Of a stretch of 64,000 nt of DNA, positions 1 through 64,000 are shown piece after piece (the first letter of the stretch is position 1; each line of letters opens with the position of its first letter). Source of the DNA: Dietzia aurantiaca (GTDB lineage: Bacteria > Actinomycetota > Actinomycetes > Mycobacteriales > Mycobacteriaceae). A program made the translations under genes and the position numbers. The stretch lies in contig NZ_JAIFXZ010000003.1 of NCBI RefSeq assembly GCF_021033825.1, positions 1-64,000 of the forward strand. The letters run 5' to 3'. The notes below the pieces were generated by a model that saw nothing but the letters and a program-made list of their open reading frames with translations, did not search any database and was not told the DNA's origin.

Positions 1-75
1 GGTCGGCGGCCGGCTGACCGCACGCCTGCAGGGTCGGTCGGGACGGCCGGGACGGTCAGGCCGTGCCCGGGCCCC

Positions 76-474
76 TCAGCGGGATTCGTCCAGCCGCGCC
101 ACCCGGCGGACGCCCGCGGTCTGGCGGTACGAGGACTCGACCAACTCGGCCACCTCGTCCCAGTCCACGGCGCCGGCGTCCAGCGGCAGGGCCAGCCACC
201 CGGCTGGGCCGTAGTAGGCGGGCACGTGGAACCTCTCGTCCTGGTCCAGCGCCAGACGCTCGGCCGGGTCCGGAAGCACGAGGAGGGCCCGGTCGAGCAA
301 CGGATCGGCGTGGTCGCCCTTGACCTTGCCGCCGTAGACCGCGAACACCTTGGTCGTGAACCAGACCACCCGGCCGTGCGAGATCTTCTCCGCGGCGTCC
401 GGGAACTCCATGCAGATGCCCCGCAGCCGTGCGAGCAGCGGATCGTCGGCGTCGAACATGATGGGATGTGCCAC
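76..474 (-). CDS. MmcQ/YjbR-family protein
   Basis: The 132-residue product has the MmcQ/YjbR (CyaY-like fold) pattern: a short N-terminal helix region, then GRVVWFTTKVFAVYGGK and a C-terminal block with YYGPAGWLALPLD. Family members are small cytoplasmic proteins, often called DNA-binding, but their biochemical role is not settled. The first start is GTG at 474; an in-frame ATG at 459 would remove five residues, and neither has a strong Shine-Dalgarno. The gene stands alone, its promoter region shared with a repeat-bearing intergenic stretch on the right. The family call is fairly safe and the function unknown. Confidence 0.8.
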   Translation of the reverse strand: MAHPIMFDADDPLLARLRGICMEFPDAAEKISHGRVVWFTTKVFAVYGGKVKGDHADPLLDRALLVLPDPAERLALDQDERFHVPAYYGPAGWLALPLDAGAVDWDEVAELVESSYRQTAGVRRVARLDESR

Positions 475-529
475 GCGGATAAGAATACGACCGGGATCGG
501 GCCGGATTACGCGACTTGCGCGTACCGAA

Positions 530-607
530 TTTCGCCGAGTGGTCTGACCCGCTCACATTCTCCCAGAACAGGGCCCGGCACCAACATGATTTGCGACCAC
601 GCGACGA
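530..607 (+). repeat. 78-bp stem-loop repeat, copy A
   Basis: This 78-bp block recurs on the opposite strand at 17628-17705. Positions 1-40 match at 35 of 40 bases, positions 60-78 match completely, and positions 41-59 diverge. An arm at element positions 7-15 is complementary to positions 66-74 (one mismatch in this copy), so the conserved ends form a stem around a conserved pyrimidine-rich loop. It sits in the 253-bp gap between the YjbR-like gene and the CDF gene, and is followed at 616-709 by GC-rich imperfect direct repeats. No coding potential was seen. It may be a mobile repeat or a small RNA; neither is shown. Confidence 0.75.
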
Positions 608-615
608 CAGCGCGA

Positions 616-709
616 GCGGCAGACCCGGCCCGGCCGGCGCCCTGCGCGACCAGGCAGCGCGGGCGGCAGACCTGGCCGGCGCCCCGCGGCCCGCGCCCCG
701 CGGCCCGCG
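616..709. repeat. GC-rich imperfect direct repeats
   Basis: Two imperfect copies of a unit beginning GCGGCAGACC and ending GGCCGGCGCCC lie at about 616-642 and 663-684. A second short unit, GCGCCCCGCGGCCCGC, occurs at 680-695 and 694-709. They fill the space between stem-loop copy A and the end of the CDF gene. A similar tandem array lies on the same side of copy B near 17.5 kb. Confidence 0.6.
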
Positions 710-727
710 GCCTATCCCGCAGGCCGG

Positions 728-1618
728 TCAGAGATGGACGTCGTTGTAGGCGCGCTCGTCCTCGATCGGCTCGAGGTGGCTGGCGATGTGGGAGTTCGGC
801 AGGGCCGCGTGGATTTCCTGCTCCACCGTCTCCACCAGGTCGTGCCCGCGATCGACGCTCCAGTCCCCCGGCACCAGGGCGTGGAACTCGACGAAGCGCC
901 ACTTGCCCGACTCACGGGTGCGCAACTCGTGGAAGTCGACGCGACCCGGCACACGATGGCGATCCAGTACCTCCTCAATCGCCCGGTTGTCCTCCTCCGG
1001 CAGGGTGGCGTCCATCAGCCCCATCCCGGATTCCTTCACCAACTTGTAACCGATGAACAGGATGTTCAGCCCCACTCCGATCGCCACCAGCGGGTCGAGG
1101 ATCTCCCACCCGGTGAGCCACGCGAGCGTCAGGCCCACCACCACGCCGACGGAGGTGATCACGTCGGTGATGAGGTGCTTGCCGTCCGCCTTGAGGGTCG
1201 GCGAGCGGTGTGTGGTGCCGGCGCGCACGAGCGCCGCCCCGACGATCCCGTTGATCACCGCGGCGACCACCGAGATCGCCAGGCCGACGCCCATGGACTC
1301 CAACGGGGCCGGATTGATGATGCGCTCGACACTCACCACGAGAATGAACGCGGCGGCGATGAAGATCATCGCGCCCTCGACGCCCGCCGAGAAGTACTCG
1401 GCCTTGGAGTGCCCGTACTGGTGGTCGTCGTCGGCCGGTCGCTCCGCGACGGTCACCGCCCCGACCGCGATGAGGGCGGCGACCAGGTTGACCACCGACT
1501 CGGCGGCATCGGAGAGCAGGCCCACCGAACCGGTGACGTACCAGGCCGCCATCTTGAGCACGATGGTGACGATCGCCGTGGCCACCGAGAGCCACGCGAA
1601 CTTCTTGAGTATCGACAC
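728..1618 (-). CDS. Cation diffusion facilitator transporter
   Basis: This 296-residue inner-membrane protein has the CDF layout: about six membrane segments in the first 200 residues and a cytoplasmic C-terminal domain with an HELRTRESGKWRFVEFHALV stretch. Segment 2 carries LLSDAAESVVN and segment 5 KHLITDVITSVGV, where CDF proteins hold their metal-binding Asp/His pairs; DDDHQYGHSKAEY follows segment 3. Such proteins export divalent cations (Zn, Fe, Mn, Cd) in exchange for protons. The open frame reaches 1732, but that start would overlap the divergent NfeD gene, so GTG at 1618 (VSILKKFAW) is preferred. The metal cannot be named. Confidence 0.88.
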   Translation of the reverse strand: MSILKKFAWLSVATAIVTIVLKMAAWYVTGSVGLLSDAAESVVNLVAALIAVGAVTVAERPADDDHQYGHSKAEYFSAGVEGAMIFIAAAFILVVSVERIINPAPLESMGVGLAISVVAAVINGIVGAALVRAGTTHRSPTLKADGKHLITDVITSVGVVVGLTLAWLTGWEILDPLVAIGVGLNILFIGYKLVKESGMGLMDATLPEEDNRAIEEVLDRHRVPGRVDFHELRTRESGKWRFVEFHALVPGDWSVDRGHDLVETVEQEIHAALPNSHIASHLEPIEDERAYNDVHL

Positions 1619-1726
1619 GCGGACGAGCCTAGTCCGACCGCCACCGGTCTCGATCCGGACCTCCTCCGCCCAGATCCGGCCCTCGGGACCGCCCTCCCGG
1701 GCAGCTGATGCCGGTAGTCTCGTGAC

Positions 1727-2161
1727 ATGCACGTAGGACTGGTCTGGCTCGGAGCAGCAGTACTACTGGCCGCCGGAGAGGCGGCCGGTGGCGAACTGTT
1801 TCTGCTCATGCTGGCCGCCGGGGCGCTCGGAGGCGCGGGCGCGGCGTTCCTCGGCGTCCCGATCTGGGGCCAGGCCCTGGCGTTCGCCCTCGTCTCCGTC
1901 ATCATGCTCGCCGCCGTGCGCCCGGTCGTCCGACGTCGTCTCCTCGCGGCACTGCCGGAGCACGACACCAACACCGCCGCGCTGACCGGACGGGACGGAA
2001 CCGTCGTCGAAGCCATCGACTCCTCGAGCGGACTGATCGAGATCTCCGGGGACACCTGGACGGCGCGGCCGCTCATCGAGGGCGAGACGTTCGCCGCGGG
2101 CGACAAGATTCTCGTGCATGAGATCGAGGGCGCCACGGCCATCGTCGTGCGCGGCTTCTAG
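1727..2161 (+). CDS. NfeD-like membrane protein
   Basis: The 144-residue product has two to three hydrophobic segments in the first 75 residues and a C-terminal OB-fold-type domain with GRDGTVVEAIDSSSGLIEI and GDKILVHEIEGATAIVVRG, the NfeD pattern. NfeD proteins partner SPFH (stomatin/flotillin) scaffolds in the membrane. The SPFH gene follows 68 bp downstream on the same strand, which supports the pairing. It is a short NfeD without the ClpP-like protease domain. Confidence 0.88.
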   Translation: MHVGLVWLGAAVLLAAGEAAGGELFLLMLAAGALGGAGAAFLGVPIWGQALAFALVSVIMLAAVRPVVRRRLLAALPEHDTNTAALTGRDGTVVEAIDSSSGLIEISGDTWTARPLIEGETFAAGDKILVHEIEGATAIVVRGF

Positions 2162-2229
2162 GACCGTCGCGGACTCCGCATCGGTCTGACCAATAAACCC
2201 GACACGCACGACACAACCAGAGGAATGCC

Positions 2230-3531
2230 ATGGGTGGATTGATCTTCCTTGCCGTCATCGTCATATTGATCGCCTCGGTGGTGGTGAGCTCGGTCAAGCT
2301 CATCCCCCAGGCGGAGGCCGCCGTCATCGAGCGGCTCGGTCGCTACCAACGAACCGCCAGCGGTCAGCTGACGCTGATCATCCCGTTCATCGACCGGGTG
2401 CGCGCCAAGGTCGACCTGCGCGAGCGGGTCGTCACCTTCCCGCCGCAGTCGATGATCACCGAGGACAACCTCACGCTGAGCATCGACACGGTCGTCTACT
2501 TCCAGGTCACCGACCCCAAGTCGGCGGTCTACGAGATCAACAACTACATCATCGCTGTGGAGCAGCTGGCCACCACGACACTGCGTAACGTCGTCGGCGG
2601 TCTGACGCTCGAGCAGACGCTCACCAGCCGCGACATGATCAACAAGCAACTGCGTGGCGTGCTCGACTCCGAGACGGGTCGCTGGGGACTGCGTGTGGCC
2701 CGCGTCGAGCTGCGGTCGATCGATCCGCCGCCCTCCATCCAGGACTCGATGGAGAAGCAGATGCGCGCCGACCGCGAGAAGCGCGCCACCATCCTCACCG
2801 CCGAGGGCCAGCGCGAGGCCGCGATCACCACCGCGCAGGGCGCCAAGCAGGCCGCGATCCTCGACGCCGAGGGCAACAAGCAGGCGGCCATCCTCTCGGC
2901 CGAGGCCGATCGCCAGTCCCGCATGCTGCGTGCCCAGGGTGAGCGGGCGGCGCGCTACCTCGTCGCCGAGGGCCAGGCCGCCGCGATCGCCCGCGTCAAC
3001 GCCGCGGTCAAGGCCTCCAAGCCGACGCCGGAGATGCTGGCCTACCAGTACGTGCAGAACCTGCCGGAGATGGCCAAGGGCGACGCCGCCACCATGTGGA
3101 TGATCCCGTCACAGTTCGGCGACTCGCTGGAGAACTTCGCCAAGGCCGTCGCGAAGAAGGACGACGACGGGGTGTTCCGCTACGAGCCCTCCGAGGTCGA
3201 CACGGATGCGGATCTGCCGTCCGCGCCGGACGAGTGGTTCGACACCTCCACCGATCCCGAGATCGCGCGATCCGTCGCCATGGCGGAGGCCGCGGCGAAG
3301 GGCACCACCTCGGTCGACGAGGAGGAGACCCGCGCGAGCAAGCCCAAACCCGGCGTCTTCGACATGGTTCCCGAATCCGAGGGTGGGGCCGCACCCGACC
3401 CCTCTACATCTGGTCAGGCCGCGCCCGGACAGTCCAGCACGCCCGCGATCGACGGGCCGCAGGCCCCGCAGCCTGGGGCTTCGCCCAGCGGTTACAGCGC
3501 CTACCCGGTCGAGGGCGAGCAGCCCCGCTGA
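2230..3531 (+). CDS. SPFH/band 7 protein (paraslipin type)
   Basis: The 433-residue protein starts with a membrane segment (residues 2-20), followed by an SPFH/PHB domain (about 20-180, with AEAAVIERLGRYQRT and VDLRERVVTFPPQSMITED). A long Ala/Glu/Gln-rich coiled coil (about 180-265) comes next, then the conserved YVQNLPEMAKGDAATMWMIP block. The last 130 residues are acidic, then Pro/Gly-rich and probably disordered, a tail longer than usual for the family. Such proteins oligomerise on the inner membrane and organise microdomains or protease complexes. It probably forms an operon with the NfeD gene upstream. The ATG has an AGAGGAATGCC leader. Confidence 0.92.
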   Translation: MGGLIFLAVIVILIASVVVSSVKLIPQAEAAVIERLGRYQRTASGQLTLIIPFIDRVRAKVDLRERVVTFPPQSMITEDNLTLSIDTVVYFQVTDPKSAVYEINNYIIAVEQLATTTLRNVVGGLTLEQTLTSRDMINKQLRGVLDSETGRWGLRVARVELRSIDPPPSIQDSMEKQMRADREKRATILTAEGQREAAITTAQGAKQAAILDAEGNKQAAILSAEADRQSRMLRAQGERAARYLVAEGQAAAIARVNAAVKASKPTPEMLAYQYVQNLPEMAKGDAATMWMIPSQFGDSLENFAKAVAKKDDDGVFRYEPSEVDTDADLPSAPDEWFDTSTDPEIARSVAMAEAAAKGTTSVDEEETRASKPKPGVFDMVPESEGGAAPDPSTSGQAAPGQSSTPAIDGPQAPQPGASPSGYSAYPVEGEQPR

Positions 3532-3596
3532 CCCCTAGCGTCGACGAGCTCCGAGGTGACGCCTCACATCTCACACTCAGGTCGTAACATGAGGGA

Positions 3597-4331
3597 GTGA
3601 CACGTAACACTGGCCGCGGCGCCGACCGCCCTGCCGACGCAGTGCCTGACAGCACAGCGTCCGGTGATGCATCCTCCGACAGCACGTCTGCGGAGGATGC
3701 GGACGGCGGCGCCGCTGTCGTTCATGACGCGGAGGACATCCGCATCATCGAGGTGGCGTGTGCGGTCCTCGCCGAGCGCGGGATCAAGGCGTCGAGCACG
3801 GACGTCATCGCACGAGCGGCCGGCGTGACCCGGGTGACCCTCTACCGTCGGCTGGGGACGCGCGACCAGATGCTCCGGGCCATCTACGCGCACGAGGCAC
3901 AGCGGTTGATGATGTCCGTCAACGCCCGGTTCACGTCGTTCGAGTCGCTGGAATGGGACCCGGTGCGGCACGTCGAGGATCTGCTCGTGGGCACGGTGTT
4001 CGACATCCGCGAGAGCGAGTTGGTCCGCCGGCTCATCGAGGTGGACAAGATCGAGACCATGGCTGTGCTGGCCGGGCAGTCCGACTCGGTGCTCGCCGCG
4101 ATCACCGAGATCGTCGCGGAGTTCGTCCGCAACACCTGGGACGCCGACGTCCACACCCGCGCGATGAGCGACACCGAGGTCGAGGACTTGTCCCGCGAGG
4201 TCGGCAGCGCCGTCGGCCGGTTCCTCCACTCGCTGGTCGTGATGCCCGACGGCCCGCCGCTCGTGCAGTCCGAGGACGAGATCCGTGGCCTCGCGCGACG
4301 CGTACTCGTCCCGATGATCCTGCAGCGCTGA
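3597..4331 (+). CDS. TetR/AcrR-family regulator
   Basis: This is a 244-residue protein with a disordered, acidic N-terminal extension of about 45 residues. A TetR helix-turn-helix follows (SSTDVIARAAGVTRVTLYRR, then LGTRDQMLRAIYAHE) and then a helical ligand domain without recognisable specificity. The start is GTG at 3597, with GAGG just upstream. CGTAACA occurs at 3583 and again inside the gene start, a possible operator half-site pair. The gene converges on the TIGR01777 gene; the nearby SPFH operon or itself are possible targets, but nothing fixes the regulon. Confidence 0.88.
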   Translation: MTRNTGRGADRPADAVPDSTASGDASSDSTSAEDADGGAAVVHDAEDIRIIEVACAVLAERGIKASSTDVIARAAGVTRVTLYRRLGTRDQMLRAIYAHEAQRLMMSVNARFTSFESLEWDPVRHVEDLLVGTVFDIRESELVRRLIEVDKIETMAVLAGQSDSVLAAITEIVAEFVRNTWDADVHTRAMSDTEVEDLSREVGSAVGRFLHSLVVMPDGPPLVQSEDEIRGLARRVLVPMILQR

Positions 4332-4390
4332 GAATCCTGCGGAGCTGCGAGACCCACGCCGGTGAGAATCCTGCAGCGATCCACGCCAAT
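4330..4390. repeat. 34-bp imperfect tandem duplication
   Basis: GAGAATCCTGC occurs at 4330-4340 and 4364-4374, each followed further on by CCACGCC, giving a 34-bp period. The first copy overlaps the TetR stop codon. It looks like a small local duplication between convergent genes and has no evident terminator structure. Confidence 0.5.
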
Positions 4391-4395
4391 CGCAG

Positions 4396-5853
4396 CTACA
4401 GCGCGGTGGGCAGGCTCTCCGCACCCAGCTCGTGTTCCAGCGCCTCACGCAGTCGCGGGTAGCGGAAGTGATGATCGAGTTCGGTCAGGGCGTGGGGCAG
4501 GACCCGCTGATCCGCCAACGCGAGTTCGTCAGCGCCTCGCGTGCCGAGGAGCAGCCCGGGTGCCCACCCCGGCACCGGGACCACCGTCGGGCGATGCAGC
4601 ACAGCGCCGAGTTCCCGCGTGAAGTCCGCGTTGGTGACCGGCTCCGGCGCGGTGCCGTTGACGACACCGGCGAGCGCCGGGTCGACGATCGCCCGCAGGT
4701 AGATGTCGGTGAGGTCGTCGAGCGAGATCCACGACATCCACTGCCGCCCGGAGCCGAGGCGACCGCCCAGGCCGGTCCGGGTGATCGCCGCCAGCGGCGG
4801 CAGCATCCCGCCGGCCGCCGAGAGCACGAGCCCGGTCCGGACGTTCACCACGCGCGCACCGGCCTGCCGGGCGGGTTCGCAGGCGCGCTCCCAGTCCGCG
4901 ACGATCGCGGCGAGCGGCCCGGTCCCGTTGGCCGCCGATTCGGACAGTGGTTCCCCGCCGCGGTCGGCGCCGTAGAAGCCGACGGCCGACGCACACACCA
5001 TCGCGGTGGCGCCGTCGCGCGCGGCCACGAGTTCCGCCAGCCGGCGGGTGGGGTCGATCCGGCTGTCGCGAACCTTCCGCAGGTGGCTGCCGGTGAAACG
5101 ACCGGCGATCGACGCGCCGGCCAGGTGGACCAGGACGTCGACGCCGTCGAGCAGATCAGTCGCAGGAGCGGCCGGGTCCCAGACGCGCTCGGACCGGTGA
5201 GCGGGGGCGGGGTCGACGGCGTTGTCGTCGTCGTGACTCCCGGCGTCGTCTCTACCGGCGTTGAGGCCACCGCCCGGGCGGGTCAGCCGGAGGACGCGGT
5301 GCCCCGCGACGCCGAGGAGCGCGGTCACCGCCGTGCCGATAAGGCCAGACGCACCCGTCACCGCGACGGTCAGGGGCGTCGCCGCCGGCGCCGCTGCCGA
5401 GCCGAACTGCGCGATCGTCGCCAGATCGGCGGCCATCTGGCGGTACCGGTAGGCGAACACACGCGTCAGCATCGGCTCGGGGACGCGGGCCTCGACGCGA
5501 TCGCCGAGCATGGCGGTGCCGGTCGGTCCGGCGGTCACGGTATGCACGTGCACCCAGCCGGTCGCCGTGGCGTAGGGCTCGGACACGCAGCGGTCGACGA
5601 AGCGCTCGCCGTCGACGAAACCCTGGGGGTCGTGCCGCGCGACCCACCGGGGGCCGAACCGTGCGGCCAGCGGTCCCGGCAGGGCGGTTCGGGGTTCGAG
5701 TACGGCCTCGCCGTTGCGCAGCGATCCCGCCTCGTGCACCGGGCGCAAGGACATGAACGGTGGGGACAGCCGCCGCAGCGCGCCCGGCGCGGCGAGGTAG
5801 CGCCACGCCTCGGCCGGGGCCACGGGAACCGTGCAGCTGACGTCGATGCTCAT
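4396..5853 (-). CDS. TIGR01777-family epimerase with SRPBCC domain
   Basis: The 485-residue two-domain protein has an N-terminal START/SRPBCC-like domain (about 1-145, with SCTVPVAPAEAWRYLAAPGA). The C-terminal NAD(P)-dependent epimerase domain (about 160-475) carries LTVAVTGASGLIGTA (GxxGxxG) and VCASAVGFYGADRG in the active-site region. The C-terminal block PVPGWAPGLLLG is typical of TIGR01777 proteins (YfcH/SulA-like). The SRPBCC fusion is common in actinobacteria. The substrate is unknown; it is a cytosolic oxidoreductase or epimerase. A 22-bp gap separates it from the lipocalin gene upstream on the same strand. Confidence 0.88.
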   Translation of the reverse strand: MSIDVSCTVPVAPAEAWRYLAAPGALRRLSPPFMSLRPVHEAGSLRNGEAVLEPRTALPGPLAARFGPRWVARHDPQGFVDGERFVDRCVSEPYATATGWVHVHTVTAGPTGTAMLGDRVEARVPEPMLTRVFAYRYRQMAADLATIAQFGSAAAPAATPLTVAVTGASGLIGTAVTALLGVAGHRVLRLTRPGGGLNAGRDDAGSHDDDNAVDPAPAHRSERVWDPAAPATDLLDGVDVLVHLAGASIAGRFTGSHLRKVRDSRIDPTRRLAELVAARDGATAMVCASAVGFYGADRGGEPLSESAANGTGPLAAIVADWERACEPARQAGARVVNVRTGLVLSAAGGMLPPLAAITRTGLGGRLGSGRQWMSWISLDDLTDIYLRAIVDPALAGVVNGTAPEPVTNADFTRELGAVLHRPTVVPVPGWAPGLLLGTRGADELALADQRVLPHALTELDHHFRYPRLREALEHELGAESLPTAL

Positions 5854-5875
5854 CGGACCGCACCCATCACTCTCG

Positions 5876-6571
5876 TCAGGGCAGCAGGCACAGCGGCGTC
5901 ACATCGCCGCGGCCTTCAGCCATTGGAACGGTGAGGAAGGCGCACGACCACCAACCCCGGTTTTCGATCACCTGTCGCACCGTCGACCACTGCTCGGGAG
6001 CGAGCACCGGTTCACGACTGAGCACGAATCCCGAAGACCGGGTGGGATCACCCACGATGGCCACCGAGTAGTCGTCGGCCAGATAGGTGATCCGGTAGTT
6101 GACGGGCCCGTTCTCGTCCTGGAACGGAACCATCGGGAAGTTCACCCGGAGCGAGGCGTTGGTGTCGGTGTCGCGGACGGTGGCCGCACCCTCGATCACG
6201 GAATCGGAGCTGACGGCCGAACCGCAGGTGTTGCGGACCGACACCGTGCCGGGGGAGGTGATCTCGTACTCGGCCTTGGTGTCGTTGGTGCACTGCAGCG
6301 TGTACGGCTGCGGGATGGCGGCCACCTGATGCCACTGACCCGCATATCTCTCCAGGTCGACGGAGTCGACCTGGCTGAGCTCGGGTCCCCCCACGGAGCC
6401 GAGCGCGACGCCGTCGGGCAGCAGTTGCGAGGAACCGCCCCCCAGGCGTCCTCCGTCGGTGAGGTCCTGGGCGCCTGCGGTCGGGGCGGCCCCGAGACCG
6501 GCGGCGAGCAGTGGCGCGATCACCGAGATGGTGATCAGTGAGCGGATTCGGGTAGCGCGGAGCGGATTCAT
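5876..6571 (-). CDS. Secreted lipocalin-family protein
   Basis: The 231-residue protein has a signal peptide (basic start, hydrophobic stretch ITISVIAPLLAAGLGAAPTAG, cleavage near residue 33). A bacterial lipocalin (Blc-like) domain follows: VDLERYAGQWHQVAAIPQPY with the family GxW, then AEYEI, VRNTCG and a closing block with YSVAIVG. Lipocalins bind small hydrophobic ligands outside the cytoplasm. Its start overlaps the stop of the MMPL transporter by 4 bp, so the two are probably translationally coupled. A shared role in lipid handling is an inference from that coupling. Confidence 0.88.
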   Translation of the reverse strand: MNPLRATRIRSLITISVIAPLLAAGLGAAPTAGAQDLTDGGRLGGGSSQLLPDGVALGSVGGPELSQVDSVDLERYAGQWHQVAAIPQPYTLQCTNDTKAEYEITSPGTVSVRNTCGSAVSSDSVIEGAATVRDTDTNASLRVNFPMVPFQDENGPVNYRITYLADDYSVAIVGDPTRSSGFVLSREPVLAPEQWSTVRQVIENRGWWSCAFLTVPMAEGRGDVTPLCLLP

Positions 6572-8901
6572 GAGTGGATCTCCTGTGCGGTACCGGCGGG
6601 GGTGGCGTTGGTGCCGTGAGCGGAATCGGAGGTGTCGTGTGCATTCCGGGAGGTACGGGCGCCGGCGCCGCTCCGCGGATCACCGGGCCACCAGACCTTG
6701 TCCCCGACCAGGGTGAACAGTGCCGGGACGACGAGCGTACGAACGACGAAGGTGTCGAGCAGCACACCGAGCGCCACGATCACGCCGACCTGGGTGAGCA
6801 CGATGAGCGGCAGCACACCGAGCACCACGAACACCGAGGCCAGCACGATGCCGGCGGAGGTGATGACGCCGCCGGTCAGCGCGACGGCACGAACCATGGC
6901 CTCGCGGGTGGCGTGGGTGGCCGCCTCCTCCCGGGCGCGGATCGTCAGGAAGATCGAATAGTCCACGCCCAGCGCCACCAGGAACAGGAAGCTGTACAGC
7001 GGCACCGAGACGTCCAGTCCGGGGAAGCCCAGGATCTGGGTGGTGACGAAGGTGCCGAGCCCGAGCGCGGCGACCGACGACAACACCGTGGCAGCCATCA
7101 CCAGCAACGGGGCGATCAAGGACCGCAGCACGAGGATCAGGACGACGAAGACCACCAGCAGGATGAGCGGCGCGATCAGCGTGAAGTCGCGGACGTTGCC
7201 CTCGGAGGTGTCGACCGCCTTGGCAACCGAACCACCGACGAGCGCCTCGGAACCGGGCACCGTGTCGACGGCGTCGCGTAGGCCGAGCACACTCTCCTCC
7301 GAGCGTTCGGTGGCCGGGGCGGCGTCCAGGACGATGTTCACCCGGCTCCACCCGGTGCCGGATTCTCCCGACGGGGTAGCGGAGACCACACCCGTGACGT
7401 CCTGGACGGCCTCGAGGACCTGCCTCTCGGTTCCCGTACGGGTGACGATCGTGACGGGGTCGGTGACGCCGGCCGGGTAGTGCTCGGCCGCCGTCTCCAG
7501 TCCCGCAGCCGACTCGGACGCGGTGCGGAACTGCTCGGTCTGACTCAGTCCCACGCGCGTGCCGAGGAGCCCGAACGCCAGCACGACCAGCAGCAACACG
7601 CACGACACCAGAACGGTGACGGGCCGCCGGACCACACGCGAGGCGATCCGGCCCCAGATCCCGGGCGGGACCTCGTCGTCGAAGCCGACGGGGGTCGTCG
7701 ACGTGTGCAGTTCGTGCTTGCCGTGCTGCTCATGCTCACCCCGCGCCGCGGAGCCCACTGCGGAGCCCGTGGCGGCGGGAGTGGCGGCACCAGTGGCGGG
7801 GCGCGGGATGAACGGCCAGAAAAGACCCCGGCCGCACACGGCGAGCGCGGCAGGCAGTGCGACCAGCGCGAAGATCACGGCGATGATCAGCCCGACTGCC
7901 GCGGAGATACCGAGCGAGCGGTAGTTGGGCAGGGTCGCCAGCAGCAGGGTGAGCAGAGCCAGGACGACGGTGATGTTGCTGGCCAGGATCGCGGGCACGG
8001 CACCGCGGTAGGCGGCGCGCAGTGCGCCGCGCCTGTCCTCGTTCTTACGCAGTTCCTCGCGGTAGCGGGAGACGAGGAGCAGCGCGTAGTTGGTGCCGGC
8101 GCCGAAGACGAGGACGGAGACGATGCCCGACGTCGAGCCGTCGACGGTGACGCCCATGGCCTCCCCGAGCGCGGCGACGACGAGCGAGGCGACCCGGTCG
8201 GCGATTCCGATGATGATCAGCGGGACCAGCCACAGCACCGGGGAGCGGTAGGTGATGATGAGCAGCACCGCCACGACCAGCGCGGTGGCGGCCAACAGCC
8301 GGAAGTCGGCGCCCTCGAACGCTGCTGCGGTGTCGGCGGCGAAGGCCGGACCACCGGTGAGCTGCGCACTCACGCCGTCGTCGAGGCCGTCCGAGACAGC
8401 GGCGCGCATGTCGGCGACGAGCTCATTCCCCTCGCTGCCCGACAGGATCTCGGAGTCGACCGGCACGAGCATCAGGGCGGCCGCACCGTCCTCGGACGGG
8501 ATGGGCCCCTGGGCCGGGACGCCCACGACCTCGGACATCCGCTCGCCGGCACCCACCGCGGCGGCGATGCCCTGCGGCCCCAACTCGCCGCCGTCGGCCC
8601 GGCTCACGACCAGGACCGCCGGAACCGAACCGGAGTCGGGGAACTCCGACTGGATCTGCGAGACAAGAGCGGCCTCGGCGTCGTCTGGCAGCGTGTTGGG
8701 CGCCTCGGACGCGGACCCGGACGACGCGAACGCGAACACCGCACCGGCGGCCACCAACATGACCAGCAGCATCACCCAGGCGGTCACCCGGCCGGTAAGG
8801 ACACCGACCCAGCCGCTGTCGCGGGCAGCGCCGTGCGCGTCGGACCCGGTCACAGCCGGGTCTGTCGGTGGTGTGTCCGGCGACGATTGATCCGCTGTCA
8901 T
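6568..8901 (-). CDS. MMPL/RND-family transporter
   Basis: This 777-residue membrane protein has the two-fold MMPL layout: one membrane segment near residue 40 and an external domain, then five clustered segments, repeated in the second half. Diagnostic parts are GAGTNYALLLVSRYREEL in the first half and LGVDYSIFLTIRAREEAA in the second (the Asp-Tyr pair of MMPL proton relays). The central linker (about 370-410) is Ala/Gly/His-rich. Family members export lipids or small hydrophobic compounds by proton motive force. It overlaps the lipocalin gene by 4 bp. The substrate is unknown; length fits the YdfJ-like group rather than the larger mycobacterial MmpL proteins. Confidence 0.93.
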   Translation of the reverse strand: MTADQSSPDTPPTDPAVTGSDAHGAARDSGWVGVLTGRVTAWVMLLVMLVAAGAVFAFASSGSASEAPNTLPDDAEAALVSQIQSEFPDSGSVPAVLVVSRADGGELGPQGIAAAVGAGERMSEVVGVPAQGPIPSEDGAAALMLVPVDSEILSGSEGNELVADMRAAVSDGLDDGVSAQLTGGPAFAADTAAAFEGADFRLLAATALVVAVLLIITYRSPVLWLVPLIIIGIADRVASLVVAALGEAMGVTVDGSTSGIVSVLVFGAGTNYALLLVSRYREELRKNEDRRGALRAAYRGAVPAILASNITVVLALLTLLLATLPNYRSLGISAAVGLIIAVIFALVALPAALAVCGRGLFWPFIPRPATGAATPAATGSAVGSAARGEHEQHGKHELHTSTTPVGFDDEVPPGIWGRIASRVVRRPVTVLVSCVLLLVVLAFGLLGTRVGLSQTEQFRTASESAAGLETAAEHYPAGVTDPVTIVTRTGTERQVLEAVQDVTGVVSATPSGESGTGWSRVNIVLDAAPATERSEESVLGLRDAVDTVPGSEALVGGSVAKAVDTSEGNVRDFTLIAPLILLVVFVVLILVLRSLIAPLLVMAATVLSSVAALGLGTFVTTQILGFPGLDVSVPLYSFLFLVALGVDYSIFLTIRAREEAATHATREAMVRAVALTGGVITSAGIVLASVFVVLGVLPLIVLTQVGVIVALGVLLDTFVVRTLVVPALFTLVGDKVWWPGDPRSGAGARTSRNAHDTSDSAHGTNATPAGTAQEIHS

Positions 8902-8943
8902 CAGTTCCCTTGTCCGCGCATGAAGTGGGGCGCTTTTATATGG

Positions 8944-9753
8944 CTATGCGTTGTATTCGGAGAGGAACGCCGAAAGGATGGCATTGACCTCGTCCGGGCG
9001 CTCCATGCTGGGCGAATGCCCCGCCCCGGGGATCTCGTGGAAGCTCGTCGTGGCGATGAGATCCTCGAGCCGCCGCGACTTGGCCGGGGGCGTCGCGGCA
9101 TCCTCGGCGCCGACCATGATGAGGGTCGGCGCGATGACCCGGACGGCCTCGTCCTCACACGGGTCGCGGTCCGCGACGGACTCGATCGCCTTGGCCAGGC
9201 CCGCACGGTCCGTCCGATCGAGCGCCGCCAGCCAGTCTTCCACCCACGGGGCGTCGATGTTCCCCGGGGCCAACATGATGGGCGCGACCCGGGCCCGCAG
9301 CGGCCGGACCCCGGTGAGCCGGTACACCTTCGCCAGCGTCTTGTACCTACTGCGGTTGGCGGGCTCCTCGGCCGTGGCGGCGGTGTCCATGAGGGTGAGG
9401 GTGTGGACAGACTCCGGCTGCCGGGCCGCCAGCCGCATCCCGACGAAACCGCCCATCGACAGCCCCACGAAGTTCACCACCGGTATCTGCAGGTGCCGCA
9501 GCAACTCGGCCACGTCCACGGCGAGCGTGTCCATGTCGTACCCGCCCCGCGCCCGCGGCGAGTTGCCCTGGCCCCGGAAATCGATGGTCACGCAGCGGTA
9601 ATCCGCCCGGAGATGTTCGATCTGGTGGTGGAACATCCAGCCCGAGAACAACAGTCCGTGGGCGAAGAACACCACCGGGGCGTCCTCGCGGCCCTCGGGT
9701 ACGCCGGTGTCGGTGTAGGCGATCGTGGTGTGGCCGCGGCGGAACGTGGGCAT
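8944..9753 (-). CDS. Alpha/beta hydrolase
   Basis: The 269-residue alpha/beta hydrolase carries FFAHGLLFSGW (oxyanion region) and nucleophile elbow VNFVGLSMGGFVGMR. The acid is in LIMVGAEDAATPP and the histidine in IPGAGHSPSMERPDEVN. No signal peptide is seen. The sequence resembles the enol-lactonase/haloperoxidase-like esterase group; the substrate is not readable. It lies 42 bp upstream of the MMPL-lipocalin pair on the same strand and could belong to that transcription unit. Confidence 0.9.
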   Translation of the reverse strand: MPTFRRGHTTIAYTDTGVPEGREDAPVVFFAHGLLFSGWMFHHQIEHLRADYRCVTIDFRGQGNSPRARGGYDMDTLAVDVAELLRHLQIPVVNFVGLSMGGFVGMRLAARQPESVHTLTLMDTAATAEEPANRSRYKTLAKVYRLTGVRPLRARVAPIMLAPGNIDAPWVEDWLAALDRTDRAGLAKAIESVADRDPCEDEAVRVIAPTLIMVGAEDAATPPAKSRRLEDLIATTSFHEIPGAGHSPSMERPDEVNAILSAFLSEYNA

Positions 9754-9881
9754 CGGGACTCCTCGTCAGAGCTGTCACAGCCGCTGTCGCGGCCGCCTGG
9801 CCCCACGATACGGTGACGCGGACCACCGCATCGGCGACCGCGTGGCTCAGCCCCGCGCAACCCGGCGGCTCGCGGTCCGGG

Positions 9882-10592
9882 TCACCGCAGGGTGACGAGC
9901 CTGCGCGGGTCCTCGGGGCCGGCCGCGCGCTCGAGGTGCTGGTGCTCGTTGACCGCGATGCAGTTCATTCCCTCGCGGCCCACCACGACGCGCGCGATGC
10001 CCGTGTTGACGGTCACGCGCTGCAGCCGGGTCCACAGCCCCACCACGCCCTCGCTGTCGGCCAACAGACCGGCGGCCGCCAGCGAGATCGTGCCCGCCGA
10101 CGACACCACGACGGTCGTCCTCCCCGTTCCCGAACGGTCCGCGGCAGCGGCGAGCGAGGCGGTCGTGGTGCTCGTGTACTGCGCGAACGCCTCGAGCCCG
10201 GCCCAGTGGCCGAGCGCGGCGTCGAGCTGGCGCTGGAAGGCCTGCTTGGCCTCCGCGGACGAGCCGGCGGTGTCGAGGGTGCCGTGCTCGGCCGACAGTC
10301 CGGCCACGCGCGCGGCCTCGAGGACCTCGTCGGCGTCGTACTCGGCCCAGCCCTCGTCGACCTCGACAGGGCAGTCCCAGCCCGCGTGCTCGCGCAGCGC
10401 CGCCAGGATGCCCTCGGCGGTCTCGCGCTGCCGGCGCAGCCCGCCGTGGATGATCACGTCCGGCCGTAGCCCGCGGGCGGCCATGTCCTCGCCGGCCAGG
10501 CGCGCCTGCAGATGCCCGGTCTCCGACAGCCGGTCATAGTCGCCGGAACCGAAGGAGGCCTGACCGTGGCGGACGAGATGAATGGCACCCAT
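9882..10592 (-). CDS. Histidine phosphatase family protein
   Basis: The 236-residue phosphoglycerate-mutase-like phosphatase has the catalytic LVRHGQASFG near the N terminus, DVIIHGGLRRQRETAEGIL after it, and TTVVVSSAGTISLAAAGLL as the C-terminal part of the site. Its ATG overlaps the phosphotransferase stop by one base (TGATG). It is therefore the last gene of a coupled operon of acyl-CoA dehydrogenase, APH-type kinase and phosphatase. That context suggests it acts on a phosphorylated product or on a CoA-pathway intermediate. The exact substrate is unknown. Confidence 0.9.
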   Translation of the reverse strand: MGAIHLVRHGQASFGSGDYDRLSETGHLQARLAGEDMAARGLRPDVIIHGGLRRQRETAEGILAALREHAGWDCPVEVDEGWAEYDADEVLEAARVAGLSAEHGTLDTAGSSAEAKQAFQRQLDAALGHWAGLEAFAQYTSTTTASLAAAADRSGTGRTTVVVSSAGTISLAAAGLLADSEGVVGLWTRLQRVTVNTGIARVVVGREGMNCIAVNEHQHLERAAGPEDPRRLVTLR

Positions 10593-11914
10593 CAGCGATT
10601 CTCCGTTCCGTCGTGGCCGGTGATCGCGCCGAGGATCTCGCCCACCCTGGTGCGCACGTCGTGCACGCCGCCCGCGACCAGTGGGATCGCGACCCGCGGC
10701 ACGGCCAGCAGCTCGGGCAGCACGTCGCGCACCCCGATCCGGCCCGGCGTGAGATCGCCGTGCCCGGTGCGGATGATGCGCAGGCAGCGCTGCTCGAGCA
10801 GTCCCACGGCCGGGCGGAACGCCCGGAACGCCGGGTTGGTGGTCTGCCGGTGGAAATAACGGTGGTTGATCTGCTGCGCGATCACCGCGAGCCGGAACAG
10901 GCCGAACACCTCGTAGAACCGCCACTGCTCCTCGGTGATAGTGATCCCCGCGAGCCGCGCGTACCGGTCCACCACCTGCTGGCGGGTGAGCATGCCCGCC
11001 GCGTTGGTGGGCTGACGGCGGAAGGCCTTGAACACCGGGCCGTCGTCGTCCTGTACCCAATAGGCCAGGGCGCCGCCCAGGTCCATGAGCGGATCGCCCA
11101 CGGTGGCCATCTCCCAGTCCAGGACGCCCACGACGGTCGTGACGTCGTCGGGGTCCAGCACCAGATTGTCGAACCGAAAGTCGTTGTGGATCAGGCAGTG
11201 CCCGGAGTCCTCGGGCTGGTTGGCCTCCAGCCACTTCATCACCGGCGCAAAATCGGGCACGTCGGCGGTGCGCGCCCGCCGGTAGCGGGCGGACCATCCC
11301 TCGACCTGCCGCCGCACGTAGCCCTCGCCACGGTCGAGCTCCTCGAGCCCGGCCGCCGCGATGTCCACCGAGTGCAGGTCGACGAGCGCGTCCACCGCCG
11401 CCTCGGACAGCCGACGGGTGGTGACGCGGTCCATCCGCAGCTCACGCGGCAGATCCTTGCGCAGGATCGTGCCCGCCATCCGCTCCATCACGTAGAACTC
11501 GGAGCCGATGACCGCCATGTCGTCGCAGTACCCGACCATGCGCGGCACCAGCGGGTACACCGGCCGCAGCCCCGACTGCACCCGGTGCTCCCGGCGCATG
11601 TCGTGCGCGCCCCGGGCCTTGGTGCCGATCGGCGGGCGACGCAGGACCAGGTCGGCGCCCGGGTATCGCAGCAGGTAGGTCAGGTTCGAGGCGCCCCCGG
11701 TGTATTGCCGCACCTCCGGCAGGACCGGGTCGTCGTCGTCGCCCAGATCCACGCCGGCCAGCACCGACGGGTCATCGGGGGTGATCGACCGCAACCACGC
11801 GGCCACGGCCTCGACGTCGAACGAATCCTCCCCGCGCACCTCCCCCGTGCCGGGGACGCGCCGGCGTAGCGCCGGGTCGTGGTCACGTGAGGTCTGGCGG
11901 TCGCGTGCGCTCAT
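10592..11914 (-). CDS. APH-type phosphotransferase (ACAD10/11 kinase-like)
   Basis: The 440-residue APH-fold kinase has GGASNLTYLLRYPGADLVLR near the glycine loop, catalytic HNDFRFDNLVLDPDD (HxDxxxxN) and metal-binding GVLDWEMATVGDPLMDLG. This subfamily is the bacterial counterpart of the kinase half of human ACAD10/11, acting on acyl-CoA substrates rather than antibiotics. It starts inside the stop of the acyl-CoA dehydrogenase gene (4-bp ATGA overlap), the same two activities that are fused in ACAD10/11. The start MSARDRQ is placed by that overlap. Antibiotic resistance is unlikely. Confidence 0.9.
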   Translation of the reverse strand: MSARDRQTSRDHDPALRRRVPGTGEVRGEDSFDVEAVAAWLRSITPDDPSVLAGVDLGDDDDPVLPEVRQYTGGASNLTYLLRYPGADLVLRRPPIGTKARGAHDMRREHRVQSGLRPVYPLVPRMVGYCDDMAVIGSEFYVMERMAGTILRKDLPRELRMDRVTTRRLSEAAVDALVDLHSVDIAAAGLEELDRGEGYVRRQVEGWSARYRRARTADVPDFAPVMKWLEANQPEDSGHCLIHNDFRFDNLVLDPDDVTTVVGVLDWEMATVGDPLMDLGGALAYWVQDDDGPVFKAFRRQPTNAAGMLTRQQVVDRYARLAGITITEEQWRFYEVFGLFRLAVIAQQINHRYFHRQTTNPAFRAFRPAVGLLEQRCLRIIRTGHGDLTPGRIGVRDVLPELLAVPRVAIPLVAGGVHDVRTRVGEILGAITGHDGTENR

Positions 11915-13194
11915 CGGCTCTCCTCGGCGGTGGTGCGCGCCGCGGCGGCGTCGCGGTAGGGGGCGAGCAGGGCACGGGCGACGACGCCGAGGTGGACCTC
12001 GTCCGGGCCGTCCGCCAGCCGCAGCGCCCGCGCCGTGGCGTACGCGCCGGCCAGCGGGAAATCGTCGCTCATCCCGGCGCCGCCGTGGAGCTGCATCGCC
12101 ATGTCGATGACCTGCTGCGCCATGCGCGGAACGGCGACCTTGATGGCGCTTACCTCGACCGCGGCCTGCCCCTCGGTGTCGAGCTTCCAGGCGGCGTGCT
12201 GGACGAGCAGCCGCGCCTGGTCGATCGCGATGCGCGCCTCGGCCAGTCGCTCGCGGTTGCCGCCCAGGTTGACGATCGGCTTGCCGAACGCCACCCGCTC
12301 CGACGCCCGGCGGCAGGCCAAATCCAGCGCGAGCTCGGCCAGGCCGATGAGACGCATGCAGTGGTGGACGCGCCCGGGGCCGAGGCGGCCCTGCGCGATC
12401 TCGGCGGCGCGACCCGGGCCGGCGATGATGTTGCTGACCGGCAGCCGCACGCCCTCCAGTCGCACCTCGCCGTGGCCCAGCGGCTCGTCGAACATCCCCT
12501 GCGCCGTGAGCATCCGCTCCACGGTCACGCCGGGGGCGTCCATGGGCACCAGGACCATGGAATGACGCAGGTAGCGGTGGGCGTCGGGGTCGGTGACGCC
12601 CATGAAGATCCCGACCCGACAGTCCGGGTGACCGACGCCCGTGGACCACCACTTGTGGCCGTCGAGGACCACCTCGTCGCCGGAGATCCGGGCGGTCGCG
12701 GCCATGGTCGAGGCGTCGGAGGACGCGACCTCGGGCTCGGTCATGAGGAACGCGCTGCGGATCTCGCCCGCCAGCAGCGGGTCCAGCCAACGATCCTTCT
12801 GCTCGGCCGAGCCGTACTTGAGCAGGACCTCCATGTTCCCGGTGTCCGGGGCGTTGCAGTTGAACACCAGCGGCGCCAGGAACGAGCGGCCCATCTCCTC
12901 CGCGACCGGGGCGTAGTCGCTGTTCGTCAGGCCGGCGCCGCCGCGGGTGCCGTAGCGCTCGGCGTAGGGGCCCTCGTGGCCGGCGGGCAGGAAGAGGTTC
13001 CACAGCCCCTCCGCCCGGGCTGCCGCCTGCAGCGCCGTGAGGCGCGGGTCGACCGCCCACGAGTCCTCCCCCGCCAGGCGACGACGAGCGATGTCCGCGT
13101 GGATCTGTGACTCGACCGGCGCGATCCGAGTAGCGATGAACTCCCGGACCGCCGCGGTGAGGTCAGCGGCGCGGGGGGACGGGGAGAAATCCAT
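11911..13194 (-). CDS. Acyl-CoA dehydrogenase (ACAD10/11-like)
   Basis: The 427-residue flavoprotein has the acyl-CoA dehydrogenase domains in order: helical N-terminal part, middle beta domain with SAFLMTEPEVASSDASTM and the KWWSTGVGHPDCRVGIFMG block, and C-terminal helices with ACRRASERVAFGKPIVNLG and QLHGGAGMSDDFPLAGAY. It closely fits the dehydrogenase half of ACAD10/11. ATG at 13194 (MDFSPSPRA) is preferred over upstream in-frame starts, which would overlap the divergent gpgS gene. It is the first gene of the three-gene operon reading left. A role in hydroxyacyl-CoA or branched fatty acid breakdown is inferred. Confidence 0.92.
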   Translation of the reverse strand: MDFSPSPRAADLTAAVREFIATRIAPVESQIHADIARRRLAGEDSWAVDPRLTALQAAARAEGLWNLFLPAGHEGPYAERYGTRGGAGLTNSDYAPVAEEMGRSFLAPLVFNCNAPDTGNMEVLLKYGSAEQKDRWLDPLLAGEIRSAFLMTEPEVASSDASTMAATARISGDEVVLDGHKWWSTGVGHPDCRVGIFMGVTDPDAHRYLRHSMVLVPMDAPGVTVERMLTAQGMFDEPLGHGEVRLEGVRLPVSNIIAGPGRAAEIAQGRLGPGRVHHCMRLIGLAELALDLACRRASERVAFGKPIVNLGGNRERLAEARIAIDQARLLVQHAAWKLDTEGQAAVEVSAIKVAVPRMAQQVIDMAMQLHGGAGMSDDFPLAGAYATARALRLADGPDEVHLGVVARALLAPYRDAAAARTTAEESR

Positions 13195-13273
13195 GACTGC
13201 ATCGTGGCACACCGGGGTGAACGGGTTCTCCCGCTCTCGGCCGGGTCTCCCCCGCTCTGGCAGGATCGCGGAG

Positions 13274-14311
13274 GTGACCGACAACTCGCGTACGGCGTTC
13301 GCGGACCGGATCGACCCGGTTCGCGCCTGGTCGACGCGCCGGACCTACCGGGTCGCCGATTTTCGCCCGGACGAGCTCGTGGCGGCCAAGGCCGGGCGCC
13401 GTATCTCGGTCGTGTTGCCGGCCCGGAACGAGGAGACGACGGTCGGACTGATCGTCGAGGCGCTGCGCACCGAACTGGTGATCGGGGTGCCGTTGATCGA
13501 CGAGCTCGTCGTCGTGGACTCCCATTCCACCGACTCGACCGCGGCGGTGGCCGCCGGCGCCGGGGCCCGCGTGGTGGCGCAGGGCGAGATCCTCCCCGCC
13601 CTCGGTGACGTGCCCGGCAAGGGCGAGGCGTTGTGGAAATCGTTGGCCGCCACTGACGGCGACATCGTCGTGTTCCTCGACTCCGACCTGCGCGAGTTCG
13701 ACACCGACTTCGCCGTGGGGCTGCTCGGGCCGTTGCTGACCGAGCCGGGCGTGGTGTTCTGCAAGGGCGCCTTCGACCGGCCCCTCGACGACGGCCGCAC
13801 CGTCCTGCCCGCGGGCGGGGGCCGCGTCACCGAGCTCGTCGCGCGGCCGCTGCTGGCCACCCACTGGCCCGCGCTGACCGGGTTCATCCAGCCGCTCGGC
13901 GGCGAGTACGCGGGCACCCGCGCGGCGCTGGAGTCGATCCCGTTCGCCGGCGCGTACGGGGTGGACATCGGGATCCTCATCGACCTCTACGAGGCGTACG
14001 GTCTCGACGCGCTCGCCCAGGTCGACCTCGGGCGGCGCGTGCACCGCAACTCCCCCGACTCGGCGCTGTCCGTGATGGCGATGCACCAGCACCTGGCCGT
14101 GCTAGAGCGGCTCCGGCGGCACGGGCGGGCGGCCTGGGGTGGCGGTGCGCGGGGCGGTGATGGCGTGGGTGGCGGTGTTGGCGACGACGACGAGCCCGGC
14201 GACACCCTGACCCTCCACCGGCGCGATGCCGAGACCGGCGAGTTCGTCTCCGAGTCGATCCGGGTGGCGCCCGGCGAGCGGCCGCCCATGCGTGAGGTGC
14301 GGGCGCGCTGA
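13274..14311 (+). CDS. gpgS: Glucosyl-3-phosphoglycerate synthase
   Basis: The 345-residue GT-A glycosyltransferase (GT81) is recognisable by AAKAGRRISVVLPARNEE, DVPGKGEALWKSLAATDGDI, VVFLDSDLREF (DxD) and GGGRVTELVARPLL. It also has IQPLGGEYAGTR, GAYGVDIGILIDLYEAYGLD and AQVDLGRRVHRN. These match M. tuberculosis GpgS (Rv1208) block by block. It transfers glucose from a nucleotide donor to 3-phosphoglycerate, the first step towards methylglucose lipopolysaccharides in Mycobacteriales. GTG at 13274 behind GGAG is the start. After residue 285 the tail has a Gly-rich insert and extra residues compared with the 324-residue mycobacterial enzyme. Confidence 0.92.
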   Translation: MTDNSRTAFADRIDPVRAWSTRRTYRVADFRPDELVAAKAGRRISVVLPARNEETTVGLIVEALRTELVIGVPLIDELVVVDSHSTDSTAAVAAGAGARVVAQGEILPALGDVPGKGEALWKSLAATDGDIVVFLDSDLREFDTDFAVGLLGPLLTEPGVVFCKGAFDRPLDDGRTVLPAGGGRVTELVARPLLATHWPALTGFIQPLGGEYAGTRAALESIPFAGAYGVDIGILIDLYEAYGLDALAQVDLGRRVHRNSPDSALSVMAMHQHLAVLERLRRHGRAAWGGGARGGDGVGGGVGDDDEPGDTLTLHRRDAETGEFVSESIRVAPGERPPMREVRAR

Positions 14312-14341
14312 CCCAGGGGCCGGCATGCCTCGCGCCCGCGG

Positions 14342-14404
14342 CGTGCGCGCCCTGTCGCCTGCCTCACCCCGGGGACGTGCGCGCCCTGTCGCCTGCCTCA
14401 CCCC
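14342..14404. repeat. 29-bp perfect direct repeat
   Basis: The same 29 bases (starting CGTGCGCGCCCTGTCG) occur at 14342-14370 and 14376-14404, separated by 5 bp. They lie just after gpgS and before the hairpin at 14411. The origin is probably a recent local duplication. Confidence 0.85.
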
Positions 14405-14410
14405 GCAGGC

Positions 14411-14445
14411 TTGCGCACCCGGAATGAAGCAATCCGGGTGCGCAA
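14411..14445. terminator. Bidirectional hairpin terminator
   Basis: A perfect 13-bp inverted repeat, TTGCGCACCCGGA and its complement, has a 9-base loop. It lies between the convergent gpgS and methyltransferase genes. There is no T-tract, as is usual in high-G+C actinobacteria. Confidence 0.75.
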
Positions 14446-14464
14446 CCGGGCGCCACAGTGACAT

Positions 14465-15208
14465 TCAGAGCGCGTAAGTCCCAACGGGCTGGGAGGACCC
14501 GGTGAGCATCGGCATGAGCGGCACGACCGGCGGGAACGGGCGCGTCTGCAGGGCCGCGACATCGAAGCCTGCTTCCGCGAGCAGCGCCTCGGTGTCCTGA
14601 TTCGGCCGACAGCCCCCGCCGACGTGGCCCCACACCGGCGCGATGCGGTCGGCGAACCGGCCCAGCCGACCGGGCGCGCGCACGTGCTCGAGCAGGCGGA
14701 TCTCGCCGCCGGGCCGATCCTCCGCGTCGGGGCGCTCTTGCGGGCCGCGCCGAGCCTGGGCGCCGGGGCGCTCTTGCGTGCCGCGCCGGAGGACCCGCCG
14801 GGCCTCGGCGAGCGCGGCCGGCACGTCCGGAACCGTACACAGGACCAGCCCGAAGACCACGGCGTCGGCCTCGCCGTCCGCGAGCGGGAGCGCCTCGGCC
14901 ACCGCGTCCACGACCTCGATGGACGTCCCCGCACCAGCCTCCCCGGCCGTGCGGGCCGCGCGTCGCCGGGCGTACGCGCGCAGGTGCGGGTCGGGCTCGA
15001 CCGCCACGACACGGGTCACCTCCGGCGGGTAGTGCTCGAAGGTCACTCCGCTGTCGGCGCCCACCTCCACCACCGTGCCTCTCAGCCCCGCGACCAGGCG
15101 CCGACGAGCCCGGGCCAGGCCGAGCCGCTCCAGCATCGGGCTCGCCACGACCCAGCCGCGGGAGAAGAACGACGCATCGTCGCGGTCTGAGTTCTCGGTC
15201 ATGATCAC
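14465..15208 (-). CDS. Class I SAM-dependent methyltransferase
   Basis: The 247-residue methyltransferase has TVVEVGADSGVTFEHYP (SAM motif I), VVAVEPDPHLRAYARR (motif II, acidic residue after beta 2), EALPLADGEADAVVFGLVLC and a post-motif ARRVLRRG. An Arg/Gly/Ala-rich insert (about 152-172) holds imperfect repeats of the type TQERPGAQARRGPQERPDAE. It resembles UbiE/Methyltransf_11 proteins acting on small molecules; the substrate is unknown. ATG at 15208 or 15202 are equivalent starts. It is transcribed divergently from the next methyltransferase across the CsoR-like palindrome. Confidence 0.85.
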   Translation of the reverse strand: MIMTENSDRDDASFFSRGWVVASPMLERLGLARARRRLVAGLRGTVVEVGADSGVTFEHYPPEVTRVVAVEPDPHLRAYARRRAARTAGEAGAGTSIEVVDAVAEALPLADGEADAVVFGLVLCTVPDVPAALAEARRVLRRGTQERPGAQARRGPQERPDAEDRPGGEIRLLEHVRAPGRLGRFADRIAPVWGHVGGGCRPNQDTEALLAEAGFDVAALQTRPFPPVVPLMPMLTGSSQPVGTYAL

Positions 15209-15251
15209 CTCCGGCTAAACACCCACGATCTCACGCCGACGGGCACTAGCG

Positions 15252-15269
15252 GATACCCTTGCGGGTATC
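15252..15269. promoter_or_regulatory. CsoR/CstR-like operator palindrome
   Basis: GATACCC-TTGC-GGGTATC is a perfect 7+7 palindrome in the intergenic region between the divergent methyltransferase genes. It has the ATACCC(N4)GGGTAT form of operators bound by CsoR/RcnR/CstR metal- or sulfide-sensing repressors. No such regulator is encoded in the window. Confidence 0.5.
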
Positions 15270-15433
15270 AATGGTGCCGAAGTGAGCGCCACGCCGTGCC
15301 CGGCAACGCCCTGTGGAGGAGACTGGAACCCCACGGCGATACCGAACACGTCCACCGGCGACACCGAACACCCCGGTGGCTCACCGGCACGGACCCGCCG
15401 CCCGCCCCGACCCCACACCGAAAGGACGCCCAC

Positions 15434-16045
15434 GTGGACGCAGCCGAATGGAACGCCCGCTACCTCGCGCAGCCCGACGCCTGGGGCACCACCCCGGCCG
15501 CCCGCATCGTCGCCGAGGTCACGGCCGCCGAGGACGCGGGCCTGACCGTGGGCACCGCGATCGACCTGGCCTGCGGCGACGGCCGGCACGCCCGCTGGCT
15601 CGCCGCGCACGGCTGGCGGGTCGAGGCCGTGGACTTCTCCGAGGTCGCGATCGAGCAGGCCCGCGCCAAGGATTCCGACGAGGGGCGCACCGGAAGCGTG
15701 GACTGGGTGGTCGGCGACGCCACCGCGTGGGAGCCGACCGAGAAGGTCGACCTCGTGGTGATCGGCTTCCTCCACCTCGGCATGGCCGACCTCGTGGCCG
15801 TGCTGCACGCCGCAGGCGGGTGGCTGCGGCCCGGCGGACACCTCGTCTACCTCGGCCACGCCGCCGAGAACCTGCGCCGCGGTGTGGGCGGGCCGCAGGA
15901 TCCGACCGTGCTGCCCGGGATCACCGAACTCGCCCGCGGCGCCGAAGCGCTCGAGGTGGTCTCGCTCCGTCACGACCTGCGACCCGCAGGCAAGGCCACC
16001 GCCGTGGACGTGCTGCTCCACGCCCGGAGCTGGGTCGACAGATGA
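15434..16045 (+). CDS. SAM-dependent methyltransferase (TehB/TPMT-like)
   Basis: The 203-residue methyltransferase opens with WNARYLAQPDAWGTTPAAR, the W(N/D)xRY start seen in TehB/thiopurine methyltransferase-like proteins. Motif I is AIDLACGDGRHARWLAAHGW; then come VEAVDFSEVAIEQAR and KVDLVVIGFLHL. Relatives methylate small thiols, metalloids or other toxic compounds. GTG at 15434 is chosen because the domain starts there; the open frame reaches upstream through the palindrome. The stop overlaps the MFS gene start by 4 bp, so methylation and export may work together. The substrate is unknown. Confidence 0.85.
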   Translation: MDAAEWNARYLAQPDAWGTTPAARIVAEVTAAEDAGLTVGTAIDLACGDGRHARWLAAHGWRVEAVDFSEVAIEQARAKDSDEGRTGSVDWVVGDATAWEPTEKVDLVVIGFLHLGMADLVAVLHAAGGWLRPGGHLVYLGHAAENLRRGVGGPQDPTVLPGITELARGAEALEVVSLRHDLRPAGKATAVDVLLHARSWVDR

Positions 16046-17511
16046 CCCGTCCGCGGGCCGCCGAGGGCAGCAGCCCCGCCGGGGATACCGCCGGGGCCAC
16101 CCCTGGCCCTTCCGCGCCCAACCCGGCGGCCGACCCGGCGCAGAAGCGGATCCTGACGGTCCTCGTCCTGGGCCAGCTCCTCGCCGGGGCCGGCCTCGCG
16201 GCAGGCGTCACCGTGGGCGCGCTGCTGGCCGAGGACCTGCTCGGCGGGCCGGGATTGTCCGGGCTGCCGTCGGCGCTGTTCACCGGCGGGTCCGCCCTCG
16301 CGGCGATCCTGGTCGGCCGGCTGTCCCAGGCCCGCGGTCGGCGCCCCGGCCTGGCGACCGGCTTCGCTTTCGGTGCCCTCGGGGCGATCGGGATCGTCGT
16401 GGCAGCCGCGCTCGGGTCCCTGCCCCTGCTGTTCCTCGCCTTTGTCGTCTACGGCTCCGGCACCGCCACCAACCTGCAGGCCCGCTACGCCGGCGCCGAC
16501 CTGGCCACGCCCGCCAGCCGCGGCCGGTCCCTGTCCTACGTGCTGCTCGGGACCACCTTCGGAGCCGTCGCCGGCCCTAACCTCGTCGGCCCCATGGGGT
16601 CTGTCGCCGACTCGCTCGGTCTGCCCACGTTGGCCGGCCCGTTCCTGCTCGCCGCGGCAGCGTACGGCGGCGCCGCGATCGTGATCTCCCTGCTCCTGCG
16701 CCCGGACCCGCTTATCGAGGCGCGACGCCGGGCGGCCGTGGCCGCAGTCGAGGAGGGTCCCGGGCTCGACGACGCGACCGAGCCCGACGACGCCGCCGGG
16801 CCTGACGCGACCGAGCCCCGTGCCCCCGGCGCCGCGGCACCCGGCCCGGTGGGTGGTGACGCGGTGGAGGCGTTGTCGTCGTCGTCCACTTCTTCGGCTT
16901 CTACCTCGCCTTCTACCTCCCCCTCTTCGCACTTCCCCGCTGACCCCGCCGAGCGGCCGCGTGTGTGGAACGCCGACGTGATCACCGGCGTGGTGGTAAT
17001 GGCGCTGACGCAGTTCGTGATGGTCGGGCTGATGACCATGACACCGGTGCACATGCGCGCGCACGACCACGCCGTGACCATGGTGGGGCTGATCATCTCG
17101 CTGCACGTCGCCGCGATGTTCCTGCCCGCGCCGCTGTCTGGGTGGCTGGTCGACAAGTACGGCACGCGGACGGTGGCGGTGGCGGCGGGCGTGGTGTTGC
17201 TGTCGTCCGGGGTGATCGCCGCGCTCGCGCCGCCACAGTCGACGGCGCTGGTCGCGCTCGCGCTGATCCTGCTGGGCGTCGGCTGGAGCCTCGGGCTGGT
17301 GGCCGGCACCACCGTGCTCACGACGTCCGTGCCGCTCGACGTCCGCGCGACGGTGCAGGGCCAGGCCGACGTGGCCGTGGCCCTGTCCGGCGCGGCGGGC
17401 GGGCTGCTGTCCGGGCTGGTGTTCGCGTGGATCGACTTCCGCGGGCTCGGATTCGCGCTCGCGGCGCTGTCGCTCATCGTGGTGGCCGCGGTGCGGGGAC
17501 GCCGGCGCTGA
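16042..17511 (+). CDS. MFS transporter
   Basis: The 489-residue major facilitator protein has about 12 membrane segments, with GRLSQARGRRPGLATGFAFG as the loop 2-3 signature and SGWLVDKYGTRTVAVAAG as its second-half counterpart. The central cytoplasmic linker (about 240-310) is unusual: acidic repeats of the type EPDDAAGPDATEP followed by a Ser/Thr run encoded by pyrimidine-rich triplets near 16860-16925. ATG at 16042 lies in the methyltransferase stop. It is probably an exporter, since the coupled methyltransferase suggests removal of a modified compound. The substrate is not known. Confidence 0.9.
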   Translation: MTRPRAAEGSSPAGDTAGATPGPSAPNPAADPAQKRILTVLVLGQLLAGAGLAAGVTVGALLAEDLLGGPGLSGLPSALFTGGSALAAILVGRLSQARGRRPGLATGFAFGALGAIGIVVAAALGSLPLLFLAFVVYGSGTATNLQARYAGADLATPASRGRSLSYVLLGTTFGAVAGPNLVGPMGSVADSLGLPTLAGPFLLAAAAYGGAAIVISLLLRPDPLIEARRRAAVAAVEEGPGLDDATEPDDAAGPDATEPRAPGAAAPGPVGGDAVEALSSSSTSSASTSPSTSPSSHFPADPAERPRVWNADVITGVVVMALTQFVMVGLMTMTPVHMRAHDHAVTMVGLIISLHVAAMFLPAPLSGWLVDKYGTRTVAVAAGVVLLSSGVIAALAPPQSTALVALALILLGVGWSLGLVAGTTVLTTSVPLDVRATVQGQADVAVALSGAAGGLLSGLVFAWIDFRGLGFALAALSLIVVAAVRGRRR

Positions 17512-17523
17512 ACGCGGCAGGCC

Positions 17524-17605
17524 TGATCGCGCGGTGGGCGCGGTCGGCGCGGTCGCGCGCCGAGGGCATCGTCGCGCGGTGGGCGCGGTCGCGCGCCGAG
17601 GGCAT
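17524..17605. repeat. GC-rich imperfect tandem repeat
   Basis: TCGCGCGGTGGGCGCGGTC occurs at 17527-17545 and 17572-17590. A 23-bp block ending GCGCCGAGGGCAT occurs at 17547-17569 and 17583-17605. The second unit lacks 9 bp present in the first, and a truncated third start follows. The array lies next to stem-loop copy B, between convergent genes. Confidence 0.75.
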
Positions 17606-17627
17606 GATCGCGCGCCGAAGGGTGCGC

Positions 17628-17705
17628 TCGTCGCGTGGTCGCAAATGCACCTCCAGCGCGGACGCGTCCTGGGAAAACGTGAGCGGGTCTGACCACGCGG
17701 CGAAA
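17628..17705 (-). repeat. 78-bp stem-loop repeat, copy B
   Basis: Read on the minus strand this is the second copy of the element at 530-607, exactly the same length. Here the 9-bp stem (CGCGTGGTC with GACCACGCG) is perfect. It lies between the convergent MFS and ribM genes, and the GC-rich tandem repeat follows on its 3' side, as in copy A. Confidence 0.75.
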
Positions 17706-17728
17706 CCGGAGCCGACGACGGCCGCGCG

Positions 17729-18466
17729 TCAGGCGACCGTTTCCGTCTCCGGAGCTCGCGGTGTCTGCGGGCGACGGCCGGCAGCCGCCCGCTCGGCAAG
17801 GTCGACCCGCCACCACACGACGAAGCCCCAGATGACGAACGCCGCGTAGACCAGGTAGAGCGCCGCCGACGGGTAGTAGCCGGCCTTGAGCAGCAGTGGC
17901 ACGCCCACGATGTCGACCGCGATCCACAGCAGCCAGAACTCGGTCCAGCCGCGCGCCATTCCGTACGTGGCCAGGACGGAGCCGGTGAAGATCCAGGCGT
18001 CGGCCCACGGGCCCCACGAGCCGAGCTCGGCGAAGACCCAGCCGAAGACCAGGGTGCCGACGAGCATGCCCACGACGAGGCCCGCACGCTGACGACCCGT
18101 CGCCCAATGGGGCCGGACGGCCGGGACGTCCTCCACGCTGCCGCCGGGGCCCTCGGCCGCCGAAGCGTTCCGGCGCTTCTCGCTAGACCAGCGCCACCAG
18201 CCGTAGACGCCCACCGCCAGGAACATGACCTGGCGGCCCGCCTGTCCGTAGAGGTCCACGTCCTGCGGGGTGTGGAAGACGCCGCCGAGGAACACGGTGA
18301 GCAGGGTGAGGTTGCCGACGATTCCGACCGGCCACGCCCAGACCACGCGGCGCATGCCGCCGATCGCGGCGGCCAGGCCGAAGAGATTGCCGATGATCTC
18401 GCGCCACAGGATCGGGACTCCGCCGATCAACAACTGCGCGTCGAGGAATGAGACGAGAAGGCTCAT
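17729..18466 (-). CDS. ribM: PnuC-fold riboflavin transporter RibM (PnuX)
   Basis: The 245-residue PnuC-family membrane protein has about seven segments: IGNLFGLAAAIGGMRRVVWAWPVGIVGN, then YGQAGRQVMFLAVGVYGWWRWS, and a second half with DAWIFTGSVLATYGMARGWTEFW and VDIVGVPLLLKAGYYPSAALYLVYAAFVIWG. PnuC proteins usually carry nicotinamide riboside. The FMN riboswitch in front of this one identifies it as the actinobacterial riboflavin carrier RibM/PnuX, a facilitator without an ATPase. A charged insert (about 95-125) splits the two halves. The Shine-Dalgarno is AAAGGGG. Converse possibility: thiamine or NR transport, less likely given the riboswitch. Confidence 0.88.
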   Translation of the reverse strand: MSLLVSFLDAQLLIGGVPILWREIIGNLFGLAAAIGGMRRVVWAWPVGIVGNLTLLTVFLGGVFHTPQDVDLYGQAGRQVMFLAVGVYGWWRWSSEKRRNASAAEGPGGSVEDVPAVRPHWATGRQRAGLVVGMLVGTLVFGWVFAELGSWGPWADAWIFTGSVLATYGMARGWTEFWLLWIAVDIVGVPLLLKAGYYPSAALYLVYAAFVIWGFVVWWRVDLAERAAAGRRPQTPRAPETETVA

Positions 18467-18569
18467 CGTGTGCCCCTTTCACGGGCTCAACACAGACGGC
18501 CCAGGGCTTATGCCGCGTCACCCCTCTCACCACGGCCGGGTGGGCCGGGGCTCGCGCAGGTGGCGCGAT

Positions 18570-18717
18570 GTTCTCTTCCATCCGGACTATGACCGTCGGC
18601 CCCGGGATCCAACCGGGTCTGCTGACCCCCGCCGAAGCGGGGCGCTCGCGGGCTCGCCTCCGGTCGTGGGACCGGTGACATCACCGCCGGTGGGGAATCT
18701 CACCCCGCCCTGAGAAC
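18570..18717 (-). promoter_or_regulatory. FMN riboswitch (RFN element)
   Basis: On the minus strand the conserved RFN parts appear in order: GGGCGGGGTGAGATTCCCC, ACCGGCGGTGATGTCACC, a variable GC hairpin, GACCCGGTTGGATCCCGG, and CCGACGGTCATAGTCCGGA followed by TGGAAGAGAAC. The closing helix P1 pairs GTTCTC (18712-18717) with GAGAAC (18570-18575). The transcript leads 103 nt later into ribM. No clear terminator follows, so control of translation start is likelier than attenuation. FMN would switch ribM off. Confidence 0.95.
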
Positions 18718-18726
18718 GTGTTCTCA

Positions 18727-18755
18727 TCTCTACCCCTGCACGGGCGCCGCCGCAA
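18727..18755 (-). promoter_or_regulatory. Candidate ribM promoter
   Basis: On the minus strand TTGCGG (18750-18755) and TAGAGA (18727-18732) are separated by 17 bp. They would start transcription near 18720, just before riboswitch helix P1. The position fits better than the sequence match. Confidence 0.45.
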
Positions 18756-18770
18756 CCCGGGCGGCGGCGC
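18744..18770 (-). terminator. Hairpin upstream of riboswitch
   Basis: Inverted repeat GCGCCGCCGC / GCGGCGGCGC with a 7-base loop. It lies downstream of the Rieske gene and just before the ribM transcript, and could end Rieske transcription. Confidence 0.5.
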
Positions 18771-18785
18771 TGGGCGCAACGGACT

Positions 18786-18848
18786 CATCGAAAAGAGGGT
18801 TTCGGGCGATTTCACTCGACCGATGTGTGCGAAACACTCTTCTCGATG
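18786..18848. repeat. 19-bp imperfect inverted repeat
   Basis: The arm at 18786-18804 (starts CATCGAAAAGAG) is complementary to 18830-18848 with two mismatches, around a 25-base loop. It lies 47 bp after the Rieske stop and may be its terminator or a binding site. Confidence 0.6.
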
Positions 18849-18894
18849 GGCCGTGCGGCGGCGGGGCGCGGCGGGGCGGGGGTGAGGCTGCGCG

Positions 18895-19359
18895 TCAGCC
18901 CAGCGTCAGCTTGTCGCCGGACACCGCGACCGGGATGGCGTCCAACGGCCGCGGCGCGGGCGCGAGGGTATTGCGGCCGTCGGTGGCGTCGTACTCGGCG
19001 CCGTGCAGCGGGCACCGCAGCGTCATCCCCTCGATAACCTGCACGTTCCCACCCTGGTGGGTGCAGCGCGAGGAGTAGGCCACGAACTCGCCCTCGGCCG
19101 GCTGCGCGACGATCACGTTCTCGTCGCCTGCCTTGAACTGCTTGGCCGTGCCAACCGGGATCTCGGCGGCGTCGATGGTCGTGGAGGGGACGGTCGTGGT
19201 CTGCTGCACCGTCGAGGCCGGTTCGGGCGTGGGGGTCATGCCACACGCGGAGGCGATGCCCGGCAGGAGCACGATCCCGGGAAGTGCCATGAGGACCGTG
19301 CGGCGCTGGGTGCACGGCCCGACCCTGGTGGCGGACGTAGCGGCGGGGGAGTCGGTCAT
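18895..19359 (-). CDS. Rieske 2Fe-2S lipoprotein
   Basis: The 154-residue exported protein has a Tat-like start (TQRRTVLMALPGIVLLPG) ending in a lipobox (IASAC). A Thr-rich linker and a Rieske domain of about 100 residues follow. Cluster ligands are visible as CTHQGG (C-x-H) and CPLHGAEYD (C-x2-H), with spacing near 20 residues. It is a single-domain Rieske protein, not part of a cytochrome bc1 or a ring-hydroxylating oxygenase operon. Folded export with its cluster explains the twin arginines. It is divergent from the dapC-like gene; the partner is unknown. Confidence 0.9.
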   Translation of the reverse strand: MTDSPAATSATRVGPCTQRRTVLMALPGIVLLPGIASACGMTPTPEPASTVQQTTTVPSTTIDAAEIPVGTAKQFKAGDENVIVAQPAEGEFVAYSSRCTHQGGNVQVIEGMTLRCPLHGAEYDATDGRNTLAPAPRPLDAIPVAVSGDKLTLG

Positions 19360-19420
19360 GAGGCCATGGTATCCGTCCCCGCGTGGTAGGAAACTCCGGC
19401 GACGGCCCTAGGCTGCCCCC

Positions 19421-20581
19421 ATGACGGTCCGCAGACTCGCCCCGCATTCCACCACCATCTTCGCCGAGGTGTCGCAGCTCGCCACCAGGCACGATGCGAT
19501 CAACCTCGGCCAGGGCTTTCCCGACACCGACGGCCCCACATCGATGATCGAGGCGGCGGCGCGGGCGATGCGCGAGGGCCACAACCAGTACCCGCCGGGG
19601 GCGGGCGTGACGGAGTTGCGCCAGGCGATCGCCGAACTGGAGCGCTCTGGCACCGGCCTGGTGCGCGACCCCGACACCGAGGTGCTGGTGACGGTCGGCG
19701 CGACCGAGGCGATCGCCGGTGCGGTGGTGGGCCTGGTGGAGTCCGACGACGAGGTGGTCGTGATCGAGCCGTACTACGACTCCTATGCGGCGACCATCGC
19801 GATGGCCGGCGCCACCCGTCGCCCGGCCCGGATGGTCCTGAAGGACGGCCGCTTTCGGCTCGACGTGGACTCGCTGCGGGCCGCGTTCTCCCCGCGGACG
19901 AGGGCCGTGCTGGTGAACACGCCGCACAATCCCACCGGGGCCGTCCTGCCGCGCGAGGACCTGGAGCAGATCGCGGCACTGTGCCTCGAGTTCGACGCGA
20001 TCGCGATCTCGGACGAGGTGTATGAGCACCTCACCTTCGACGGCATCGAGCACGTGTCCATCTCGACGCTGCCGGGGATGGCCGAGCGGACGCTGCGCAT
20101 CTCCAGCGCGGGCAAGATGCTCAACTGCACCGGCTGGAAGGTCGGCTGGGTCACCGGGCCCGCGGACCTGGTCGCGGGGGTGCGCGCCGCGAAGCAGTAT
20201 ATGAGTTTCACCGGCGCCACGCCGTTGCAGCTGGGGGTCGCCCACGCGCTTCAGCACGAGCAGCAGTGGATCGACTCGCTGCGTGACGGCATGCAGGAAC
20301 GACGCGATCAGCTCGTGGAGGTCCTCTCGGGCGTCGGGTTCGATCTCGTCGTCGGGCAGGGCACCTACTTCCTGACCGCCGATCCCCGCCCGCTCGGGGT
20401 GACCGACGCGGCGGCCTGGTGCCTCGACCTTCCGGGGAGGATCGGGGTGGCGGCGGTGCCGTTCGCGCCGTTCACCGACCGCTTCGCCGGCGAGTGGTCG
20501 CACCTGGTGCGGTTCGCGTTCTGCAAGCGGCCCGAGGTGCTCGACGAGGCCGGCCGCCGGCTGCAGGCGCTCAAGGGCTGA
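19421..20581 (+). CDS. dapC: PLP aminotransferase, DapC-like
   Basis: The 386-residue class I/II aminotransferase has NLGQGFPDTDGPTSMIEAA near the start, VTVGATEAIAGAVVGLVE, NTPHNPTGAVLPREDLEQIA and ISDEVYEHLTFDG. The PLP lysine is in ISSAGKMLNCTGWKVGW. It aligns throughout with M. tuberculosis Rv0858c (DapC, N-succinyl-diaminopimelate aminotransferase of lysine/peptidoglycan synthesis), including FTGATPLQLGVAHAL and the ending HLVRFAFCKRPEVLDEA. The same family includes methionine and kynurenine aminotransferases, so the symbol carries some doubt. It is monocistronic and ends at a strong hairpin. Confidence 0.85.
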   Translation: MTVRRLAPHSTTIFAEVSQLATRHDAINLGQGFPDTDGPTSMIEAAARAMREGHNQYPPGAGVTELRQAIAELERSGTGLVRDPDTEVLVTVGATEAIAGAVVGLVESDDEVVVIEPYYDSYAATIAMAGATRRPARMVLKDGRFRLDVDSLRAAFSPRTRAVLVNTPHNPTGAVLPREDLEQIAALCLEFDAIAISDEVYEHLTFDGIEHVSISTLPGMAERTLRISSAGKMLNCTGWKVGWVTGPADLVAGVRAAKQYMSFTGATPLQLGVAHALQHEQQWIDSLRDGMQERRDQLVEVLSGVGFDLVVGQGTYFLTADPRPLGVTDAAAWCLDLPGRIGVAAVPFAPFTDRFAGEWSHLVRFAFCKRPEVLDEAGRRLQALKG

Positions 20582-20625
20582 CGCGGTCGGCGCGCGCGGG
20601 GAACCGGCCACCGGGATTTCCCCCT

Positions 20626-20672
20626 CTGACCTGGGGTGCCCTGCCCGGCCCGAGCAGGGCACCCCAGGTCAG
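20626..20672. terminator. 19-bp hairpin terminator (repeat C, copy 1)
   Basis: Perfect inverted repeat CTGACCTGGGGTGCCCTGC / complement with a 9-base loop, between the convergent dapC and quinone oxidoreductase genes. The same hairpin sequence recurs at 62997-63037. Confidence 0.85.
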
Positions 20673-20697
20673 CGCGGTGAAGCGGTGGCGCGCCGCC

Positions 20698-21678
20698 TCA
20701 GCGACCGTGGGTGAGGACGATCTTGCCGACTGCGCCGCGGCCGTCCATGAGCTCGAGCGCGTCGGTGGCCTGCTCCAGCGGGAACTCCATTCCGACGAGC
20801 GGGTCGAGCTTGCCCGCGGCCAGCAGCGGCTGCACCTCGGCCCACTGCTTCTGCAGGTAGCCGGGGTTGCTCATCCAGTACTCTCCCCAGCCCACGCCCA
20901 CGGCGCTCTTGTTGCCCAGCAGCAGGCGGTTGACCTTGACGGTGGGGATCTCGCCGCCGGTGAACCCGATGACGAGGATTCGGCCCTCCTGGCCCAGGGC
21001 GCGGATCGAGTCGGTGAACCTGTCACCGCCCACGGGGTCGACGACGACGTCGACGCCCTTCCCGCCGGTGAGCTCCTTCACCGCGTCCTTGAAGCCCTCG
21101 GGCGCAATGGCCTCCGACGCGCCCGCCTGCTGCGCCAGGTCCCGCTTCTCCTCGGTGGAGGCCACGGCGATCACGCGCGCACCCATCGCGGTGGCGAACT
21201 GGGTGGCGGCGATCCCGATCCCGCCCCCGGCCCCGTGCACGAGCACCGTCTCCCCGGCCTGCAGTCGGCCGCGGTGGGCGAGCGCGAAATGCACGGTCAG
21301 CACGTTCATCGGCACCGACGCGCCCTGCGCGAAGCTGAGGCTGTCGGGCAGCGGGAACACCTGTGACGGGTCGGTGGCGACCACCTCGGCGAAGCCGCCG
21401 AGGCCGGGGAAGGCGCACACGCGGTCGCCGGCGGACAGGCCCGAGCCCTCGGGCGCCGAGCGGACCACGCCCGCGATCTCCGAGCCCGGCACGAACGGCA
21501 GCGGCGGCGACATCTGGTACCTGCCGCGGGTCTGCAGGACCTCCGGGAAGGTCACGCCCGAGGCGTGGACGTCGATGACGACCTGCCCCTCCCCCGCGTC
21601 GGGTTCGGGGATGTCGACCACCTCGAGGGCGGCGGGTCCGTCATGGCTGGAGATGTGGATGGCACGCATGCGGTCCAT
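20698..21678 (-). CDS. NADPH:quinone oxidoreductase family (zinc-free MDR)
   Basis: The 326-residue medium-chain dehydrogenase/reductase has VIDVHASGVTFPEVLQTRGRY, PFVPGSEIAGVV, nucleotide site ETVLVHGAGGGIGIAATQFA and VDVVVDPVGGDRF. The structural and catalytic zinc cysteines of alcohol dehydrogenases are absent, placing it with quinone oxidoreductases/crotonyl-CoA reductase-like MDRs. It reduces quinones or enones using NADPH. The first codons MDRMRAI offer two starts, with MRAI the usual family beginning. It stands 60 bp upstream of a small membrane protein gene on the same strand. Confidence 0.9.
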   Translation of the reverse strand: MDRMRAIHISSHDGPAALEVVDIPEPDAGEGQVVIDVHASGVTFPEVLQTRGRYQMSPPLPFVPGSEIAGVVRSAPEGSGLSAGDRVCAFPGLGGFAEVVATDPSQVFPLPDSLSFAQGASVPMNVLTVHFALAHRGRLQAGETVLVHGAGGGIGIAATQFATAMGARVIAVASTEEKRDLAQQAGASEAIAPEGFKDAVKELTGGKGVDVVVDPVGGDRFTDSIRALGQEGRILVIGFTGGEIPTVKVNRLLLGNKSAVGVGWGEYWMSNPGYLQKQWAEVQPLLAAGKLDPLVGMEFPLEQATDALELMDGRGAVGKIVLTHGR

Positions 21679-21738
21679 AGTGTCAGTCGCCTGGACACAT
21701 GTCAGGGAGTCGGGGCGCCCCCGGTCAGCGGATCGCGT

Positions 21739-22176
21739 TCACCGCGCCTGCTCCACGTCACGGCGGCGGCCCTGCTTCCGCCTCCGCCACAGGTACAGGA
21801 CCAGCCCCAGCGCCACGACCACCTGCCCGATCTGGAACGCCAACGCCATCACGATGAACTCCCGCCCGAACGCCGTGGGCAGCAGCAGGAGTAGAGCGCA
21901 GAGGAACAACAGCGTCACGGTGAGGATCTGTCCGCCGCCCATGAGTGCGCGCGGGAGCGAGATGAGGCGCCCGCGGCCGACCATGAGCACCGAGTTCATC
22001 GCGATGAGCAGACTCACCGGCACGCCGATCTGTGCGGGGAACAGGAACAACACCGGAAACAGCGGATGCGTGCTGAGCGTCACCGTCCCCGCGAGCAGAA
22101 ACTGCGGAACGCTCCACAGTGCCGTGAGGAAGGCGCAGATCACTGTGATCCACGAGCCGCCCACCAGGATCTTCAC
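21739..22176 (-). CDS. Four-segment membrane protein of unknown function
   Basis: The 145-residue protein has four hydrophobic segments: about residues 7-28, 42-65, 82-103 and 110-130. It ends in a strongly basic tail (RRRKQGRRRDVEQAR) that should be cytoplasmic. No enzyme motif is visible and I do not recognise a family. It lies between the oxidoreductase and ABC-exporter genes on the same strand. Codon use and the long clean frame make it a real gene. Confidence 0.75.
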   Translation of the reverse strand: MKILVGGSWITVICAFLTALWSVPQFLLAGTVTLSTHPLFPVLFLFPAQIGVPVSLLIAMNSVLMVGRGRLISLPRALMGGGQILTVTLLFLCALLLLLPTAFGREFIVMALAFQIGQVVVALGLVLYLWRRRKQGRRRDVEQAR

Positions 22177-22278
22177 CTGTGGAGGATAACCCCGGCGGCG
22201 ACGGACGGAAACCGTGCCTCGGCCCGCCGGGCCCGCGCGAGGCGGCTGCGAACCGGGTGTCAGGCGGCGAACCGGACG

Positions 22279-23034
22279 TCAGGCGTTCTCCCGCCGGAAC
22301 ACGCGGGTGCCCCACCAGATGGCCGCCGCGAACAACACCAGGGCCCACCCGATCCCCCACAGCATCGTGGAGGCGACGAAGGTCCCGGCGAAGGCGGACC
22401 GCGCCGTGTCGACGATGTAGCGGAAGGGGATGAGATCCGAGACCCGCTGGAGCCAGGCCGGGCCGAGCGTCATGGGCAGGAGGATCCCGGACAGCAACAT
22501 GATGGGCATCATGAGCATGTTGGTCAGCGGCGCCATGACCTGCTCGCTCTTGGAGGTCAGCGCGAGCGCATTGGAGGCGGCGGCGCCGGCCGCGCCGGTG
22601 AGCACGGTGAGCCCGATGCCCAGGACGACGCCCCGGATCGGCGCCTCCATCCCCATGGCATAGCCGAGCCCCACCAGGATCAGTGCCTGCACGAGCAGCT
22701 GCAGGATGTCGCGCATGACCCGGCCGAACAGCAGCGCGGTGCGACTGGCCGGGGTCACGCGTTCGGCCTCGACCACGCCCTCGCGCCACTCGGCGATGAG
22801 CCCGAAGCCGGCGAACAGGGCACCGAAGATCCCCAGCTGGACCAGCAGGCCGGGGACGAAGAACGTGTAGGCGTTGGTGGCGCCGAACTGCTCGGTGAGC
22901 GGGGTGAGCAGCGGCGCGAACAGCAGGAGGTACAGAACCGGCTGCATGATCCCGATGAGCACCCACGCCGGGTTACGCAGGTTCATGCGCAGCTGTCGAC
23001 GGAAGATGATGGTCGATTCGCGGAAGAAGGACAC
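22279..23034 (-). CDS. ABC-2 transporter permease (DrrB-like)
   Basis: The 251-residue ABC-2 permease has six membrane segments. N-terminal RQLRMNLRNPAWVLIGIMQP is typical of DrrB-type daunorubicin exporters, followed by FAGFGLIAEWREGVVEAERVTPASR and MLLSGILLPMTLGPAWLQR. GTG at 23034 behind CAGGAG is chosen over the longer frame, which runs into the ATPase gene in a shadow frame. It pairs with the ATPase 38 bp upstream to form an exporter of drugs or lipids. The substrate cannot be inferred. Confidence 0.9.
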   Translation of the reverse strand: MSFFRESTIIFRRQLRMNLRNPAWVLIGIMQPVLYLLLFAPLLTPLTEQFGATNAYTFFVPGLLVQLGIFGALFAGFGLIAEWREGVVEAERVTPASRTALLFGRVMRDILQLLVQALILVGLGYAMGMEAPIRGVVLGIGLTVLTGAAGAAASNALALTSKSEQVMAPLTNMLMMPIMLLSGILLPMTLGPAWLQRVSDLIPFRYIVDTARSAFAGTFVASTMLWGIGWALVLFAAAIWWGTRVFRRENA

Positions 23035-23072
23035 TGGGGACTCCTGGACGGGCGGAGAGCGGAGGGCGTCGG

Positions 23073-24062
23073 TCAGCTGTCGCGGAGCGAGCGGCCGGTG
23101 AGGTCGAGGAACACGTCGTCGAGCGTGGGGCGGGTGACGTCGACGGACACCAGCGCGATGCCGGCGGAGTCCATCTCGCGCACGATGTCGGGGAGCGCCA
23201 GCGCCGCGCGGTCGATGCGCGCGGTCAGTCGGGTGGAGTCGACGACGACGTCGTTCACCGCCCGACCGGAGACATTCGCGCGGTCCCGCACGGCGCGGTC
23301 GAGCACGCCCGCCGCGTCGGCGGCGCGGGCGGGATCCGCCACCTCCACCTCCACGAGGTCTCCGGAGACCTGGCGCTTGAGGTTCTCGGCGGTGTCCTCG
23401 GCCACGATCTCCCCGTGGTCGATGATCACGATCCGGTCGCTCAGCGCATCCGCCTCGTCCAGGTAGTGGGTGGTGAGGAAGACGGTCGCGCCGCGGCGCT
23501 CCCGCAGCCCGCGGATGTGCTGCCAGAGATTGGCACGCGCCTGCGGATCCAGCCCGGTGGTGGGCTCGTCGAGGAACACCAGCGACGGCGAGTGCACCAG
23601 ACCCATCACCACATCCAGTCGCCTGCGCTGCCCGCCGGACATCTTCGAGCACTTCCGGTCCCACAGCCCGTCCAGCTCGAGCTCCTCGAACAGCTTCCGG
23701 GCCTGGACCGTCGCGTCGGCCCGGCTCATGCCGTAGAGCATGGCGTGGTCCACGACCTCCTCACCGGCGCGGGGTTCGGAACCGGTGGAGCCGACCTGTG
23801 AGACGTACCCGATCCGCCTGCGGACCTCGGCCGACTGGGTCACCACGTCATACCCGGCGACGGTCGCCTCCCCGGCGGTCGGCCGCAGGAGGGTCGTGAG
23901 CATGCGAAGCGTAGTGGTCTTGCCCGCACCGTTCGGGCCGAGGAACCCGACGACCTCGCCGTCCGCGACGTCGATGTCCACCCCGGCGACGGCGTGCACC
24001 TCCACCTTCTCGCGGCCCCTACGGCTGTGGAAGGTCTGTCGGAGTCCACGGGCACGGATCAT
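23073..24062 (-). CDS. ABC transporter ATPase (DrrA-like)
   Basis: The 329-residue ABC ATPase has Walker A GPNGAGKTT (about 43-51), signature MSGGQRRRLD, Walker B LVFLDEPTTGLDPQ and the switch histidine in VFLTTHYLDEAD. The C-terminal extension with VTRPTLDDVFLDLTGRSLRD is the DrrA-family tail. It energises the permease encoded immediately downstream. It starts ATG at 24062 (MIRARGLRQTF). The regulator is not in the neighbourhood. Confidence 0.93.
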   Translation of the reverse strand: MIRARGLRQTFHSRRGREKVEVHAVAGVDIDVADGEVVGFLGPNGAGKTTTLRMLTTLLRPTAGEATVAGYDVVTQSAEVRRRIGYVSQVGSTGSEPRAGEEVVDHAMLYGMSRADATVQARKLFEELELDGLWDRKCSKMSGGQRRRLDVVMGLVHSPSLVFLDEPTTGLDPQARANLWQHIRGLRERRGATVFLTTHYLDEADALSDRIVIIDHGEIVAEDTAENLKRQVSGDLVEVEVADPARAADAAGVLDRAVRDRANVSGRAVNDVVVDSTRLTARIDRAALALPDIVREMDSAGIALVSVDVTRPTLDDVFLDLTGRSLRDS

Positions 24063-24189
24063 CTCGGACGGCTCCCCACGTGTGTGCGCTACTGGCCACG
24101 AAAACAGTAGAGCCCCGCGGCGCGCTGGTCTATACGTTCACGCGCACCGGGGTCGGGCGGTCGTCGCGGGCCCGAACCCGGGCACGGGC

Positions 24190-24852
24190 TCACTCCCTGG
24201 TGAGGGCCTCCCCGATCGGGGTGTCACCGTCGGAGAAGTCGATCGTCCGCCCGATTGTGTCCGGCCTGCGCAGCACCGCCGCGATCACGTCCGCCACGAC
24301 GTCCCGGCTGGTCTTGCGGTCCTCGCTCTTGTCGTCGCCCACACCGATCGACTCGCCGCCGGGCTCGTCGGTGAGCGCGCCCGGGCCGAGAATCGTCCAC
24401 TTCAGATCCGTCTCACGCAGGTGCGCGTCCGCCGCCGCCTTGGCCTCGGCGTACGGGAAGAACGAGTTGTCCTCGGGCACCCCGTGGTCCGGGCCCGCCC
24501 CGTCGTAGGACACCATCACGTAGCGCTCGACACCCTCCGCCACGCAGGCGTCCATCGAGCGGATGGCGGCATCGCGATCCACCGCGTACGTCCGCTCCGG
24601 GTTGCCGCCGCCGGCGCCGGCGGACCAGACCACCGAGCCGCTGCCGCGCAGGACTTCACGAAACTCGTCGTCGTCGAGCTTCTCGACGTCCGCCACCACG
24701 GGGGTGGCGCCGGCCGCACGCACGTCCTCGGCGTGATCGGGGTTGCGGATCACCGAATACACCTCGGCTCCCGCCTCCGACAAGATCCGGGCGGCGCGCA
24801 GGGCCACCTTGCCGTGGCCGCCGACGATGGTCACTGGAAGCTCGATACCCAT
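24190..24852 (-). CDS. NAD(P)-binding SDR-like protein (YwnB/NmrA type)
   Basis: The 220-residue atypical short-chain dehydrogenase has nucleotide site VTIVGGHGKVALRAARIL (GxxGxxx), VEKLDDDEFREVLRGSGSVVWSAGAG and VMVSYDGAG where classical SDRs have their catalytic Ser. Then come YAEAKAAADAHLRETDLKWTILGPGALTDEP and a C-terminal block with VVADVIAAVLRRPDTIGRTI. These match YwnB/BVR-B-like sugar or flavin reductase relatives. It is monocistronic and divergent from the L,D-transpeptidase. The substrate is unknown. Confidence 0.87.
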   Translation of the reverse strand: MGIELPVTIVGGHGKVALRAARILSEAGAEVYSVIRNPDHAEDVRAAGATPVVADVEKLDDDEFREVLRGSGSVVWSAGAGGGNPERTYAVDRDAAIRSMDACVAEGVERYVMVSYDGAGPDHGVPEDNSFFPYAEAKAAADAHLRETDLKWTILGPGALTDEPGGESIGVGDDKSEDRKTSRDVVADVIAAVLRRPDTIGRTIDFSDGDTPIGEALTRE

Positions 24853-25071
24853 GGCCTCCGTTCTACCCGCCCGATCGCGGGCGCGACCAGCAGATGCATG
24901 AGACTCACGTCACACCATGTGAGCGCTTCTCACTCCGTCCGGTCACAACTGCGCAACGACACGCCGTCGGGCCCGTTTCCAGCTCGTCCCGTGTCGTACC
25001 CGGCAGGCATCATGTCGGATGTAAGCCGGTACTCACCGGCCGATCTCGCGCAGTCGCATTCGGAGTAACGC

Positions 25072-26331
25072 ATGTCCATGTCCCGGTCAGGCAGTCCCAC
25101 ACGCCCGGGGACCCTGGTTCCGCTCGCCCTTCTCGCCGGGCTGGCCACCCTGGTCCTCGTCATCTCCGGGTGCACGGTCCCCGTGCCCACCGGCTCCGCA
25201 GGCGAGACCACCCCGTCCGAGACCTCGCAGTCGCCGCGGCCTGCCGAGCTCACGGTGACCCCCGCGGACGGCGCGACGGACGTCGCCATTAGGGACGGCG
25301 TGTCCGCAGCGGTGGAGGACGGCACCATCACCGAGGTCGTTCTCACCAACGACTCCGGCAACCGGATCGACGGCACGATCTCGGCGGACGGCACCGAGTG
25401 GCGGCCCGACATCCCGCTCGGGTACGGCCGCACCTACACGCTCGAGACCACCTACAACGGCGAGACCGGCGGCCCGAGGACGGACACGCGGTCGTTCACC
25501 ATGGCCAACCCGCAGTCGACCGTGGGAGTCGACCTCGTCACGACGGGCGGCGCCCCGCTGGAGTCGGGGCGCGAGTACGGCGTGGGCATCGTTGTGGCCG
25601 CCACGTTCGACCAGCCCGTCTCGGATCGCGACGAGGCCGAGAAGTACATGCACGTCAGCACCACCCCCGAGGTCGAGGGCAACTGGTTCTGGCTCGACGA
25701 CTCGACCGCGCACTGGCGCCCGAAGGACTACTACGCGACCGGCACCGAGGTGGAGGTGGACCTCGACCTGGAGGGCCGCAACCTCGGCGGCGGCCAGTGG
25801 GGCGCGGACGACGCCGCGGTGGACTTCTCGATCGGCGAGCGCCGGGTCACGATCGCCGACGACGCCACCAAGACGGTCTCGGTGTACCACGGCCAGGAGC
25901 TGATCAAGACAATGCCCACGTCGATGGGCAAGGGCGGCTGGGCCACCTACGGCGACGTGACCATGCACTTCTGGACCCAGCCCGGCACCTACACGGTGCT
26001 CGACAAGGCCAGCTCGGTGCTCATGGACTCCACCACCTACGGGCTCCCGCTGTCGGCCGGCTACCGCACGACCGTCGCGCACGGTGTCCGCATCTCCAAC
26101 AACGGCATCTACTTCCACGCCATGCCCGCGACCGTGTGGGCGCAGGGCAACACCAACACCTCGCACGGCTGCCTCAACCTGTCGTCGGCCGATGCCGAGT
26201 GGTACTTCGACCAGGCCACCACCGGCGACGTGGTGGAGATCCGTGGCACGCAGGGTCCGGATCTCGAGCAGTGGAAGAACGGCGACTGGTCCGTGCCGTG
26301 GGACGTCTGGCAGACCGGCTCCGCCGATTGA
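25072..26331 (+). CDS. L,D-transpeptidase lipoprotein (LdtMt2-like)
   Basis: The 419-residue exported lipoprotein has lipobox VISGC (Cys34). Two Ig-like domains follow (about 60-280, first with LTVTPADGATDVAIRDGVSA) and then a YkuD catalytic domain with HGVRISNNGIYFHAMP and NTNTSHGCLNLSSADAEW (catalytic Cys367). It ends in the WDVWQTGS tail typical of mycobacterial Ldt proteins. It makes 3-3 cross-links in peptidoglycan, a bypass of D,D-transpeptidases that resists most beta-lactams. A GGAG lies 7 bp before the ATG. It is monocistronic and ends at the best intrinsic terminator in the window. Confidence 0.94.
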   Translation: MSMSRSGSPTRPGTLVPLALLAGLATLVLVISGCTVPVPTGSAGETTPSETSQSPRPAELTVTPADGATDVAIRDGVSAAVEDGTITEVVLTNDSGNRIDGTISADGTEWRPDIPLGYGRTYTLETTYNGETGGPRTDTRSFTMANPQSTVGVDLVTTGGAPLESGREYGVGIVVAATFDQPVSDRDEAEKYMHVSTTPEVEGNWFWLDDSTAHWRPKDYYATGTEVEVDLDLEGRNLGGGQWGADDAAVDFSIGERRVTIADDATKTVSVYHGQELIKTMPTSMGKGGWATYGDVTMHFWTQPGTYTVLDKASSVLMDSTTYGLPLSAGYRTTVAHGVRISNNGIYFHAMPATVWAQGNTNTSHGCLNLSSADAEWYFDQATTGDVVEIRGTQGPDLEQWKNGDWSVPWDVWQTGSAD

Positions 26332-26403
26332 CTGCGGCCCGCCTTGCCGCCGCCCGCCTGGCCGGCCGTCAGCCGCCCGCCGCCCGCCGCCCGCCTCGAA
26401 GTA

Positions 26404-26440
26404 AAGAATCCGCTGCCCCCTCGGGAGGCAGCGGATTCTT
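26404..26440 (+). terminator. Rho-independent terminator after the L,D-transpeptidase
   Basis: A 14-bp perfect stem (AAGAATCCGCTGCC and complement) with a 9-base loop ends in GGATTCTTGCGTC, a partial T-tract. It is 73 bp after the stop codon. Confidence 0.85.
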
Positions 26441-26572
26441 GCGTCTGGGCCCGGCCCGGGCGGTCGTCTGGGCCCGGCGCCGGGCGCCAGATCCCACTTG
26501 GTCGGCATCACTGCGAACCTTGTTGGCGCCCCCTGAGCGGCAGGATGGTTGTGAACCGGGATCAGGGAGTTG

Positions 26573-26962
26573 ATGTCAATGAGCGTGACGGTCGAACCTC
26601 GACGGTTTACGCCGGATCAGATCCGAGAACACGTGTTGGCGTACACGCAGGCCAAGCATGGGACGAAACGGGCGTACCTGGACAAGCATGAGATCGGGAA
26701 AGACCAGATGTACCGGTGGCGGGCTGCGTTCACCGACGGGGACCTCGACTCCGGCAAGATCCCGCGCCAGTCTGGTCGTATGACGCACAAGGACATCTCT
26801 GAGATCGAGCGGCTCAAGCGCTTGCTCGCCGAGCGTGATTCCCAGATCGGCGAGCTCGAAGGTGAGATCGACCGCTCCAGGAAGGTGGCTGATGCGCTGG
26901 GAAAAGCTATCGGCGTCATGCACTCACATGGCGTCGAACCCGACAAGGCGGAAAACGACTAA
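26573..26962 (+). CDS. IS3-family transposase OrfA
   Basis: The 129-residue protein begins VEPRRFTPDQIREHVLAY and has a helix-turn-helix-like region around HEIGKDQMYRWRAAF. A leucine-zipper coiled coil follows (IERLKRLLAERDSQIGELEGE), the usual OrfA layout for binding the IS ends. ATG at 26573 or 26579 follows GGGAG. Its stop is followed in the -1 frame by an open frame into OrfB. GGAAAAC just before the stop is a possible slippage site, so an OrfAB fusion may be made by frameshifting. Confidence 0.85.
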   Translation: MSMSVTVEPRRFTPDQIREHVLAYTQAKHGTKRAYLDKHEIGKDQMYRWRAAFTDGDLDSGKIPRQSGRMTHKDISEIERLKRLLAERDSQIGELEGEIDRSRKVADALGKAIGVMHSHGVEPDKAEND

Positions 26963-27057
26963 CCGAGCAGCAGCAGGCCCGGTTCGACGAGCTCGTCGCT
27001 GCCGAGGATCGACTACTGGCCGAGCTCACCGCCGCGGGCACGACCAAGACTGCCGCG

Positions 27058-28047
27058 ATGGCGTTGATCGGTTTGGCCAAGTCGGCGCTGCATTACCGGC
27101 GCAATCCCCGGCCGGGCGTGGCCGAGCCGGTTGCGCACCGTGACCGGCGCCAGCCTTCGGCTATCACCGACCAGGAGCGGTCATGGGTCATCGACCAGCT
27201 CAATGCCAATGAGGGGGTGCCGGTCGAGCAGGTCTATTACCTGAGCCTGGATTCCGGCGAAGGCGGGTTCGTCAGCCTGGCCACGTTCCACCGCGTCGCC
27301 CGGGCGATCGAGCGATCGTCGTGCCGGAGGCAGCGCCGGGCGGGCACCCCGGATTCGGCTCGGCGTCCGGCCCCGGACCTGCGGGGCACAGGCCCTGGGC
27401 AGGTGCTGTGCTGGGATATCACAGTCTTGCCTGGGCAATACCGGGGACAGTCGTTCGCCCTGTACGCGGTAATCGACCTGTTCAGCCGCAAGATCGTAGG
27501 CCACACCGTGCAACCGCGTGAGGACCACATCGTGGCCGCGAAATGGATGGGCAACGTGCTCGACTCCCTCGGCGGACGCACCAGGGTCGTGCACTCCGAC
27601 AACGGCGCGGCAATGACCTCCAACAAGATGAAAAACCTGCTAGGAAAACGTGGCGTCACCCAATCGCTATCTCGGCCCGCGGTCAGTAACGACAACCCCC
27701 ACATCGAGTCCTGGTTCTCCACCGTCAAGTACCACCGCCGGTACCCACAACTGTTCGACGACGTCCACGATGCAGCCCGCTGGTGCGATGAGTTCATCGA
27801 GTTCTACAACAGCGCCCACCGGCATTCCGGGCTGAACGGATACACCCCTGACCAGGTCTTCTCCGGAACCTGGCGTGACGTACACGAGCGCCGGCAAGCA
27901 GCCGCCGAGCAGGCTTTCCGGAACAAGCCCATCCGATTCAGTAGGGCACCAGTTGTGCCCGCACCGCCAGAGCACACCCGCCTGGCCATCACCGCACGGA
28001 AAGCACCCGCCGCAACGAGCACAGTCGAACAACTACTCGCCGCGTAG
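27058..28047 (+). CDS. IS3-family transposase OrfB (DDE integrase)
   Basis: The 329-residue DDE recombinase has LCWDITVLPGQYRGQ (first Asp), RVVHSDNGAAMTSNKMKNLL (second Asp) and SNDNPHIESWFSTVKYHRRY (Glu), followed by FIEFYNSAHRHSGLNGYTPDQ, all standard for IS3 OrfB. The frame is open upstream of this ATG to at least 26962, in the -1 frame relative to OrfA. The active protein is therefore probably an OrfAB fusion made by frameshifting. It cuts and joins the element ends during transposition. Confidence 0.9.
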   Translation: MALIGLAKSALHYRRNPRPGVAEPVAHRDRRQPSAITDQERSWVIDQLNANEGVPVEQVYYLSLDSGEGGFVSLATFHRVARAIERSSCRRQRRAGTPDSARRPAPDLRGTGPGQVLCWDITVLPGQYRGQSFALYAVIDLFSRKIVGHTVQPREDHIVAAKWMGNVLDSLGGRTRVVHSDNGAAMTSNKMKNLLGKRGVTQSLSRPAVSNDNPHIESWFSTVKYHRRYPQLFDDVHDAARWCDEFIEFYNSAHRHSGLNGYTPDQVFSGTWRDVHERRQAAAEQAFRNKPIRFSRAPVVPAPPEHTRLAITARKAPAATSTVEQLLAA

Positions 28048-28137
28048 AACTAACAAAAGTTCAAAAGAGGTTGACACCGAGCGCCACTGCGAAATCCACC
28101 CGAAATAATCGCAGTGAGGTCGACAAAATCGGGCGCG

Positions 28138-28170
28138 GCCCCGGCGGCGGGCCGAGCCGGCGGCCGGGGC
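28138..28170. terminator. GC-rich hairpin after the POT gene
   Basis: GCCCCGGC (28138-28145) is complementary to GCCGGGGC (28163-28170), with further GC pairing inside. It lies 70 bp after the POT stop on the minus strand; no T-tract. Confidence 0.45.
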
Positions 28171-28239
28171 TGGGCCGTGGCATCGGCCGGGCCTGCCTGA
28201 TCGGCCGCCGCCGACCCTGGCCCCGCGTAGGTCAGCCGA

Positions 28240-29715
28240 TCAGCGGACGCCCATCATGTTCTTCTTTATCCACGGGGCCAGCAGCGCGATCATCACGGCC
28301 ACCACGATCGAGGCGATCCCCAGGGTGAGGAAGTAGAAGCGCTCGGCGCCGGCGTCGCTGGGATCGTAGTAGCCCGCCAACACACCGGACAGCGCGCTGC
28401 CGATGGACACGGTGAGGAAGAACAGCGCCACCATCTGCGTCTTGAACGCCTCCGGGGCGAGCTTGGTCGCCAGCGACTGCCCCACCGGCGAGAGCAGCAG
28501 CTCGGCCATCGTGAACAGGAACAGGATGCCGACGATCGCCAGCAACGGTGTGGCGGTGCTGCCCACGAAGAACAGGAACACCAGGTAGGCCGCACCCATG
28601 ATGAGGTTGGCCAACGCGAACTTCATCGGCGTGGACGGCTGGCGCTTGCCGAGCTTGACCCACATCGCGGCGAAGACGGCCGCGAAGATGATGATGAACA
28701 GCGGGTTGATGGACTGCACCCAGCTGGCGGGGAACTCCCAGCCGCCGATGTTGCGGTCCAGCCGCTGGTCCGAGTAGATGGCGATCACGGTGAACTGCTG
28801 CTGGAACAGCGCCCAGAACATCACCGAGGCGAGGAACATCGGGATGAACGAGATCACGCGGCGACGCTCGTCGGCCTGCGTCTTGGAGCTGCCGATGAGG
28901 ATCGCGAACAGGACCACGGCGCCGACTGCGGCGATCGCGGTGACGATGTTGGCCAGCCACTCCAGCGGGACGAGGCCGGTGGCGATGGCCGCCACGATGA
29001 GGACGACGACGACAACGCCGACACCCAGGTAACGGACACGCAGCGCGCGGGGCAGTGGATCCGGAACCTCCACGCCGATGCCCCTGAGAGTGGAGCCACG
29101 CATGGCGACGTACTGGATCAGTCCGATCGCCATACCGACCGCGGCCGCACCGAAGCCCCAGTGGAAACCGTGGGTGTCCCACAGCGCGCCGGTGACCAGC
29201 GGGCCGAGCAGGCCACCGATGTTGACGGCCATGTAGTAGATCGAGAACGCGGCGTCCCGGCGGTCGTCGGTCCGGCGGTACATGTCGCCGACGACGGTCG
29301 AGGTGGTGGCCTTGAGCGTGCCGGCGCCGACGCCGACAAACACCAGACCGATGCCGAGTCCGATGGCATCGGGGATCAACGCCAGGGACATGTGCCCCAG
29401 CATGATCAACACGGCAGAACCGAAGAGCGTGCGCTCCGCGCCGAAGAGCCGGTCGGAGACCCAGCCGCCGAGGATCGCGGAGGCGTAGACGAGACCGCCG
29501 TACGCACCGACGATGGAGGTGGCGATCTGCTCGGAGAAGCCCAGACCGCCCTCGCCGACCGCGTAGTAGATGTAGTACGCCAGCAGGCCCTGCATGCCGT
29601 AGAAGCTGAAGCGCTCCCACAGCTCGATGCCTGAGAGGTTGGCCAGACCGAGTGGATGGCCGAAGAACCTACGGTCCGAATCGGCGAGAGCCACCTCGGG
29701 ATTCCGAGTTGTCAT
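28240..29715 (-). CDS. POT-family peptide transporter
   Basis: The 491-residue proton-coupled oligopeptide transporter has about 14 membrane segments. It shows the E1xxE2RFxYY-like motif as ELWERFSFYGMQGLLAYYIYY, then GGWVSDRLFGAERTLFGSA, the PTR signature AFSIYYMAVNIGGLLGPLVTG and FWALFQQQFTVIAIYSDQR. It imports di- and tripeptides with protons. ATG at 29715 (MTTRNPEV) is used; the frame stays open upstream but has no better start. It is divergent from the CBS-domain operon; the IS lies downstream. Confidence 0.93.
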   Translation of the reverse strand: MTTRNPEVALADSDRRFFGHPLGLANLSGIELWERFSFYGMQGLLAYYIYYAVGEGGLGFSEQIATSIVGAYGGLVYASAILGGWVSDRLFGAERTLFGSAVLIMLGHMSLALIPDAIGLGIGLVFVGVGAGTLKATTSTVVGDMYRRTDDRRDAAFSIYYMAVNIGGLLGPLVTGALWDTHGFHWGFGAAAVGMAIGLIQYVAMRGSTLRGIGVEVPDPLPRALRVRYLGVGVVVVVLIVAAIATGLVPLEWLANIVTAIAAVGAVVLFAILIGSSKTQADERRRVISFIPMFLASVMFWALFQQQFTVIAIYSDQRLDRNIGGWEFPASWVQSINPLFIIIFAAVFAAMWVKLGKRQPSTPMKFALANLIMGAAYLVFLFFVGSTATPLLAIVGILFLFTMAELLLSPVGQSLATKLAPEAFKTQMVALFFLTVSIGSALSGVLAGYYDPSDAGAERFYFLTLGIASIVVAVMIALLAPWIKKNMMGVR

Positions 29716-29779
29716 GTCAGACAGTGATACTCCTGACAGCGGCAGGTGACAAACCCGTGCTATTCGCCACGCCCGACAG

Positions 29780-29935
29780 GGTGGGAGTCGACATTCCCAC
29801 CGGCGAGCGGGACAATCGGTTACCCAGCCCGAGTACACCCACTCGGGGCACCCCGAGCAGAACGCGCAGGAGCACCTCCAGTGACCCGAGCCGACACCCC
29901 GGCCCGATCTATCCGCCCCCTTCACGGAAGGGGGC
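29780..29935 (+). promoter_or_regulatory. Structured leader with RBS-sequestering hairpin
   Basis: Four short helices precede the ATG at 29943. They are GGTGGGA/TCCCACC (29780/29795), CCCGAGT/ACTCGGG (29828/29841), a competing CTCGGGG/CCCCGAG (29842/29851), and a 9-bp hairpin GCCCCCTTC/GAAGGGGGC (29915/29927). The last contains the whole Shine-Dalgarno, 8 bases from the start. Helices two and three share a strand and exclude each other. This is the layout of a translational switch; I do not recognise a known riboswitch class. Confidence 0.5.
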
Positions 29936-29942
29936 ACACCGG

Positions 29943-31301
29943 ATGAGCATCGCGCTCTCACTACTGATCGGCGTCGTCGTGGTCCTGGCGATCACCGCGC
30001 TGACGGGCTACTTCGTAGCCCAGGAATTCGCGTTCATGGCGGTAGACCGCTCCCGCATGGGCGCCGCCGTCGAGAAGGGCGACCCTGTCGCCGAACGCGT
30101 CCTCGGCGTCACCCGACGCACCTCGTTCATGCTGTCGGGCGCCCAGCTCGGCATCACCGTCACCACCCTGGTCGTGGGTTATGTGGCCGAACCCCTCATC
30201 GGGCGGGCCCTCGGCGAGCTCCTCGGCCTCGCCTCCGTGCCGCAGGCCGTCGGCGTGGTGGTGGGTACCGTCCTGGCACTGCTGTTCTCGACAGTGGTCC
30301 AGATGATCTTCGGCGAGCTGGTGCCCAAGAACCTGGCGATCGCCAAGCCGGAGCCGGTCTCCCGCTGGCTGGCGCGGTCCACCTCGATCTACCTGGCCGT
30401 CTTCGGCTGGCTCATCGGCCTGTTCGACAAGGCCTCCGAGGCCCTGCTCAGGCTGGTCGGCATCGAGCCGGTCCACGACAAGGAGCACTCGGCCACCGCC
30501 CGCGACCTCGAGCACATCGTCGCCGAGTCCGGCGAGGCCGGCGAGCTCTCCCCCGAGCTCAGTCGACTGCTCGACCGCATGCTCGACTTCCCCGGCCAGC
30601 CCGCCGAGCACGCGATGGTCCCGCGCTCGCGCACCGACGTGGTCCGCGGGGAGGACACCGTGTGCGACGTGCTGTCGAAGATGGCGAAGGGCCACACCCG
30701 CTATCCGGTGGTCGGCGAGGATTCGGACGACGTGATCGGCGTCGTCGACCTGCACGACCTGCTCATCGTCTCCGACGACAGGGACACGACCCTGATCCAG
30801 GTGTCCGAGCTGATGCGGGCACCGATCGTCGTGCCCACCTCCCTGCCGCTGCCGGAGGTCGCGAACCGGCTCGGTGACGCGGGCTCGGAGATGGCCGTCG
30901 TGGTGGACGAGTACGGCGGCTTCGCCGGGGTCGTCACCATGGAGGACATGGCCGAGGAGATCGTCGGCGAGATCGTCGACGAGCACGACCCCCAGGCCGC
31001 GGCGGGCATCCCCGTCGGAGAGGGTGACGGCTGGCTGGTCAGCGGCGACACCCATCTCGACGAGGTGGAGCGCCTGCTCGACATCACGCTGCCGGACACC
31101 GACGCCGAGACCCTGGGTGGCCTCGTGATCGAGACCTCCGGCGACCTGCCCGCGATCGGCGACCGCGTGGACGTGGACCTGCCCGACACCGACGTGTTCG
31201 AGGAGCTGTCGCGCTCGCGGATCCTGCACACCGAGGTCCGGCAGATCGAGCGTCGAGTGCCCTCCCAGCTGTACGTGGCGGTCGAGGAGGCCACCCGATG
31301 A
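29943..31301 (+). CDS. CorC/HlyC-type CBS membrane protein (CNNM/DUF21)
   Basis: The 452-residue protein has the standard order: DUF21/CNNM membrane domain (about 1-190, including GYFVAQEFAFMAVDRSR and FGELVPKNLAIAKPE), two CBS domains (about 205-335, with MVPRSRTDVV and YPVVGEDSDDVIGVVDLHDLL) and a C-terminal CorC/HlyC domain (about 350-435). Relatives such as B. subtilis MpfA export magnesium; older annotation says hemolysin, which is misleading. It overlaps the next CBS gene by 4 bp. The start codon follows a hairpin that hides the Shine-Dalgarno, suggesting regulated translation. Confidence 0.92.
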   Translation: MSIALSLLIGVVVVLAITALTGYFVAQEFAFMAVDRSRMGAAVEKGDPVAERVLGVTRRTSFMLSGAQLGITVTTLVVGYVAEPLIGRALGELLGLASVPQAVGVVVGTVLALLFSTVVQMIFGELVPKNLAIAKPEPVSRWLARSTSIYLAVFGWLIGLFDKASEALLRLVGIEPVHDKEHSATARDLEHIVAESGEAGELSPELSRLLDRMLDFPGQPAEHAMVPRSRTDVVRGEDTVCDVLSKMAKGHTRYPVVGEDSDDVIGVVDLHDLLIVSDDRDTTLIQVSELMRAPIVVPTSLPLPEVANRLGDAGSEMAVVVDEYGGFAGVVTMEDMAEEIVGEIVDEHDPQAAAGIPVGEGDGWLVSGDTHLDEVERLLDITLPDTDAETLGGLVIETSGDLPAIGDRVDVDLPDTDVFEELSRSRILHTEVRQIERRVPSQLYVAVEEATR

Positions 31302-32404
31302 ACACCGAGACCGTCACCCTGCTCGCCGCCGAGGCACCGTCGGGGGCCATGAACAACCCGCTGGTCGTGCTGGCCGCGACCGTCCTGCTGATCGTGGCCT
31401 CGGCGTTCTTCGTGGCCGTGGAGTTCTCGTTGATCTCCGCGCGCCGCCACCGTCTCGAGGACGCGGCCGCCACCAGCGTCGCCGCGCGCGCCGCGCTGCG
31501 GAACGCCTCCGAGCTGACCCTGTTGCTGGCGGGCGCGCAGCTCGGCATCACCCTGTGTGCCCTGGCCCTGGGTTCGATCACCAAGCCGGCCGTCCACCAC
31601 TGGCTCACGCCGGTGTTCTCCGGCTGGGGCCTGCCCCTGTGGACGGCGGACGTCATCGCGTTCATCCTCGCGCTGATCATCGTCACGTTCCTGCACCTGG
31701 TGGTGGGTGAGATGGCGCCCAAGTCGTGGTCCATCGCGCACCCGGAGTACTCGGCCACCCTGCTGGCGCTGCCGATGCGCGGGTTCCTCTGGCTCACGCG
31801 CCCGCTGCTGCTCCTGCTCAACAACACCGCCAACGCGATCCTGCACAAGCTCGGTGTGGACGCGAGGGACGAGGTCTCGTCCGGGCAGGACGCCGATTCG
31901 CTGCGCGAGCTGGTGCGTCACTCGGGTGAGGCCGGGACGCTCGACGAGTCCCGCCAGCGCCAGCTGCTCAGTGCCCTCGAGCTCCAGGAGCTCACCATGG
32001 GTGACCTGCTCGGCGAGCGCGATGCCGACACCCCGGCCACGGAGTCCGAGATGTCGTCGGTCTCCGTCGACGCGAGCCCCGAGGAGATCCGCGAGACCGC
32101 CCGCCGGACGGGCCACCTCCGCCTGCTGGTGCTGGAAGACGATACCGCGGTCGGCGTGGTGCACGCGCGGGACTCGATCGATGTCACCGGGGCCGCCACC
32201 GCCCGTGAACTCATGCGGCCGTGCCTGTCACTGGAGTTCGATCTGTCCGTCGCGGAAGCCTTCCGCCGGATGCGTGATTCGCGGGCGCATCTCGTCGTCG
32301 TCGAACAGTCCGGCGATCACCCGGGCACCCACGTCTCCGAGGTGCGCGGCGTCGTCACCCTCGACGACGTGGTCCGCCGCCTCCTCCCGGCAACCTCCGG
32401 TTAG
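31298..32404 (+). CDS. CBS-domain membrane protein (CNNM/DUF21), second copy
   Basis: The 368-residue paralogue of the preceding gene has a DUF21 membrane domain (about 15-200, with ASAFFVAVEFSLISARRHRLE and VGEMAPKSWSIAHPE) and a degenerate CBS pair (about 215-365), but no C-terminal CorC/HlyC domain. Such long-plus-short pairs are usual in actinobacteria and may form a heteromer. The ATGA overlap implies translational coupling. It probably acts in magnesium or divalent-cation efflux with its partner. Confidence 0.88.
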   Translation: MNTETVTLLAAEAPSGAMNNPLVVLAATVLLIVASAFFVAVEFSLISARRHRLEDAAATSVAARAALRNASELTLLLAGAQLGITLCALALGSITKPAVHHWLTPVFSGWGLPLWTADVIAFILALIIVTFLHLVVGEMAPKSWSIAHPEYSATLLALPMRGFLWLTRPLLLLLNNTANAILHKLGVDARDEVSSGQDADSLRELVRHSGEAGTLDESRQRQLLSALELQELTMGDLLGERDADTPATESEMSSVSVDASPEEIRETARRTGHLRLLVLEDDTAVGVVHARDSIDVTGAATARELMRPCLSLEFDLSVAEAFRRMRDSRAHLVVVEQSGDHPGTHVSEVRGVVTLDDVVRRLLPATSG

Positions 32405-32453
32405 GCGCGGGGCCGGGCCTGGTCCGGTTCGGTTTGGCTCGGTCCGGTCCGGC

Positions 32454-33029
32454 TCAGAACAGCCCGATCAACTTCAGCAGGCCCCACAGCGCCAGCCCGG
32501 CCATCCCGATCAACACCAGCAGCATCAGCCCCACCGCACCCACCGCCCGCAGCAGATAGCCGCGGGCGGTGGTGTCTATCGTGCGACCGTCGGCGATCGT
32601 CTGGTTGACCAGTCGCAGGTTCTTGGAGGTGGCCTTGTGCGCGACGTCAGCCACGTCGCCGACGAACGGGACCGTGCCCAGCACCGCGTCGACCAGGTAG
32701 TTCCAGCCGATGCGGAACAGGATCCGGACCGGCACCCGGTTACGCACAGCCTCGACCATGACGACCGCCGCCACCACCGTGCCCACCGCGTCGCCGACGC
32801 CGGGCACGAACCCGATCACCGGGTCCACCCCCACGCGGTAGCGGGTGCCGGGGATGCGGACGAGGTCGTCGAGCACGCGCGCCAGACCGGCGGTCAGGGG
32901 TGACCCGCCGGTGCGGTCGACGGGGACCGGCGCGGCGGACACGCCCGGGGTGGGCGTGCTGCGTGCCGGCGCGACGGGGGTCGCACGCGGCCTCGGGTCG
33001 GGCGTCGGGTCGGGGCGGGCGCCGGTCAT
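32454..33029 (-). CDS. DUF4112 membrane protein
   Basis: The 191-residue protein has a Pro/Ala-rich disordered N terminus (about 1-45). The DUF4112 pattern follows: LDDLVRIPGTRYRVGVDP then GFVPGVGDAVGTVVAAVVM, and ILFRIGWNYLVDAVLGTVPFVGDVADVAHKA. A C-terminal membrane segment pair ends LIGLF. DUF4112 has no assigned function. It converges on the CBS operon and lies 60 bp downstream of the sensor kinase on the same strand, so it may be its last operon member. Confidence 0.85.
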   Translation of the reverse strand: MTGARPDPTPDPRPRATPVAPARSTPTPGVSAAPVPVDRTGGSPLTAGLARVLDDLVRIPGTRYRVGVDPVIGFVPGVGDAVGTVVAAVVMVEAVRNRVPVRILFRIGWNYLVDAVLGTVPFVGDVADVAHKATSKNLRLVNQTIADGRTIDTTARGYLLRAVGAVGLMLLVLIGMAGLALWGLLKLIGLF

Positions 33030-33089
33030 ATCGGCCGAGCGTACGGGCCGTGACGTGGCGCGCCACCGCGATGCGCCAGCGGACCCGCA

Positions 33090-34553
33090 TCAGTCCGCGG
33101 GGAGCCGGACGGTGACGACGACACCGGCGCCGGGGGCGGTGTCGAGCTCGACGGTGCCGCCGTGCGCGCGGACCAGCTCGTCGACGATGCTCAGCCCGAG
33201 CCCGCTGCCGCCGCCCCGCGTGCGCGTGCGCGAGTCGTCGGCCCGGTGGAAGCGCTCGAACGCCCGCGCGGCGTCCTCGGGCGCCATCCCGGGGCCGTCG
33301 TCGCGGACCGTGATCACCGCCTCGTTCCGCTCGTGGGCGACGGCCACCCTCACGTGAGCCTCGGGCGGGGTGTGACGCAGGGCGTTGACGACGAGGTTGG
33401 TCACCACCTGGTGGAGCCGGCCCGCGTCACCCGTGACCACCGGCACCCCCGCGACCTGCAGGTCGATCTCCCGCAACGGGTCGGTGGCGCCGGCGGCATC
33501 GACCACGTCGCAGACGACCTCGGCCACGTCTACGGGCGCGTGGTCGAGCGGCCGCTCGGCGTCGAGGTGCGCGAGGGTGAGCAGGTCCTCGACGATCCGG
33601 GACATCCGGAGTGATTCGGCCTCGATCTTCGTCAGGGCGGCGTCGGAGTCCGGGAGGGCGCCCATCCGGTGCAGTTCCGCGAACCCGCGGATCGACGTGA
33701 GCGGGGTGCGCAGCTCGTGGCTCGCGTCGGCGGCGAACCGTCGGGTGCGTTCCTCCGAGGCGCGCGCGATCGACTCCGCCGCGCGCGCCGCCGCCTCCGA
33801 CTCGCCGCTCGCGGCCAGGGCCCCGCGCAGCGAGTCGACCATCTCGTCGAGACTGGCCGTGAGATCGCCGACCTCGGTGCCGCGGGGCCGCGGCGGCAGA
33901 CGCCGCTGGAGATCCCCGGCGGCGATCTGGCCGGCCGCCGAGCGGACCTCGTCCAGTGGCCGGAGCGCGCGGGTGACCAGCGACCACCCCGCCGCCCCCA
34001 CGACGAGCAGGACCGCGGCCCCCACCACGGCGGAGACCGTGATGAGGAGCGCGACGGTCTGTTCCACCTCGCGGTCCATGGGCAGCCCGACGATCGTCGT
34101 CCCCTCCGACGACGGCAGGACCACCACCCGCCAGTCCCCGTCGCCGGTACCGGTGACCGTGATCGGGGTGCCGGTGGCAGGACTCGCAGGGACCTCGGGG
34201 CGCTCGCCCGTCTCGTCAACCGACAGCACCACCGAGCCGGACGCGGACCGCTCCTCCACGTAGAAGCGGCTCGGCGGTGCGCCCCGGGACGGTGGGCCGG
34301 AGCCGGTGTCGGTGTCGGTGTCGGAGCCCGGGCCAGCGGTCTGGCCGGGCGGCACGCCGGGAGCGCCCGGCGGGCGGTGCGCCCATCCGCCCGCCGCGTC
34401 CATCAACTGTGCGTCGACGCGGTCGATCAGCTGCGCGCGCATGGTCACCGCCACCGCCGCGCCCGATGCCACCAGGCCCGCCAGCACCAGCAGGACCATC
34501 GTCACCACGAGGACGACCCGCAGCGGGATGCGCTCGATCCTGCCCCGCATCAT
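33090..34553 (-). CDS. Sensor histidine kinase (PhoR-like)
   Basis: The 487-residue sensor has a membrane segment at about 11-33, an external domain of about 130 residues with a Pro/Gly-rich low-complexity part, and a second segment at about 170-192. A HAMP linker, HisKA with AADASHELRTPLTSIRGFAEL (phospho-His) and HATPase with NLVVNALRHTPPEAH, RDDGPGMAPEDAAR and GGGSGLGLSIVDELV follow. The layout is that of mycobacterial PhoR. MMRGRIERI starts inside the stop of the response-regulator gene (ATGA overlap). It phosphorylates that regulator. The signal is unknown; the partner's likeness to PhoP suggests pH, Mg or redox cues. Confidence 0.9.
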   Translation of the reverse strand: MMRGRIERIPLRVVLVVTMVLLVLAGLVASGAAVAVTMRAQLIDRVDAQLMDAAGGWAHRPPGAPGVPPGQTAGPGSDTDTDTGSGPPSRGAPPSRFYVEERSASGSVVLSVDETGERPEVPASPATGTPITVTGTGDGDWRVVVLPSSEGTTIVGLPMDREVEQTVALLITVSAVVGAAVLLVVGAAGWSLVTRALRPLDEVRSAAGQIAAGDLQRRLPPRPRGTEVGDLTASLDEMVDSLRGALAASGESEAAARAAESIARASEERTRRFAADASHELRTPLTSIRGFAELHRMGALPDSDAALTKIEAESLRMSRIVEDLLTLAHLDAERPLDHAPVDVAEVVCDVVDAAGATDPLREIDLQVAGVPVVTGDAGRLHQVVTNLVVNALRHTPPEAHVRVAVAHERNEAVITVRDDGPGMAPEDAARAFERFHRADDSRTRTRGGGSGLGLSIVDELVRAHGGTVELDTAPGAGVVVTVRLPAD

Positions 34554-35275
34554 CGGGGCTCGCGCATCACGTATCCGACCCCGCGCAGGGTGTGGAGGTA
34601 CTTGACCGGGCCGGTGTCGACCTTGCGGCGCAGGTAGCTCACGTAGGACTCGACGACGTTGGCGTCCCCTCCGAAGTCGTAGTCCCACACGTGGTCGAGA
34701 ATCCTCGCCTTGGACAGCACGACGCCCGCGTTGACCATGAAGTAGCGCAGCAGCGCGAACTCCGTGGGCGAGAGCGCGACCGCCTCACCGGCTTTGAACA
34801 CCTCGTGGGAATCGTCGTGGAGCTCGATGTCCGCGAAGGCGATCCGATGATCGGCCGCAGGCTCGTCGCGGGGTGCCGCGCCCCGGCGCGCGAGCACCCG
34901 GATCCGGGCGATCACCTCCTCGAGGCTGAACGGTTTGGTCACGTAGTCGTCGCCGCCGATCGTCAACCCCCGCACGCGGTCGGCGACCTCGTCCTTGGCC
35001 GTGAGGAAGAGCACGGGGGCCGTGGAGCCGTCCGCGCGGAGCCGGGCCAGGGCGTCGAACCCGTCCATCCCCGGCATCATGACGTCGAGCACCACCACGT
35101 CGGGGCGGAACGTGCGGGCGACGTCGATCGCCCTCGTGCCCGTGTCGGCGGTGGCCACCTCGAATCCCTGGAACGTCAGACTGACCTGGAGCAGTTCGAC
35201 GATTCCCGGTTCGTCGTCGCAGACGAGCACGCGGACGGCGGCGCCCTGGGCGTCCGTGGCTGCGGTCATGGTCAT
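34550..35275 (-). CDS. OmpR-family response regulator (PhoP-like)
   Basis: The 241-residue regulator has a receiver domain (about 14-125) with VLVCDDEPGIVELLQVSL, phospho-Asp in VVVLDVMMPGMDGFDALARL, and Lys in VTKPFSLEEV. A winged-helix OmpR domain (about 145-238) follows, with LSPTEFALLRYFMVNAG and VVESYVSYLRRKVDTG, then HTLRGVGYVMREPR. The last 70 residues match M. tuberculosis PhoP closely, though TrcR/TcrX paralogues are similar. It is translated ahead of its kinase with a 4-bp overlap. Confidence 0.9.
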   Translation of the reverse strand: MTMTAATDAQGAAVRVLVCDDEPGIVELLQVSLTFQGFEVATADTGTRAIDVARTFRPDVVVLDVMMPGMDGFDALARLRADGSTAPVLFLTAKDEVADRVRGLTIGGDDYVTKPFSLEEVIARIRVLARRGAAPRDEPAADHRIAFADIELHDDSHEVFKAGEAVALSPTEFALLRYFMVNAGVVLSKARILDHVWDYDFGGDANVVESYVSYLRRKVDTGPVKYLHTLRGVGYVMREPR

Positions 35276-35301
35276 GAGTGTGCCCGAATCCTCTCGCCTG
35301 A

Positions 35302-36333
35302 TCAGGCCGGTGTGCGCTGGCCGCCGGGCGGGCTCATGCCCTCGGGCGGGGCCATCCCCTCAGGCGGGCTCATGCCCTCGGGCGGGGCACCCATCGGACC
35401 GCCGCCGCCCGGACCACCGCCGGGCCCGCCTGCGCCGCCCGGCCCGCCACCGCTCGCCGCGTTCTCCTCCGCCGACGCCACGCCGATCGCGATGTCGAGC
35501 GAATACCCGGCCCGCGGGTCGCCGGTGACGGTGGGCAGCTGCGCATCCCAGCCGTCGCTGAAGATGCCGTCGGTCTCCAGGCTCACCCGCGACAGATTGG
35601 CGACCGAGGCCGAGTACCCGGAGTCCGCCGCGTACACGGCCTCGGACACGTCCTGCGGCAGCGCGATCTGCGAGGTCAACCGGGCGTTCTCCCCGGCGAC
35701 CGCCGCGGCGAGCGTGTCGTACACCTCGAAATGCAGATGCGGCCAACGTCCCGCGTAGCAGCCCGGGAAGATCGAGGTGAACGTCACGCGCCCGTCGGCG
35801 TCGGCGGTCTGGACACCGCGCAGGTAGTTCTGGTCCGTCACGCCGTCGCTGTAGAGGGAGTACCTGCCCTCCCGGTCGCACTGCCACAGGTAGACGGCCA
35901 TGCCGGCGCCGGGCGCACACGACTGCGTGAGGTCCTGCAGGCTCATGGTCACCGTCATAGGTACCCCCTCGGCGGTGCCGCTCATGGTGCCGAAACTCGT
36001 GGTGATGTCGCTGCGGTGGACTCCGGATTCGACCAGGACGTTGGGGCCGTTGGACCCGTCACCCGGGTAGGGGCCGGCGGTCTCGCCGGGCGCGGCGGCA
36101 ACGCAGTCGGCGGCGTCGGTCGCGGCGCCGGTGGTCGCCGCCGTGCTCCCCGCGGCCGCGGTCGTCCCGGTCGAGCCGGTGTCCGTGGCAGCGCAGCCCG
36201 CCAACCCGAGCGTCGCCAGTCCGGCCGCGCCGAACAGTCCCCTCAGGGCGCTGCGTCGCGACAGGACGGCCATGTCGTGGCGCAGGCCCAGGTCGTGTTC
36301 ATGCTGGTCGGGGCGGTCGTCGTGGCGTGTCAT
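35302..36333 (-). CDS. Exported intradiol dioxygenase-like lipoprotein
   Basis: The 343-residue protein has a Tat lipoprotein signal (SRRSALRGLFGAAGLATLGL, lipobox LAGC). An Ala/Thr linker and an intradiol ring-cleavage dioxygenase fold follow (about 90-260). Fe(III) ligands are visible as the Tyr in GRYSLYSDG, the Tyr in FPGCYAGR and two His in WPHLHFEVY; the usual WHCD reads WQCD. The C terminus has a Gly-rich stretch and a run of PPEGM-S/A repeats. Such extracellular dioxygenase-like proteins are widespread in actinobacteria, with unclear substrates. It lies just upstream of the two-component pair on the same strand. Confidence 0.85.
   Translation of the reverse strand: MTRHDDRPDQHEHDLGLRHDMAVLSRRSALRGLFGAAGLATLGLAGCAATDTGSTGTTAAAGSTAATTGAATDAADCVAAAPGETAGPYPGDGSNGPNVLVESGVHRSDITTSFGTMSGTAEGVPMTVTMSLQDLTQSCAPGAGMAVYLWQCDREGRYSLYSDGVTDQNYLRGVQTADADGRVTFTSIFPGCYAGRWPHLHFEVYDTLAAAVAGENARLTSQIALPQDVSEAVYAADSGYSASVANLSRVSLETDGIFSDGWDAQLPTVTGDPRAGYSLDIAIGVASAEENAASGGGPGGAGGPGGGPGGGGPMGAPPEGMSPPEGMAPPEGMSPPGGQRTPA
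35318..35395 (-). repeat. Short coding repeats (PPEGM units)
   Basis: Three to four 15-18-bp units coding PPEGMS or PPEGMA lie at the 3' end of the dioxygenase gene, before a Gly/Pro-rich stretch. The unit is nearly identical at DNA level, so copy number may vary between strains. Confidence 0.7.
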
Positions 36334-36471
36334 CACAGTCCTTCTCTTCGGCGATGACCTGACGGTAGGGCCGCTTCCCGTACGCCGGCTGGAGGTCTCC
36401 TGTGAAGTTGCTGGACGCCCGCGGCCGCGATCCCGGAAGCGGCGGCGGGCAGATTCTGGTTTCGTGGAGTG

Positions 36472-38382
36472 ATGACGCCCTCGACCGCCCGTCCGCACAC
36501 ACGTCACCGTACCCGCCCCGCCGCCGGCCTCGCGGCTGCCGCCCTCGCCGTCGTCATGGTGGGTTCCGGGTGCGCGGCGCTGACCGGCGACACCGGCGCG
36601 GACGAGCTGCAGGAGTTCCTCTCGGTCCTCGAGCGCGGCGACCTCGCCGGGGCGGCGGCTATGACCACCGAACCGGCGGCCGCGGAGGAAGCCCTCACCG
36701 CGAGCGTCGCCGGCATGGGTTACCCCGCGCTGTCGGCCGACACCCCCGACGGCGACCGGCGCCCCGACCGCGACCCTGTGGCCGTGGAGTTCACGTGGGA
36801 TCTGGGGGACGGTGACGACGACGGCGCCGAGGGCGACGACGAGGCCACCCCCAGCCCCACGGACACCGGCAGCGAGGCCGGATCTCGCTCGGTGACCACC
36901 TCGGGACAGGCGGGCACCGTCAAGGTGGACGACCAGTGGAAGGTGCAGTGGGAGCCCACGATCCTGGATTCCCGTCTCGTCGCGGGCGGGTATCTGGAGT
37001 ACGCCGAACTGATGGACTACGACACCGACATCCTCGACCGCACGGGCGCGCCGCTCATGCAGTGGACCCCGGTCACGGCCGTGACGCTCGCCCCGGACGC
37101 CGCCGCGAGCGCGGACGCGGTGGCGCAGCTGGTGGGCAGCGCGGCGCCGACGATCACCGGGCAGTCGATCCGCGACGGTATGGCAGAAGCAGGCGACCAG
37201 CCGTACCAGGTGGTGGGGCTGCGGCCGAGCGATATCGACCCGATCCGTGAGCAGCTGGCCGCCGTGCCGGGGGTGACGCTGCCCGAGCGGGGAGATCTCA
37301 TCCGCACCGACCGCGAGTTGAGCTCGCCGGCGCTGAACGGTCTTTCCAACGCGTGGATCGAGGCGCTACAGGCCTCCGGCGGCTGGTCGGCGGATATCGT
37401 CAACCCGGATGCCGAGCCGATCGAGCTGGGCGGGGCGCCGGCGGGCCAGGTGGACGATCTGACCTCCACGCTGCAGATCTCGATGCAGCAGGCCGCGCAG
37501 TCCGCGGTGGACGGCTCCGGTCAGGCGGCGTCGATCGTGGCGATCCAGCCGTCCACCGGCGGCATCCTCGCAGTGGCGCAGAACTCGGCCGCTGATCAGC
37601 AGGGGCCGGTCTCACTGGAGGGTCGCTTCCCGCCCGGCTCCACGTTCAAGGTGGTCACCACGGGCGCCGCTCTCGAGTCCGGGGTGGTGGGCCCGGAGGA
37701 GATCGTGCCGTGTCCGGCGCAGATCACCGTGTCGGGGCGCACGATCCCCAATAACGACGACTTCGCGCTCGGCGACGTGCCGCTGGAGACGGCGTTCGCG
37801 CGCTCGTGCAACACCAGCCAGGCGGTGATCAGTGACCGGCTCGAGCCGGAGGCGATGAAGAACACCGCCGCACAGCTGGGCCTGGGGGTGGGCTTCTTCG
37901 TCCCGGGCCTGAACAACTACACCGGCTCCGTGCCCGTGACCGAGCGCGGTCCGGGCCGCGTGGAGGCGGCGATCGGGCAGGGCGAGGTGCTGGCCAGCCC
38001 GTTCGGCATGGCGGTGATGACCGCGTCGCTGGCCAACAACGGCCGGATGATCCTGCCGGAGCTCATCTCCGGGATGCCGGCGGTGGCCAACGATTCGCCG
38101 GAGCCGCTGCCGCAAACCGTCGTCGATACCCTCCGGCGCTACATGGTGCAGACAGTGCAGACCGGCACGGCCACGGCCGCCAACTCGGTGCCGGGGCTCG
38201 GCGGCAAGACCGGAACCGCGGAGGTCGGCAACGGGCCGTCCCACGGCTGGTTCGTGGGCTCGACCGGCGACATCGCGGTGGCGGTGCTCATCGAGGGCGC
38301 AGATTCCTCCGGGCCGGCGGTGTCGATGGCGGCGAACTTCCTCACCTCCGCCGGCCAGCCCGCGCCGCTGGCCGCCGGCTGA
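36472..38382 (+). CDS. Penicillin-binding lipoprotein (MecA-N-like, PBP transpeptidase)
   Basis: The 636-residue class B PBP has an N-terminal lipobox (VGSGC). A MecA_N/NTF2-like domain follows (about 40-165, with an acidic insert GDDDGAEGDDEATPS), then a dimerisation domain and a transpeptidase domain with PGSTFK (Ser390), SCN (Ser445) and GGKTGTAE (Lys579). It resembles mycobacterial PBP-lipo (Rv2864c). It cross-links peptidoglycan outside the membrane. GTG at 36469 directly precedes ATG at 36472, and either could start. It is divergent from the dioxygenase gene, with a 138-bp spacer. Confidence 0.92.
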   Translation: MTPSTARPHTRHRTRPAAGLAAAALAVVMVGSGCAALTGDTGADELQEFLSVLERGDLAGAAAMTTEPAAAEEALTASVAGMGYPALSADTPDGDRRPDRDPVAVEFTWDLGDGDDDGAEGDDEATPSPTDTGSEAGSRSVTTSGQAGTVKVDDQWKVQWEPTILDSRLVAGGYLEYAELMDYDTDILDRTGAPLMQWTPVTAVTLAPDAAASADAVAQLVGSAAPTITGQSIRDGMAEAGDQPYQVVGLRPSDIDPIREQLAAVPGVTLPERGDLIRTDRELSSPALNGLSNAWIEALQASGGWSADIVNPDAEPIELGGAPAGQVDDLTSTLQISMQQAAQSAVDGSGQAASIVAIQPSTGGILAVAQNSAADQQGPVSLEGRFPPGSTFKVVTTGAALESGVVGPEEIVPCPAQITVSGRTIPNNDDFALGDVPLETAFARSCNTSQAVISDRLEPEAMKNTAAQLGLGVGFFVPGLNNYTGSVPVTERGPGRVEAAIGQGEVLASPFGMAVMTASLANNGRMILPELISGMPAVANDSPEPLPQTVVDTLRRYMVQTVQTGTATAANSVPGLGGKTGTAEVGNGPSHGWFVGSTGDIAVAVLIEGADSSGPAVSMAANFLTSAGQPAPLAAG

Positions 38383-38513
38383 GCGCAGGTAGGCGGGGCC
38401 GTCGGTTCGGTGGCCGGTGGCCCGCCGACCCTGGGCCCGGTGTCGTCGGGTCGAGCAGCGGTGAGCCGAGCGCAGTCAGGGGGCCGAGCGACGGGAACGG
38501 GTAGTTTCGGCTC

Positions 38514-39398
38514 ATGCGCCTGAGCGACCTGCCCCTCCCCGATGCCGCGGCCCGCCGCCTGTCCCGACTGCCTTTCGTGTCGACCCCGTCCCCTGCCGAC
38601 ACCAACCGGCGGGTGCTGATCACCGGCGGCGCCTCGGGCCTGGGCCTGGCGCTGGCCACAGCGTTTCTCGAGCGCGGCGACCGGGTGATGATCGCCGATC
38701 TGGCGCCCGCCGACTCCCGGCCCGCGTCCATCCCCGAGGACGCCCGCTACCTGCGTCTCGACGTACGCTCGGAGGACGAGTGGCAGGCCGCGCGCGACGA
38801 GATCGATGAGATCTGGGGTGGCCTCGACGTGCTGGTGAACAACGCCGGGATCGCGCAGGGCGGCCGGATCGAGATGCTCACCGAGGACGACTGGCGCCTC
38901 ATCACCGACATCAATCTGCTGGGCGTGGCCCGCGGCTGCCGCACCTTCGTGCCGATGCTCAAGAAGCAGGGCCGCGGCCGCGTGGTCAACACCGCCTCGC
39001 TGGCCGGGCTGGTGCATCCGCCCACGATGAGCTCGTACACCGCGGTCAAGGCGGCCGTCGTGGCGATCTCGGAGAGCCTGCGCTGGGAGCTCGAGCCGTT
39101 CGGCGTGGACGTCTCGGTGATCTGCCCGTCGTTCTTCCGCACCAACCTGGCCTCGAGCCTCAACTCCTCCGCCCCCGCCGCGGCCGGGTTCGCCTCCAAG
39201 CTCATCACCCGCGCGAAGCTCGACGCCGACCAGATCGCCGCCGAGGTCATGCTCGCGCTCGACGCGGGCGAGTTCCTCATCCTCCCCGACCCCGACGCCC
39301 GCAAGAACTACCGCGGCAAGCGGCTGCTCCCGGCGGTCTACGCCAAGACCATGCTCGACATGGGCCGCAAGTTCGCGGCCGCGACCGGCAAACACTGA
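38514..39398 (+). CDS. Short-chain dehydrogenase/reductase
   Basis: The 294-residue classical SDR has a cofactor site in VLITGGASGLGLALATAF (TGxxxGxG), DVLVNNAGIAQGGRIEM (NNAG), catalytic Ser in VVNTASLAGL and Tyr175/Lys179 in SSYTAVKAAV. The C-terminal extension to about 290 residues with LILPDPDARKNYRGKRL resembles mycobacterial SDRs of lipid metabolism. It is a cytosolic NAD(P)-dependent oxidoreductase of unknown substrate. It is monocistronic, convergent with the LysE gene. Confidence 0.9.
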   Translation: MRLSDLPLPDAAARRLSRLPFVSTPSPADTNRRVLITGGASGLGLALATAFLERGDRVMIADLAPADSRPASIPEDARYLRLDVRSEDEWQAARDEIDEIWGGLDVLVNNAGIAQGGRIEMLTEDDWRLITDINLLGVARGCRTFVPMLKKQGRGRVVNTASLAGLVHPPTMSSYTAVKAAVVAISESLRWELEPFGVDVSVICPSFFRTNLASSLNSSAPAAAGFASKLITRAKLDADQIAAEVMLALDAGEFLILPDPDARKNYRGKRLLPAVYAKTMLDMGRKFAAATGKH

Positions 39399-39439
39399 CG
39401 CGCCCGGCGCCCGACGCCCGCGCATGCCCGGCCCCGCCG

Positions 39440-40141
39440 TCACATCCAGCCGGCCGCCTGACGCACCAGCAGCGCCGCGGCCACGACCGTGAGCGCCACG
39501 CCGGACAGCCGGGTCACGGTCGCCGCCGCGGACGGCCGCCCGCTCAGGTACCGGGCGGCCAGCAGCCCCACGGCGAAGTAGACCACCGCGCAGCCGGCCA
39601 GATGCACCGAGCCCAGGACCATCATCTGGGCCGGCATAGGCAGAGCCGCGTCCGGGGCGGCGAACGGCGGCAGCAGTGCCCCGAGCAGCAGGATCACCTT
39701 GGGATTGAGCAGACTCACGCCCACGCCGCGCGCGAACTGCCCGCCGCTGGAGGTGGAGCCGGCAGCGGGGGCCGCGCCGGTGTGAGTGTCGGCGGCTCCG
39801 ACCATTCCCGGCGCGCCGGGGTCGAGCCCGCGATCGAGAACACCACCGCCCAACTCGTTCCGGCCCGGCTCACGCAGCATCCCGATGCCCAGCCAACCGA
39901 TGTAGAGCGCGCCGACCACCGTGAGCACACCCAGGATCATCGGGTCCCCGGTGAGCAGGAGGCCCAGGCCCGCGGCCACCACGATGGTCGCTGCCAGGTG
40001 CCCGGACAGCATTCCGCTGATCGCGGGCACCACGGAGCGGTTCCGCAGGCCGGAGGAGATCGCGTACGCCCAGTCCGCCCCGGGCGTCAGCACGAACAGC
40101 ATGGACACCGCCCAGAACGCGGCGACAGAGGTGAGTGGCAT
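39440..40141 (-). CDS. LysE/RhtB-family amino acid exporter
   Basis: The 233-residue membrane protein has six segments and the family N terminus AAFWAVSMLFVLTPGADWAYAI. GMLSGHLAATIVVAAGLGLLL and GALYIGWLGIGMLRE follow, then a Gly/Asn loop insert, FARGVGVSLLNPKVILLLGALLPPF and the final segment pair. LysE proteins export basic or other amino acids. It is divergent from an Lrp/AsnC regulator with 82 bp between starts, the classic exporter-regulator arrangement (LysE/LysG, BrnFE/Lrp), so the regulator probably controls it. Confidence 0.9.
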   Translation of the reverse strand: MPLTSVAAFWAVSMLFVLTPGADWAYAISSGLRNRSVVPAISGMLSGHLAATIVVAAGLGLLLTGDPMILGVLTVVGALYIGWLGIGMLREPGRNELGGGVLDRGLDPGAPGMVGAADTHTGAAPAAGSTSSGGQFARGVGVSLLNPKVILLLGALLPPFAAPDAALPMPAQMMVLGSVHLAGCAVVYFAVGLLAARYLSGRPSAAATVTRLSGVALTVVAAALLVRQAAGWM

Positions 40142-40205
40142 GACTGAAATGCTATGAGCGTTCCTGCGAAAAGTGCTCCCGAGTTACTCGCCGATCAGCC
40201 TGTTC

Positions 40206-40224
40206 TGCGGGAGAATGTCCCGCA
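40206..40224 (+). promoter_or_regulatory. Perfect inverted repeat over lrp start site
   Basis: TGCGGGA-GAATG-TCCCGCA (7 bp arms) covers the Shine-Dalgarno GGGAG and the first base of the ATG at 40224. It could act as an autoregulatory operator or as an mRNA hairpin that limits translation. Confidence 0.5.
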
Positions 40225-40676
40225 TGGATCGCATTGACCGAAATATTCTCTTGGCACTCCAGGAGCGGGGCCGGCTCACGCTCGCCGAGATCGCCGACCG
40301 GGTGCGGTTGAGCGTGTCGTCGTCGCACCGAAGGCTCCGCGCGCTGGAGACCTCCGGCGCGATCACCGGATACCGCGCGGTGATCGACCCGTCGGCGGTG
40401 GGGCTCGACTTCGAGGCCCTCGTCTTTGTGACCATGCGCTCGGGCGAGAAGGCCACGCTCACGGCGTTCGAGGCGGGGGTCGCGGAGCTGCCGGACGTCG
40501 TCTCGGCGCAGCGACTGTTCGGCGAGCCCGACTACCTACTGCGGATTCTCGTTGCCGATCTCGCCGCGTTCCAGAAGCTCTACGACGAGCACCTGGCCGG
40601 CCTGCCCGGGGTCGGGAACCTGCGCTCGACGCTGGTGATGCGCACGGTCGTCGAGGACCGCGGGGTGCCGCTCTGA
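40224..40676 (+). CDS. Lrp/AsnC-family regulator
   Basis: The 150-residue regulator begins MDRIDRNILLALQERGRLTLAEIADR. It has a helix-turn-helix (VRLSVSSSHRRLRALETSG) and an RAM/effector domain (about 65-145) with GLDFEALVFVTM and LPDVVSAQRLFGEPDYLLRILV, where the Gly-x-x-Asp-Tyr turn binds amino acids. ATG at 40224 is favoured because GGGAG is correctly spaced; ATG at 40215 is too close to it. It is divergent from the LysE gene, the likely target. Confidence 0.9.
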   Translation: MDRIDRNILLALQERGRLTLAEIADRVRLSVSSSHRRLRALETSGAITGYRAVIDPSAVGLDFEALVFVTMRSGEKATLTAFEAGVAELPDVVSAQRLFGEPDYLLRILVADLAAFQKLYDEHLAGLPGVGNLRSTLVMRTVVEDRGVPL

Positions 40677-40741
40677 GCGGGGTCCGGCGAGCATCAGCGG
40701 GTGCGCCTGCGACCACGCCCGCCCCACGTACTCTGCAGGGC

Positions 40742-42568
40742 ATGAGCCCCTCGAACCTGATGTCCCGCGCCGACCTCGACTTCCTCCTCCACGACTGGCT
40801 GCGGGTATCCGAGCTGACCGCGCGCGAGCGGTACGCGGACCACTCGCGGGAGACGATCGACGCGGTGCTGGACCTGTCGGCCGAGCTCGCCGAGAAGTAC
40901 TTCGCGCCGCACAATCGGGCCTCCGACCTCACCGAGCCCCGGCTCGTCGGCGAGGACGTCGAGCTCATCCCCGAGATCGGCGAGGCGCTGCGCCGGTTCG
41001 CCGACGCCGACCTCGTGGGCGCCGCCATGGATGCCGAGGTGGGCGGCATGCAGCTGCCCTACACCGCGTACCTCGCGTGCATGGCCTGGTTCTACGCGGC
41101 CAACATCGGCACCGCCGGCTACCCCCTGCTCACCACCGGCAACGCCAACCTGCTGCTAACGCACGGCAGCGAGGAACAGATCGAGCGCTACGTCCGGCCG
41201 ATGATCGAAGGCCGCTTCACCGGCACCATGTGCCTGTCCGAGCCGCAGGCCGGTTCCAACCTGGCGGACATCACCACGCGCGCCGAGCCGCAGCCCGACG
41301 GCACCTACCGCCTGTTCGGCCAGAAGATGTGGATCTCCGGCGGCGAGCACCAGATGGCCGAGAACATCGTCCACCTCGTCCTGGCGAAGGTCCCCGGGTC
41401 CCCGGCCGGCACGCGGGGCATCAGCCTGTTCGTGGTCCCGAAGTTCCTGGTCGACGAGGACGGCTCGCTGGGCGAGCGCAACGACGTCGTCGTCACCGGC
41501 CTCAACCACAAGATGGGCTTTCGCGGCACGGTCAACACCGCCCCCACCCTGGGCCAGGGCCTGCACACGCCCGGCGGTCAGGCGGGCGCGGTCGGGTACG
41601 TCGTGGGTGAGGAGAACACCGGGCTCAAGAAGATGTTCACGATGATGAACGAGGCCCGCCTCGGCGTGGGGCTGGGCGCCACCGCGCTGGGCTACACCGG
41701 ATACCTCAAGTCGCTCGACTACGCGCGGGGCCGCCCCCAGGGCCGGTCGGCCGGCGCGGACCCGGCGTCGCCGCAGGTCATGCTCACCGGGCACGCGGAC
41801 GTGCGGCGGATGTTGCTCGCCCAGAAGTCGTATGTGGAGGGCGCGCTGGCGTTGGGCCTGTACTGCGCGAGGCTTGTCGACGACGAGAAGTCCGGCTCCC
41901 CGGAGGAGGCGGCGGCCGCGAAGACCGTTCTGGACGTCCTCACGCCGATCGCCAAATCGTGGCCGTCGCAGTGGTGCCTGAAGGCCAATGAGCTGGCGAT
42001 CCAGGTGCTCGGCGGGGCCGGATACACGATCGACTACGACGTGGAGCAGCACTACCGGGACAACCGCCTGAACCCGATCCACGAGGGCACGCACGGGATC
42101 CAGGGCCAGGATCTGTTGGGCCGCAAGGTGCTCGCCGGGGGTGGCGCCGGGCTGGCCGCGCTGACCGAGCGGATCACCGAGACGTGCGACCGGGCCGCCG
42201 CGGACGGGCCCGGCTCCGAGCTCGCCGAACTGGCCGCGCTGCTGCGCCCGCGCGTCACCCGTCTCATCGAGGTGACCACCGCGTTGGCCGAGGTGGGCGC
42301 GAGCGATCCGGAGGCGTTCCTGGCCGATGCCACCGAGTATCTCGAGGCGACGGGGCACATCGTGATCGCGTGGATGTGGCTCGAGCAGCTTCTCGCACTG
42401 GGCTCGCGGGTGGACGAGGCCGCCGAGGGATCCGACGCCTTCTCCGCCGGCAAGCTCCAGGCCGCCCGCTACTTCCTGCGCCGCGAATTGCCGATCGTCG
42501 ACGCCAAGCTCGACCTGCTCGCCTCCGGCGACCGCACCACGCTCGACATGCGTGACGACTGGTTCTGA
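40742..42568 (+). CDS. Acyl-CoA dehydrogenase (FadE5-like)
   Basis: The 608-residue acyl-CoA dehydrogenase is of the long form, with an extra C-terminal domain (about 470-600). Middle-domain FTGTMCLSEPQAGSNLADI, KMWISGGEHQMAENIVHLVLA and catalytic Glu in NPIHEGTHGIQGQDLLGRK are seen. This matches mycobacterial FadE5 (about 611 residues), which oxidises acyl-CoAs of broad chain length in beta-oxidation. ATG at 40742 follows a weak ribosome site. It is monocistronic, ending at a hairpin shared with the convergent fasciclin gene. Confidence 0.92.
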   Translation: MSPSNLMSRADLDFLLHDWLRVSELTARERYADHSRETIDAVLDLSAELAEKYFAPHNRASDLTEPRLVGEDVELIPEIGEALRRFADADLVGAAMDAEVGGMQLPYTAYLACMAWFYAANIGTAGYPLLTTGNANLLLTHGSEEQIERYVRPMIEGRFTGTMCLSEPQAGSNLADITTRAEPQPDGTYRLFGQKMWISGGEHQMAENIVHLVLAKVPGSPAGTRGISLFVVPKFLVDEDGSLGERNDVVVTGLNHKMGFRGTVNTAPTLGQGLHTPGGQAGAVGYVVGEENTGLKKMFTMMNEARLGVGLGATALGYTGYLKSLDYARGRPQGRSAGADPASPQVMLTGHADVRRMLLAQKSYVEGALALGLYCARLVDDEKSGSPEEAAAAKTVLDVLTPIAKSWPSQWCLKANELAIQVLGGAGYTIDYDVEQHYRDNRLNPIHEGTHGIQGQDLLGRKVLAGGGAGLAALTERITETCDRAAADGPGSELAELAALLRPRVTRLIEVTTALAEVGASDPEAFLADATEYLEATGHIVIAWMWLEQLLALGSRVDEAAEGSDAFSAGKLQAARYFLRRELPIVDAKLDLLASGDRTTLDMRDDWF

Positions 42569-42638
42569 CCGCGCCGGGGGACGGCTGGGGCTGGGACGGC
42601 GACCTGTACCAGCCTCGTTCCGACGCCGGACGCCGCGA

Positions 42639-42672
42639 AGCCCGGACCGACTCGAGGTGGTCGGCCCGGGCT
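42639..42672. terminator. Bidirectional hairpin terminator
   Basis: A 13-position stem with one A/C mismatch (arm AGCCCGGACCGAC) and an 8-base loop, between the convergent FadE5-like and fasciclin genes. Confidence 0.7.
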
Positions 42673-42719
42673 CCGGGTCTGCGGAGTACGGGGATTCAGG
42701 GTCCCCGCCGCGGGTCAGG

Positions 42720-43394
42720 TCACATCTCGGGGACCATCACCTCGTCGATGAGGTAGACGGTCGCGTTGGCGGTCTCGACGCCGCCACAGATGACGTTCGC
42801 GCCGTTGACCATGAGCTCGTCGCCCGAGCCCGTGACGTCCACGTCGGCGCCGTTGAGGGTGGTCTGCATGCCGACGACCTCATCGGGGGTCATCTCGCCC
42901 TCGACCACGTGGTAGGTGAGGATGTCGGTGAGCATCTCCGGGTTGGTCTTCAGCTGCTCCATGGTCGCGTCGTCAATCTGCGCGAACGCGTCATCGACGG
43001 GCGCGAAGACCGTGTACTCGCCACTGTTGAGGGTGTCGACCAGGTCGACCTCCGGGTTCACGCCGCCCGAGACGGCCTGCACCAGCATGGTGAGCATCGG
43101 GTTGTTCGAGGCCGCGGTGGCGACCGGCTCCATGGCCATGCCCTCGACCGAGCCGGGCCCGTCCGGGTTGGCCTCGGCGTAATCGGCGCAGCCGGGACCC
43201 ACGAGCGACGCGGGCTCGGCCTCCATGGCGGAGGTCTCGGAGGAAGAGGACATCGCGGACGAGGTGGTCATGGCCGAGGTGGTGCCCTCGGCGTCGCTCG
43301 AGCCGTCGTCGGTGGAGCAGCCGGCCAGGACGAGCCCGCCCACAGCAGCGGCGGCGGCGACGGAAGCGATGCGCCGGGAGATCGTGGTGCCCAT
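42720..43394 (-). CDS. Fasciclin-domain lipoprotein (MPT70/MPT83-like)
   Basis: The 224-residue lipoprotein has signal peptide and lipobox VLAGC, then a Ser/Thr/Met-rich linker. [18 protein letters not shown] follows, which matches the start of mature MPT70/MPT83, and one fasciclin (FAS1) domain (about 90-222) with [34 protein letters not shown] and [11 protein letters not shown]. In mycobacteria these surface proteins are SigK-controlled. The sigK-rskA genes lie 1.8 kb away and a SigK-type promoter precedes this gene. Function in cells is not established. Confidence 0.93.
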
Positions 43395-43470
43395 GGTGAT
43401 GGTCCTTTCGGTCGAGCCCTGATCGCCAGTAGGTGATCTGTGGTGGGCTCCGTGTGCTGGGTCACCGGTG

Positions 43471-43497
43471 GTTCGGCACTGCAGACGTAGCGGATGG
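43471..43497 (-). promoter_or_regulatory. SigK-type promoter of the fasciclin gene
   Basis: On the minus strand CCATCC (43492-43497) and CCGAAC (43471-43476) are separated by 15 bp. They match the mycobacterial SigK consensus CCATCC/CCGAAT at 11 of 12 bases. The start codon is 76 bp downstream. Confidence 0.6.
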
Positions 43498-43557
43498 GTG
43501 CGGCGCAGAACTTTTTTCTGAACCGGTCCGTCGGCGGTTCCGCTCCGAACTCCTCAC

Positions 43558-45177
43558 ATGAACACAGCAGAGGCTCACACAACGGGGCCCGGGCAGGGCC
43601 CCCGCCGGGGTCGCCGGCCCTTAGCAGCGGCGCGCGCCCTGTCGGGCGTCCTCGCGGTGGGGGTCGCGCTGTCGCTCGGACACGCGATCGCCGCGGCCTT
43701 CGACACGGCGGCCTCACCCTTCCTCGCGGTGGCCGACTCCGTGGTGGACCGCGCGCCCGCCCCGGTACGCGAGATGACCATCGACACACTCGGCACCGCC
43801 GACAAACCCGCCCTCCTGATCGGGCTGTCCGTCATCCTCGTGCTCATCGGCATCGTGGCGGGTCTGCTCGAGCGGCCCCGGCGACCGATCGGCTCGGCCG
43901 TGATCGCCGTCCTCGGCGTGGTCGGGGCGCTCGCGGCAGCCCTGCGCCCCAACGGCAGCCCGCTCTGGGCCCTGCCGACCCTGCTCGGCGCGATCGTCGG
44001 TGTGGTGGCCCTGCGCCTGCTGGTGGGGGCACTGTATCGGGGCCGCGAATCAACTGGATCAGCGCCGCCGGCCGAGTCCGCGGCATCGGCCACGACCGGC
44101 CCCGACCGGCGCCGCTTCCTGATCCTGGCCGGCTCCGCCGTCGCCGTCATCGCCGCGGCGGGCGCCACCGGTGTCGCGCTGGGCCGGCGGGCCGCCGACG
44201 TCGTGGCCGAACGCACCGGCTTGCGCCTGCCACGCGTGCTGCCGCGGCAGAAGGCCCCCGCCGTCCCGGCCGGCATCGTGCCCGACGCCCCCGGGGTCAC
44301 CCCGTTCCTTACCGGAAACGACGAGTTCTACCGCATCGACACCGCCCTGCGCGTCCCCGCGATCACGGCCCGCGACTGGCGGCTGCGTATCCACGGGATG
44401 GTCGAGCGCGAGATCGAACTTGACTGGGACGGCCTGACCGCCCGCGAGGCACAGGAGCGGATCGTCACCCTGACCTGCGTGTCGAACGAGGTCGGCGGTG
44501 GCCTGGTGGGCACCGCCGCCTGGACCGGCTTCCCCATAGCCGACCTGCTCGCCGAGGCCGGCCCCCTGCCCGGCGCGGACATGCTGCTGTCCACCTCCGT
44601 CGACGGCTGGACCGCCGGCACCCCGCTCGAGGCGCTCACCGACGGCCGCGACGCCCTGCTGGCAGTCGGCATGAATGGCCAGCCCCTGCCGCTGGAACAC
44701 GGCTACCCCGTCCGCCAGATCGTCCCGGGCCTGTACGGCTACGTCTCCGCCACCAAGTGGGTGATCGACTGGGAGGTCACGCGGTTCGACCAGGCGAGCG
44801 CCTACTGGACCGATCGCGGCTGGGGCGAACGCGGCCCGATACGGACCGCCAGCCGGATCGACCGACCGGCCCCGCTGGCGGAGCTCGAGGCCGGCCTCGT
44901 CGTCGTCGCCGGAACGGCATGGGCCCAACGCCGCGGTATCGACCGGGTCGAGGTGCGGGTCGACGACGGACCCTGGACCGATGCCCGCCTGTCGCCGGCC
45001 TACTCGCTCGACACCTGGCGCATGTGGTCGTTCGACTGGGACGCCGAACCCGGCCTGCACACGCTGCACGTCCGGGCCACCGACGGCCGCGGCGAGGTCC
45101 AGACCGAGCAGCGCCGCCCCACCGTCCCCGACGGCGCCACCGGCTGGCACAACCGCACCTTCCGGGTGACGGCGTGA
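43558..45177 (+). CDS. Membrane-anchored molybdopterin oxidoreductase (SUOX fold)
   Basis: The 539-residue protein has four N-terminal membrane segments (about 20-160), then a twin-Arg-like RRRFLILAGSAVAVIAAAG segment and a sulfite-oxidase-fold molybdopterin domain (about 240-440). The Mo-ligand is Cys307 in RIVTLTCVSNEVGGG, followed by PVRQIVPGLYGYVSATKW. A C-terminal Mo-co dimerisation domain (about 455-538) has RVEVRVDDGPWTDARL. It is related to YedY/MsrP-like enzymes of the cell envelope. It overlaps sigK; the mycobacterial sigK locus lacks this gene, but other actinobacteria keep it beside sigK. Confidence 0.88.
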   Translation: MNTAEAHTTGPGQGPRRGRRPLAAARALSGVLAVGVALSLGHAIAAAFDTAASPFLAVADSVVDRAPAPVREMTIDTLGTADKPALLIGLSVILVLIGIVAGLLERPRRPIGSAVIAVLGVVGALAAALRPNGSPLWALPTLLGAIVGVVALRLLVGALYRGRESTGSAPPAESAASATTGPDRRRFLILAGSAVAVIAAAGATGVALGRRAADVVAERTGLRLPRVLPRQKAPAVPAGIVPDAPGVTPFLTGNDEFYRIDTALRVPAITARDWRLRIHGMVEREIELDWDGLTAREAQERIVTLTCVSNEVGGGLVGTAAWTGFPIADLLAEAGPLPGADMLLSTSVDGWTAGTPLEALTDGRDALLAVGMNGQPLPLEHGYPVRQIVPGLYGYVSATKWVIDWEVTRFDQASAYWTDRGWGERGPIRTASRIDRPAPLAELEAGLVVVAGTAWAQRRGIDRVEVRVDDGPWTDARLSPAYSLDTWRMWSFDWDAEPGLHTLHVRATDGRGEVQTEQRRPTVPDGATGWHNRTFRVTA

Positions 45178-45839
45178 TGGCCGTCCTCGACACGCCGCGG
45201 GCCGCGCCGGTACAGCGCGCCGCCCCCCGCACTAGACTGACGCTCGTGCCCGAGCCCACCGCCCCGTCGATGGCCGACCCGGGGCGCCTGCTGGAGCTCG
45301 CCGCCGGCGGCGATCTCGACGCGTTCGCCCGCTTCTACGACCTCCTCGCGCCCCGCGCGTACGGCCTCGCGCTGCGCGTCCTGCGCGATCCGGGTTACGC
45401 CGAAGAGACCGTGCAGGAGGTGTTTCTCCAGGTGTGGAAGCAGGCCGTCGACTACCGGCCGTCGCTCGGCTCGGTGCAGTCGTGGGTGCTGACCATCACC
45501 CATCGCCGCGCGGTGGATCGCGTGCGGGCGGAGAGCTCCGCGACGCGCCGCGACGAGGTCGACGCCGCCGCCGCGGCCGCGTCCGGGTCCCCTGCCTCCG
45601 ACGACGTCGCCGAGCAGGTCACCGAGCGGATCGGCCGTGACGAGGACGCCGCGCGCGTGCGCGGATGCCTGGAGACCCTGACCGACACCCAGCGCGAGTC
45701 CATCGAGATGGCCTACTTCACCGGGTTGACCTACCGCGAGGTCGCCGACCGGCTCGGCGCGGCCCTGCCCACGGTCAAGTCCCGCATCCGCGACGGGCTG
45801 CGGCGGCTGAAGGGCTGTCTGGGAGGTGCGTTGGCGTGA
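45177..45839 (+). CDS. sigK: ECF sigma factor SigK
   Basis: The 220-residue ECF sigma factor has region 2 in FARFYDLLAPRAYGLALRVL and AEETVQEVFLQVW, SVQSWVLTITHRRAVDRVR, and region 4 in LTDTQRESIEMAYFTGLTY and REVADRLGAALPTVKSRIR. The sequence and the anti-sigma gene that follows, overlapping by 4 bp, fit SigK. The start is set at the ATG overlapping the molybdoenzyme stop (TGATG); a later GTG near 45247 would give a product closer to the mycobacterial length. It should drive the fasciclin gene and possibly its own operon. Confidence 0.9.
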   Translation: MAVLDTPRAAPVQRAAPRTRLTLVPEPTAPSMADPGRLLELAAGGDLDAFARFYDLLAPRAYGLALRVLRDPGYAEETVQEVFLQVWKQAVDYRPSLGSVQSWVLTITHRRAVDRVRAESSATRRDEVDAAAAAASGSPASDDVAEQVTERIGRDEDAARVRGCLETLTDTQRESIEMAYFTGLTYREVADRLGAALPTVKSRIRDGLRRLKGCLGGALA

Positions 45840-46717
45840 GAAGCCATCACGATCATCCCGAGACCGCGGGCGGCATCAACCCCGCCGATCTCGACCTGTA
45901 CGCCCTGGACGCCCTGCCCCCGCGCGAGGCCGAGGCCGTCGAGGAGGCGCTGGTCAGCGCGCCGGAGGAGCAGCGCGCGTCGATGTTCGCGCACATCGCG
46001 TCCACGCAGGAGGTCGCCGCGGACATGGTCGCCGTCGCCGGCCTCGACACGGCTCCCCCGCCCGCGCTGCGGGCCCGCGTCCTCGACGAGGTGGCCGCCC
46101 GGGCGCGGCGGGACCGCGTTGGTGGACCTCGAGACGATGACGACGACGCCACCGGCGACCCCGTTTCCGGCGACCGGTCGGGGGGCGGCGGCTCGGTGAC
46201 CGATCTGAGTGCGATGCGGGCGCGTCGCCGTCCCCGGATGTGGACCGTCATCGGCGCGGCGGCGGCCGCGATCCTGCTGGTCGCGGCCGGTGTGGGCATC
46301 GGGCGGGTCATCGACGGCTCCGCCCCCGAGGACAACCTGCCCGTGGCGGCCCCGCCGTCCGGGGCCATGCCGGAAGACGTGACGATGCTGCTGGCCTCAG
46401 ACGACCTGGAGATCACCCGCGGCCAGGTCGGCGGCGCCGGGTTGGCCACCGTGTTGGCGTCGCGGTCGGCGGACATGGCCGTCGTCTCGATGACCGGTCT
46501 GCCCGATCCCGCCGAGGGTCGCGCCTACCAACTGTGGCTCATGGGCGACCACGATCCCATCCCCGCCGGGACCATGGAGTCGGGCGAGGTGGGCCCGTCG
46601 CCCGCCGCGCAGATCGAGGGCATCCGCGGCTCCGAGCAGATCGGTCTCACCGAGGAGCCCGCCGGCGGCTCACCGGCCCCGACGGGCGAGGTCCTGCTCG
46701 CGCTCAACCTCGACTGA
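45836..46717 (+). CDS. rskA: Anti-sigma-K factor RskA
   Basis: The 293-residue membrane anti-sigma factor has an N-terminal sigma-binding domain (about 10-90, with NPADLDLYALDALPPREAEAV). An acidic Asp/Gly linker, one membrane segment (about 134-156, TVIGAAAAAILLVAAGVGIG) and an external RskA domain (about 180-290, with YQLWLMGDHDPIPAGTM and PTGEVLLALNL) follow. GTG start within the sigK stop. It holds SigK at the membrane until cleaved, in mycobacteria after site-1/site-2 proteolysis. It is the last gene of the operon. Confidence 0.92.
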   Translation: MRSHHDHPETAGGINPADLDLYALDALPPREAEAVEEALVSAPEEQRASMFAHIASTQEVAADMVAVAGLDTAPPPALRARVLDEVAARARRDRVGGPRDDDDDATGDPVSGDRSGGGGSVTDLSAMRARRRPRMWTVIGAAAAAILLVAAGVGIGRVIDGSAPEDNLPVAAPPSGAMPEDVTMLLASDDLEITRGQVGGAGLATVLASRSADMAVVSMTGLPDPAEGRAYQLWLMGDHDPIPAGTMESGEVGPSPAAQIEGIRGSEQIGLTEEPAGGSPAPTGEVLLALNLD

Positions 46718-46721
46718 GTGC

Positions 46722-46736
46722 GGGCTGGGCCCGCTC
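46722..46736 (+). terminator. Short hairpin after rskA
   Basis: GCGGGC-TGG-GCCCGC lies 5 bp after the rskA stop. A compact GC hairpin without a T-tract; the rest of the 169-bp convergent gap shows no gene. Confidence 0.5.
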
Positions 46737-46886
46737 CGCCTTGGCTCGCCGGCTGCACGCGGACCTGGGGCGGGCATCGCGAGCCCCCGGAGCCCGGCCC
46801 ATCGGCAGAAAATACTCTGACCAGCGGTGCCCTACTCTATGCGTGCAGGTCACTCCAGGTCAGCGGTGTGCGCGGGACGCGTCAGA

Positions 46887-48197
46887 TTAGGGCTGCCACC
46901 ACGGGCGGAGGGGGCGATCCCAGGTCTGCTCGTCGGTCAGACGCACGGCGAGGATCTGGTGGAGCTGGATCTTGTTGTGCTCGAAGCCGTACTGACAGGC
47001 ACCCATGTACAGGCCCCACAGCTTGGCCATGGGCTCGCCGACCTCCTCGACCGCGGAGTCCCAGTGCTCGACGAGGTTGGCGCACCAATCACGCAGGGTC
47101 ATGGCGTAATGCGGGCGCAGGTTCTCTTCGTGGAGCACCTCGAAGCCGGCGTTCTCTGCCTCCACGTGCACCGTTCCGGCGCCGGCCAGCTCACCGTCCG
47201 GGAAGATGTAGCGGTCGATGAACTGCCCGGCCTTGACCTTGCCCGCGTTGTCGGGCCGCGTGATGCAGTGGTTGAGCAGGATCCCGCCCGGCTTGAGGTA
47301 GCCATAGAGCTTGCTGAAGTAGTCGTGGTAATTCTTGCGGCCGATGTGCTCGGTGATGCCGATCGAGCTCACCGCGTCGAAGTCCCGCTCGGGCACGTCG
47401 CGGTAGTCCTGCAGCCGGACCTCGGCCAGATCGCCGAGCCCCTCGGCCTCGATCGCGGCCCGGCCCCACTCGACCTGCTCCTTGGACAGGGTCACGCCGA
47501 TCACGCGGACGCCCCGGCGCGCGGCGTAGCGGACCATGCCGCCCCAGCCGCAGCCCACGTCGAGGAGCCGGTCGCCGGCGGAGAGACCGAGCTTGTCGAA
47601 CACCAGGCGGTACTTGTTCTCCTGAGCCGTCTCCAGTGACGCGTCGACCTCGGGATAGCAGGCGCACGTGTACGTCATGGACGGGCCGAGGATCCACTCG
47701 TAGAAGCGGTTCGACACGTCGTAGTGGTAGCTCACCACCTCCGAGTCGCGCTCCTTGGAGTGCCGCCTTAGCCCGCTGACCACGCGCTTCCACGCCGGCG
47801 GCACCTCCTGCGCCGGGATCGGCGGCACGGTGAGGTTCTCGCGGCCGATCGAGCGGGCGATCCGCAGCAGCGTCCGCGCGTCGGGCGTGCGGGTCATGGT
47901 CTTGCGGAACACCTCGAGCGAGCCGAAGACGTCGCGCGGGGCGCCGGGGTGCACACCCTCCACCTCGAGCTCGCCCATCAGGTAGGCCCGGGCCAGCCCG
48001 AGGTCGCCGGGGGCGGTGACGAAGTACTGCAGCGCCTTCTCGCTCTTCAGGCGGAGCACCAGGTCGCTGTCGGCCGGCCCGATCGCCGAGCCGTCGTAGG
48101 CCTCTATCCGCAGCGGCGGCTCACCGGTCGCGAAAGCGCCGATGATCTCGCCGATCGTCATTGTGCCCGAGGGCGTGCTGCTGCGGGTCGTGGTCAT
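46887..48197 (-). CDS. tmsB: 10-methyl fatty acid methyltransferase (TmsB/BfaB, UfaA1-like)
   Basis: The 436-residue cyclopropane-synthase-type methyltransferase has an N-terminal domain with RLKSEKALQYFVTAPGDLGLARAY kept in this subfamily, then YHYDVSNRFYEWILGPSMTYTCA and SAM site LLDVGCGWGGMVRYAARRG. TEHIGRKNYHDYFSKLYGYL follows. It matches Rv0447c (UfaA1), the partner that methylates oleoyl phospholipid at carbon 10 to give a methylene intermediate. Its ATG overlaps the tmsA stop by 4 bp, so both are made together. The product is tuberculostearic acid after reduction by TmsA. Confidence 0.9.
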   Translation of the reverse strand: MTTTRSSTPSGTMTIGEIIGAFATGEPPLRIEAYDGSAIGPADSDLVLRLKSEKALQYFVTAPGDLGLARAYLMGELEVEGVHPGAPRDVFGSLEVFRKTMTRTPDARTLLRIARSIGRENLTVPPIPAQEVPPAWKRVVSGLRRHSKERDSEVVSYHYDVSNRFYEWILGPSMTYTCACYPEVDASLETAQENKYRLVFDKLGLSAGDRLLDVGCGWGGMVRYAARRGVRVIGVTLSKEQVEWGRAAIEAEGLGDLAEVRLQDYRDVPERDFDAVSSIGITEHIGRKNYHDYFSKLYGYLKPGGILLNHCITRPDNAGKVKAGQFIDRYIFPDGELAGAGTVHVEAENAGFEVLHEENLRPHYAMTLRDWCANLVEHWDSAVEEVGEPMAKLWGLYMGACQYGFEHNKIQLHQILAVRLTDEQTWDRPLRPWWQP

Positions 48198-49711
48198 CGT
48201 GCTCCTACCGCCTTGTCGTAGAGGGTCGCGAACCGACCGTTCGGGTCGAACTCAGCCTTGAGGCGCGTCGCCTGCTCGCCGCCGTACAGCTCGGCGAACT
48301 CCTCGCGCGAATAGAAGACCTCCGAGTACAGCGACTTGTGGCCGCCGAGCCGGGAGACCTCCTCCTCGATCCGCCGGTTCCACGCACCCTCGGCCATCCC
48401 CGGCTCTATAGGTGCAGAGGACCAGAAGCCGATGTTGACGTAGGTGGTGCCCGGGTCGAGCGGGTACAACGGCCACGGCCGGTCCGACCCCGGCGCCGGG
48501 GTGGACTCGCGCAGTCGCAGCGGGCAGATCCACAGCGGCTCGATGGGCACCTCGCGCAGGAACCACTCGAGGAACTCGGTGGCGTGATCGATGGTCACCT
48601 CGACGTCCTGAACGACCCGCTCGCGCGGCCCCTCGCCCTTGAGCGCGCCGATCTTGTTGCCCAGGTCGTAGCGGTGATCGAGGCCGATGATCTTCCAGTA
48701 AGCGGACGAGCGCAGCAGCTGCTGCGGCCAGAACTTCCGGATCCGCGGGTTCTGCACGCCGAACGCCCGCGAGCACCAGAACCAGTCGGTGTCCCAGCGC
48801 CACAGGTAGTCACGGATGGTCAGCCGGTCGCGCTTGACCGTCCCCTCGGGCCCGTCGTGCTGGACCGACCGGTAGAAGATCGCCTGCTTGTCGGTCGCGC
48901 CGGAGTAATCGGAGGTCGAGCCGGGCTCGTCGCTGTGCCGCCCGAGGCAGAGGTAGGCCTCGTCGGTGGAGAAGACGATGCCGTCGAGGAAGTCGACGCG
49001 GGAGGTTTCGGAGCCCGGGCCGGAGCCTGCGCTACCGGTGTCGGATGAGCCGGCGGCTGTTGCGTCGTCGTCGTACCTTCCCTCCACGCTGATCCGCTCC
49101 AGCGCCGCGGTGAGCGCGGCGATCGAGTTGAACCGCACGTGGCGCAGCTCGACATAGCGCCTGACCGGCTCCAGGGCGATGCGCAGCCGCACCGCGTAGC
49201 CCAGCGAGCCGTACGAGTTGGGGAAGCCGCGGAAGAGGGTGCGTTCGCGCTCGGTGCCGTCGGGGCGCGCGGTGACGATCTCGCCCGTGCCGGTCAGCAC
49301 GTCCATCTCCAGCACCGACTCGTGCGGCAGCCCCAGGCGGAAGGAGGAGGACTCGATGCCCAACCCCGTTACCGCGCCGCCGAGCGTGATGGTCTTGAGC
49401 TGCGGCACCACGTACGGCATGAGGCCGTGGGCGAGCGTGGCGTCGACCAGGTCCTCGTAGGTGCACATGCCCTGGACGTCGGCGGTGCGGGCGTCCGGAT
49501 CGACCGAGATGACGCGCGTGAGACCGGTCGTATCAAGACCGGGCGACGACGACGAGGCCCGCGGCCGGAAGAGGTTGGACGTCTTCTTCGCCAGTCGCAC
49601 CGGGGATCCCTCGGGCACCGCCCGGAAGCTGTCGACGAGTCGCTGCACACCTTCCGCGTGGCGGGCGGCACCCACCTCGAGAGGGTCAACGACAGTCACG
49701 GCAGATCCCAT
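48194..49711 (-). CDS. tmsA: 10-methylene fatty acid reductase, FAD-binding (TmsA/BfaA)
   Basis: The 505-residue PCMH-type flavoprotein has LAKKTSNLFRPR, then FAD region RTADVQGMCTYEDLVDATLA, VVPQLKTITLGGAVTGLGIE and FRGFPNSYGSLGYAVRLRI. The DWFWCSRAFGVQNPRIRKFW block and YVNIGFWSSAPIEPGMAEG complete it. It corresponds to Rv0449c and to TmsA/BfaA, the NADPH-dependent partner that reduces the 10-methylene group. A Gly/Ser insert near 240-262 is local. The start MGSAVTVV at 49711 follows AAGGTGG; the long frame upstream is spurious. Confidence 0.9.
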   Translation of the reverse strand: MGSAVTVVDPLEVGAARHAEGVQRLVDSFRAVPEGSPVRLAKKTSNLFRPRASSSSPGLDTTGLTRVISVDPDARTADVQGMCTYEDLVDATLAHGLMPYVVPQLKTITLGGAVTGLGIESSSFRLGLPHESVLEMDVLTGTGEIVTARPDGTERERTLFRGFPNSYGSLGYAVRLRIALEPVRRYVELRHVRFNSIAALTAALERISVEGRYDDDATAAGSSDTGSAGSGPGSETSRVDFLDGIVFSTDEAYLCLGRHSDEPGSTSDYSGATDKQAIFYRSVQHDGPEGTVKRDRLTIRDYLWRWDTDWFWCSRAFGVQNPRIRKFWPQQLLRSSAYWKIIGLDHRYDLGNKIGALKGEGPRERVVQDVEVTIDHATEFLEWFLREVPIEPLWICPLRLRESTPAPGSDRPWPLYPLDPGTTYVNIGFWSSAPIEPGMAEGAWNRRIEEEVSRLGGHKSLYSEVFYSREEFAELYGGEQATRLKAEFDPNGRFATLYDKAVGAR

Positions 49712-49968
49712 GAGATCCACCTTAGTGCGGCCCGGCGACGGTCGTGATCGATCCGCACGGCCGCGTCCCCTGGCCCGCCCCCGGAACACTCCCGGACGTC
49801 CGCGTGATAGACCGCCCCCGGCTGATCTCACGCGCATCACGATTGTGGCACCAACGTCCTCTTCCTCCCTCGTTCCGGTCAGACCGGGCGAGAAGGTCCC
49901 GTACCGTCTGCGGCAACACAGGCCCCGGCAGGGCCGTCTCTGCAGCACGACGAGGTCAAGGAGTTCCC

Positions 49969-50484
49969 ATGTCACCCCACGCACCCCGCACCCGACGCCG
50001 CGCGATGGTGGCGGCCTCCGGGCTGGCCGCCCTGGCGCTGACCCTGAGCGCCTGCAGCGGCGACGACAACGCCGACGACACGGTCGCCGAGGCCACGAGC
50101 GCGGTCGCGTCCGCCGCCACCGAGGCCACCAGCGCCGTAGGCTCCGCCGCCGCCGAGGCCACGAGCGCCGTGGGTGAGGCCGGGGACGGCGACGATCACG
50201 AGGGGAATGACCACGGCGATCACGACGGCGACGACCATCCCGATAAGGACCGCGAGTACCTGGACGCACTCCGCGACAACGGGGTCACCGTCCACGACGA
50301 CGTCGACTTCCTCATCCGCGGCCACGACGCGTGCCGCGATCTCGAAGTCGGCGACAGCGCGGACGTGGTGATCGCCAAGTACTACGAGGCACATCCCGAG
50401 GCACCGGAGAACGAGGGCGCGACCGTCCTGGAGGCGGCCGTGAACGCCTTCTGCCCGGACTACGCGCCGGCGCTGAACAACTAG
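49969..50484 (+). CDS. DUF732-like lipoprotein
   Basis: The 171-residue exported protein has a signal peptide ending in lipobox LSAC and an Ala/Thr/Ser-rich linker with repeated EATSAVGSAA units. A His/Asp-rich stretch (HEGNDHGDHDGDDHPDKD) that could bind metal comes next, then a DUF732-type domain (about 100-170, YLDALRDNGVTVHDDVDFLI). DUF732 proteins are common small exported proteins of mycobacteria with no known role. AAGGAG 6 bp before the ATG fixes the start. Its TAG stop shares CTAG with the convergent patatin gene. Confidence 0.85.
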   Translation: MSPHAPRTRRRAMVAASGLAALALTLSACSGDDNADDTVAEATSAVASAATEATSAVGSAAAEATSAVGEAGDGDDHEGNDHGDHDGDDHPDKDREYLDALRDNGVTVHDDVDFLIRGHDACRDLEVGDSADVVIAKYYEAHPEAPENEGATVLEAAVNAFCPDYAPALNN

Positions 50485-51641
50485 AACCCTGCCCGGTCGA
50501 GCGCCTCCGCGGTGAGGCGTCGGCCGAGCGCGATCATCTCGTCGGCCCGGTGGAAGTCGAACGCCGTGCACGAGTCGGACGGCACCTCGACCAACACGTC
50601 CGGCCGGTTCGCCGCCATCCGGTAGGCGGTGATGATGCTCTCCATCACCTCGATGGAGTGGATCACCACGTCGAAGATCCGCAGCGTCCCGGGCAGGGAG
50701 GCGTCACCGGGGTCCTCTGACTCGACCTCTGCCTCGCCGCGGGCCACCGACTCCTCGACCTCGTGCGAGGGCTCTGCATCCGTAGTGGCGCTGGCCGTGA
50801 CGGCATCCGAGGCGGACGCCGCCGCCTCGGTCAGCGTGCCCGGTTCATCCCGGCCGTCCGGGCCCGCGGTGGTGTCGTCGCGGAGATCTCCGCCCTCGGC
50901 GGCGCCCTGGCCCCAGCGGGCGGCGATCGAGCGCACCAGGTCGGCGTCGCGGACGTCGGCGGCCGCGGTCCGGATCCGGCCGGTCAGCGTGCCGGCGGAC
51001 CGGGCCGCCCCCGGGCCCTTGCGGGTGTGGCCGGTATCGGCTTCGGCGCCGTCGTCGGGACCCGGGTTCTTGAAGACCGACGTCACGCGCATGCCTGTGC
51101 GCCGGCCGGTCAGGGACACCGCCAGCAACATGTCGCTCTCGACCGGGGCGAGCGGCTCGAGCGGCACCGGGTTTGTCACGCCTCCGTCGATGACCAGCCT
51201 CCCGCCGACCAGTGCCGGGGTGATGACGCTGGGGATCGCGAACGAGGCCCGCACCGCGACGTCCGCCGGGCCTTGCGTGAACCAGATCTCGCGGCGCGCC
51301 TTGAGGTCCGTGGCCACCGCCGTGAACGGCAGGCGCATGCCCTCGATGCGGATGCCGTCGAGCATCGACCCGATCACCGCCATGATCTTGTTGGCGCGGA
51401 TCGCGCCGCCGCCGGCGAAGGACGGGTCCAGCAGTCTTAGGACGTCGCGCTGGGACAGCCCGCGCACCCACTCCTCGAAGTCGTCCAGCTTGCCGGCCGC
51501 GTACAACGAACCCACCACGGCGCCCATCGACGCGCCCGATACGCCCACCACCTCGTGGCCGCGGGCCTCGAGCTCGCGGATCACCCCGATGTGCGCATAG
51601 CCGCGTGCCCCGCCGGACCCCAGTGCCAACGCGATCCTCAT
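50481..51641 (-). CDS. Patatin-like phospholipase (RssA type)
   Basis: The 386-residue patatin-fold hydrolase has LALGSGGARGYAHIGVIREL (oxyanion), VVGVSGASMGAVVGSLYA (GxSxG nucleophile) and RLVIDGGVTNPVPLEPL (catalytic Asp, DGG). A long Ala/Glu/Asp-rich insert of low complexity (about 195-305) separates the core from a conserved C-terminal helix block with HSIEVMESIITAYRMA. Acts as a serine/aspartate lipid hydrolase, cytosolic or membrane-peripheral. The start MRIALALG at 51641 is chosen over longer frames because the family begins there. Convergent overlap of stops with the DUF732 gene. Confidence 0.9.
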   Translation of the reverse strand: MRIALALGSGGARGYAHIGVIRELEARGHEVVGVSGASMGAVVGSLYAAGKLDDFEEWVRGLSQRDVLRLLDPSFAGGGAIRANKIMAVIGSMLDGIRIEGMRLPFTAVATDLKARREIWFTQGPADVAVRASFAIPSVITPALVGGRLVIDGGVTNPVPLEPLAPVESDMLLAVSLTGRRTGMRVTSVFKNPGPDDGAEADTGHTRKGPGAARSAGTLTGRIRTAAADVRDADLVRSIAARWGQGAAEGGDLRDDTTAGPDGRDEPGTLTEAAASASDAVTASATTDAEPSHEVEESVARGEAEVESEDPGDASLPGTLRIFDVVIHSIEVMESIITAYRMAANRPDVLVEVPSDSCTAFDFHRADEMIALGRRLTAEALDRAGF

Positions 51642-51827
51642 TCCGCGCCACCCCTTCCGCGTTCGCCGAACGTCTCCCAGTGTGCACCGTGAACTCCCTG
51701 GTCGGGCGTGCCGACCGGGCGTCCGTGTCGTACCCGACACCTATCGTCCGCGCTGTATCGACCGTCAGTTCGATACCGGGCCCCGCGGTCCGCACCGATT
51801 GACAGATCACCACATCGAGGAGCATCC

Positions 51828-52301
51828 ATGTCCCACACCCTGTTCGCGCCGGTCGATCCCGCGATGCTGAAGATCGCGGCCACGATCGAGCGCTGCGGAA
51901 TCAACATCATCCATGTCGGCGAGGGCTGTGACTGCCGGGACTGTCACGCGGCCCCCATCCCTCCGGAGCAGGAGTTCGGGTACACGATCGGCCTCACCGA
52001 GCTGGGCCATCCGGAACTGCTGGTGCGCGGACTCGGCGGCCGGGAGTCGGCCGCGCTACTGAACAGGTGGGGGGACGTGGTCCTGGGCGGCGAGACACTC
52101 GATGCCGGACACCTGCTGTGCGAGGGACCTGGCGGACACACCTGGGAACTCGTGCCGGTCCACCGGCCCGATCGCACGCTGCGCTGGGCGGGCCTCTACT
52201 ACGGAGCCGCCGGCTCCGGGCCGCCCCCACTGCCCGGTGAGGTGACCGCACTGGAGCTGATCCCGGCCCGCCGGCCCTGCCCCTGCGGGGCCTGCGACTG
52301 A
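51828..52301 (+). CDS. DUF4262 domain protein
   Basis: The 157-residue cytosolic protein contains the DUF4262 pattern EFGYTIGLTELGHPELLVRGL, then AGHLLCEGPGGHTWELVPVH and LRWAGLYYG. It carries two Cys clusters, GCDCRDC near residue 35 and CPCGACD at the C terminus, that could bind a metal. Family function unknown. GAGGAG before the ATG marks the start. It is divergent from patatin by 186 bp and 43 bp upstream of aroD. Confidence 0.85.
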   Translation: MSHTLFAPVDPAMLKIAATIERCGINIIHVGEGCDCRDCHAAPIPPEQEFGYTIGLTELGHPELLVRGLGGRESAALLNRWGDVVLGGETLDAGHLLCEGPGGHTWELVPVHRPDRTLRWAGLYYGAAGSGPPPLPGEVTALELIPARRPCPCGACD

Positions 52302-52344
52302 TGCCCGGGCGGGCCGGCCGCCGACCCCGTCGTAGGGTTGAGCC

Positions 52345-53106
52345 ATGCCCCGCCATCAGCTGCGCCTGGACGCGAGTTCGCCGACGATCATCGTGCCGAT
52401 CACCGCGCGGGACCTCACCGAGCTCGACCAGAGCGCGGCGGCCTCGGCGGCTGCGCCGGCCGGTGCGGCCGCCGAGTGGCGGGTCGACCTCTTCACGCCG
52501 TTCACCGACGGCGGCGGGGCCGATCCGGCGCAGGCGGTCGCCGCGCTCGAACGGCTGGCGGGGCTCCTGCCGGACACTCCGATCCTCGCGACGTTCCGCA
52601 CCACCGCCGAGGGCGGGTCGGCCGAGATCGCCGCCGACTCCTACGTCGCGCTGATCGATGCCCTGGCCGCCACCGGCCTGGTCGCGGCTGTGGACGTGGA
52701 GTACCGGCACCCCGAGGCGGGTCGGGCGATCGCCGCGGCGCACCGGCACGGCGTTCCGGTCGTGGCTTCCAACCACGACTTCGACGCCACGCCCCCCACC
52801 GAGGAGATCGTGGCCCGACTCGAGGCCATGGAGACCGCCGGGGCGGACGTGGCCAAGATCGCGGTCATGCCGCACTCGGCCGCCGACGTGGTGTCGCTCC
52901 TCGACGCGACCGAGCGCCGCTACCGTCGGGCGCGGATCCCGCTCATCACCATGTCGATGGGTGCGTTGGGCGCGGTCACCCGTATCGGCGGAGGTGCGTT
53001 CGGGTCCGCGGCGACGTTCGCCACCGTCGGCGCGGCATCGGCGCCGGGCCAGCTCCCCGCCGACGGGGTGCGGGGCGCGCTGGACCTCCTGCACCGCGGG
53101 CGCTAG
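52345..53106 (+). CDS. aroD: Type I 3-dehydroquinate dehydratase
   Basis: The 253-residue class I enzyme has AAEWRVDLFTPF (EWRxD), TFRTTAEGG (usual TxRxxxEGG), DVEYR, VASNHDF, Schiff-base Lys171 in GADVAKIAVMP, and SMGALGAVTRIGGGAFGSAATF. It dehydrates 3-dehydroquinate to 3-dehydroshikimate. Mycobacteriales usually rely on type II AroQ, so this may serve quinate/shikimate catabolism or be a second enzyme. Stop abuts the convergent SRPBCC gene in a GCTAGCTAGC palindrome. Confidence 0.9.
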   Translation: MPRHQLRLDASSPTIIVPITARDLTELDQSAAASAAAPAGAAAEWRVDLFTPFTDGGGADPAQAVAALERLAGLLPDTPILATFRTTAEGGSAEIAADSYVALIDALAATGLVAAVDVEYRHPEAGRAIAAAHRHGVPVVASNHDFDATPPTEEIVARLEAMETAGADVAKIAVMPHSAADVVSLLDATERRYRRARIPLITMSMGALGAVTRIGGGAFGSAATFATVGAASAPGQLPADGVRGALDLLHRGR

Positions 53107-53547
53107 CTAGCCGTAGCGGCGCAGAACCTCCGTGCGCAAGCCCTTGGTGGCCGTGTCGGCGATGCTCTTCTGCGCCTTCTTGACCACCATGCCGGGGAGC
53201 TTGATCTTCAGGTCCACCTCGAGGTCGAAGATCACCTCGGTGGTGCCGTCGCCGTTGTCGGTGAGCCGGTAGCGCGCGTTCTGCAGCTTCTGTGAGCCGC
53301 TCTCGATCAGCGACCAGCTCACCTCGCCGTCGTACCACTCGTACCTGACGACCATCTCGTCGGTGACCCCGTACTGCGAGATCTTCTCCCACACGACGAT
53401 CGGCCAGCCGTCCGCGTCCTCCTCACGGACCTCCACCGCACGGTGGGCGTCCGACCAGTCGACGAGGGACCTGACGTCCGCCATGACCTCCATGATCTCG
53501 GGGATACCGGCCTCGATGGTGATGACGGATTGCACTGAGACTGCCAT
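53107..53547 (-). CDS. SRPBCC (polyketide cyclase-like) protein
   Basis: The 146-residue START-like fold protein begins VQSVITIEAGIPEIMEVMADV, then SLVDWSDAHRAVEV, EWYDGEVSWSLIESG and a C-terminal helix IKLPGMVVKKAQKSIADTATKGL. Small Corynebacteriales SRPBCC proteins of this kind bind hydrophobic ligands; the role is unknown. The start MAVSVQSV at 53547 avoids overlap with the divergent DUF1697 gene 49 bp away. Confidence 0.87.
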   Translation of the reverse strand: MAVSVQSVITIEAGIPEIMEVMADVRSLVDWSDAHRAVEVREEDADGWPIVVWEKISQYGVTDEMVVRYEWYDGEVSWSLIESGSQKLQNARYRLTDNGDGTTEVIFDLEVDLKIKLPGMVVKKAQKSIADTATKGLRTEVLRRYG

Positions 53548-53596
53548 GCCCAGTAAAGCTACCCTCACGCGCGCACAACAGTGCAAGGATCGGTGC

Positions 53597-54160
53597 ATGG
53601 CGGACCAGCACACGGACTCGGGCACATACCGCGCGGTGGCACTGCTGCGCGGGATCAACGTGGGCAAGGGCAACCGGATAGCGATGGCCGACCTCCGGTC
53701 CGTGACCGAGAAGGCCGGCTGCACGGCCGTCGCGACCGTCCTGGCCAGCGGAAACGTGGTGGTCACCGACCCCCGGCCCCCGGCCGAGCTGCGGCAGGCA
53801 CTCGAATCGGCCTACTCCGCGGCCTTCGGCTACGACGCGGTGGTTCAGGTCCTCACGCGCGACGCCGTCGCGGCGGCGGTCGACGCGTACCCGTTCGAGA
53901 CGCTCGACGAGCACCACGATTACCTGGTGTTCTCCGACTCCGAGGAGGTCACCGCACGAGTCCTGCGCGACATGACGAACGCGGTCCGGCCCGGCACCAC
54001 GGAAATCGTGGCGGCCGGGCCGGGCTGCGTGTACTGGCGGGTGTCCCGTGGCGATTCGTTGAAGTCCACGGCGGCGAAGGTCACTGCGGCCAGGGAGCAC
54101 GCGCGTCATCTCACCACCCGGAACCTCAAGACCCTGCACAAGATTCTCGCGCTGGGCTAG
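53597..54160 (+). CDS. DUF1697 domain protein
   Basis: The 187-residue cytosolic protein has YRAVALLRGINVGKGNRIAM, the DUF1697 start (LLRGINVGG-like), TVLASGNVVVTDP and a C-terminal helix LTTRNLKTLHKILAL. No catalytic function is known for the family. It is divergent from the SRPBCC gene and converges on the small ORF at 54183-54299. Confidence 0.9.
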   Translation: MADQHTDSGTYRAVALLRGINVGKGNRIAMADLRSVTEKAGCTAVATVLASGNVVVTDPRPPAELRQALESAYSAAFGYDAVVQVLTRDAVAAAVDAYPFETLDEHHDYLVFSDSEEVTARVLRDMTNAVRPGTTEIVAAGPGCVYWRVSRGDSLKSTAAKVTAAREHARHLTTRNLKTLHKILALG

Positions 54161-54182
54161 AGGCGGATCGGTCAGTGACTGA

Positions 54183-54299
54183 TCAGGGCGCCTCTACGGA
54201 CGCGCCGAGGGTGTCGACCAGGGCCGCCAGGGGGCCGAAGATGGCGGGGAAGATTCCGTCCCACATTGCCTGCAGCTGGGTGAGGTCGAACTGGGGCAT
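54183..54299 (-). CDS. Small ORF, 38-residue amphipathic peptide
   Basis: The minus strand has GAAGGAGAG, a near-perfect Shine-Dalgarno, 7 bases before an ATG at 54299. The frame codes 38 residues, beginning MPQFDLTQLQAMWDGIFPAI, continuing with a hydrophobic Gly/Pro/Ala stretch and ending VDTLGASVEAP. There is no signal peptide and almost no positive charge: two Asp, one Glu, no Lys or Arg. Size, acidity and lack of signal recall corynebacterial porin peptides PorA/PorH, but there is no sequence match I can claim. It lies alone between DUF1697 and the DUF2599 gene. Confidence 0.6.
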   Translation of the reverse strand: MPQFDLTQLQAMWDGIFPAIFGPLAALVDTLGASVEAP

Positions 54300-54422
54300 C
54301 GGTCACTCTCCTTCTATTCATGAACGGCGCGCGGCTGTTCCGCAGGCACCGCATTCCTATTGTCACAGGATCCAGGCACGCGTGCTCGTTTGCAACCCCG
54401 GCGCCGTGGCAGACTGCCTCCG

Positions 54423-54965
54423 ATGCCCCACCACGACGCCCGCCGATCCCTCGCCGCCGCATTCGTGGTGGTCACCCTGACCACGGTCGGGTGCTCGACC
54501 GGCGCATCCGGGAAGGAGGAAACGGCTGTGGGGTCGGACGCCCCGGCTACGTCGAGCTCCTCGCCCTCGCCATCGACCGGGCCGCCGTCGACCGGGCTGA
54601 CGGCGTCGTCGTCGACCCCGTCGCCACGTCCTTCGTCGCCCGCACCGGCCCCCGCCACTCCGCCGTTCGTCGCGTCGGCGACCTGGGGCGACTCCGACTT
54701 CGGGGTCACCCTTCGCGTGGCACCGACACCCTCGGCGCTCCGGGCGACCGGCCCCGCCGACGCGGCCACGGCCTGGGCCGAGGTGCTGCGCCTGGCCCCC
54801 GACGCGGACACCCCCGGCATGCGCGAGCAGTTCGACTGCCACTGGACCTGGGCGCGGCTGCTCGAGCCGGACAAGCCCACGTGGAACCTCGAACCGTGGC
54901 GGCCCGAGGTGACGGCTGACGTGATGCTGCTGGAGGGCTGCAATCCGGGAGGGCCGGAGGTATGA
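54423..54965 (+). CDS. DUF2599-type lipoprotein
   Basis: The 180-residue exported lipoprotein has signal and lipobox TVGCS. A Ser/Thr/Pro-rich linker (about 27-80) follows, then a domain with SATWGDSDFGVTLRVAPTPS, DADTPGMREQFDCHWTWARL and KPTWNLEPWRPEV, ending LEGCNPGG. This agrees with DUF2599 as I remember it, a secreted family of Mycobacteriales with no assigned role; two Cys in the domain may form a disulfide. The stop overlaps the hydrolase gene by 4 bp. Confidence 0.82.
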   Translation: MPHHDARRSLAAAFVVVTLTTVGCSTGASGKEETAVGSDAPATSSSSPSPSTGPPSTGLTASSSTPSPRPSSPAPAPATPPFVASATWGDSDFGVTLRVAPTPSALRATGPADAATAWAEVLRLAPDADTPGMREQFDCHWTWARLLEPDKPTWNLEPWRPEVTADVMLLEGCNPGGPEV

Positions 54966-55789
54966 CGACGACGAGGTCCGCGCACACCGGCGCCGACGGG
55001 GACGGGGCGGGCCTGGCCCGCGATCTCCGGGGCGTCGGGACCCCGGTGGTGCAGCTGCACGGACTGTCCTCGAGTCGGCGCCGCGATGAACTGTGGGGCC
55101 TGGACCTCACGGCGGGCCGGGAGGGACTGCGCGTCCTGCGTTATGACGCGCGCGGCCATGGCCGGTCGCCCGGATCGCCCGATCCGGCCGCGTACACGTG
55201 GCCCGCGCTCGCCGGGGACCTGCTGGGACTGCTCGACGAGGTCTTCCCCGGCCGCGCGGTGCACGGGGTGGGCACGTCGATGGGGACGGCGACCCTGCTC
55301 ACGGCTGCCGTGGCCGAGCCGGCGCGGTTCGCCTCCCTCACGCTGGGGATCCCGCCGACCGCGTGGGAACGGCGCGCGGAGCAGTCGAAGCTCTACGAGC
55401 TGGGCGCGCGGCAGGTGGCGCGGTGGGGCGTGGCCCGGTGGGCGGAGCTGACCCACCGGCCGCCCACCTCGCCGGCGATCGACCCGGACCGCCCGTTCCT
55501 GCCGCCGGATGTGGCGGACGAGTGGCTGCCGGCGGCGTTCCGGGGCGCGGCGGCCTCCGATCTTCCGTCGCGGGACGAGGTGTCGCGGCTGACGATGCCG
55601 GTTCTGCTGCTGGCCTGGCCGGACGACGCCTCGCATCCGCTGGAGGTGGCCGCGGAGCTGGCGGGGCTGCTGCCCGATGCACGCCTCGAGGTCGCCCGCT
55701 CCCCGGCGGAGGTCGAGGCGTGGCCGCGGGCGGTGTCGGACTTCATCGAGGGCCTCACTGACGAGACCGGAGCAGCCCCGCCCCGGTAG
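54962..55789 (+). CDS. Alpha/beta hydrolase
   Basis: The 275-residue alpha/beta hydrolase has VVQLHGLSSSRRRDELWGLD, LRVLRYDARGHGRS, nucleophile VHGVGTSMGTATLLTAA (GTSMG) and acid region MPVLLLAWPDDASHPLEVA. The usual late GH pair is replaced by SPAEVEAWPRAVSDFI, so the catalytic histidine is not obvious. It resembles 3-oxoadipate enol-lactonase-like enzymes. It is coupled to the DUF2599 gene and overlaps the convergent PAS-LuxR gene by 35 bp. Confidence 0.85.
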   Translation: MTTTRSAHTGADGDGAGLARDLRGVGTPVVQLHGLSSSRRRDELWGLDLTAGREGLRVLRYDARGHGRSPGSPDPAAYTWPALAGDLLGLLDEVFPGRAVHGVGTSMGTATLLTAAVAEPARFASLTLGIPPTAWERRAEQSKLYELGARQVARWGVARWAELTHRPPTSPAIDPDRPFLPPDVADEWLPAAFRGAAASDLPSRDEVSRLTMPVLLLAWPDDASHPLEVAAELAGLLPDARLEVARSPAEVEAWPRAVSDFIEGLTDETGAAPPR

Positions 55790-56507
55790 CGCGGGTGGCC
55801 ACCGCGGCGCGACTACGGGCGCCGAGCCTGGTGATAATGCGGCTGACGCGGTCCTTGACCGTGTGCACGCTCAAGTGGACCCGGTCGGAGATCTCCTGGT
55901 TGGAGTAGCCGTCGGCGATCAGGGCGATGATCTCGAGATCGTCCTGCAGCCCCATCACGCGCGCCGTCTCGAGCTGGAGCGAGCTCTCCACGGCGTCGAG
56001 CGCCTGTTCCGTCCGCCCCGGGTCACCGCCGGCGCGGCCGACCATGAGGTTGAGGCGTCGGTAGACCTCGAGCGCGGCGCGCTGCTGCTCCTCGAGGAGT
56101 TCCAGGCGCCTGGTCTTGGTGGCCAGGTTCGCCTGGAGTCGGCGCAGCTCGGTCATGTCCCGGCCGACGCCCTGCCGGCCGACCAGCCGGCCGTCGCGGT
56201 AGATGTTCCCGGCGTGGATCTCCAGGTCGCGGAGCTGGCCGTCCGGCTGCAGGATCCGGGTCTCGAAGTAGCGTCCCGGGTCGGCGCTGGCCATCCCCAG
56301 TCGGAAGTGCTCGACGGTCTCCGCGAGGGCGTCGGGGTCGATGACCTTGGAGAAGTGCTCGCCGATCAGATCCGCGACGTCCCAGCCGAAGATCCGCTCG
56401 CCGGCGGGGTTGATGTAGGTGAACCTGCCGTCGGTGTCGACGGCGTAGACGATATCCGCCAGGCGGGCCAGGAGGTCCCGATAGTCGAGGGACGGATCGT
56501 CGTGCAT
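55755..56507 (-). CDS. PAS-LuxR regulator
   Basis: The 250-residue regulator has a PAS domain (about 8-125, with DIVYAVDTDGRFTYINPAGE and a PAC segment GRQGVGRDMTELRRL). A coiled-coil linker (about 122-150) and a LuxR/GerE helix-turn-helix follow (about 185-245, LIADGYSNQEISDRVHLSV and HTVKDRVSRIITRLGARSR). It probably senses a small ligand or redox state and acts on DNA. It is divergent from the fadD gene with a 173-bp spacer and is the likely regulator of it. Confidence 0.9.
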   Translation of the reverse strand: MHDDPSLDYRDLLARLADIVYAVDTDGRFTYINPAGERIFGWDVADLIGEHFSKVIDPDALAETVEHFRLGMASADPGRYFETRILQPDGQLRDLEIHAGNIYRDGRLVGRQGVGRDMTELRRLQANLATKTRRLELLEEQQRAALEVYRRLNLMVGRAGGDPGRTEQALDAVESSLQLETARVMGLQDDLEIIALIADGYSNQEISDRVHLSVHTVKDRVSRIITRLGARSRAAVATRATGAGLLRSRQ

Positions 56508-56638
56508 CAGCCCAGGCTACGGCAGCGTGCGTGTCCGACCCGGCCTGCCGGGGCCGGCACCCGTTCGGGTGCTCTTCCACGACCTCCGGGGGTGTCGCCG
56601 CGCCCGCGAACTGGCCGAGAATGTGAGGCAGACGACAC

Positions 56639-56670
56639 TGCGACGACCCCGACGACCCCGACGACCCCCA
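56639..56670. repeat. Short tandem repeat (CGACGACCCC)n
   Basis: Three copies of the 9-10-bp unit CGACGACCCC lie just before the Shine-Dalgarno of the acyl-CoA synthetase gene. Copy number changes could alter the leader. Confidence 0.7.
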
Positions 56671-56680
56671 GGAAACCACC

Positions 56681-58339
56681 GTGACCTCCACCGCCACCCC
56701 GTCCGTCTCCGCTATCGCCACCCGCCTGGCGGAGTCGGGCACCCTCGCCGACCTGTTCCTCGCCACGGCCGCCGCCCACCCGGACGCGTTCGCGCTCCGC
56801 TCCCACGAGACGGGAGCCGAGGTCACGTACGCACAGGCCCGGGCGCGGGTGGGGGCGATCGCCGGCACGCTCCGCGAGCTGGGTGTGGCCCCGGGCGAAC
56901 CGGTCGCGCTGATGCTGCGCAACCGGCCGGAGTTCCACCTCGTGGACACCGCCGTGATGATGCTCGGCGCCGTGCCGTTCAGTCTCTACAACACGTCGGC
57001 GCCGGATCAGCTCGCCTACGTTCTGGCGGACGCCGGTGTGAAGACCATAGTGACCGAGTCGGCGTTCGTCGAGGTCCTCGAGGCTGCGCGGGGCAATGCC
57101 CTGACAGTGGAGCGGCTCGTCCTGGTGGACGAGAACGCGGACGACCACGACGACCTGCTGGGCGAGTTGGCCGCCGAAGAGACCGGTTTCGACTTCTCCT
57201 GCGCCGAGGCGATCCGCCCCGACGACCTGCTGACGCTCATCTACACCTCCGGCACCACGGGACCTCAGAAGGGCGTCGAGCTGACCCACGAGGGCATGCT
57301 CACGCAGCTTCGCGGGGTCCATGCCGCGGTCCCGCTGCCGGGACACGGGCGTCAGATCTCGTTCCTGCCCGCGGCCCACGTGGCCGATCGCTGGACCTCG
57401 CACTACTCCGGCTTCATGGCCTACGCCAACACGGTGACGTGCGTGGCCGACATGGCGGAGCTGCCGGCCGCGCTCGCGGCCACACGCCCGACCCTGTTCG
57501 GCGCCGTCCCGCGGGTGTGGGAGAAACTCAAGGCCGCGCTCGAGGCGGGCTACCCGGGTGACGCGGTGGCCGACTCCGTCGCGAACCCGCAGGTAGCCGA
57601 GGCGCTGCGGGTCAAGATCGGACTCGACGAGGCCCGCTGGGTCGTGACCGGGGCGGCGCCGACCCCTCGCGGTGTCCTGGAGTTCTTCACAGCTCTGGGT
57701 CTCCCACTGTGCGAGATGCTGGGCATGTCCGAGGTCTCGTGCTGCGTGGCCACCAACACCCCGGACGCCATCAAGCTCGGGAGCGTCGGAAAACCTCTCG
57801 ACACCGTCGAGGTCCGGATCGCCGAGGACGGCGAGGTGGCGGTGCGCGGCCCGCAGGTCATGCGCGGGTACCGCGGTGCGCCGGAGAAGACCGCCGAGGC
57901 GATCGACGGCGACGGGTGGCTCCACACGGGCGATATCGGCCGGCTCGACGAGGACGGGTACCTGTGGATCGTCGACCGCAAGAAGGAGCTGATCATCAAC
58001 GCAACCGGCAAGAATATGTCCCCGGCCAACATCGAGATGGCCGTCCGCTCGGCGGGCAACGCGATCTCCCACGTGGCCGTGATCGGCGATCAGCGCCCCT
58101 ACAACGTCGCCCTGATCGTGGCGGACCCGCAGCGGGCGGGCGACCCGGGACTCGAGGAGACGATCCGGGCGCAGGTCGATCGCGCCAACGCCACGCTGTC
58201 GCGGGTCGAGCAGATCAAGAAGTACACGGTGCTGCGGCAGGACTGGCGCCCCGGTCACGAGCTCACGCCCACGATGAAGCTGCGGCGCCGGGTGGTCGAC
58301 GATCTCTACGCGGCGGAGATCGAGCAACTCTTCGCCTGA
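56681..58339 (+). CDS. Long-chain acyl-CoA synthetase (FadD type)
   Basis: The 552-residue AMP-forming enzyme has ATP site TLIYTSGTTGPQKGVELTHE, GAAPTPRGVLEFFTALGL, and MLGMSEVSCCVATNTP. GWLHTGDIGRLDEDGYLWIV and DRKKELIINATGKNMSPANI follow, the DR and K of the C-terminal lid. It activates fatty acids to acyl-CoA, or to acyl-AMP in some FadD proteins. GTG at 56681 after AGGAAACC is the start. It is divergent from the PAS-LuxR regulator. Confidence 0.93.
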   Translation: MTSTATPSVSAIATRLAESGTLADLFLATAAAHPDAFALRSHETGAEVTYAQARARVGAIAGTLRELGVAPGEPVALMLRNRPEFHLVDTAVMMLGAVPFSLYNTSAPDQLAYVLADAGVKTIVTESAFVEVLEAARGNALTVERLVLVDENADDHDDLLGELAAEETGFDFSCAEAIRPDDLLTLIYTSGTTGPQKGVELTHEGMLTQLRGVHAAVPLPGHGRQISFLPAAHVADRWTSHYSGFMAYANTVTCVADMAELPAALAATRPTLFGAVPRVWEKLKAALEAGYPGDAVADSVANPQVAEALRVKIGLDEARWVVTGAAPTPRGVLEFFTALGLPLCEMLGMSEVSCCVATNTPDAIKLGSVGKPLDTVEVRIAEDGEVAVRGPQVMRGYRGAPEKTAEAIDGDGWLHTGDIGRLDEDGYLWIVDRKKELIINATGKNMSPANIEMAVRSAGNAISHVAVIGDQRPYNVALIVADPQRAGDPGLEETIRAQVDRANATLSRVEQIKKYTVLRQDWRPGHELTPTMKLRRRVVDDLYAAEIEQLFA

Positions 58340-58395
58340 GCGCGGCCTCCGGCCTCCGGTGGCGCGCCGCCGCGGCGCATCCACACAATGGGGCC

Positions 58396-59790
58396 ATGCG
58401 TGAGAAGCAGCGAACGATCATCGACGCCCTGAGGGTCCGGCCCGAGATCGACCCGGCCGCCGAGATCGAGCGGCGGATCCGGTTCCTGGTCGACTATCTG
58501 CACGCGAGTGGGGCCCGCGGCTATGTGCTGGGCGTCTCCGGCGGCGTCGACTCCACTCTCGCCGCCCGCCTGGCGCAGCTGGCCGTGGAGCGCGTGCGCG
58601 CCGACGGCGGCGAGGCGTGGTTCGTCGGGATGCGCCTGCCCTACAAGGTGCAGCACGACGAGGCCGACGCGGCGGCCGCCGTGGAGTTCATCGGCGCCGA
58701 CGAGGTGCTCACCGTCAACGTGGCGCCCGGCGTCGACGCCCTCGACACCGAGATCGCCCGGGCCGCGGGCGCAGAACTGACGGACTTCACCAAGGGCAAC
58801 GCCAAGGCCCGCCACCGGATGGTCGCCCAGTACGCGCTGGCCGGGGACCGGGGGCTGCTGGTGATCGGCGCGGACCACGCGGCGGAGAACGTCACCGCGT
58901 TCTTCACCAAGTTCGGCGACGGCGCCGCGGACGTCCTGCCGCTGTCCGGCCTGGACAAGCGCCAGTGCCGAGCGCTGCTCCGGCACCTGGACGCCCCGCG
59001 CCAGCTGTGGGCCAAGGTCCCCACCGCCGACCTGCTCGATGAGAACGTCGGGCAGACCGACGAGGACGAGCTCGGCCTGCGTTACGACGACATCGACGAC
59101 TACCTCGAGGGCCGCGACGTCCCGGACGCGGCGGCCGAGCGCATCGAGGCGGCGTGGGACCGGGGCCGCCACAAGCGCACCATGCCGGTCGCCGCGTCCG
59201 ACACGTGGTGGCGCCCCGGGCCGCCGACCGCGCTCGCGGTGATCGACATGCAGAACTCGTATTTCGAGTTCCCGGACCTGGCGAAGGTGCGCGACGAGCT
59301 GGTCGCGCGCGTCAACGAGCTCATCGCCGCCGCCCGCGGCGCCGGCCGGCCCGTGGTGTTGGTGCGGACCGAGCACGCCCGTGACGGTTCCACGTGGACC
59401 CTCAACATGTGCGACGACGACGAGGGGTTCGCTTTCCCGGGAACGGAGCAGGCCCAATTCCTGGACGGCCTGGACACCGGCGAGCATGTGGAGGTGGTCA
59501 AGACCCGCGACAGCGCGTTCTTCAAGACCTCGCTCGCCGCCGAGTTGGCCCGGCTGGGGGTGGACCACCTGCTGCTGTGCGGCGTCTCGACGCACAGCTG
59601 CGTGTCACAGACCGCGATCGACGGGTTCGCGGAGAACGTCCACATCGCGGTGGCGCGCGACGCCATCGCCTCGGATGACGCCGCGCTGTCCGCCGCGCTG
59701 CTGGAGTTCCTGGCCGACCAGATGCGCCAGCCGATCATCGATCAGTCGGCGGCCCTGGAGCTGCTCCGGACCGGCGACTGGCCGGACTAG
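58396..59790 (+). CDS. nadE: NAD synthetase fused to a cysteine hydrolase
   Basis: The 464-residue single frame has two complete domains. Residues 1-270 are an ammonia-dependent NadE: LGVSGGVDSTLAARLAQL (SGGxDST P-loop), KGNAKARHRMVAQYALAG, GADHAAENVTAFFTKFGDG, VPTADLLDENVGQTDEDELG and closing HKRTMP. Residues 273-464 are an isochorismatase-like hydrolase with Asp284 (VIDMQNSYFEF), Lys369 (VVKTRDSAFFKTS) and Cys402 (GVSTHSCVSQT), an intact triad. NadE amidates nicotinate adenine dinucleotide using NH3. Hydrolases of the second family often release NH3, so the fusion may supply it. Mycobacteria instead use a glutaminase-NadE fusion. Shares CTAG stop with pirin. Confidence 0.93.
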   Translation: MREKQRTIIDALRVRPEIDPAAEIERRIRFLVDYLHASGARGYVLGVSGGVDSTLAARLAQLAVERVRADGGEAWFVGMRLPYKVQHDEADAAAAVEFIGADEVLTVNVAPGVDALDTEIARAAGAELTDFTKGNAKARHRMVAQYALAGDRGLLVIGADHAAENVTAFFTKFGDGAADVLPLSGLDKRQCRALLRHLDAPRQLWAKVPTADLLDENVGQTDEDELGLRYDDIDDYLEGRDVPDAAAERIEAAWDRGRHKRTMPVAASDTWWRPGPPTALAVIDMQNSYFEFPDLAKVRDELVARVNELIAAARGAGRPVVLVRTEHARDGSTWTLNMCDDDEGFAFPGTEQAQFLDGLDTGEHVEVVKTRDSAFFKTSLAAELARLGVDHLLLCGVSTHSCVSQTAIDGFAENVHIAVARDAIASDDAALSAALLEFLADQMRQPIIDQSAALELLRTGDWPD

Positions 59791-60800
59791 CTCGCGTCGG
59801 CCGGCCGCTTCTCCGTGCCGTCGGGGTAGCGGGCGAAGCGCGTCTGGCCGTGCGGGTGGACCGGCCCGTTGCTCGGCAGGTCCCACTGCCCGAACACCCC
59901 GGCGCGGTACTCGTCCATCGCGGTGATGATGTCCTCGCGGGTGTTGCCGACGAACGGCCCCTGCTGGACGACGGGCGCGCCGATGGGCCGGGCCTGGAGG
60001 ATGAGGAACGCGGCGCCGTCGTCTCCGGCGGTCACCGTGACCGGCTCCGGCGCGAGGACCGCGGCGTCATAGCCGATCTCCTGCCCGTCGACGGTGACCC
60101 CGCCGCCGTAGTTGTAGAGCACCCGCCCGGCCGAGGCGTCGAACGCCGGGAGCTCGGTACTCACGCCGGGGTCGAGAGTGACGATCCAGATGGCCAGGTG
60201 GTTCTCCGGGCGGGCGGCCCACGAGTTCGGTGGCGGGTCCAGCGCGCGTACGCCGTCGAGCTCGCCGGCGATCACGCGGAACCTCGCGGCGGTGCCCTCC
60301 TCGCCGCGCACGACGACCGGGGTCTCCTCGGCCCAGAACATGTCGAAGTGCGGCTCGGCCGCCTTGTCCTCGGGGGCGAGATTGAGCCAGATCTGGAACA
60401 GCTCGAGCGGGTTGGGTGCGTCGTCGTTGAGCAGCGGCATCATCTCCGAATGGGAGATGCCGGCGCCGGCGGTGAGCCACTGGGTGTCGCCGTGGCCGAA
60501 GCGCGCGGCGGCGCCGAGCGAGTCGGAGTGGTCGACGATCCCGTCGAGCACCACGGTGACGGTCTCGAAGCCGCGATGCGGGTGCTGGGGGAAGCCCGGA
60601 ACGGTGTCTCCGTGGTACATGGACCAGCCGTCCTTGCCGGAGAAGTCCTGGCCGATCGACCGCCCCTCGAGCGAGGCGGCGGGCCGCATGGTGGTGCCGT
60701 CGGCGGCCGGGAACTCGTCCCGGTGGTGAGCGGTGAACAGGAACGGGTCGATGCCCGGCCACTGGGCTCCGAGCGGAACGACCTGACGGATGGCGGACAT
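59787..60800 (-). CDS. Pirin family protein
   Basis: The 337-residue bicupin has PQHPHRGFETVTVVLDGIV, the pirin metal site (HPHRGFE), then GAGISHSEMMPLL and ELFQIWLNLAPEDK. A C-terminal cupin contains VLAPEPVTVTAGDDGAAFLI. Family members bind iron; some are quercetinases and some regulate metabolism. The last 45 residues extend past the second cupin. The stop overlaps the NadE-fusion stop (CTAG). The start MSAIRQVV at 60800 follows GGAGGAA. Confidence 0.9.
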   Translation of the reverse strand: MSAIRQVVPLGAQWPGIDPFLFTAHHRDEFPAADGTTMRPAASLEGRSIGQDFSGKDGWSMYHGDTVPGFPQHPHRGFETVTVVLDGIVDHSDSLGAAARFGHGDTQWLTAGAGISHSEMMPLLNDDAPNPLELFQIWLNLAPEDKAAEPHFDMFWAEETPVVVRGEEGTAARFRVIAGELDGVRALDPPPNSWAARPENHLAIWIVTLDPGVSTELPAFDASAGRVLYNYGGGVTVDGQEIGYDAAVLAPEPVTVTAGDDGAAFLILQARPIGAPVVQQGPFVGNTREDIITAMDEYRAGVFGQWDLPSNGPVHPHGQTRFARYPDGTEKRPADAS

Positions 60801-60861
60801 GGGTTCCTCCTACGACGGGACACTTTTGCTGTCACATCATCCAACTAGCGGCCAAGCCGTG

Positions 60862-61479
60862 TTATTCCTCGGGCCGCCCGTCGGACTCCAGCCTGGCCTG
60901 CGCACGCTCCTGCAACCACCGGCGCACGAGGAACGCCACCACCAGGACGCCGATCACCGCCACCACGGCGTTGGAGAACCAGCCGGCCACCGCCTCGATC
61001 CGATGCCACTGACCACCGAGCAGGTAGCCACCCACCACGAAGATCGAGTTCCAGATCAGACTGCCGGCGAGGGTCAGCACCAGGAACAGCAGGAAATTCA
61101 TGCGCGCCACCCCGGCCGGGATGGAGATGAGGCTACGCACCACCGGCACCATGCGACCGAAGAACACCGACGCGGCGCCGTGGCGGTGAAACCACCCCTC
61201 GGCCTTGTCGAAGTCCTCGACCTTCATCAGCGGGACGCGCCCGAAGACCGCGCGCACGCGGTCGGCCCCGAGCCAGAAGCCCAGGGCATAGGCGAGGATC
61301 GCGCCGAGCACCGAGCCGAGTGTGGTCCAGAAGATCGCCCCGGCAAGAGTGAAGGCCCCCTGCGCGGCGCTGAACCCGGCCAGCGGGAGGATGACCTCGC
61401 TGGGAATGGGCGGGAAGACGTTCTCCAGCCCCACGATGATGGACGCGCCCGGGCCCCCGAGCGCGTCCATCAGGCCCAC
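60862..61479 (-). CDS. DedA-family membrane protein
   Basis: The 205-residue DedA protein has FPPIPSEVILPLAGFSAAQG near the N terminus, then LGAILAYALGFWLGADRVR and the family motif FFGRMVPVVRSLISIPAGVARM. Three C-terminal membrane segments close it. DedA proteins are implicated in undecaprenyl-phosphate or phospholipid recycling and membrane potential. GTG at 61479 is used; no better start lies upstream. It is 71 bp downstream of the YdcF gene on the same strand. Confidence 0.9.
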   Translation of the reverse strand: MGLMDALGGPGASIIVGLENVFPPIPSEVILPLAGFSAAQGAFTLAGAIFWTTLGSVLGAILAYALGFWLGADRVRAVFGRVPLMKVEDFDKAEGWFHRHGAASVFFGRMVPVVRSLISIPAGVARMNFLLFLVLTLAGSLIWNSIFVVGGYLLGGQWHRIEAVAGWFSNAVVAVIGVLVVAFLVRRWLQERAQARLESDGRPEE

Positions 61480-61550
61480 GGCCCAGCCGGCGATGCCGCC
61501 GAGTTCGCCCTCGGCCGCGAGGACCGACGACGGGGAGCCGGGGACGGGTA

Positions 61551-62183
61551 TCAGCCCCGCGCCACCACGCCGGTGACGGGGATACGACCGTCGACCGCCT
61601 GACGGAAGTTGAGGACCGCCCGGTTGAGGTGGAAGTCGTTGGTCACCACCACGGCGCCCGTGGTGCCGCGCTCACGGAAGATCTGGTCGGTGAACTGGGC
61701 GTTCTGCACCGTCGAGTTGGAGTTGCCCTCCTCGGTGATCCGCCACGGGGCGATGCCGGCACCGCGCAGCCAGTCGCCCATCGCGCGCGCCTCGGTGAGA
61801 CCGTTCTTCGGCACGCCACCGGTGACGATGATCCGCGAGGTCGGGTATTGAGAGGCGAGCCGGAAGCCCGCACGCAGCCGCTCCTCGAGAATCGGCGGGA
61901 TCTGCCCCTCGGGGCTCAGGCCGGCGCCGAGGATGACGATGTCGGTGGTGAACGGGTTGATCGTGAGCACCGCGGGGTCATCGGTGCCGAAATTGTCGAG
62001 ATCGCCGCACGACGGCAGCAGCGCCTGGTCCACGAACTGGCACCCCAGCATCACGGCGCCGTTGTACAGCGCGGTGGTCGACGGCATCTCCGCCGACCCG
62101 GCCGACGCGGTGCCGGCCCCCAAGCTCATCGCCATGGCCGCGGTCGCGGCGACTGCAGCGATACGCTTTTGTGTCTTTCCCAC
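61551..62183 (-). CDS. Secreted YdcF-like (DUF218) protein
   Basis: The 210-residue protein has a signal peptide (GKTQKRIAAVAATAAMAMSL, cleavage after ASA). A DUF218/ElyC-SanA-YdcF domain follows: TDIVILGAGLSPEGQIPPIL, LRAGFRLASQYPTSRIIVTG, GVPKNGLTEARAMGDWL, NSNSTVQNAQF and VVTNDFHLNRA. YdcF-like proteins bind SAM or act in envelope maintenance. GTG at 62183 behind GGGAGAGG is preferred to ATG at 62219, which would extend the signal by 12 polar residues. Confidence 0.87.
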   Translation of the reverse strand: MGKTQKRIAAVAATAAMAMSLGAGTASAGSAEMPSTTALYNGAVMLGCQFVDQALLPSCGDLDNFGTDDPAVLTINPFTTDIVILGAGLSPEGQIPPILEERLRAGFRLASQYPTSRIIVTGGVPKNGLTEARAMGDWLRGAGIAPWRITEEGNSNSTVQNAQFTDQIFRERGTTGAVVVTNDFHLNRAVLNFRQAVDGRIPVTGVVARG

Positions 62184-62295
62184 GAATTCGGTCCTCTCCC
62201 AAGCAAAGTTGTGACCCATCGGTTATCGGCGCTGCCAGCCGAGGCGTTACCTCCGAACTCGGATCGATCACGAATGCGCGCGTAACGTGCACGTC

Positions 62296-62979
62296 ATGAC
62301 GAAAGGATACGACAGAGTAACGGCTGTACAACACCTCCGCCGGGCAGATTTTCTCCTTAGTGCCCATATCGATTCTGTCGGCCCCTGCACCCTCAACCCA
62401 CCCCCGGATGCGGGAACCCACATGCTTTTCGACCGCTTGGCATCGTCGATCCTGTCCCAGCAACTGTCGGTCAAGGCCGCCGCGACGATCGCCGGACGCC
62501 TCCGCGACCGCGCCAGCACCACAGGCCACACTAGCCCCACCAGTGCCCGCCCGCTTCTCGCCCCGGACCTTGTCGCCGCCCTGTCCGACGAGGAACTGCG
62601 CGCGTGCGGGATCTCGCGGCCGAAGATGGCCGCCCTTCGAGACCTCGCCGACGCGGTGCAGTCGGGGCGGATCCCCACCCTCGAGGTGCTTCGCGGATAT
62701 GACGACGACGCCGTCATCAACGCCCTGACCGCCGTCCGCGGGATAGGCCGCTGGACCGCCGAGATGCAATTGATCTTCCTGCTGGACAGACCCGACGTCT
62801 TCCCCCTGGCCGATGTGGGGGTCCGCCGCGGCTTCGAACAGGTGCTGGGCCTCGAGACCAAGGCCACGCCCGCCCAGATGGCCGAGCACGCACAGGCCTG
62901 GGCGCCGTACCGGTCGGTCGCGTCCTGGTATCTGTGGCGCGCGGTGGACCAGACCGGGGAATCCGTGCCGCCGGCCTGA
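62296..62979 (+). CDS. DNA-3-methyladenine glycosylase II (HhH-GPD)
   Basis: The 227-residue HhH-GPD protein has LFDRLASSILSQQLSVKAAA, CGISRPKMAALRDLADAV, hairpin ALTAVRGIGRWTAEMQLIFL and catalytic Asp in DVFPLADVGVRRGFEQ. The layout matches AlkA/MagIII-type enzymes, which cut alkylated purines out of DNA. There is no iron-sulfur cluster. The upstream leader is unusually A/T-rich for the window. ATG at 62296, or GTG at 62287, are the possible starts. It is divergent from YdcF. Confidence 0.9.
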   Translation: MTKGYDRVTAVQHLRRADFLLSAHIDSVGPCTLNPPPDAGTHMLFDRLASSILSQQLSVKAAATIAGRLRDRASTTGHTSPTSARPLLAPDLVAALSDEELRACGISRPKMAALRDLADAVQSGRIPTLEVLRGYDDDAVINALTAVRGIGRWTAEMQLIFLLDRPDVFPLADVGVRRGFEQVLGLETKATPAQMAEHAQAWAPYRSVASWYLWRAVDQTGESVPPA

Positions 62980-62996
62980 GCCCGGCACAGCCTCCC

Positions 62997-63037
62997 ACCT
63001 GGGGCGCCCTGCTCACCCCGTTCAGGGCACCCCAGGT
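62997..63037. terminator. Hairpin terminator (repeat C, copy 2)
   Basis: ACCTGGGGCGCCCTG / CAGGGCACCCCAGGT form a 15-bp stem with one mismatch and an 11-base loop. It is a near copy of the hairpin at 20626-20672, including the flanking CAG after the right arm. It lies after the glycosylase and 50 bp before the cyclase gene. Confidence 0.8.
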
Positions 63038-63086
63038 CAGGACCGGGGGCACCCCGCGCCGACGGGCCACGTCCTAGTCTCGTCCC

Positions 63087-63971
63087 ATGACCACGTCCGC
63101 CGAGGGGCCCACTCCCGAGCCGCGACCGGAACCGGAGCCAGAGCCGGAGAACCAGCCGGCACTGCCGGCCGAGCGCTGGGCCCGCGTACGTGCGGCGGCG
63201 ACCCGGGTGGCCACGGGTGCCTATGACGCCAACCGGCACCCGACGTCGGTCGAGATGGCCCGGCGGGTCCGGCGGGTGCTGCCCGGGGACTCGGGGTTCG
63301 GGGACCCGCTCTCGGCGGCGGGACGCGACGGCGCCGGGACCATCGCACGGATCGCCGGCCGACTGTTCGACGAGCGCCCCACGGCCACACGCGAGGTGAC
63401 GCTCGGAGGCCTGCAGCTGTGGCACGCGCTGCGGGAGCGGGCCGGCCGGGGCGTCGGCGAGCAGGAGGTGACCATCGTGTTCACCGACCTGGTGGGTTTC
63501 TCGAACTGGGCGATGCGCGCCGGCGACGAGGACGCCCTGCGACTGCTGCGGCGGGTCGCGACCGCCACCGAGCCCGAGGTCGTGGCGCACCGCGGGGCCG
63601 TGGTCAAGCGGCTGGGCGACGGGATGATGGCCGTGTTCCCGTCCCCGCAGCTCGCGCTCGACGCGGTCGCCGCGTGCCTGGACGGAGTCGCCCGGATCGA
63701 GGTCGGCGGCTGGCGGCCACGACTGCGGGTGGGGGTCCACACCGGGCATCCGCGGCGGATCGGCGACGACTACCTGGGCATGGACGTCAACATCGCCGCG
63801 CGCCTCGGCGAGAAGGCCGGAGCGGGAGAGATCCTCATCAGCGAGGCGACGCGCGCGGGCCTGGATCCGGCGCGGGTGGCGACCCGCCCCAAGCGGACGT
63901 TCCGGCTCGGCGGGGTCAAGGGAGTGCCCGACGACGTGGTGGTCCACGTGGCGACTCCCCACCGACACTGA
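63087..63971 (+). CDS. Class III adenylate/guanylate cyclase
   Basis: The 294-residue protein has a Pro/Glu-rich disordered start (PEPRPEPEPEPENQP) and a helical N-terminal region (about 35-120) like the adenylate-cyclase-associated domain. A class III catalytic domain (about 130-290) has TIVFTDLVGFSNWAMR (metal Asp), VVKRLGDGMMAVF (second Asp), RVGVHTGHP and YLGMDVNIAARLGEKAG. Makes cAMP or cGMP; the substrate residue cannot be decided with confidence. No membrane segment, so cytosolic. Confidence 0.9.
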   Translation: MTTSAEGPTPEPRPEPEPEPENQPALPAERWARVRAAATRVATGAYDANRHPTSVEMARRVRRVLPGDSGFGDPLSAAGRDGAGTIARIAGRLFDERPTATREVTLGGLQLWHALRERAGRGVGEQEVTIVFTDLVGFSNWAMRAGDEDALRLLRRVATATEPEVVAHRGAVVKRLGDGMMAVFPSPQLALDAVAACLDGVARIEVGGWRPRLRVGVHTGHPRRIGDDYLGMDVNIAARLGEKAGAGEILISEATRAGLDPARVATRPKRTFRLGGVKGVPDDVVVHVATPHRH

Positions 63972-64000
63972 CGCCCGCCGTGCGGTAGAACGGACTCATG

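Follow-up and report, generated by a model that had tools for sequence, protein, structure and literature searches.

NAD synthetases (NadE) have been sorted by whether a nitrilase glutaminase is fused to them, clustered with them, remote or absent (De Ingeniis 2012, PMC3376133). In what that survey of about 940 genomes reports on genome context, no novel non-orthologous ammonia subunit for NadE emerged, and clustering followed by fusion is proposed as the route to the nitrilase glutaminase domain (PMC3376133). The synthetase domain of the fused, glutamine-dependent enzymes (type F) has an extended C-terminal interface loop (PMC3376133), and an ammonia tunnel is described for a glutamine-type NAD synthetase (PMC6946656).

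The window analysed here is a stretch of 64,000 nucleotides of Dietzia aurantiaca (genome G000, 3.77 Mb, 37 contigs), and its gene at 58396..59790 (+ strand) joins a NadE domain to an isochorismatase-fold hydrolase. Like type F, this gene has NadE fused to a putatively amide-splitting, possibly ammonia-supplying domain, and a clustered gene pair is the likely forerunner of both (for type F as proposed in PMC3376133), but the type F partner is a nitrilase (PF00795). In the fusion only PF02540 and PF00857 were found and no PF00795, while six of six glutamine-type proteins yield PF00795 in the same scan; there the nitrilase is N-terminal, whereas the partner in Dietzia is C-terminal. By its predicted domain content, the fusion is not a glutamine-type synthetase. 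Its NadE is, unlike type F, of the single-domain ammonia type, aligning end to end with single-domain NadE, with the hydrolase match starting 5 residues on. The two-subunit type C enzyme of Thermus thermophilus, with NadE and an amide hydrolase made from neighbouring genes (PMC3376133), resembles the unfused pairs described below, but its partner is of a different family, and the two actinobacterial genes share 4 bases where unfused and form one gene in Dietzia. The ammonia-dependent NadE proteins (PRK00768; structure 2pz8 and others) have a full-length domain matching the NadE part of the fusion from end to end, and the C-terminal hydrolase and the status of a mostly extra copy are features of the fusion. 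A NadE-isochorismatase fusion was not found in the open-access papers searched, where "NAD synthetase" and "isochorismatase" together returned nothing, with or without "fusion", and "nadE" and "isochorismatase" co-occur only in a Staphylococcus/air-pollution context.

The fusion gene and its predicted parts

The gene runs from an ATG start to a TAG stop as one stop-free frame which translates to 464 aa, and the fusion rows displayed in the alignment share the same start Met. Residues 1-272 (58396..59211, + strand) make up an ammonia-type NAD synthetase domain according to Pfam PF02540 and NCBIfam NF001979. In the end-to-end alignment with single-domain NadE structures, such as 2pz8 (NadE of B. 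anthracis), this part ends at WW, near the end of a full-length NadE. The original prediction, made from the letters of the DNA, had called the domain a complete ammonia-type NadE, and the score on NF001979/PRK00768 bears this out (366.1 bits against a cut-off of 250, model positions 2-265 of 266), as does the Pfam match (NAD_synthase, residues 24-264, 3e-59, near full profile length). In an alignment of 40 rows, S48, G50, D52 and S53 of the PP-loop SGGVDS (residues 48-53, 58537..58554, + strand) and 61 other NadE positions are invariant in 40/40. The domain is thus predicted to be an ammonia-type NAD synthetase.

Between the domains lies a short linker (residues 273-277, 59212..59226, + strand), and the stretch from WW to the first hydrolase strand is short and variable between species in all 16 fusion rows of the junction listing, being longer than 5 residues in several other Dietzia. 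The phase of G+C by codon position is unchanged across the junction. The model of the whole fusion protein has a pTM of 0.60, too low to judge the domain arrangement or a tunnel.

The isochorismatase-fold cysteine hydrolase domain (residues 278-464, 59227..59787, + strand) is supported by Pfam PF00857, by a structure model and by PDB matches. The Pfam match (Isochorismatase, residues 278-444, 7e-33, 114.6 bits against a cut-off of 27) extends near the full profile length, in agreement with the earlier claim of a complete isochorismatase-like hydrolase, and Asp284, Lys369 and Cys402, also named beforehand, are all in place. These predicted catalytic residues (59245..59247, 59500..59502 and 59599..59601, respectively, all + strand) are conserved in 40 of 40 family rows, each with Cys at Lys + 33 residues; three outgroup rows (L159-L161), two departing in the triad and one in the spacing, were set apart from these 40. 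A conserved stretch around STWxxNM is also seen in the family rows.

The model of residues 273-464 has a mean pLDDT of 96, and its top match in the PDB comparison is a Desulfovibrio isochorismatase-family protein (Z 26.1), with further close matches to maleamate amidases, RutB, triuret/biuret hydrolases and N-carbamoylsarcosine amidase; the names of several of these denote ammonia release from an amide or ureide. Isochorismatases and nicotinamidases score no more than about 3 Z units away in that comparison, which therefore picks no substrate; at best the modelled fold gives the hydrolase a chemistry class. A Cys-containing triad points to amide hydrolysis and ammonia release in the named relatives. 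Maleamate amidase Ami/NicF, RutB, TrtA, BiuH and N-carbamoylsarcosine amidase share the fold of the fusion hydrolase and, presumably, also its D-K-C triad with the 33-residue spacing, but the known isochorismatase-like amidases are only 18-27% identical to it over the fold, and the STWxxNM stretch is its own family's. No cut-off of a named NCBIfam family is reached (RutB 36.6 bits vs 378, BiuH 22.3 vs 370, YecD (PRK11440) 64.8 vs 195). By analogy with these relatives, we infer a D-K-C cysteine amidohydrolase acting on a small amide or ureide, a half that probably splits ammonia off a small amide.

Recurrence of the fusion in Dietzia

A search for the same domain pair in other genomes, proposed together with the original claim of a single-frame fusion, found the full-length fusion in 15 of the 23 Dietzia genomes examined (G000, G001, G002, G003, G005, G007, G008, G009, G011, G012, G015, G017, G018, G019, G021); as the fused frame recurs in this way, chance or a single sequencing error is excluded. 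In one more genome (G004) the fusion is cut by a contig end, in one it is frame-broken, and from six (G010, G013, G014, G016, G020, G022) it is absent. The frame-broken copy belongs to the Dietzia intestinipullorum MAG G006 (L014:6001-7420 and L077), whose NadE part occupies one frame while its hydrolase part is spread over two others, and represents either a broken fusion or assembly errors of the MAG. Another MAG (G005) has two full-length copies on contigs C10 and C165, by duplication or from mixed strains.

Both halves of the fusion are under purifying selection, judging by pairwise dN/dS. Comparing the window gene with 11 other fusions gave 0.20-0.34 for the NadE part and 0.22-0.34 for the hydrolase part, and five further close fusion pairs gave 0.10-0.24 and 0.11-0.54, respectively. 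In 15 of the 16 comparisons both domains fall within 0.10-0.34, the exception being the hydrolase of L003/L008 (0.54, at a dS of 0.15).

A standalone NadE is also present in 14 of the 15 genomes with the full-length fusion (the exception, G017, is 78% complete), and that of G000 reaches 379 bits on the ammonia-type model. In 14 Dietzia, PF02540 gives 1-2 matches each, which are the standalone protein and, where present, the fusion; therefore these 14 are without a glutamine-type NadE. The five family-f48 genomes with an unfused pair, described below, all encode a NadE of the glutamine-dependent type, carrying a CN_hydrolase domain; a further ammonia-type NadE lies elsewhere in the genome of at least G382 and G425. 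The fused or paired NadE is thus mostly an extra copy (counted over the 15 full-fusion genomes and the five f48 pair genomes).

At E <=1e-25 the hydrolase was found in 17 of 401 genomes of the wider family (16 Dietzia and one other, with 46% identity) and in 16 of 394 genomes of the class, and at E 1e-45 in 15 of 396 genomes of the order of G382. Such a distribution fits a gain by transfer into Dietzia. In the window, an alpha/beta hydrolase gene lies at 54962-55789 and a pirin gene adjoins the fusion site; in G014 and G020 that pirin gene is followed by that alpha/beta hydrolase gene, 80 and about 790 bases apart, respectively. In these two pirin loci the fusion, the acyl-CoA synthetase-like gene and the PAS-LuxR gene all went without a match, and therefore the intervening block is missing there. 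What is jointly absent corresponds to 55755-59790 of the window, with a PAS-LuxR regulator, an AMP-binding (acyl-CoA synthetase-like) gene and the fusion.

Three other settings for the gene were considered and rejected. The fusion protein (P0001) matched 0 PADLOC families of antiphage defence, no relative was found among viral contigs, though two stretches matched a pattern, and none of the 337 plasmid records with a match reached 80% coverage of the query.

Unfused pairs and separated partners

As separate but adjacent genes, nadE and the hydrolase gene occur in one MAG of the Propionibacteriaceae (L015) and in five family-f48 genomes (G382, G425, G426, G427, G428). All 6 pairs show a 4-base overlap between a start codon of the hydrolase frame and the nadE stop (GTGA in five, TTGA in one), where the hydrolase start is an assignment and alternative start codons exist in frame; one of the six pairs (G425) has a decayed nadE. 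Overlaps of this kind usually mean translational coupling, and the unfused pairs would accordingly be translationally coupled.

The fusion is real, conserved and of one clade: in trees of 43 NadE rows and of 69 hydrolase rows (of 70 chosen, one being filtered out), the fused rows form a single clade, with support of 100/99 for NadE and 99/93 for the hydrolase. Fused and paired rows, together with some single genes, also fall in one supported clade per tree (99/99 and 95/98, respectively). On the NadE tree the pairs require two changes and on the hydrolase tree a single one, when ungrouped rows are left uncounted. An adjacent, overlapping nadE-hydrolase pair is therefore the likely forerunner of the fusion, and the existence of unfused pairs with a 4-base overlap strengthens the functional tie between NadE and the hydrolase. 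Among the non-Dietzia loci there was no convincing other fusion of the hydrolase, and the long open frames upstream of it mostly miss its codon-position G+C pattern.

The hydrolase is also found apart from nadE. Among 50 hydrolase loci, only five have nadE within about 1.5 kb; to judge by the other 45, a linked NadE is not needed for the hydrolase to work. In family f6 the hydrolase occurs in 85 of 245 genomes at E 1e-30, with nadE nearby in 0 of 29 hydrolase loci; the nesting of named Kocuria loci among f6 members in the tree makes Micrococcaceae the probable identity of this family. In the reverse direction, no hydrolase was found within 6 kb of the close NadE relatives of Agilicoccus (L016) and Propioniciclava (L017), nor in the flanks of L018 and L020, which are shorter than 6 kb.

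Four genomes of one f48 genus (g134) have all retained the hydrolase. Beside it, nadE is intact in G382 and decayed in G425, and in G423 and G424 none was found. The nadE of G425 (L126:587-1471) has lost the PP-loop Asp, lacks a stretch before the C-terminal end and scores 225.6 bits against the cut-off of 250; beside it the overlapping start codon persists and the hydrolase is intact. Another ammonia-type NadE is encoded elsewhere in all four genomes, with 55-62% identity to the fused and paired NadEs compared, so the g134 hydrolase does not sit in NadE-free cells. That this other NadE is the lost partner, relocated, was considered and rejected; with such identity, and with its presence in G382 beside the intact pair, it is more likely a separate copy. 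This copy (L242-L245), ammonia-type and unpaired, is a third type of NadE beside the glutamine-type one and the nadE-hydrolase site, and several NadE copies per genome seem usual in g134. The 45 of 50 nadE-free loci and the loss of nadE in g134 speak against an obligate ammonia subunit.

Recurrent neighbours of the 50 hydrolase loci include an FAD-dependent oxidoreductase (8), Ku (7), GAF-ANTAR (5) and, more rarely, DUF3618 (4), PRC/DUF2382 (3) and a ferritin-like protein (3); ten selected neighbours were taken for naming, nine of them with a Pfam match. They hint at a stress or dormancy setting. A Ku-like gene lies near the hydrolase relatives L191, L196, L197, L199, L204, L209 and L212 (one of the seven named by Pfam, the rest by similarity to that one). 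In G024 (L109:3574-10062), a hydrolase relative stands between a LacI-type regulator gene and urease-like genes, as named by eye; a urease link of the hydrolase was rejected, as UreA and UreC matches occur in the locus of this one genome only.

Possible roles of the joined domains

The best explanation we can offer, held tentatively, is a bifunctional enzyme with a local ammonia supply to an accessory NadE. The N-terminal half would act as an accessory ammonia-dependent NAD synthetase (NaAD + ATP + NH3 -> NAD), the C-terminal D-K-C amidohydrolase would split a small amide or ureide and free ammonia beside the synthetase, and NadE would thereby rely less on the free ammonia of the cell. The fusion may have arisen through a frame change that joined an adjacent, overlapping nadE and hydrolase gene in an ancestor of the fusion-bearing Dietzia. 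Ammonia release by the hydrolase and its use by NadE are proposed, and local supply, as the most economical function, is our best idea on the grounds of analogy with the chemistry of relatives and of the gene coupling. The hydrolase is hence a candidate non-nitrilase ammonia subunit for NadE. That it would be a second, independently invented ammonia-supplying domain, with an isochorismatase-fold amidohydrolase passing ammonia from a non-glutamine amide to a fused or co-made NadE, is a stronger statement that we consider rather unlikely, albeit worth keeping.

Co-production without ammonia transfer, for a shared condition such as stress or dormancy, is almost as likely as local ammonia supply, and we regard it as a serious possibility: the hydrolase would remove or use an amide metabolite, the accessory NadE would refill the NAD pool, and the fusion would be a by-product of an overlapping pair with a lost stop codon. 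It is consistent with a fused or paired NadE that is mostly additional to another NadE, with a hydrolase that is kept where the neighbouring nadE decays, and with the recurrent FAD-dependent oxidoreductase, Ku, GAF-ANTAR and other neighbours among the 50 hydrolase loci, although these neighbourhoods are those of relatives and not of Dietzia, and no neighbour occurs in more than 8 of 50 loci. Against it stand the 4-base overlap in all six pairs and the conservation of the fusion, which suggest a need for equal amounts of the two proteins or for contact between them.

Improbable on the evidence at hand is a recycling of nicotinamide, in which the hydrolase would be an unusual nicotinamidase whose ammonia is returned to NaAD by NadE, with PncB and NadD between; one ammonia released and one consumed would balance. 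The fusion is the sole PF00857 match in G000, G008 and G019, while PncB is over the cut-off of TIGR01513 in all 16 genomes examined, 10 of which are Dietzia, and one metal-motif His of the nicotinamidases aligns with a His of the family rows. However, Asp-x-His and WPxH are present in 5/5 PncA-like rows, whereas in three family rows the Asp is replaced by Thr and WPxH is absent. The Lys-Cys spacing, which the original prediction had held to be unlike that of nicotinamidase, is indeed 33 in the hydrolase against 42 in all five nicotinamidase-like proteins of other genomes. On these motifs and this spacing a canonical nicotinamidase is unlikely, which weakens the nicotinamidase route of the earlier idea of a link to NAD salvage. 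On the PncA model NF008623 the hydrolase reaches 21 bits, compared with 87-135 bits for the PncA-like proteins, but the test is weak, because these also fall below the cut-off of 174. Furthermore, a PncA-like protein distinct from the hydrolase is found in the pair genomes G382, G425 and G426, and PF00857 matches nothing in the Dietzia genomes G014, G016 and G020, so that this nicotinamidase function is not required in the genus. In G000, PncB is present although the fusion is the only PF00857 match. PF04095 (0/9 Dietzia) had suggested that Dietzia lost the salvage of nicotinate, which was rejected, as TIGR01513 finds PncB in every genome searched. Pyrazinamidase or nicotinamidase phenotypes of Dietzia were not evident in the open-access literature.

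A sequencing or assembly artefact joining two genes has a negligible chance: unfused overlapping pairs do exist in other lineages, so that one frame error could fuse them, but the in-frame fusion in 15 of 23 genus genomes and a linker that differs between species reject this refutation, which the original prediction had itself named.

Returning to local ammonia supply, single-domain NadE has been held to use free ammonia partly because the genome survey, in its account of genome context, found no non-nitrilase partner (PMC3376133). Since a conserved overlapping or fused amidohydrolase is the sort of candidate that the survey sought, the question of ammonia supply becomes testable with one protein. 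The Dietzia case repeats, with a fold unrelated to nitrilase, the route of clustering and then fusion that is proposed there (PMC3376133). If the ammonia is passed on, two unrelated folds would have taken the same path to the same task; if it is not, the pair would point to an amide metabolite tied to a spare supply of NAD.
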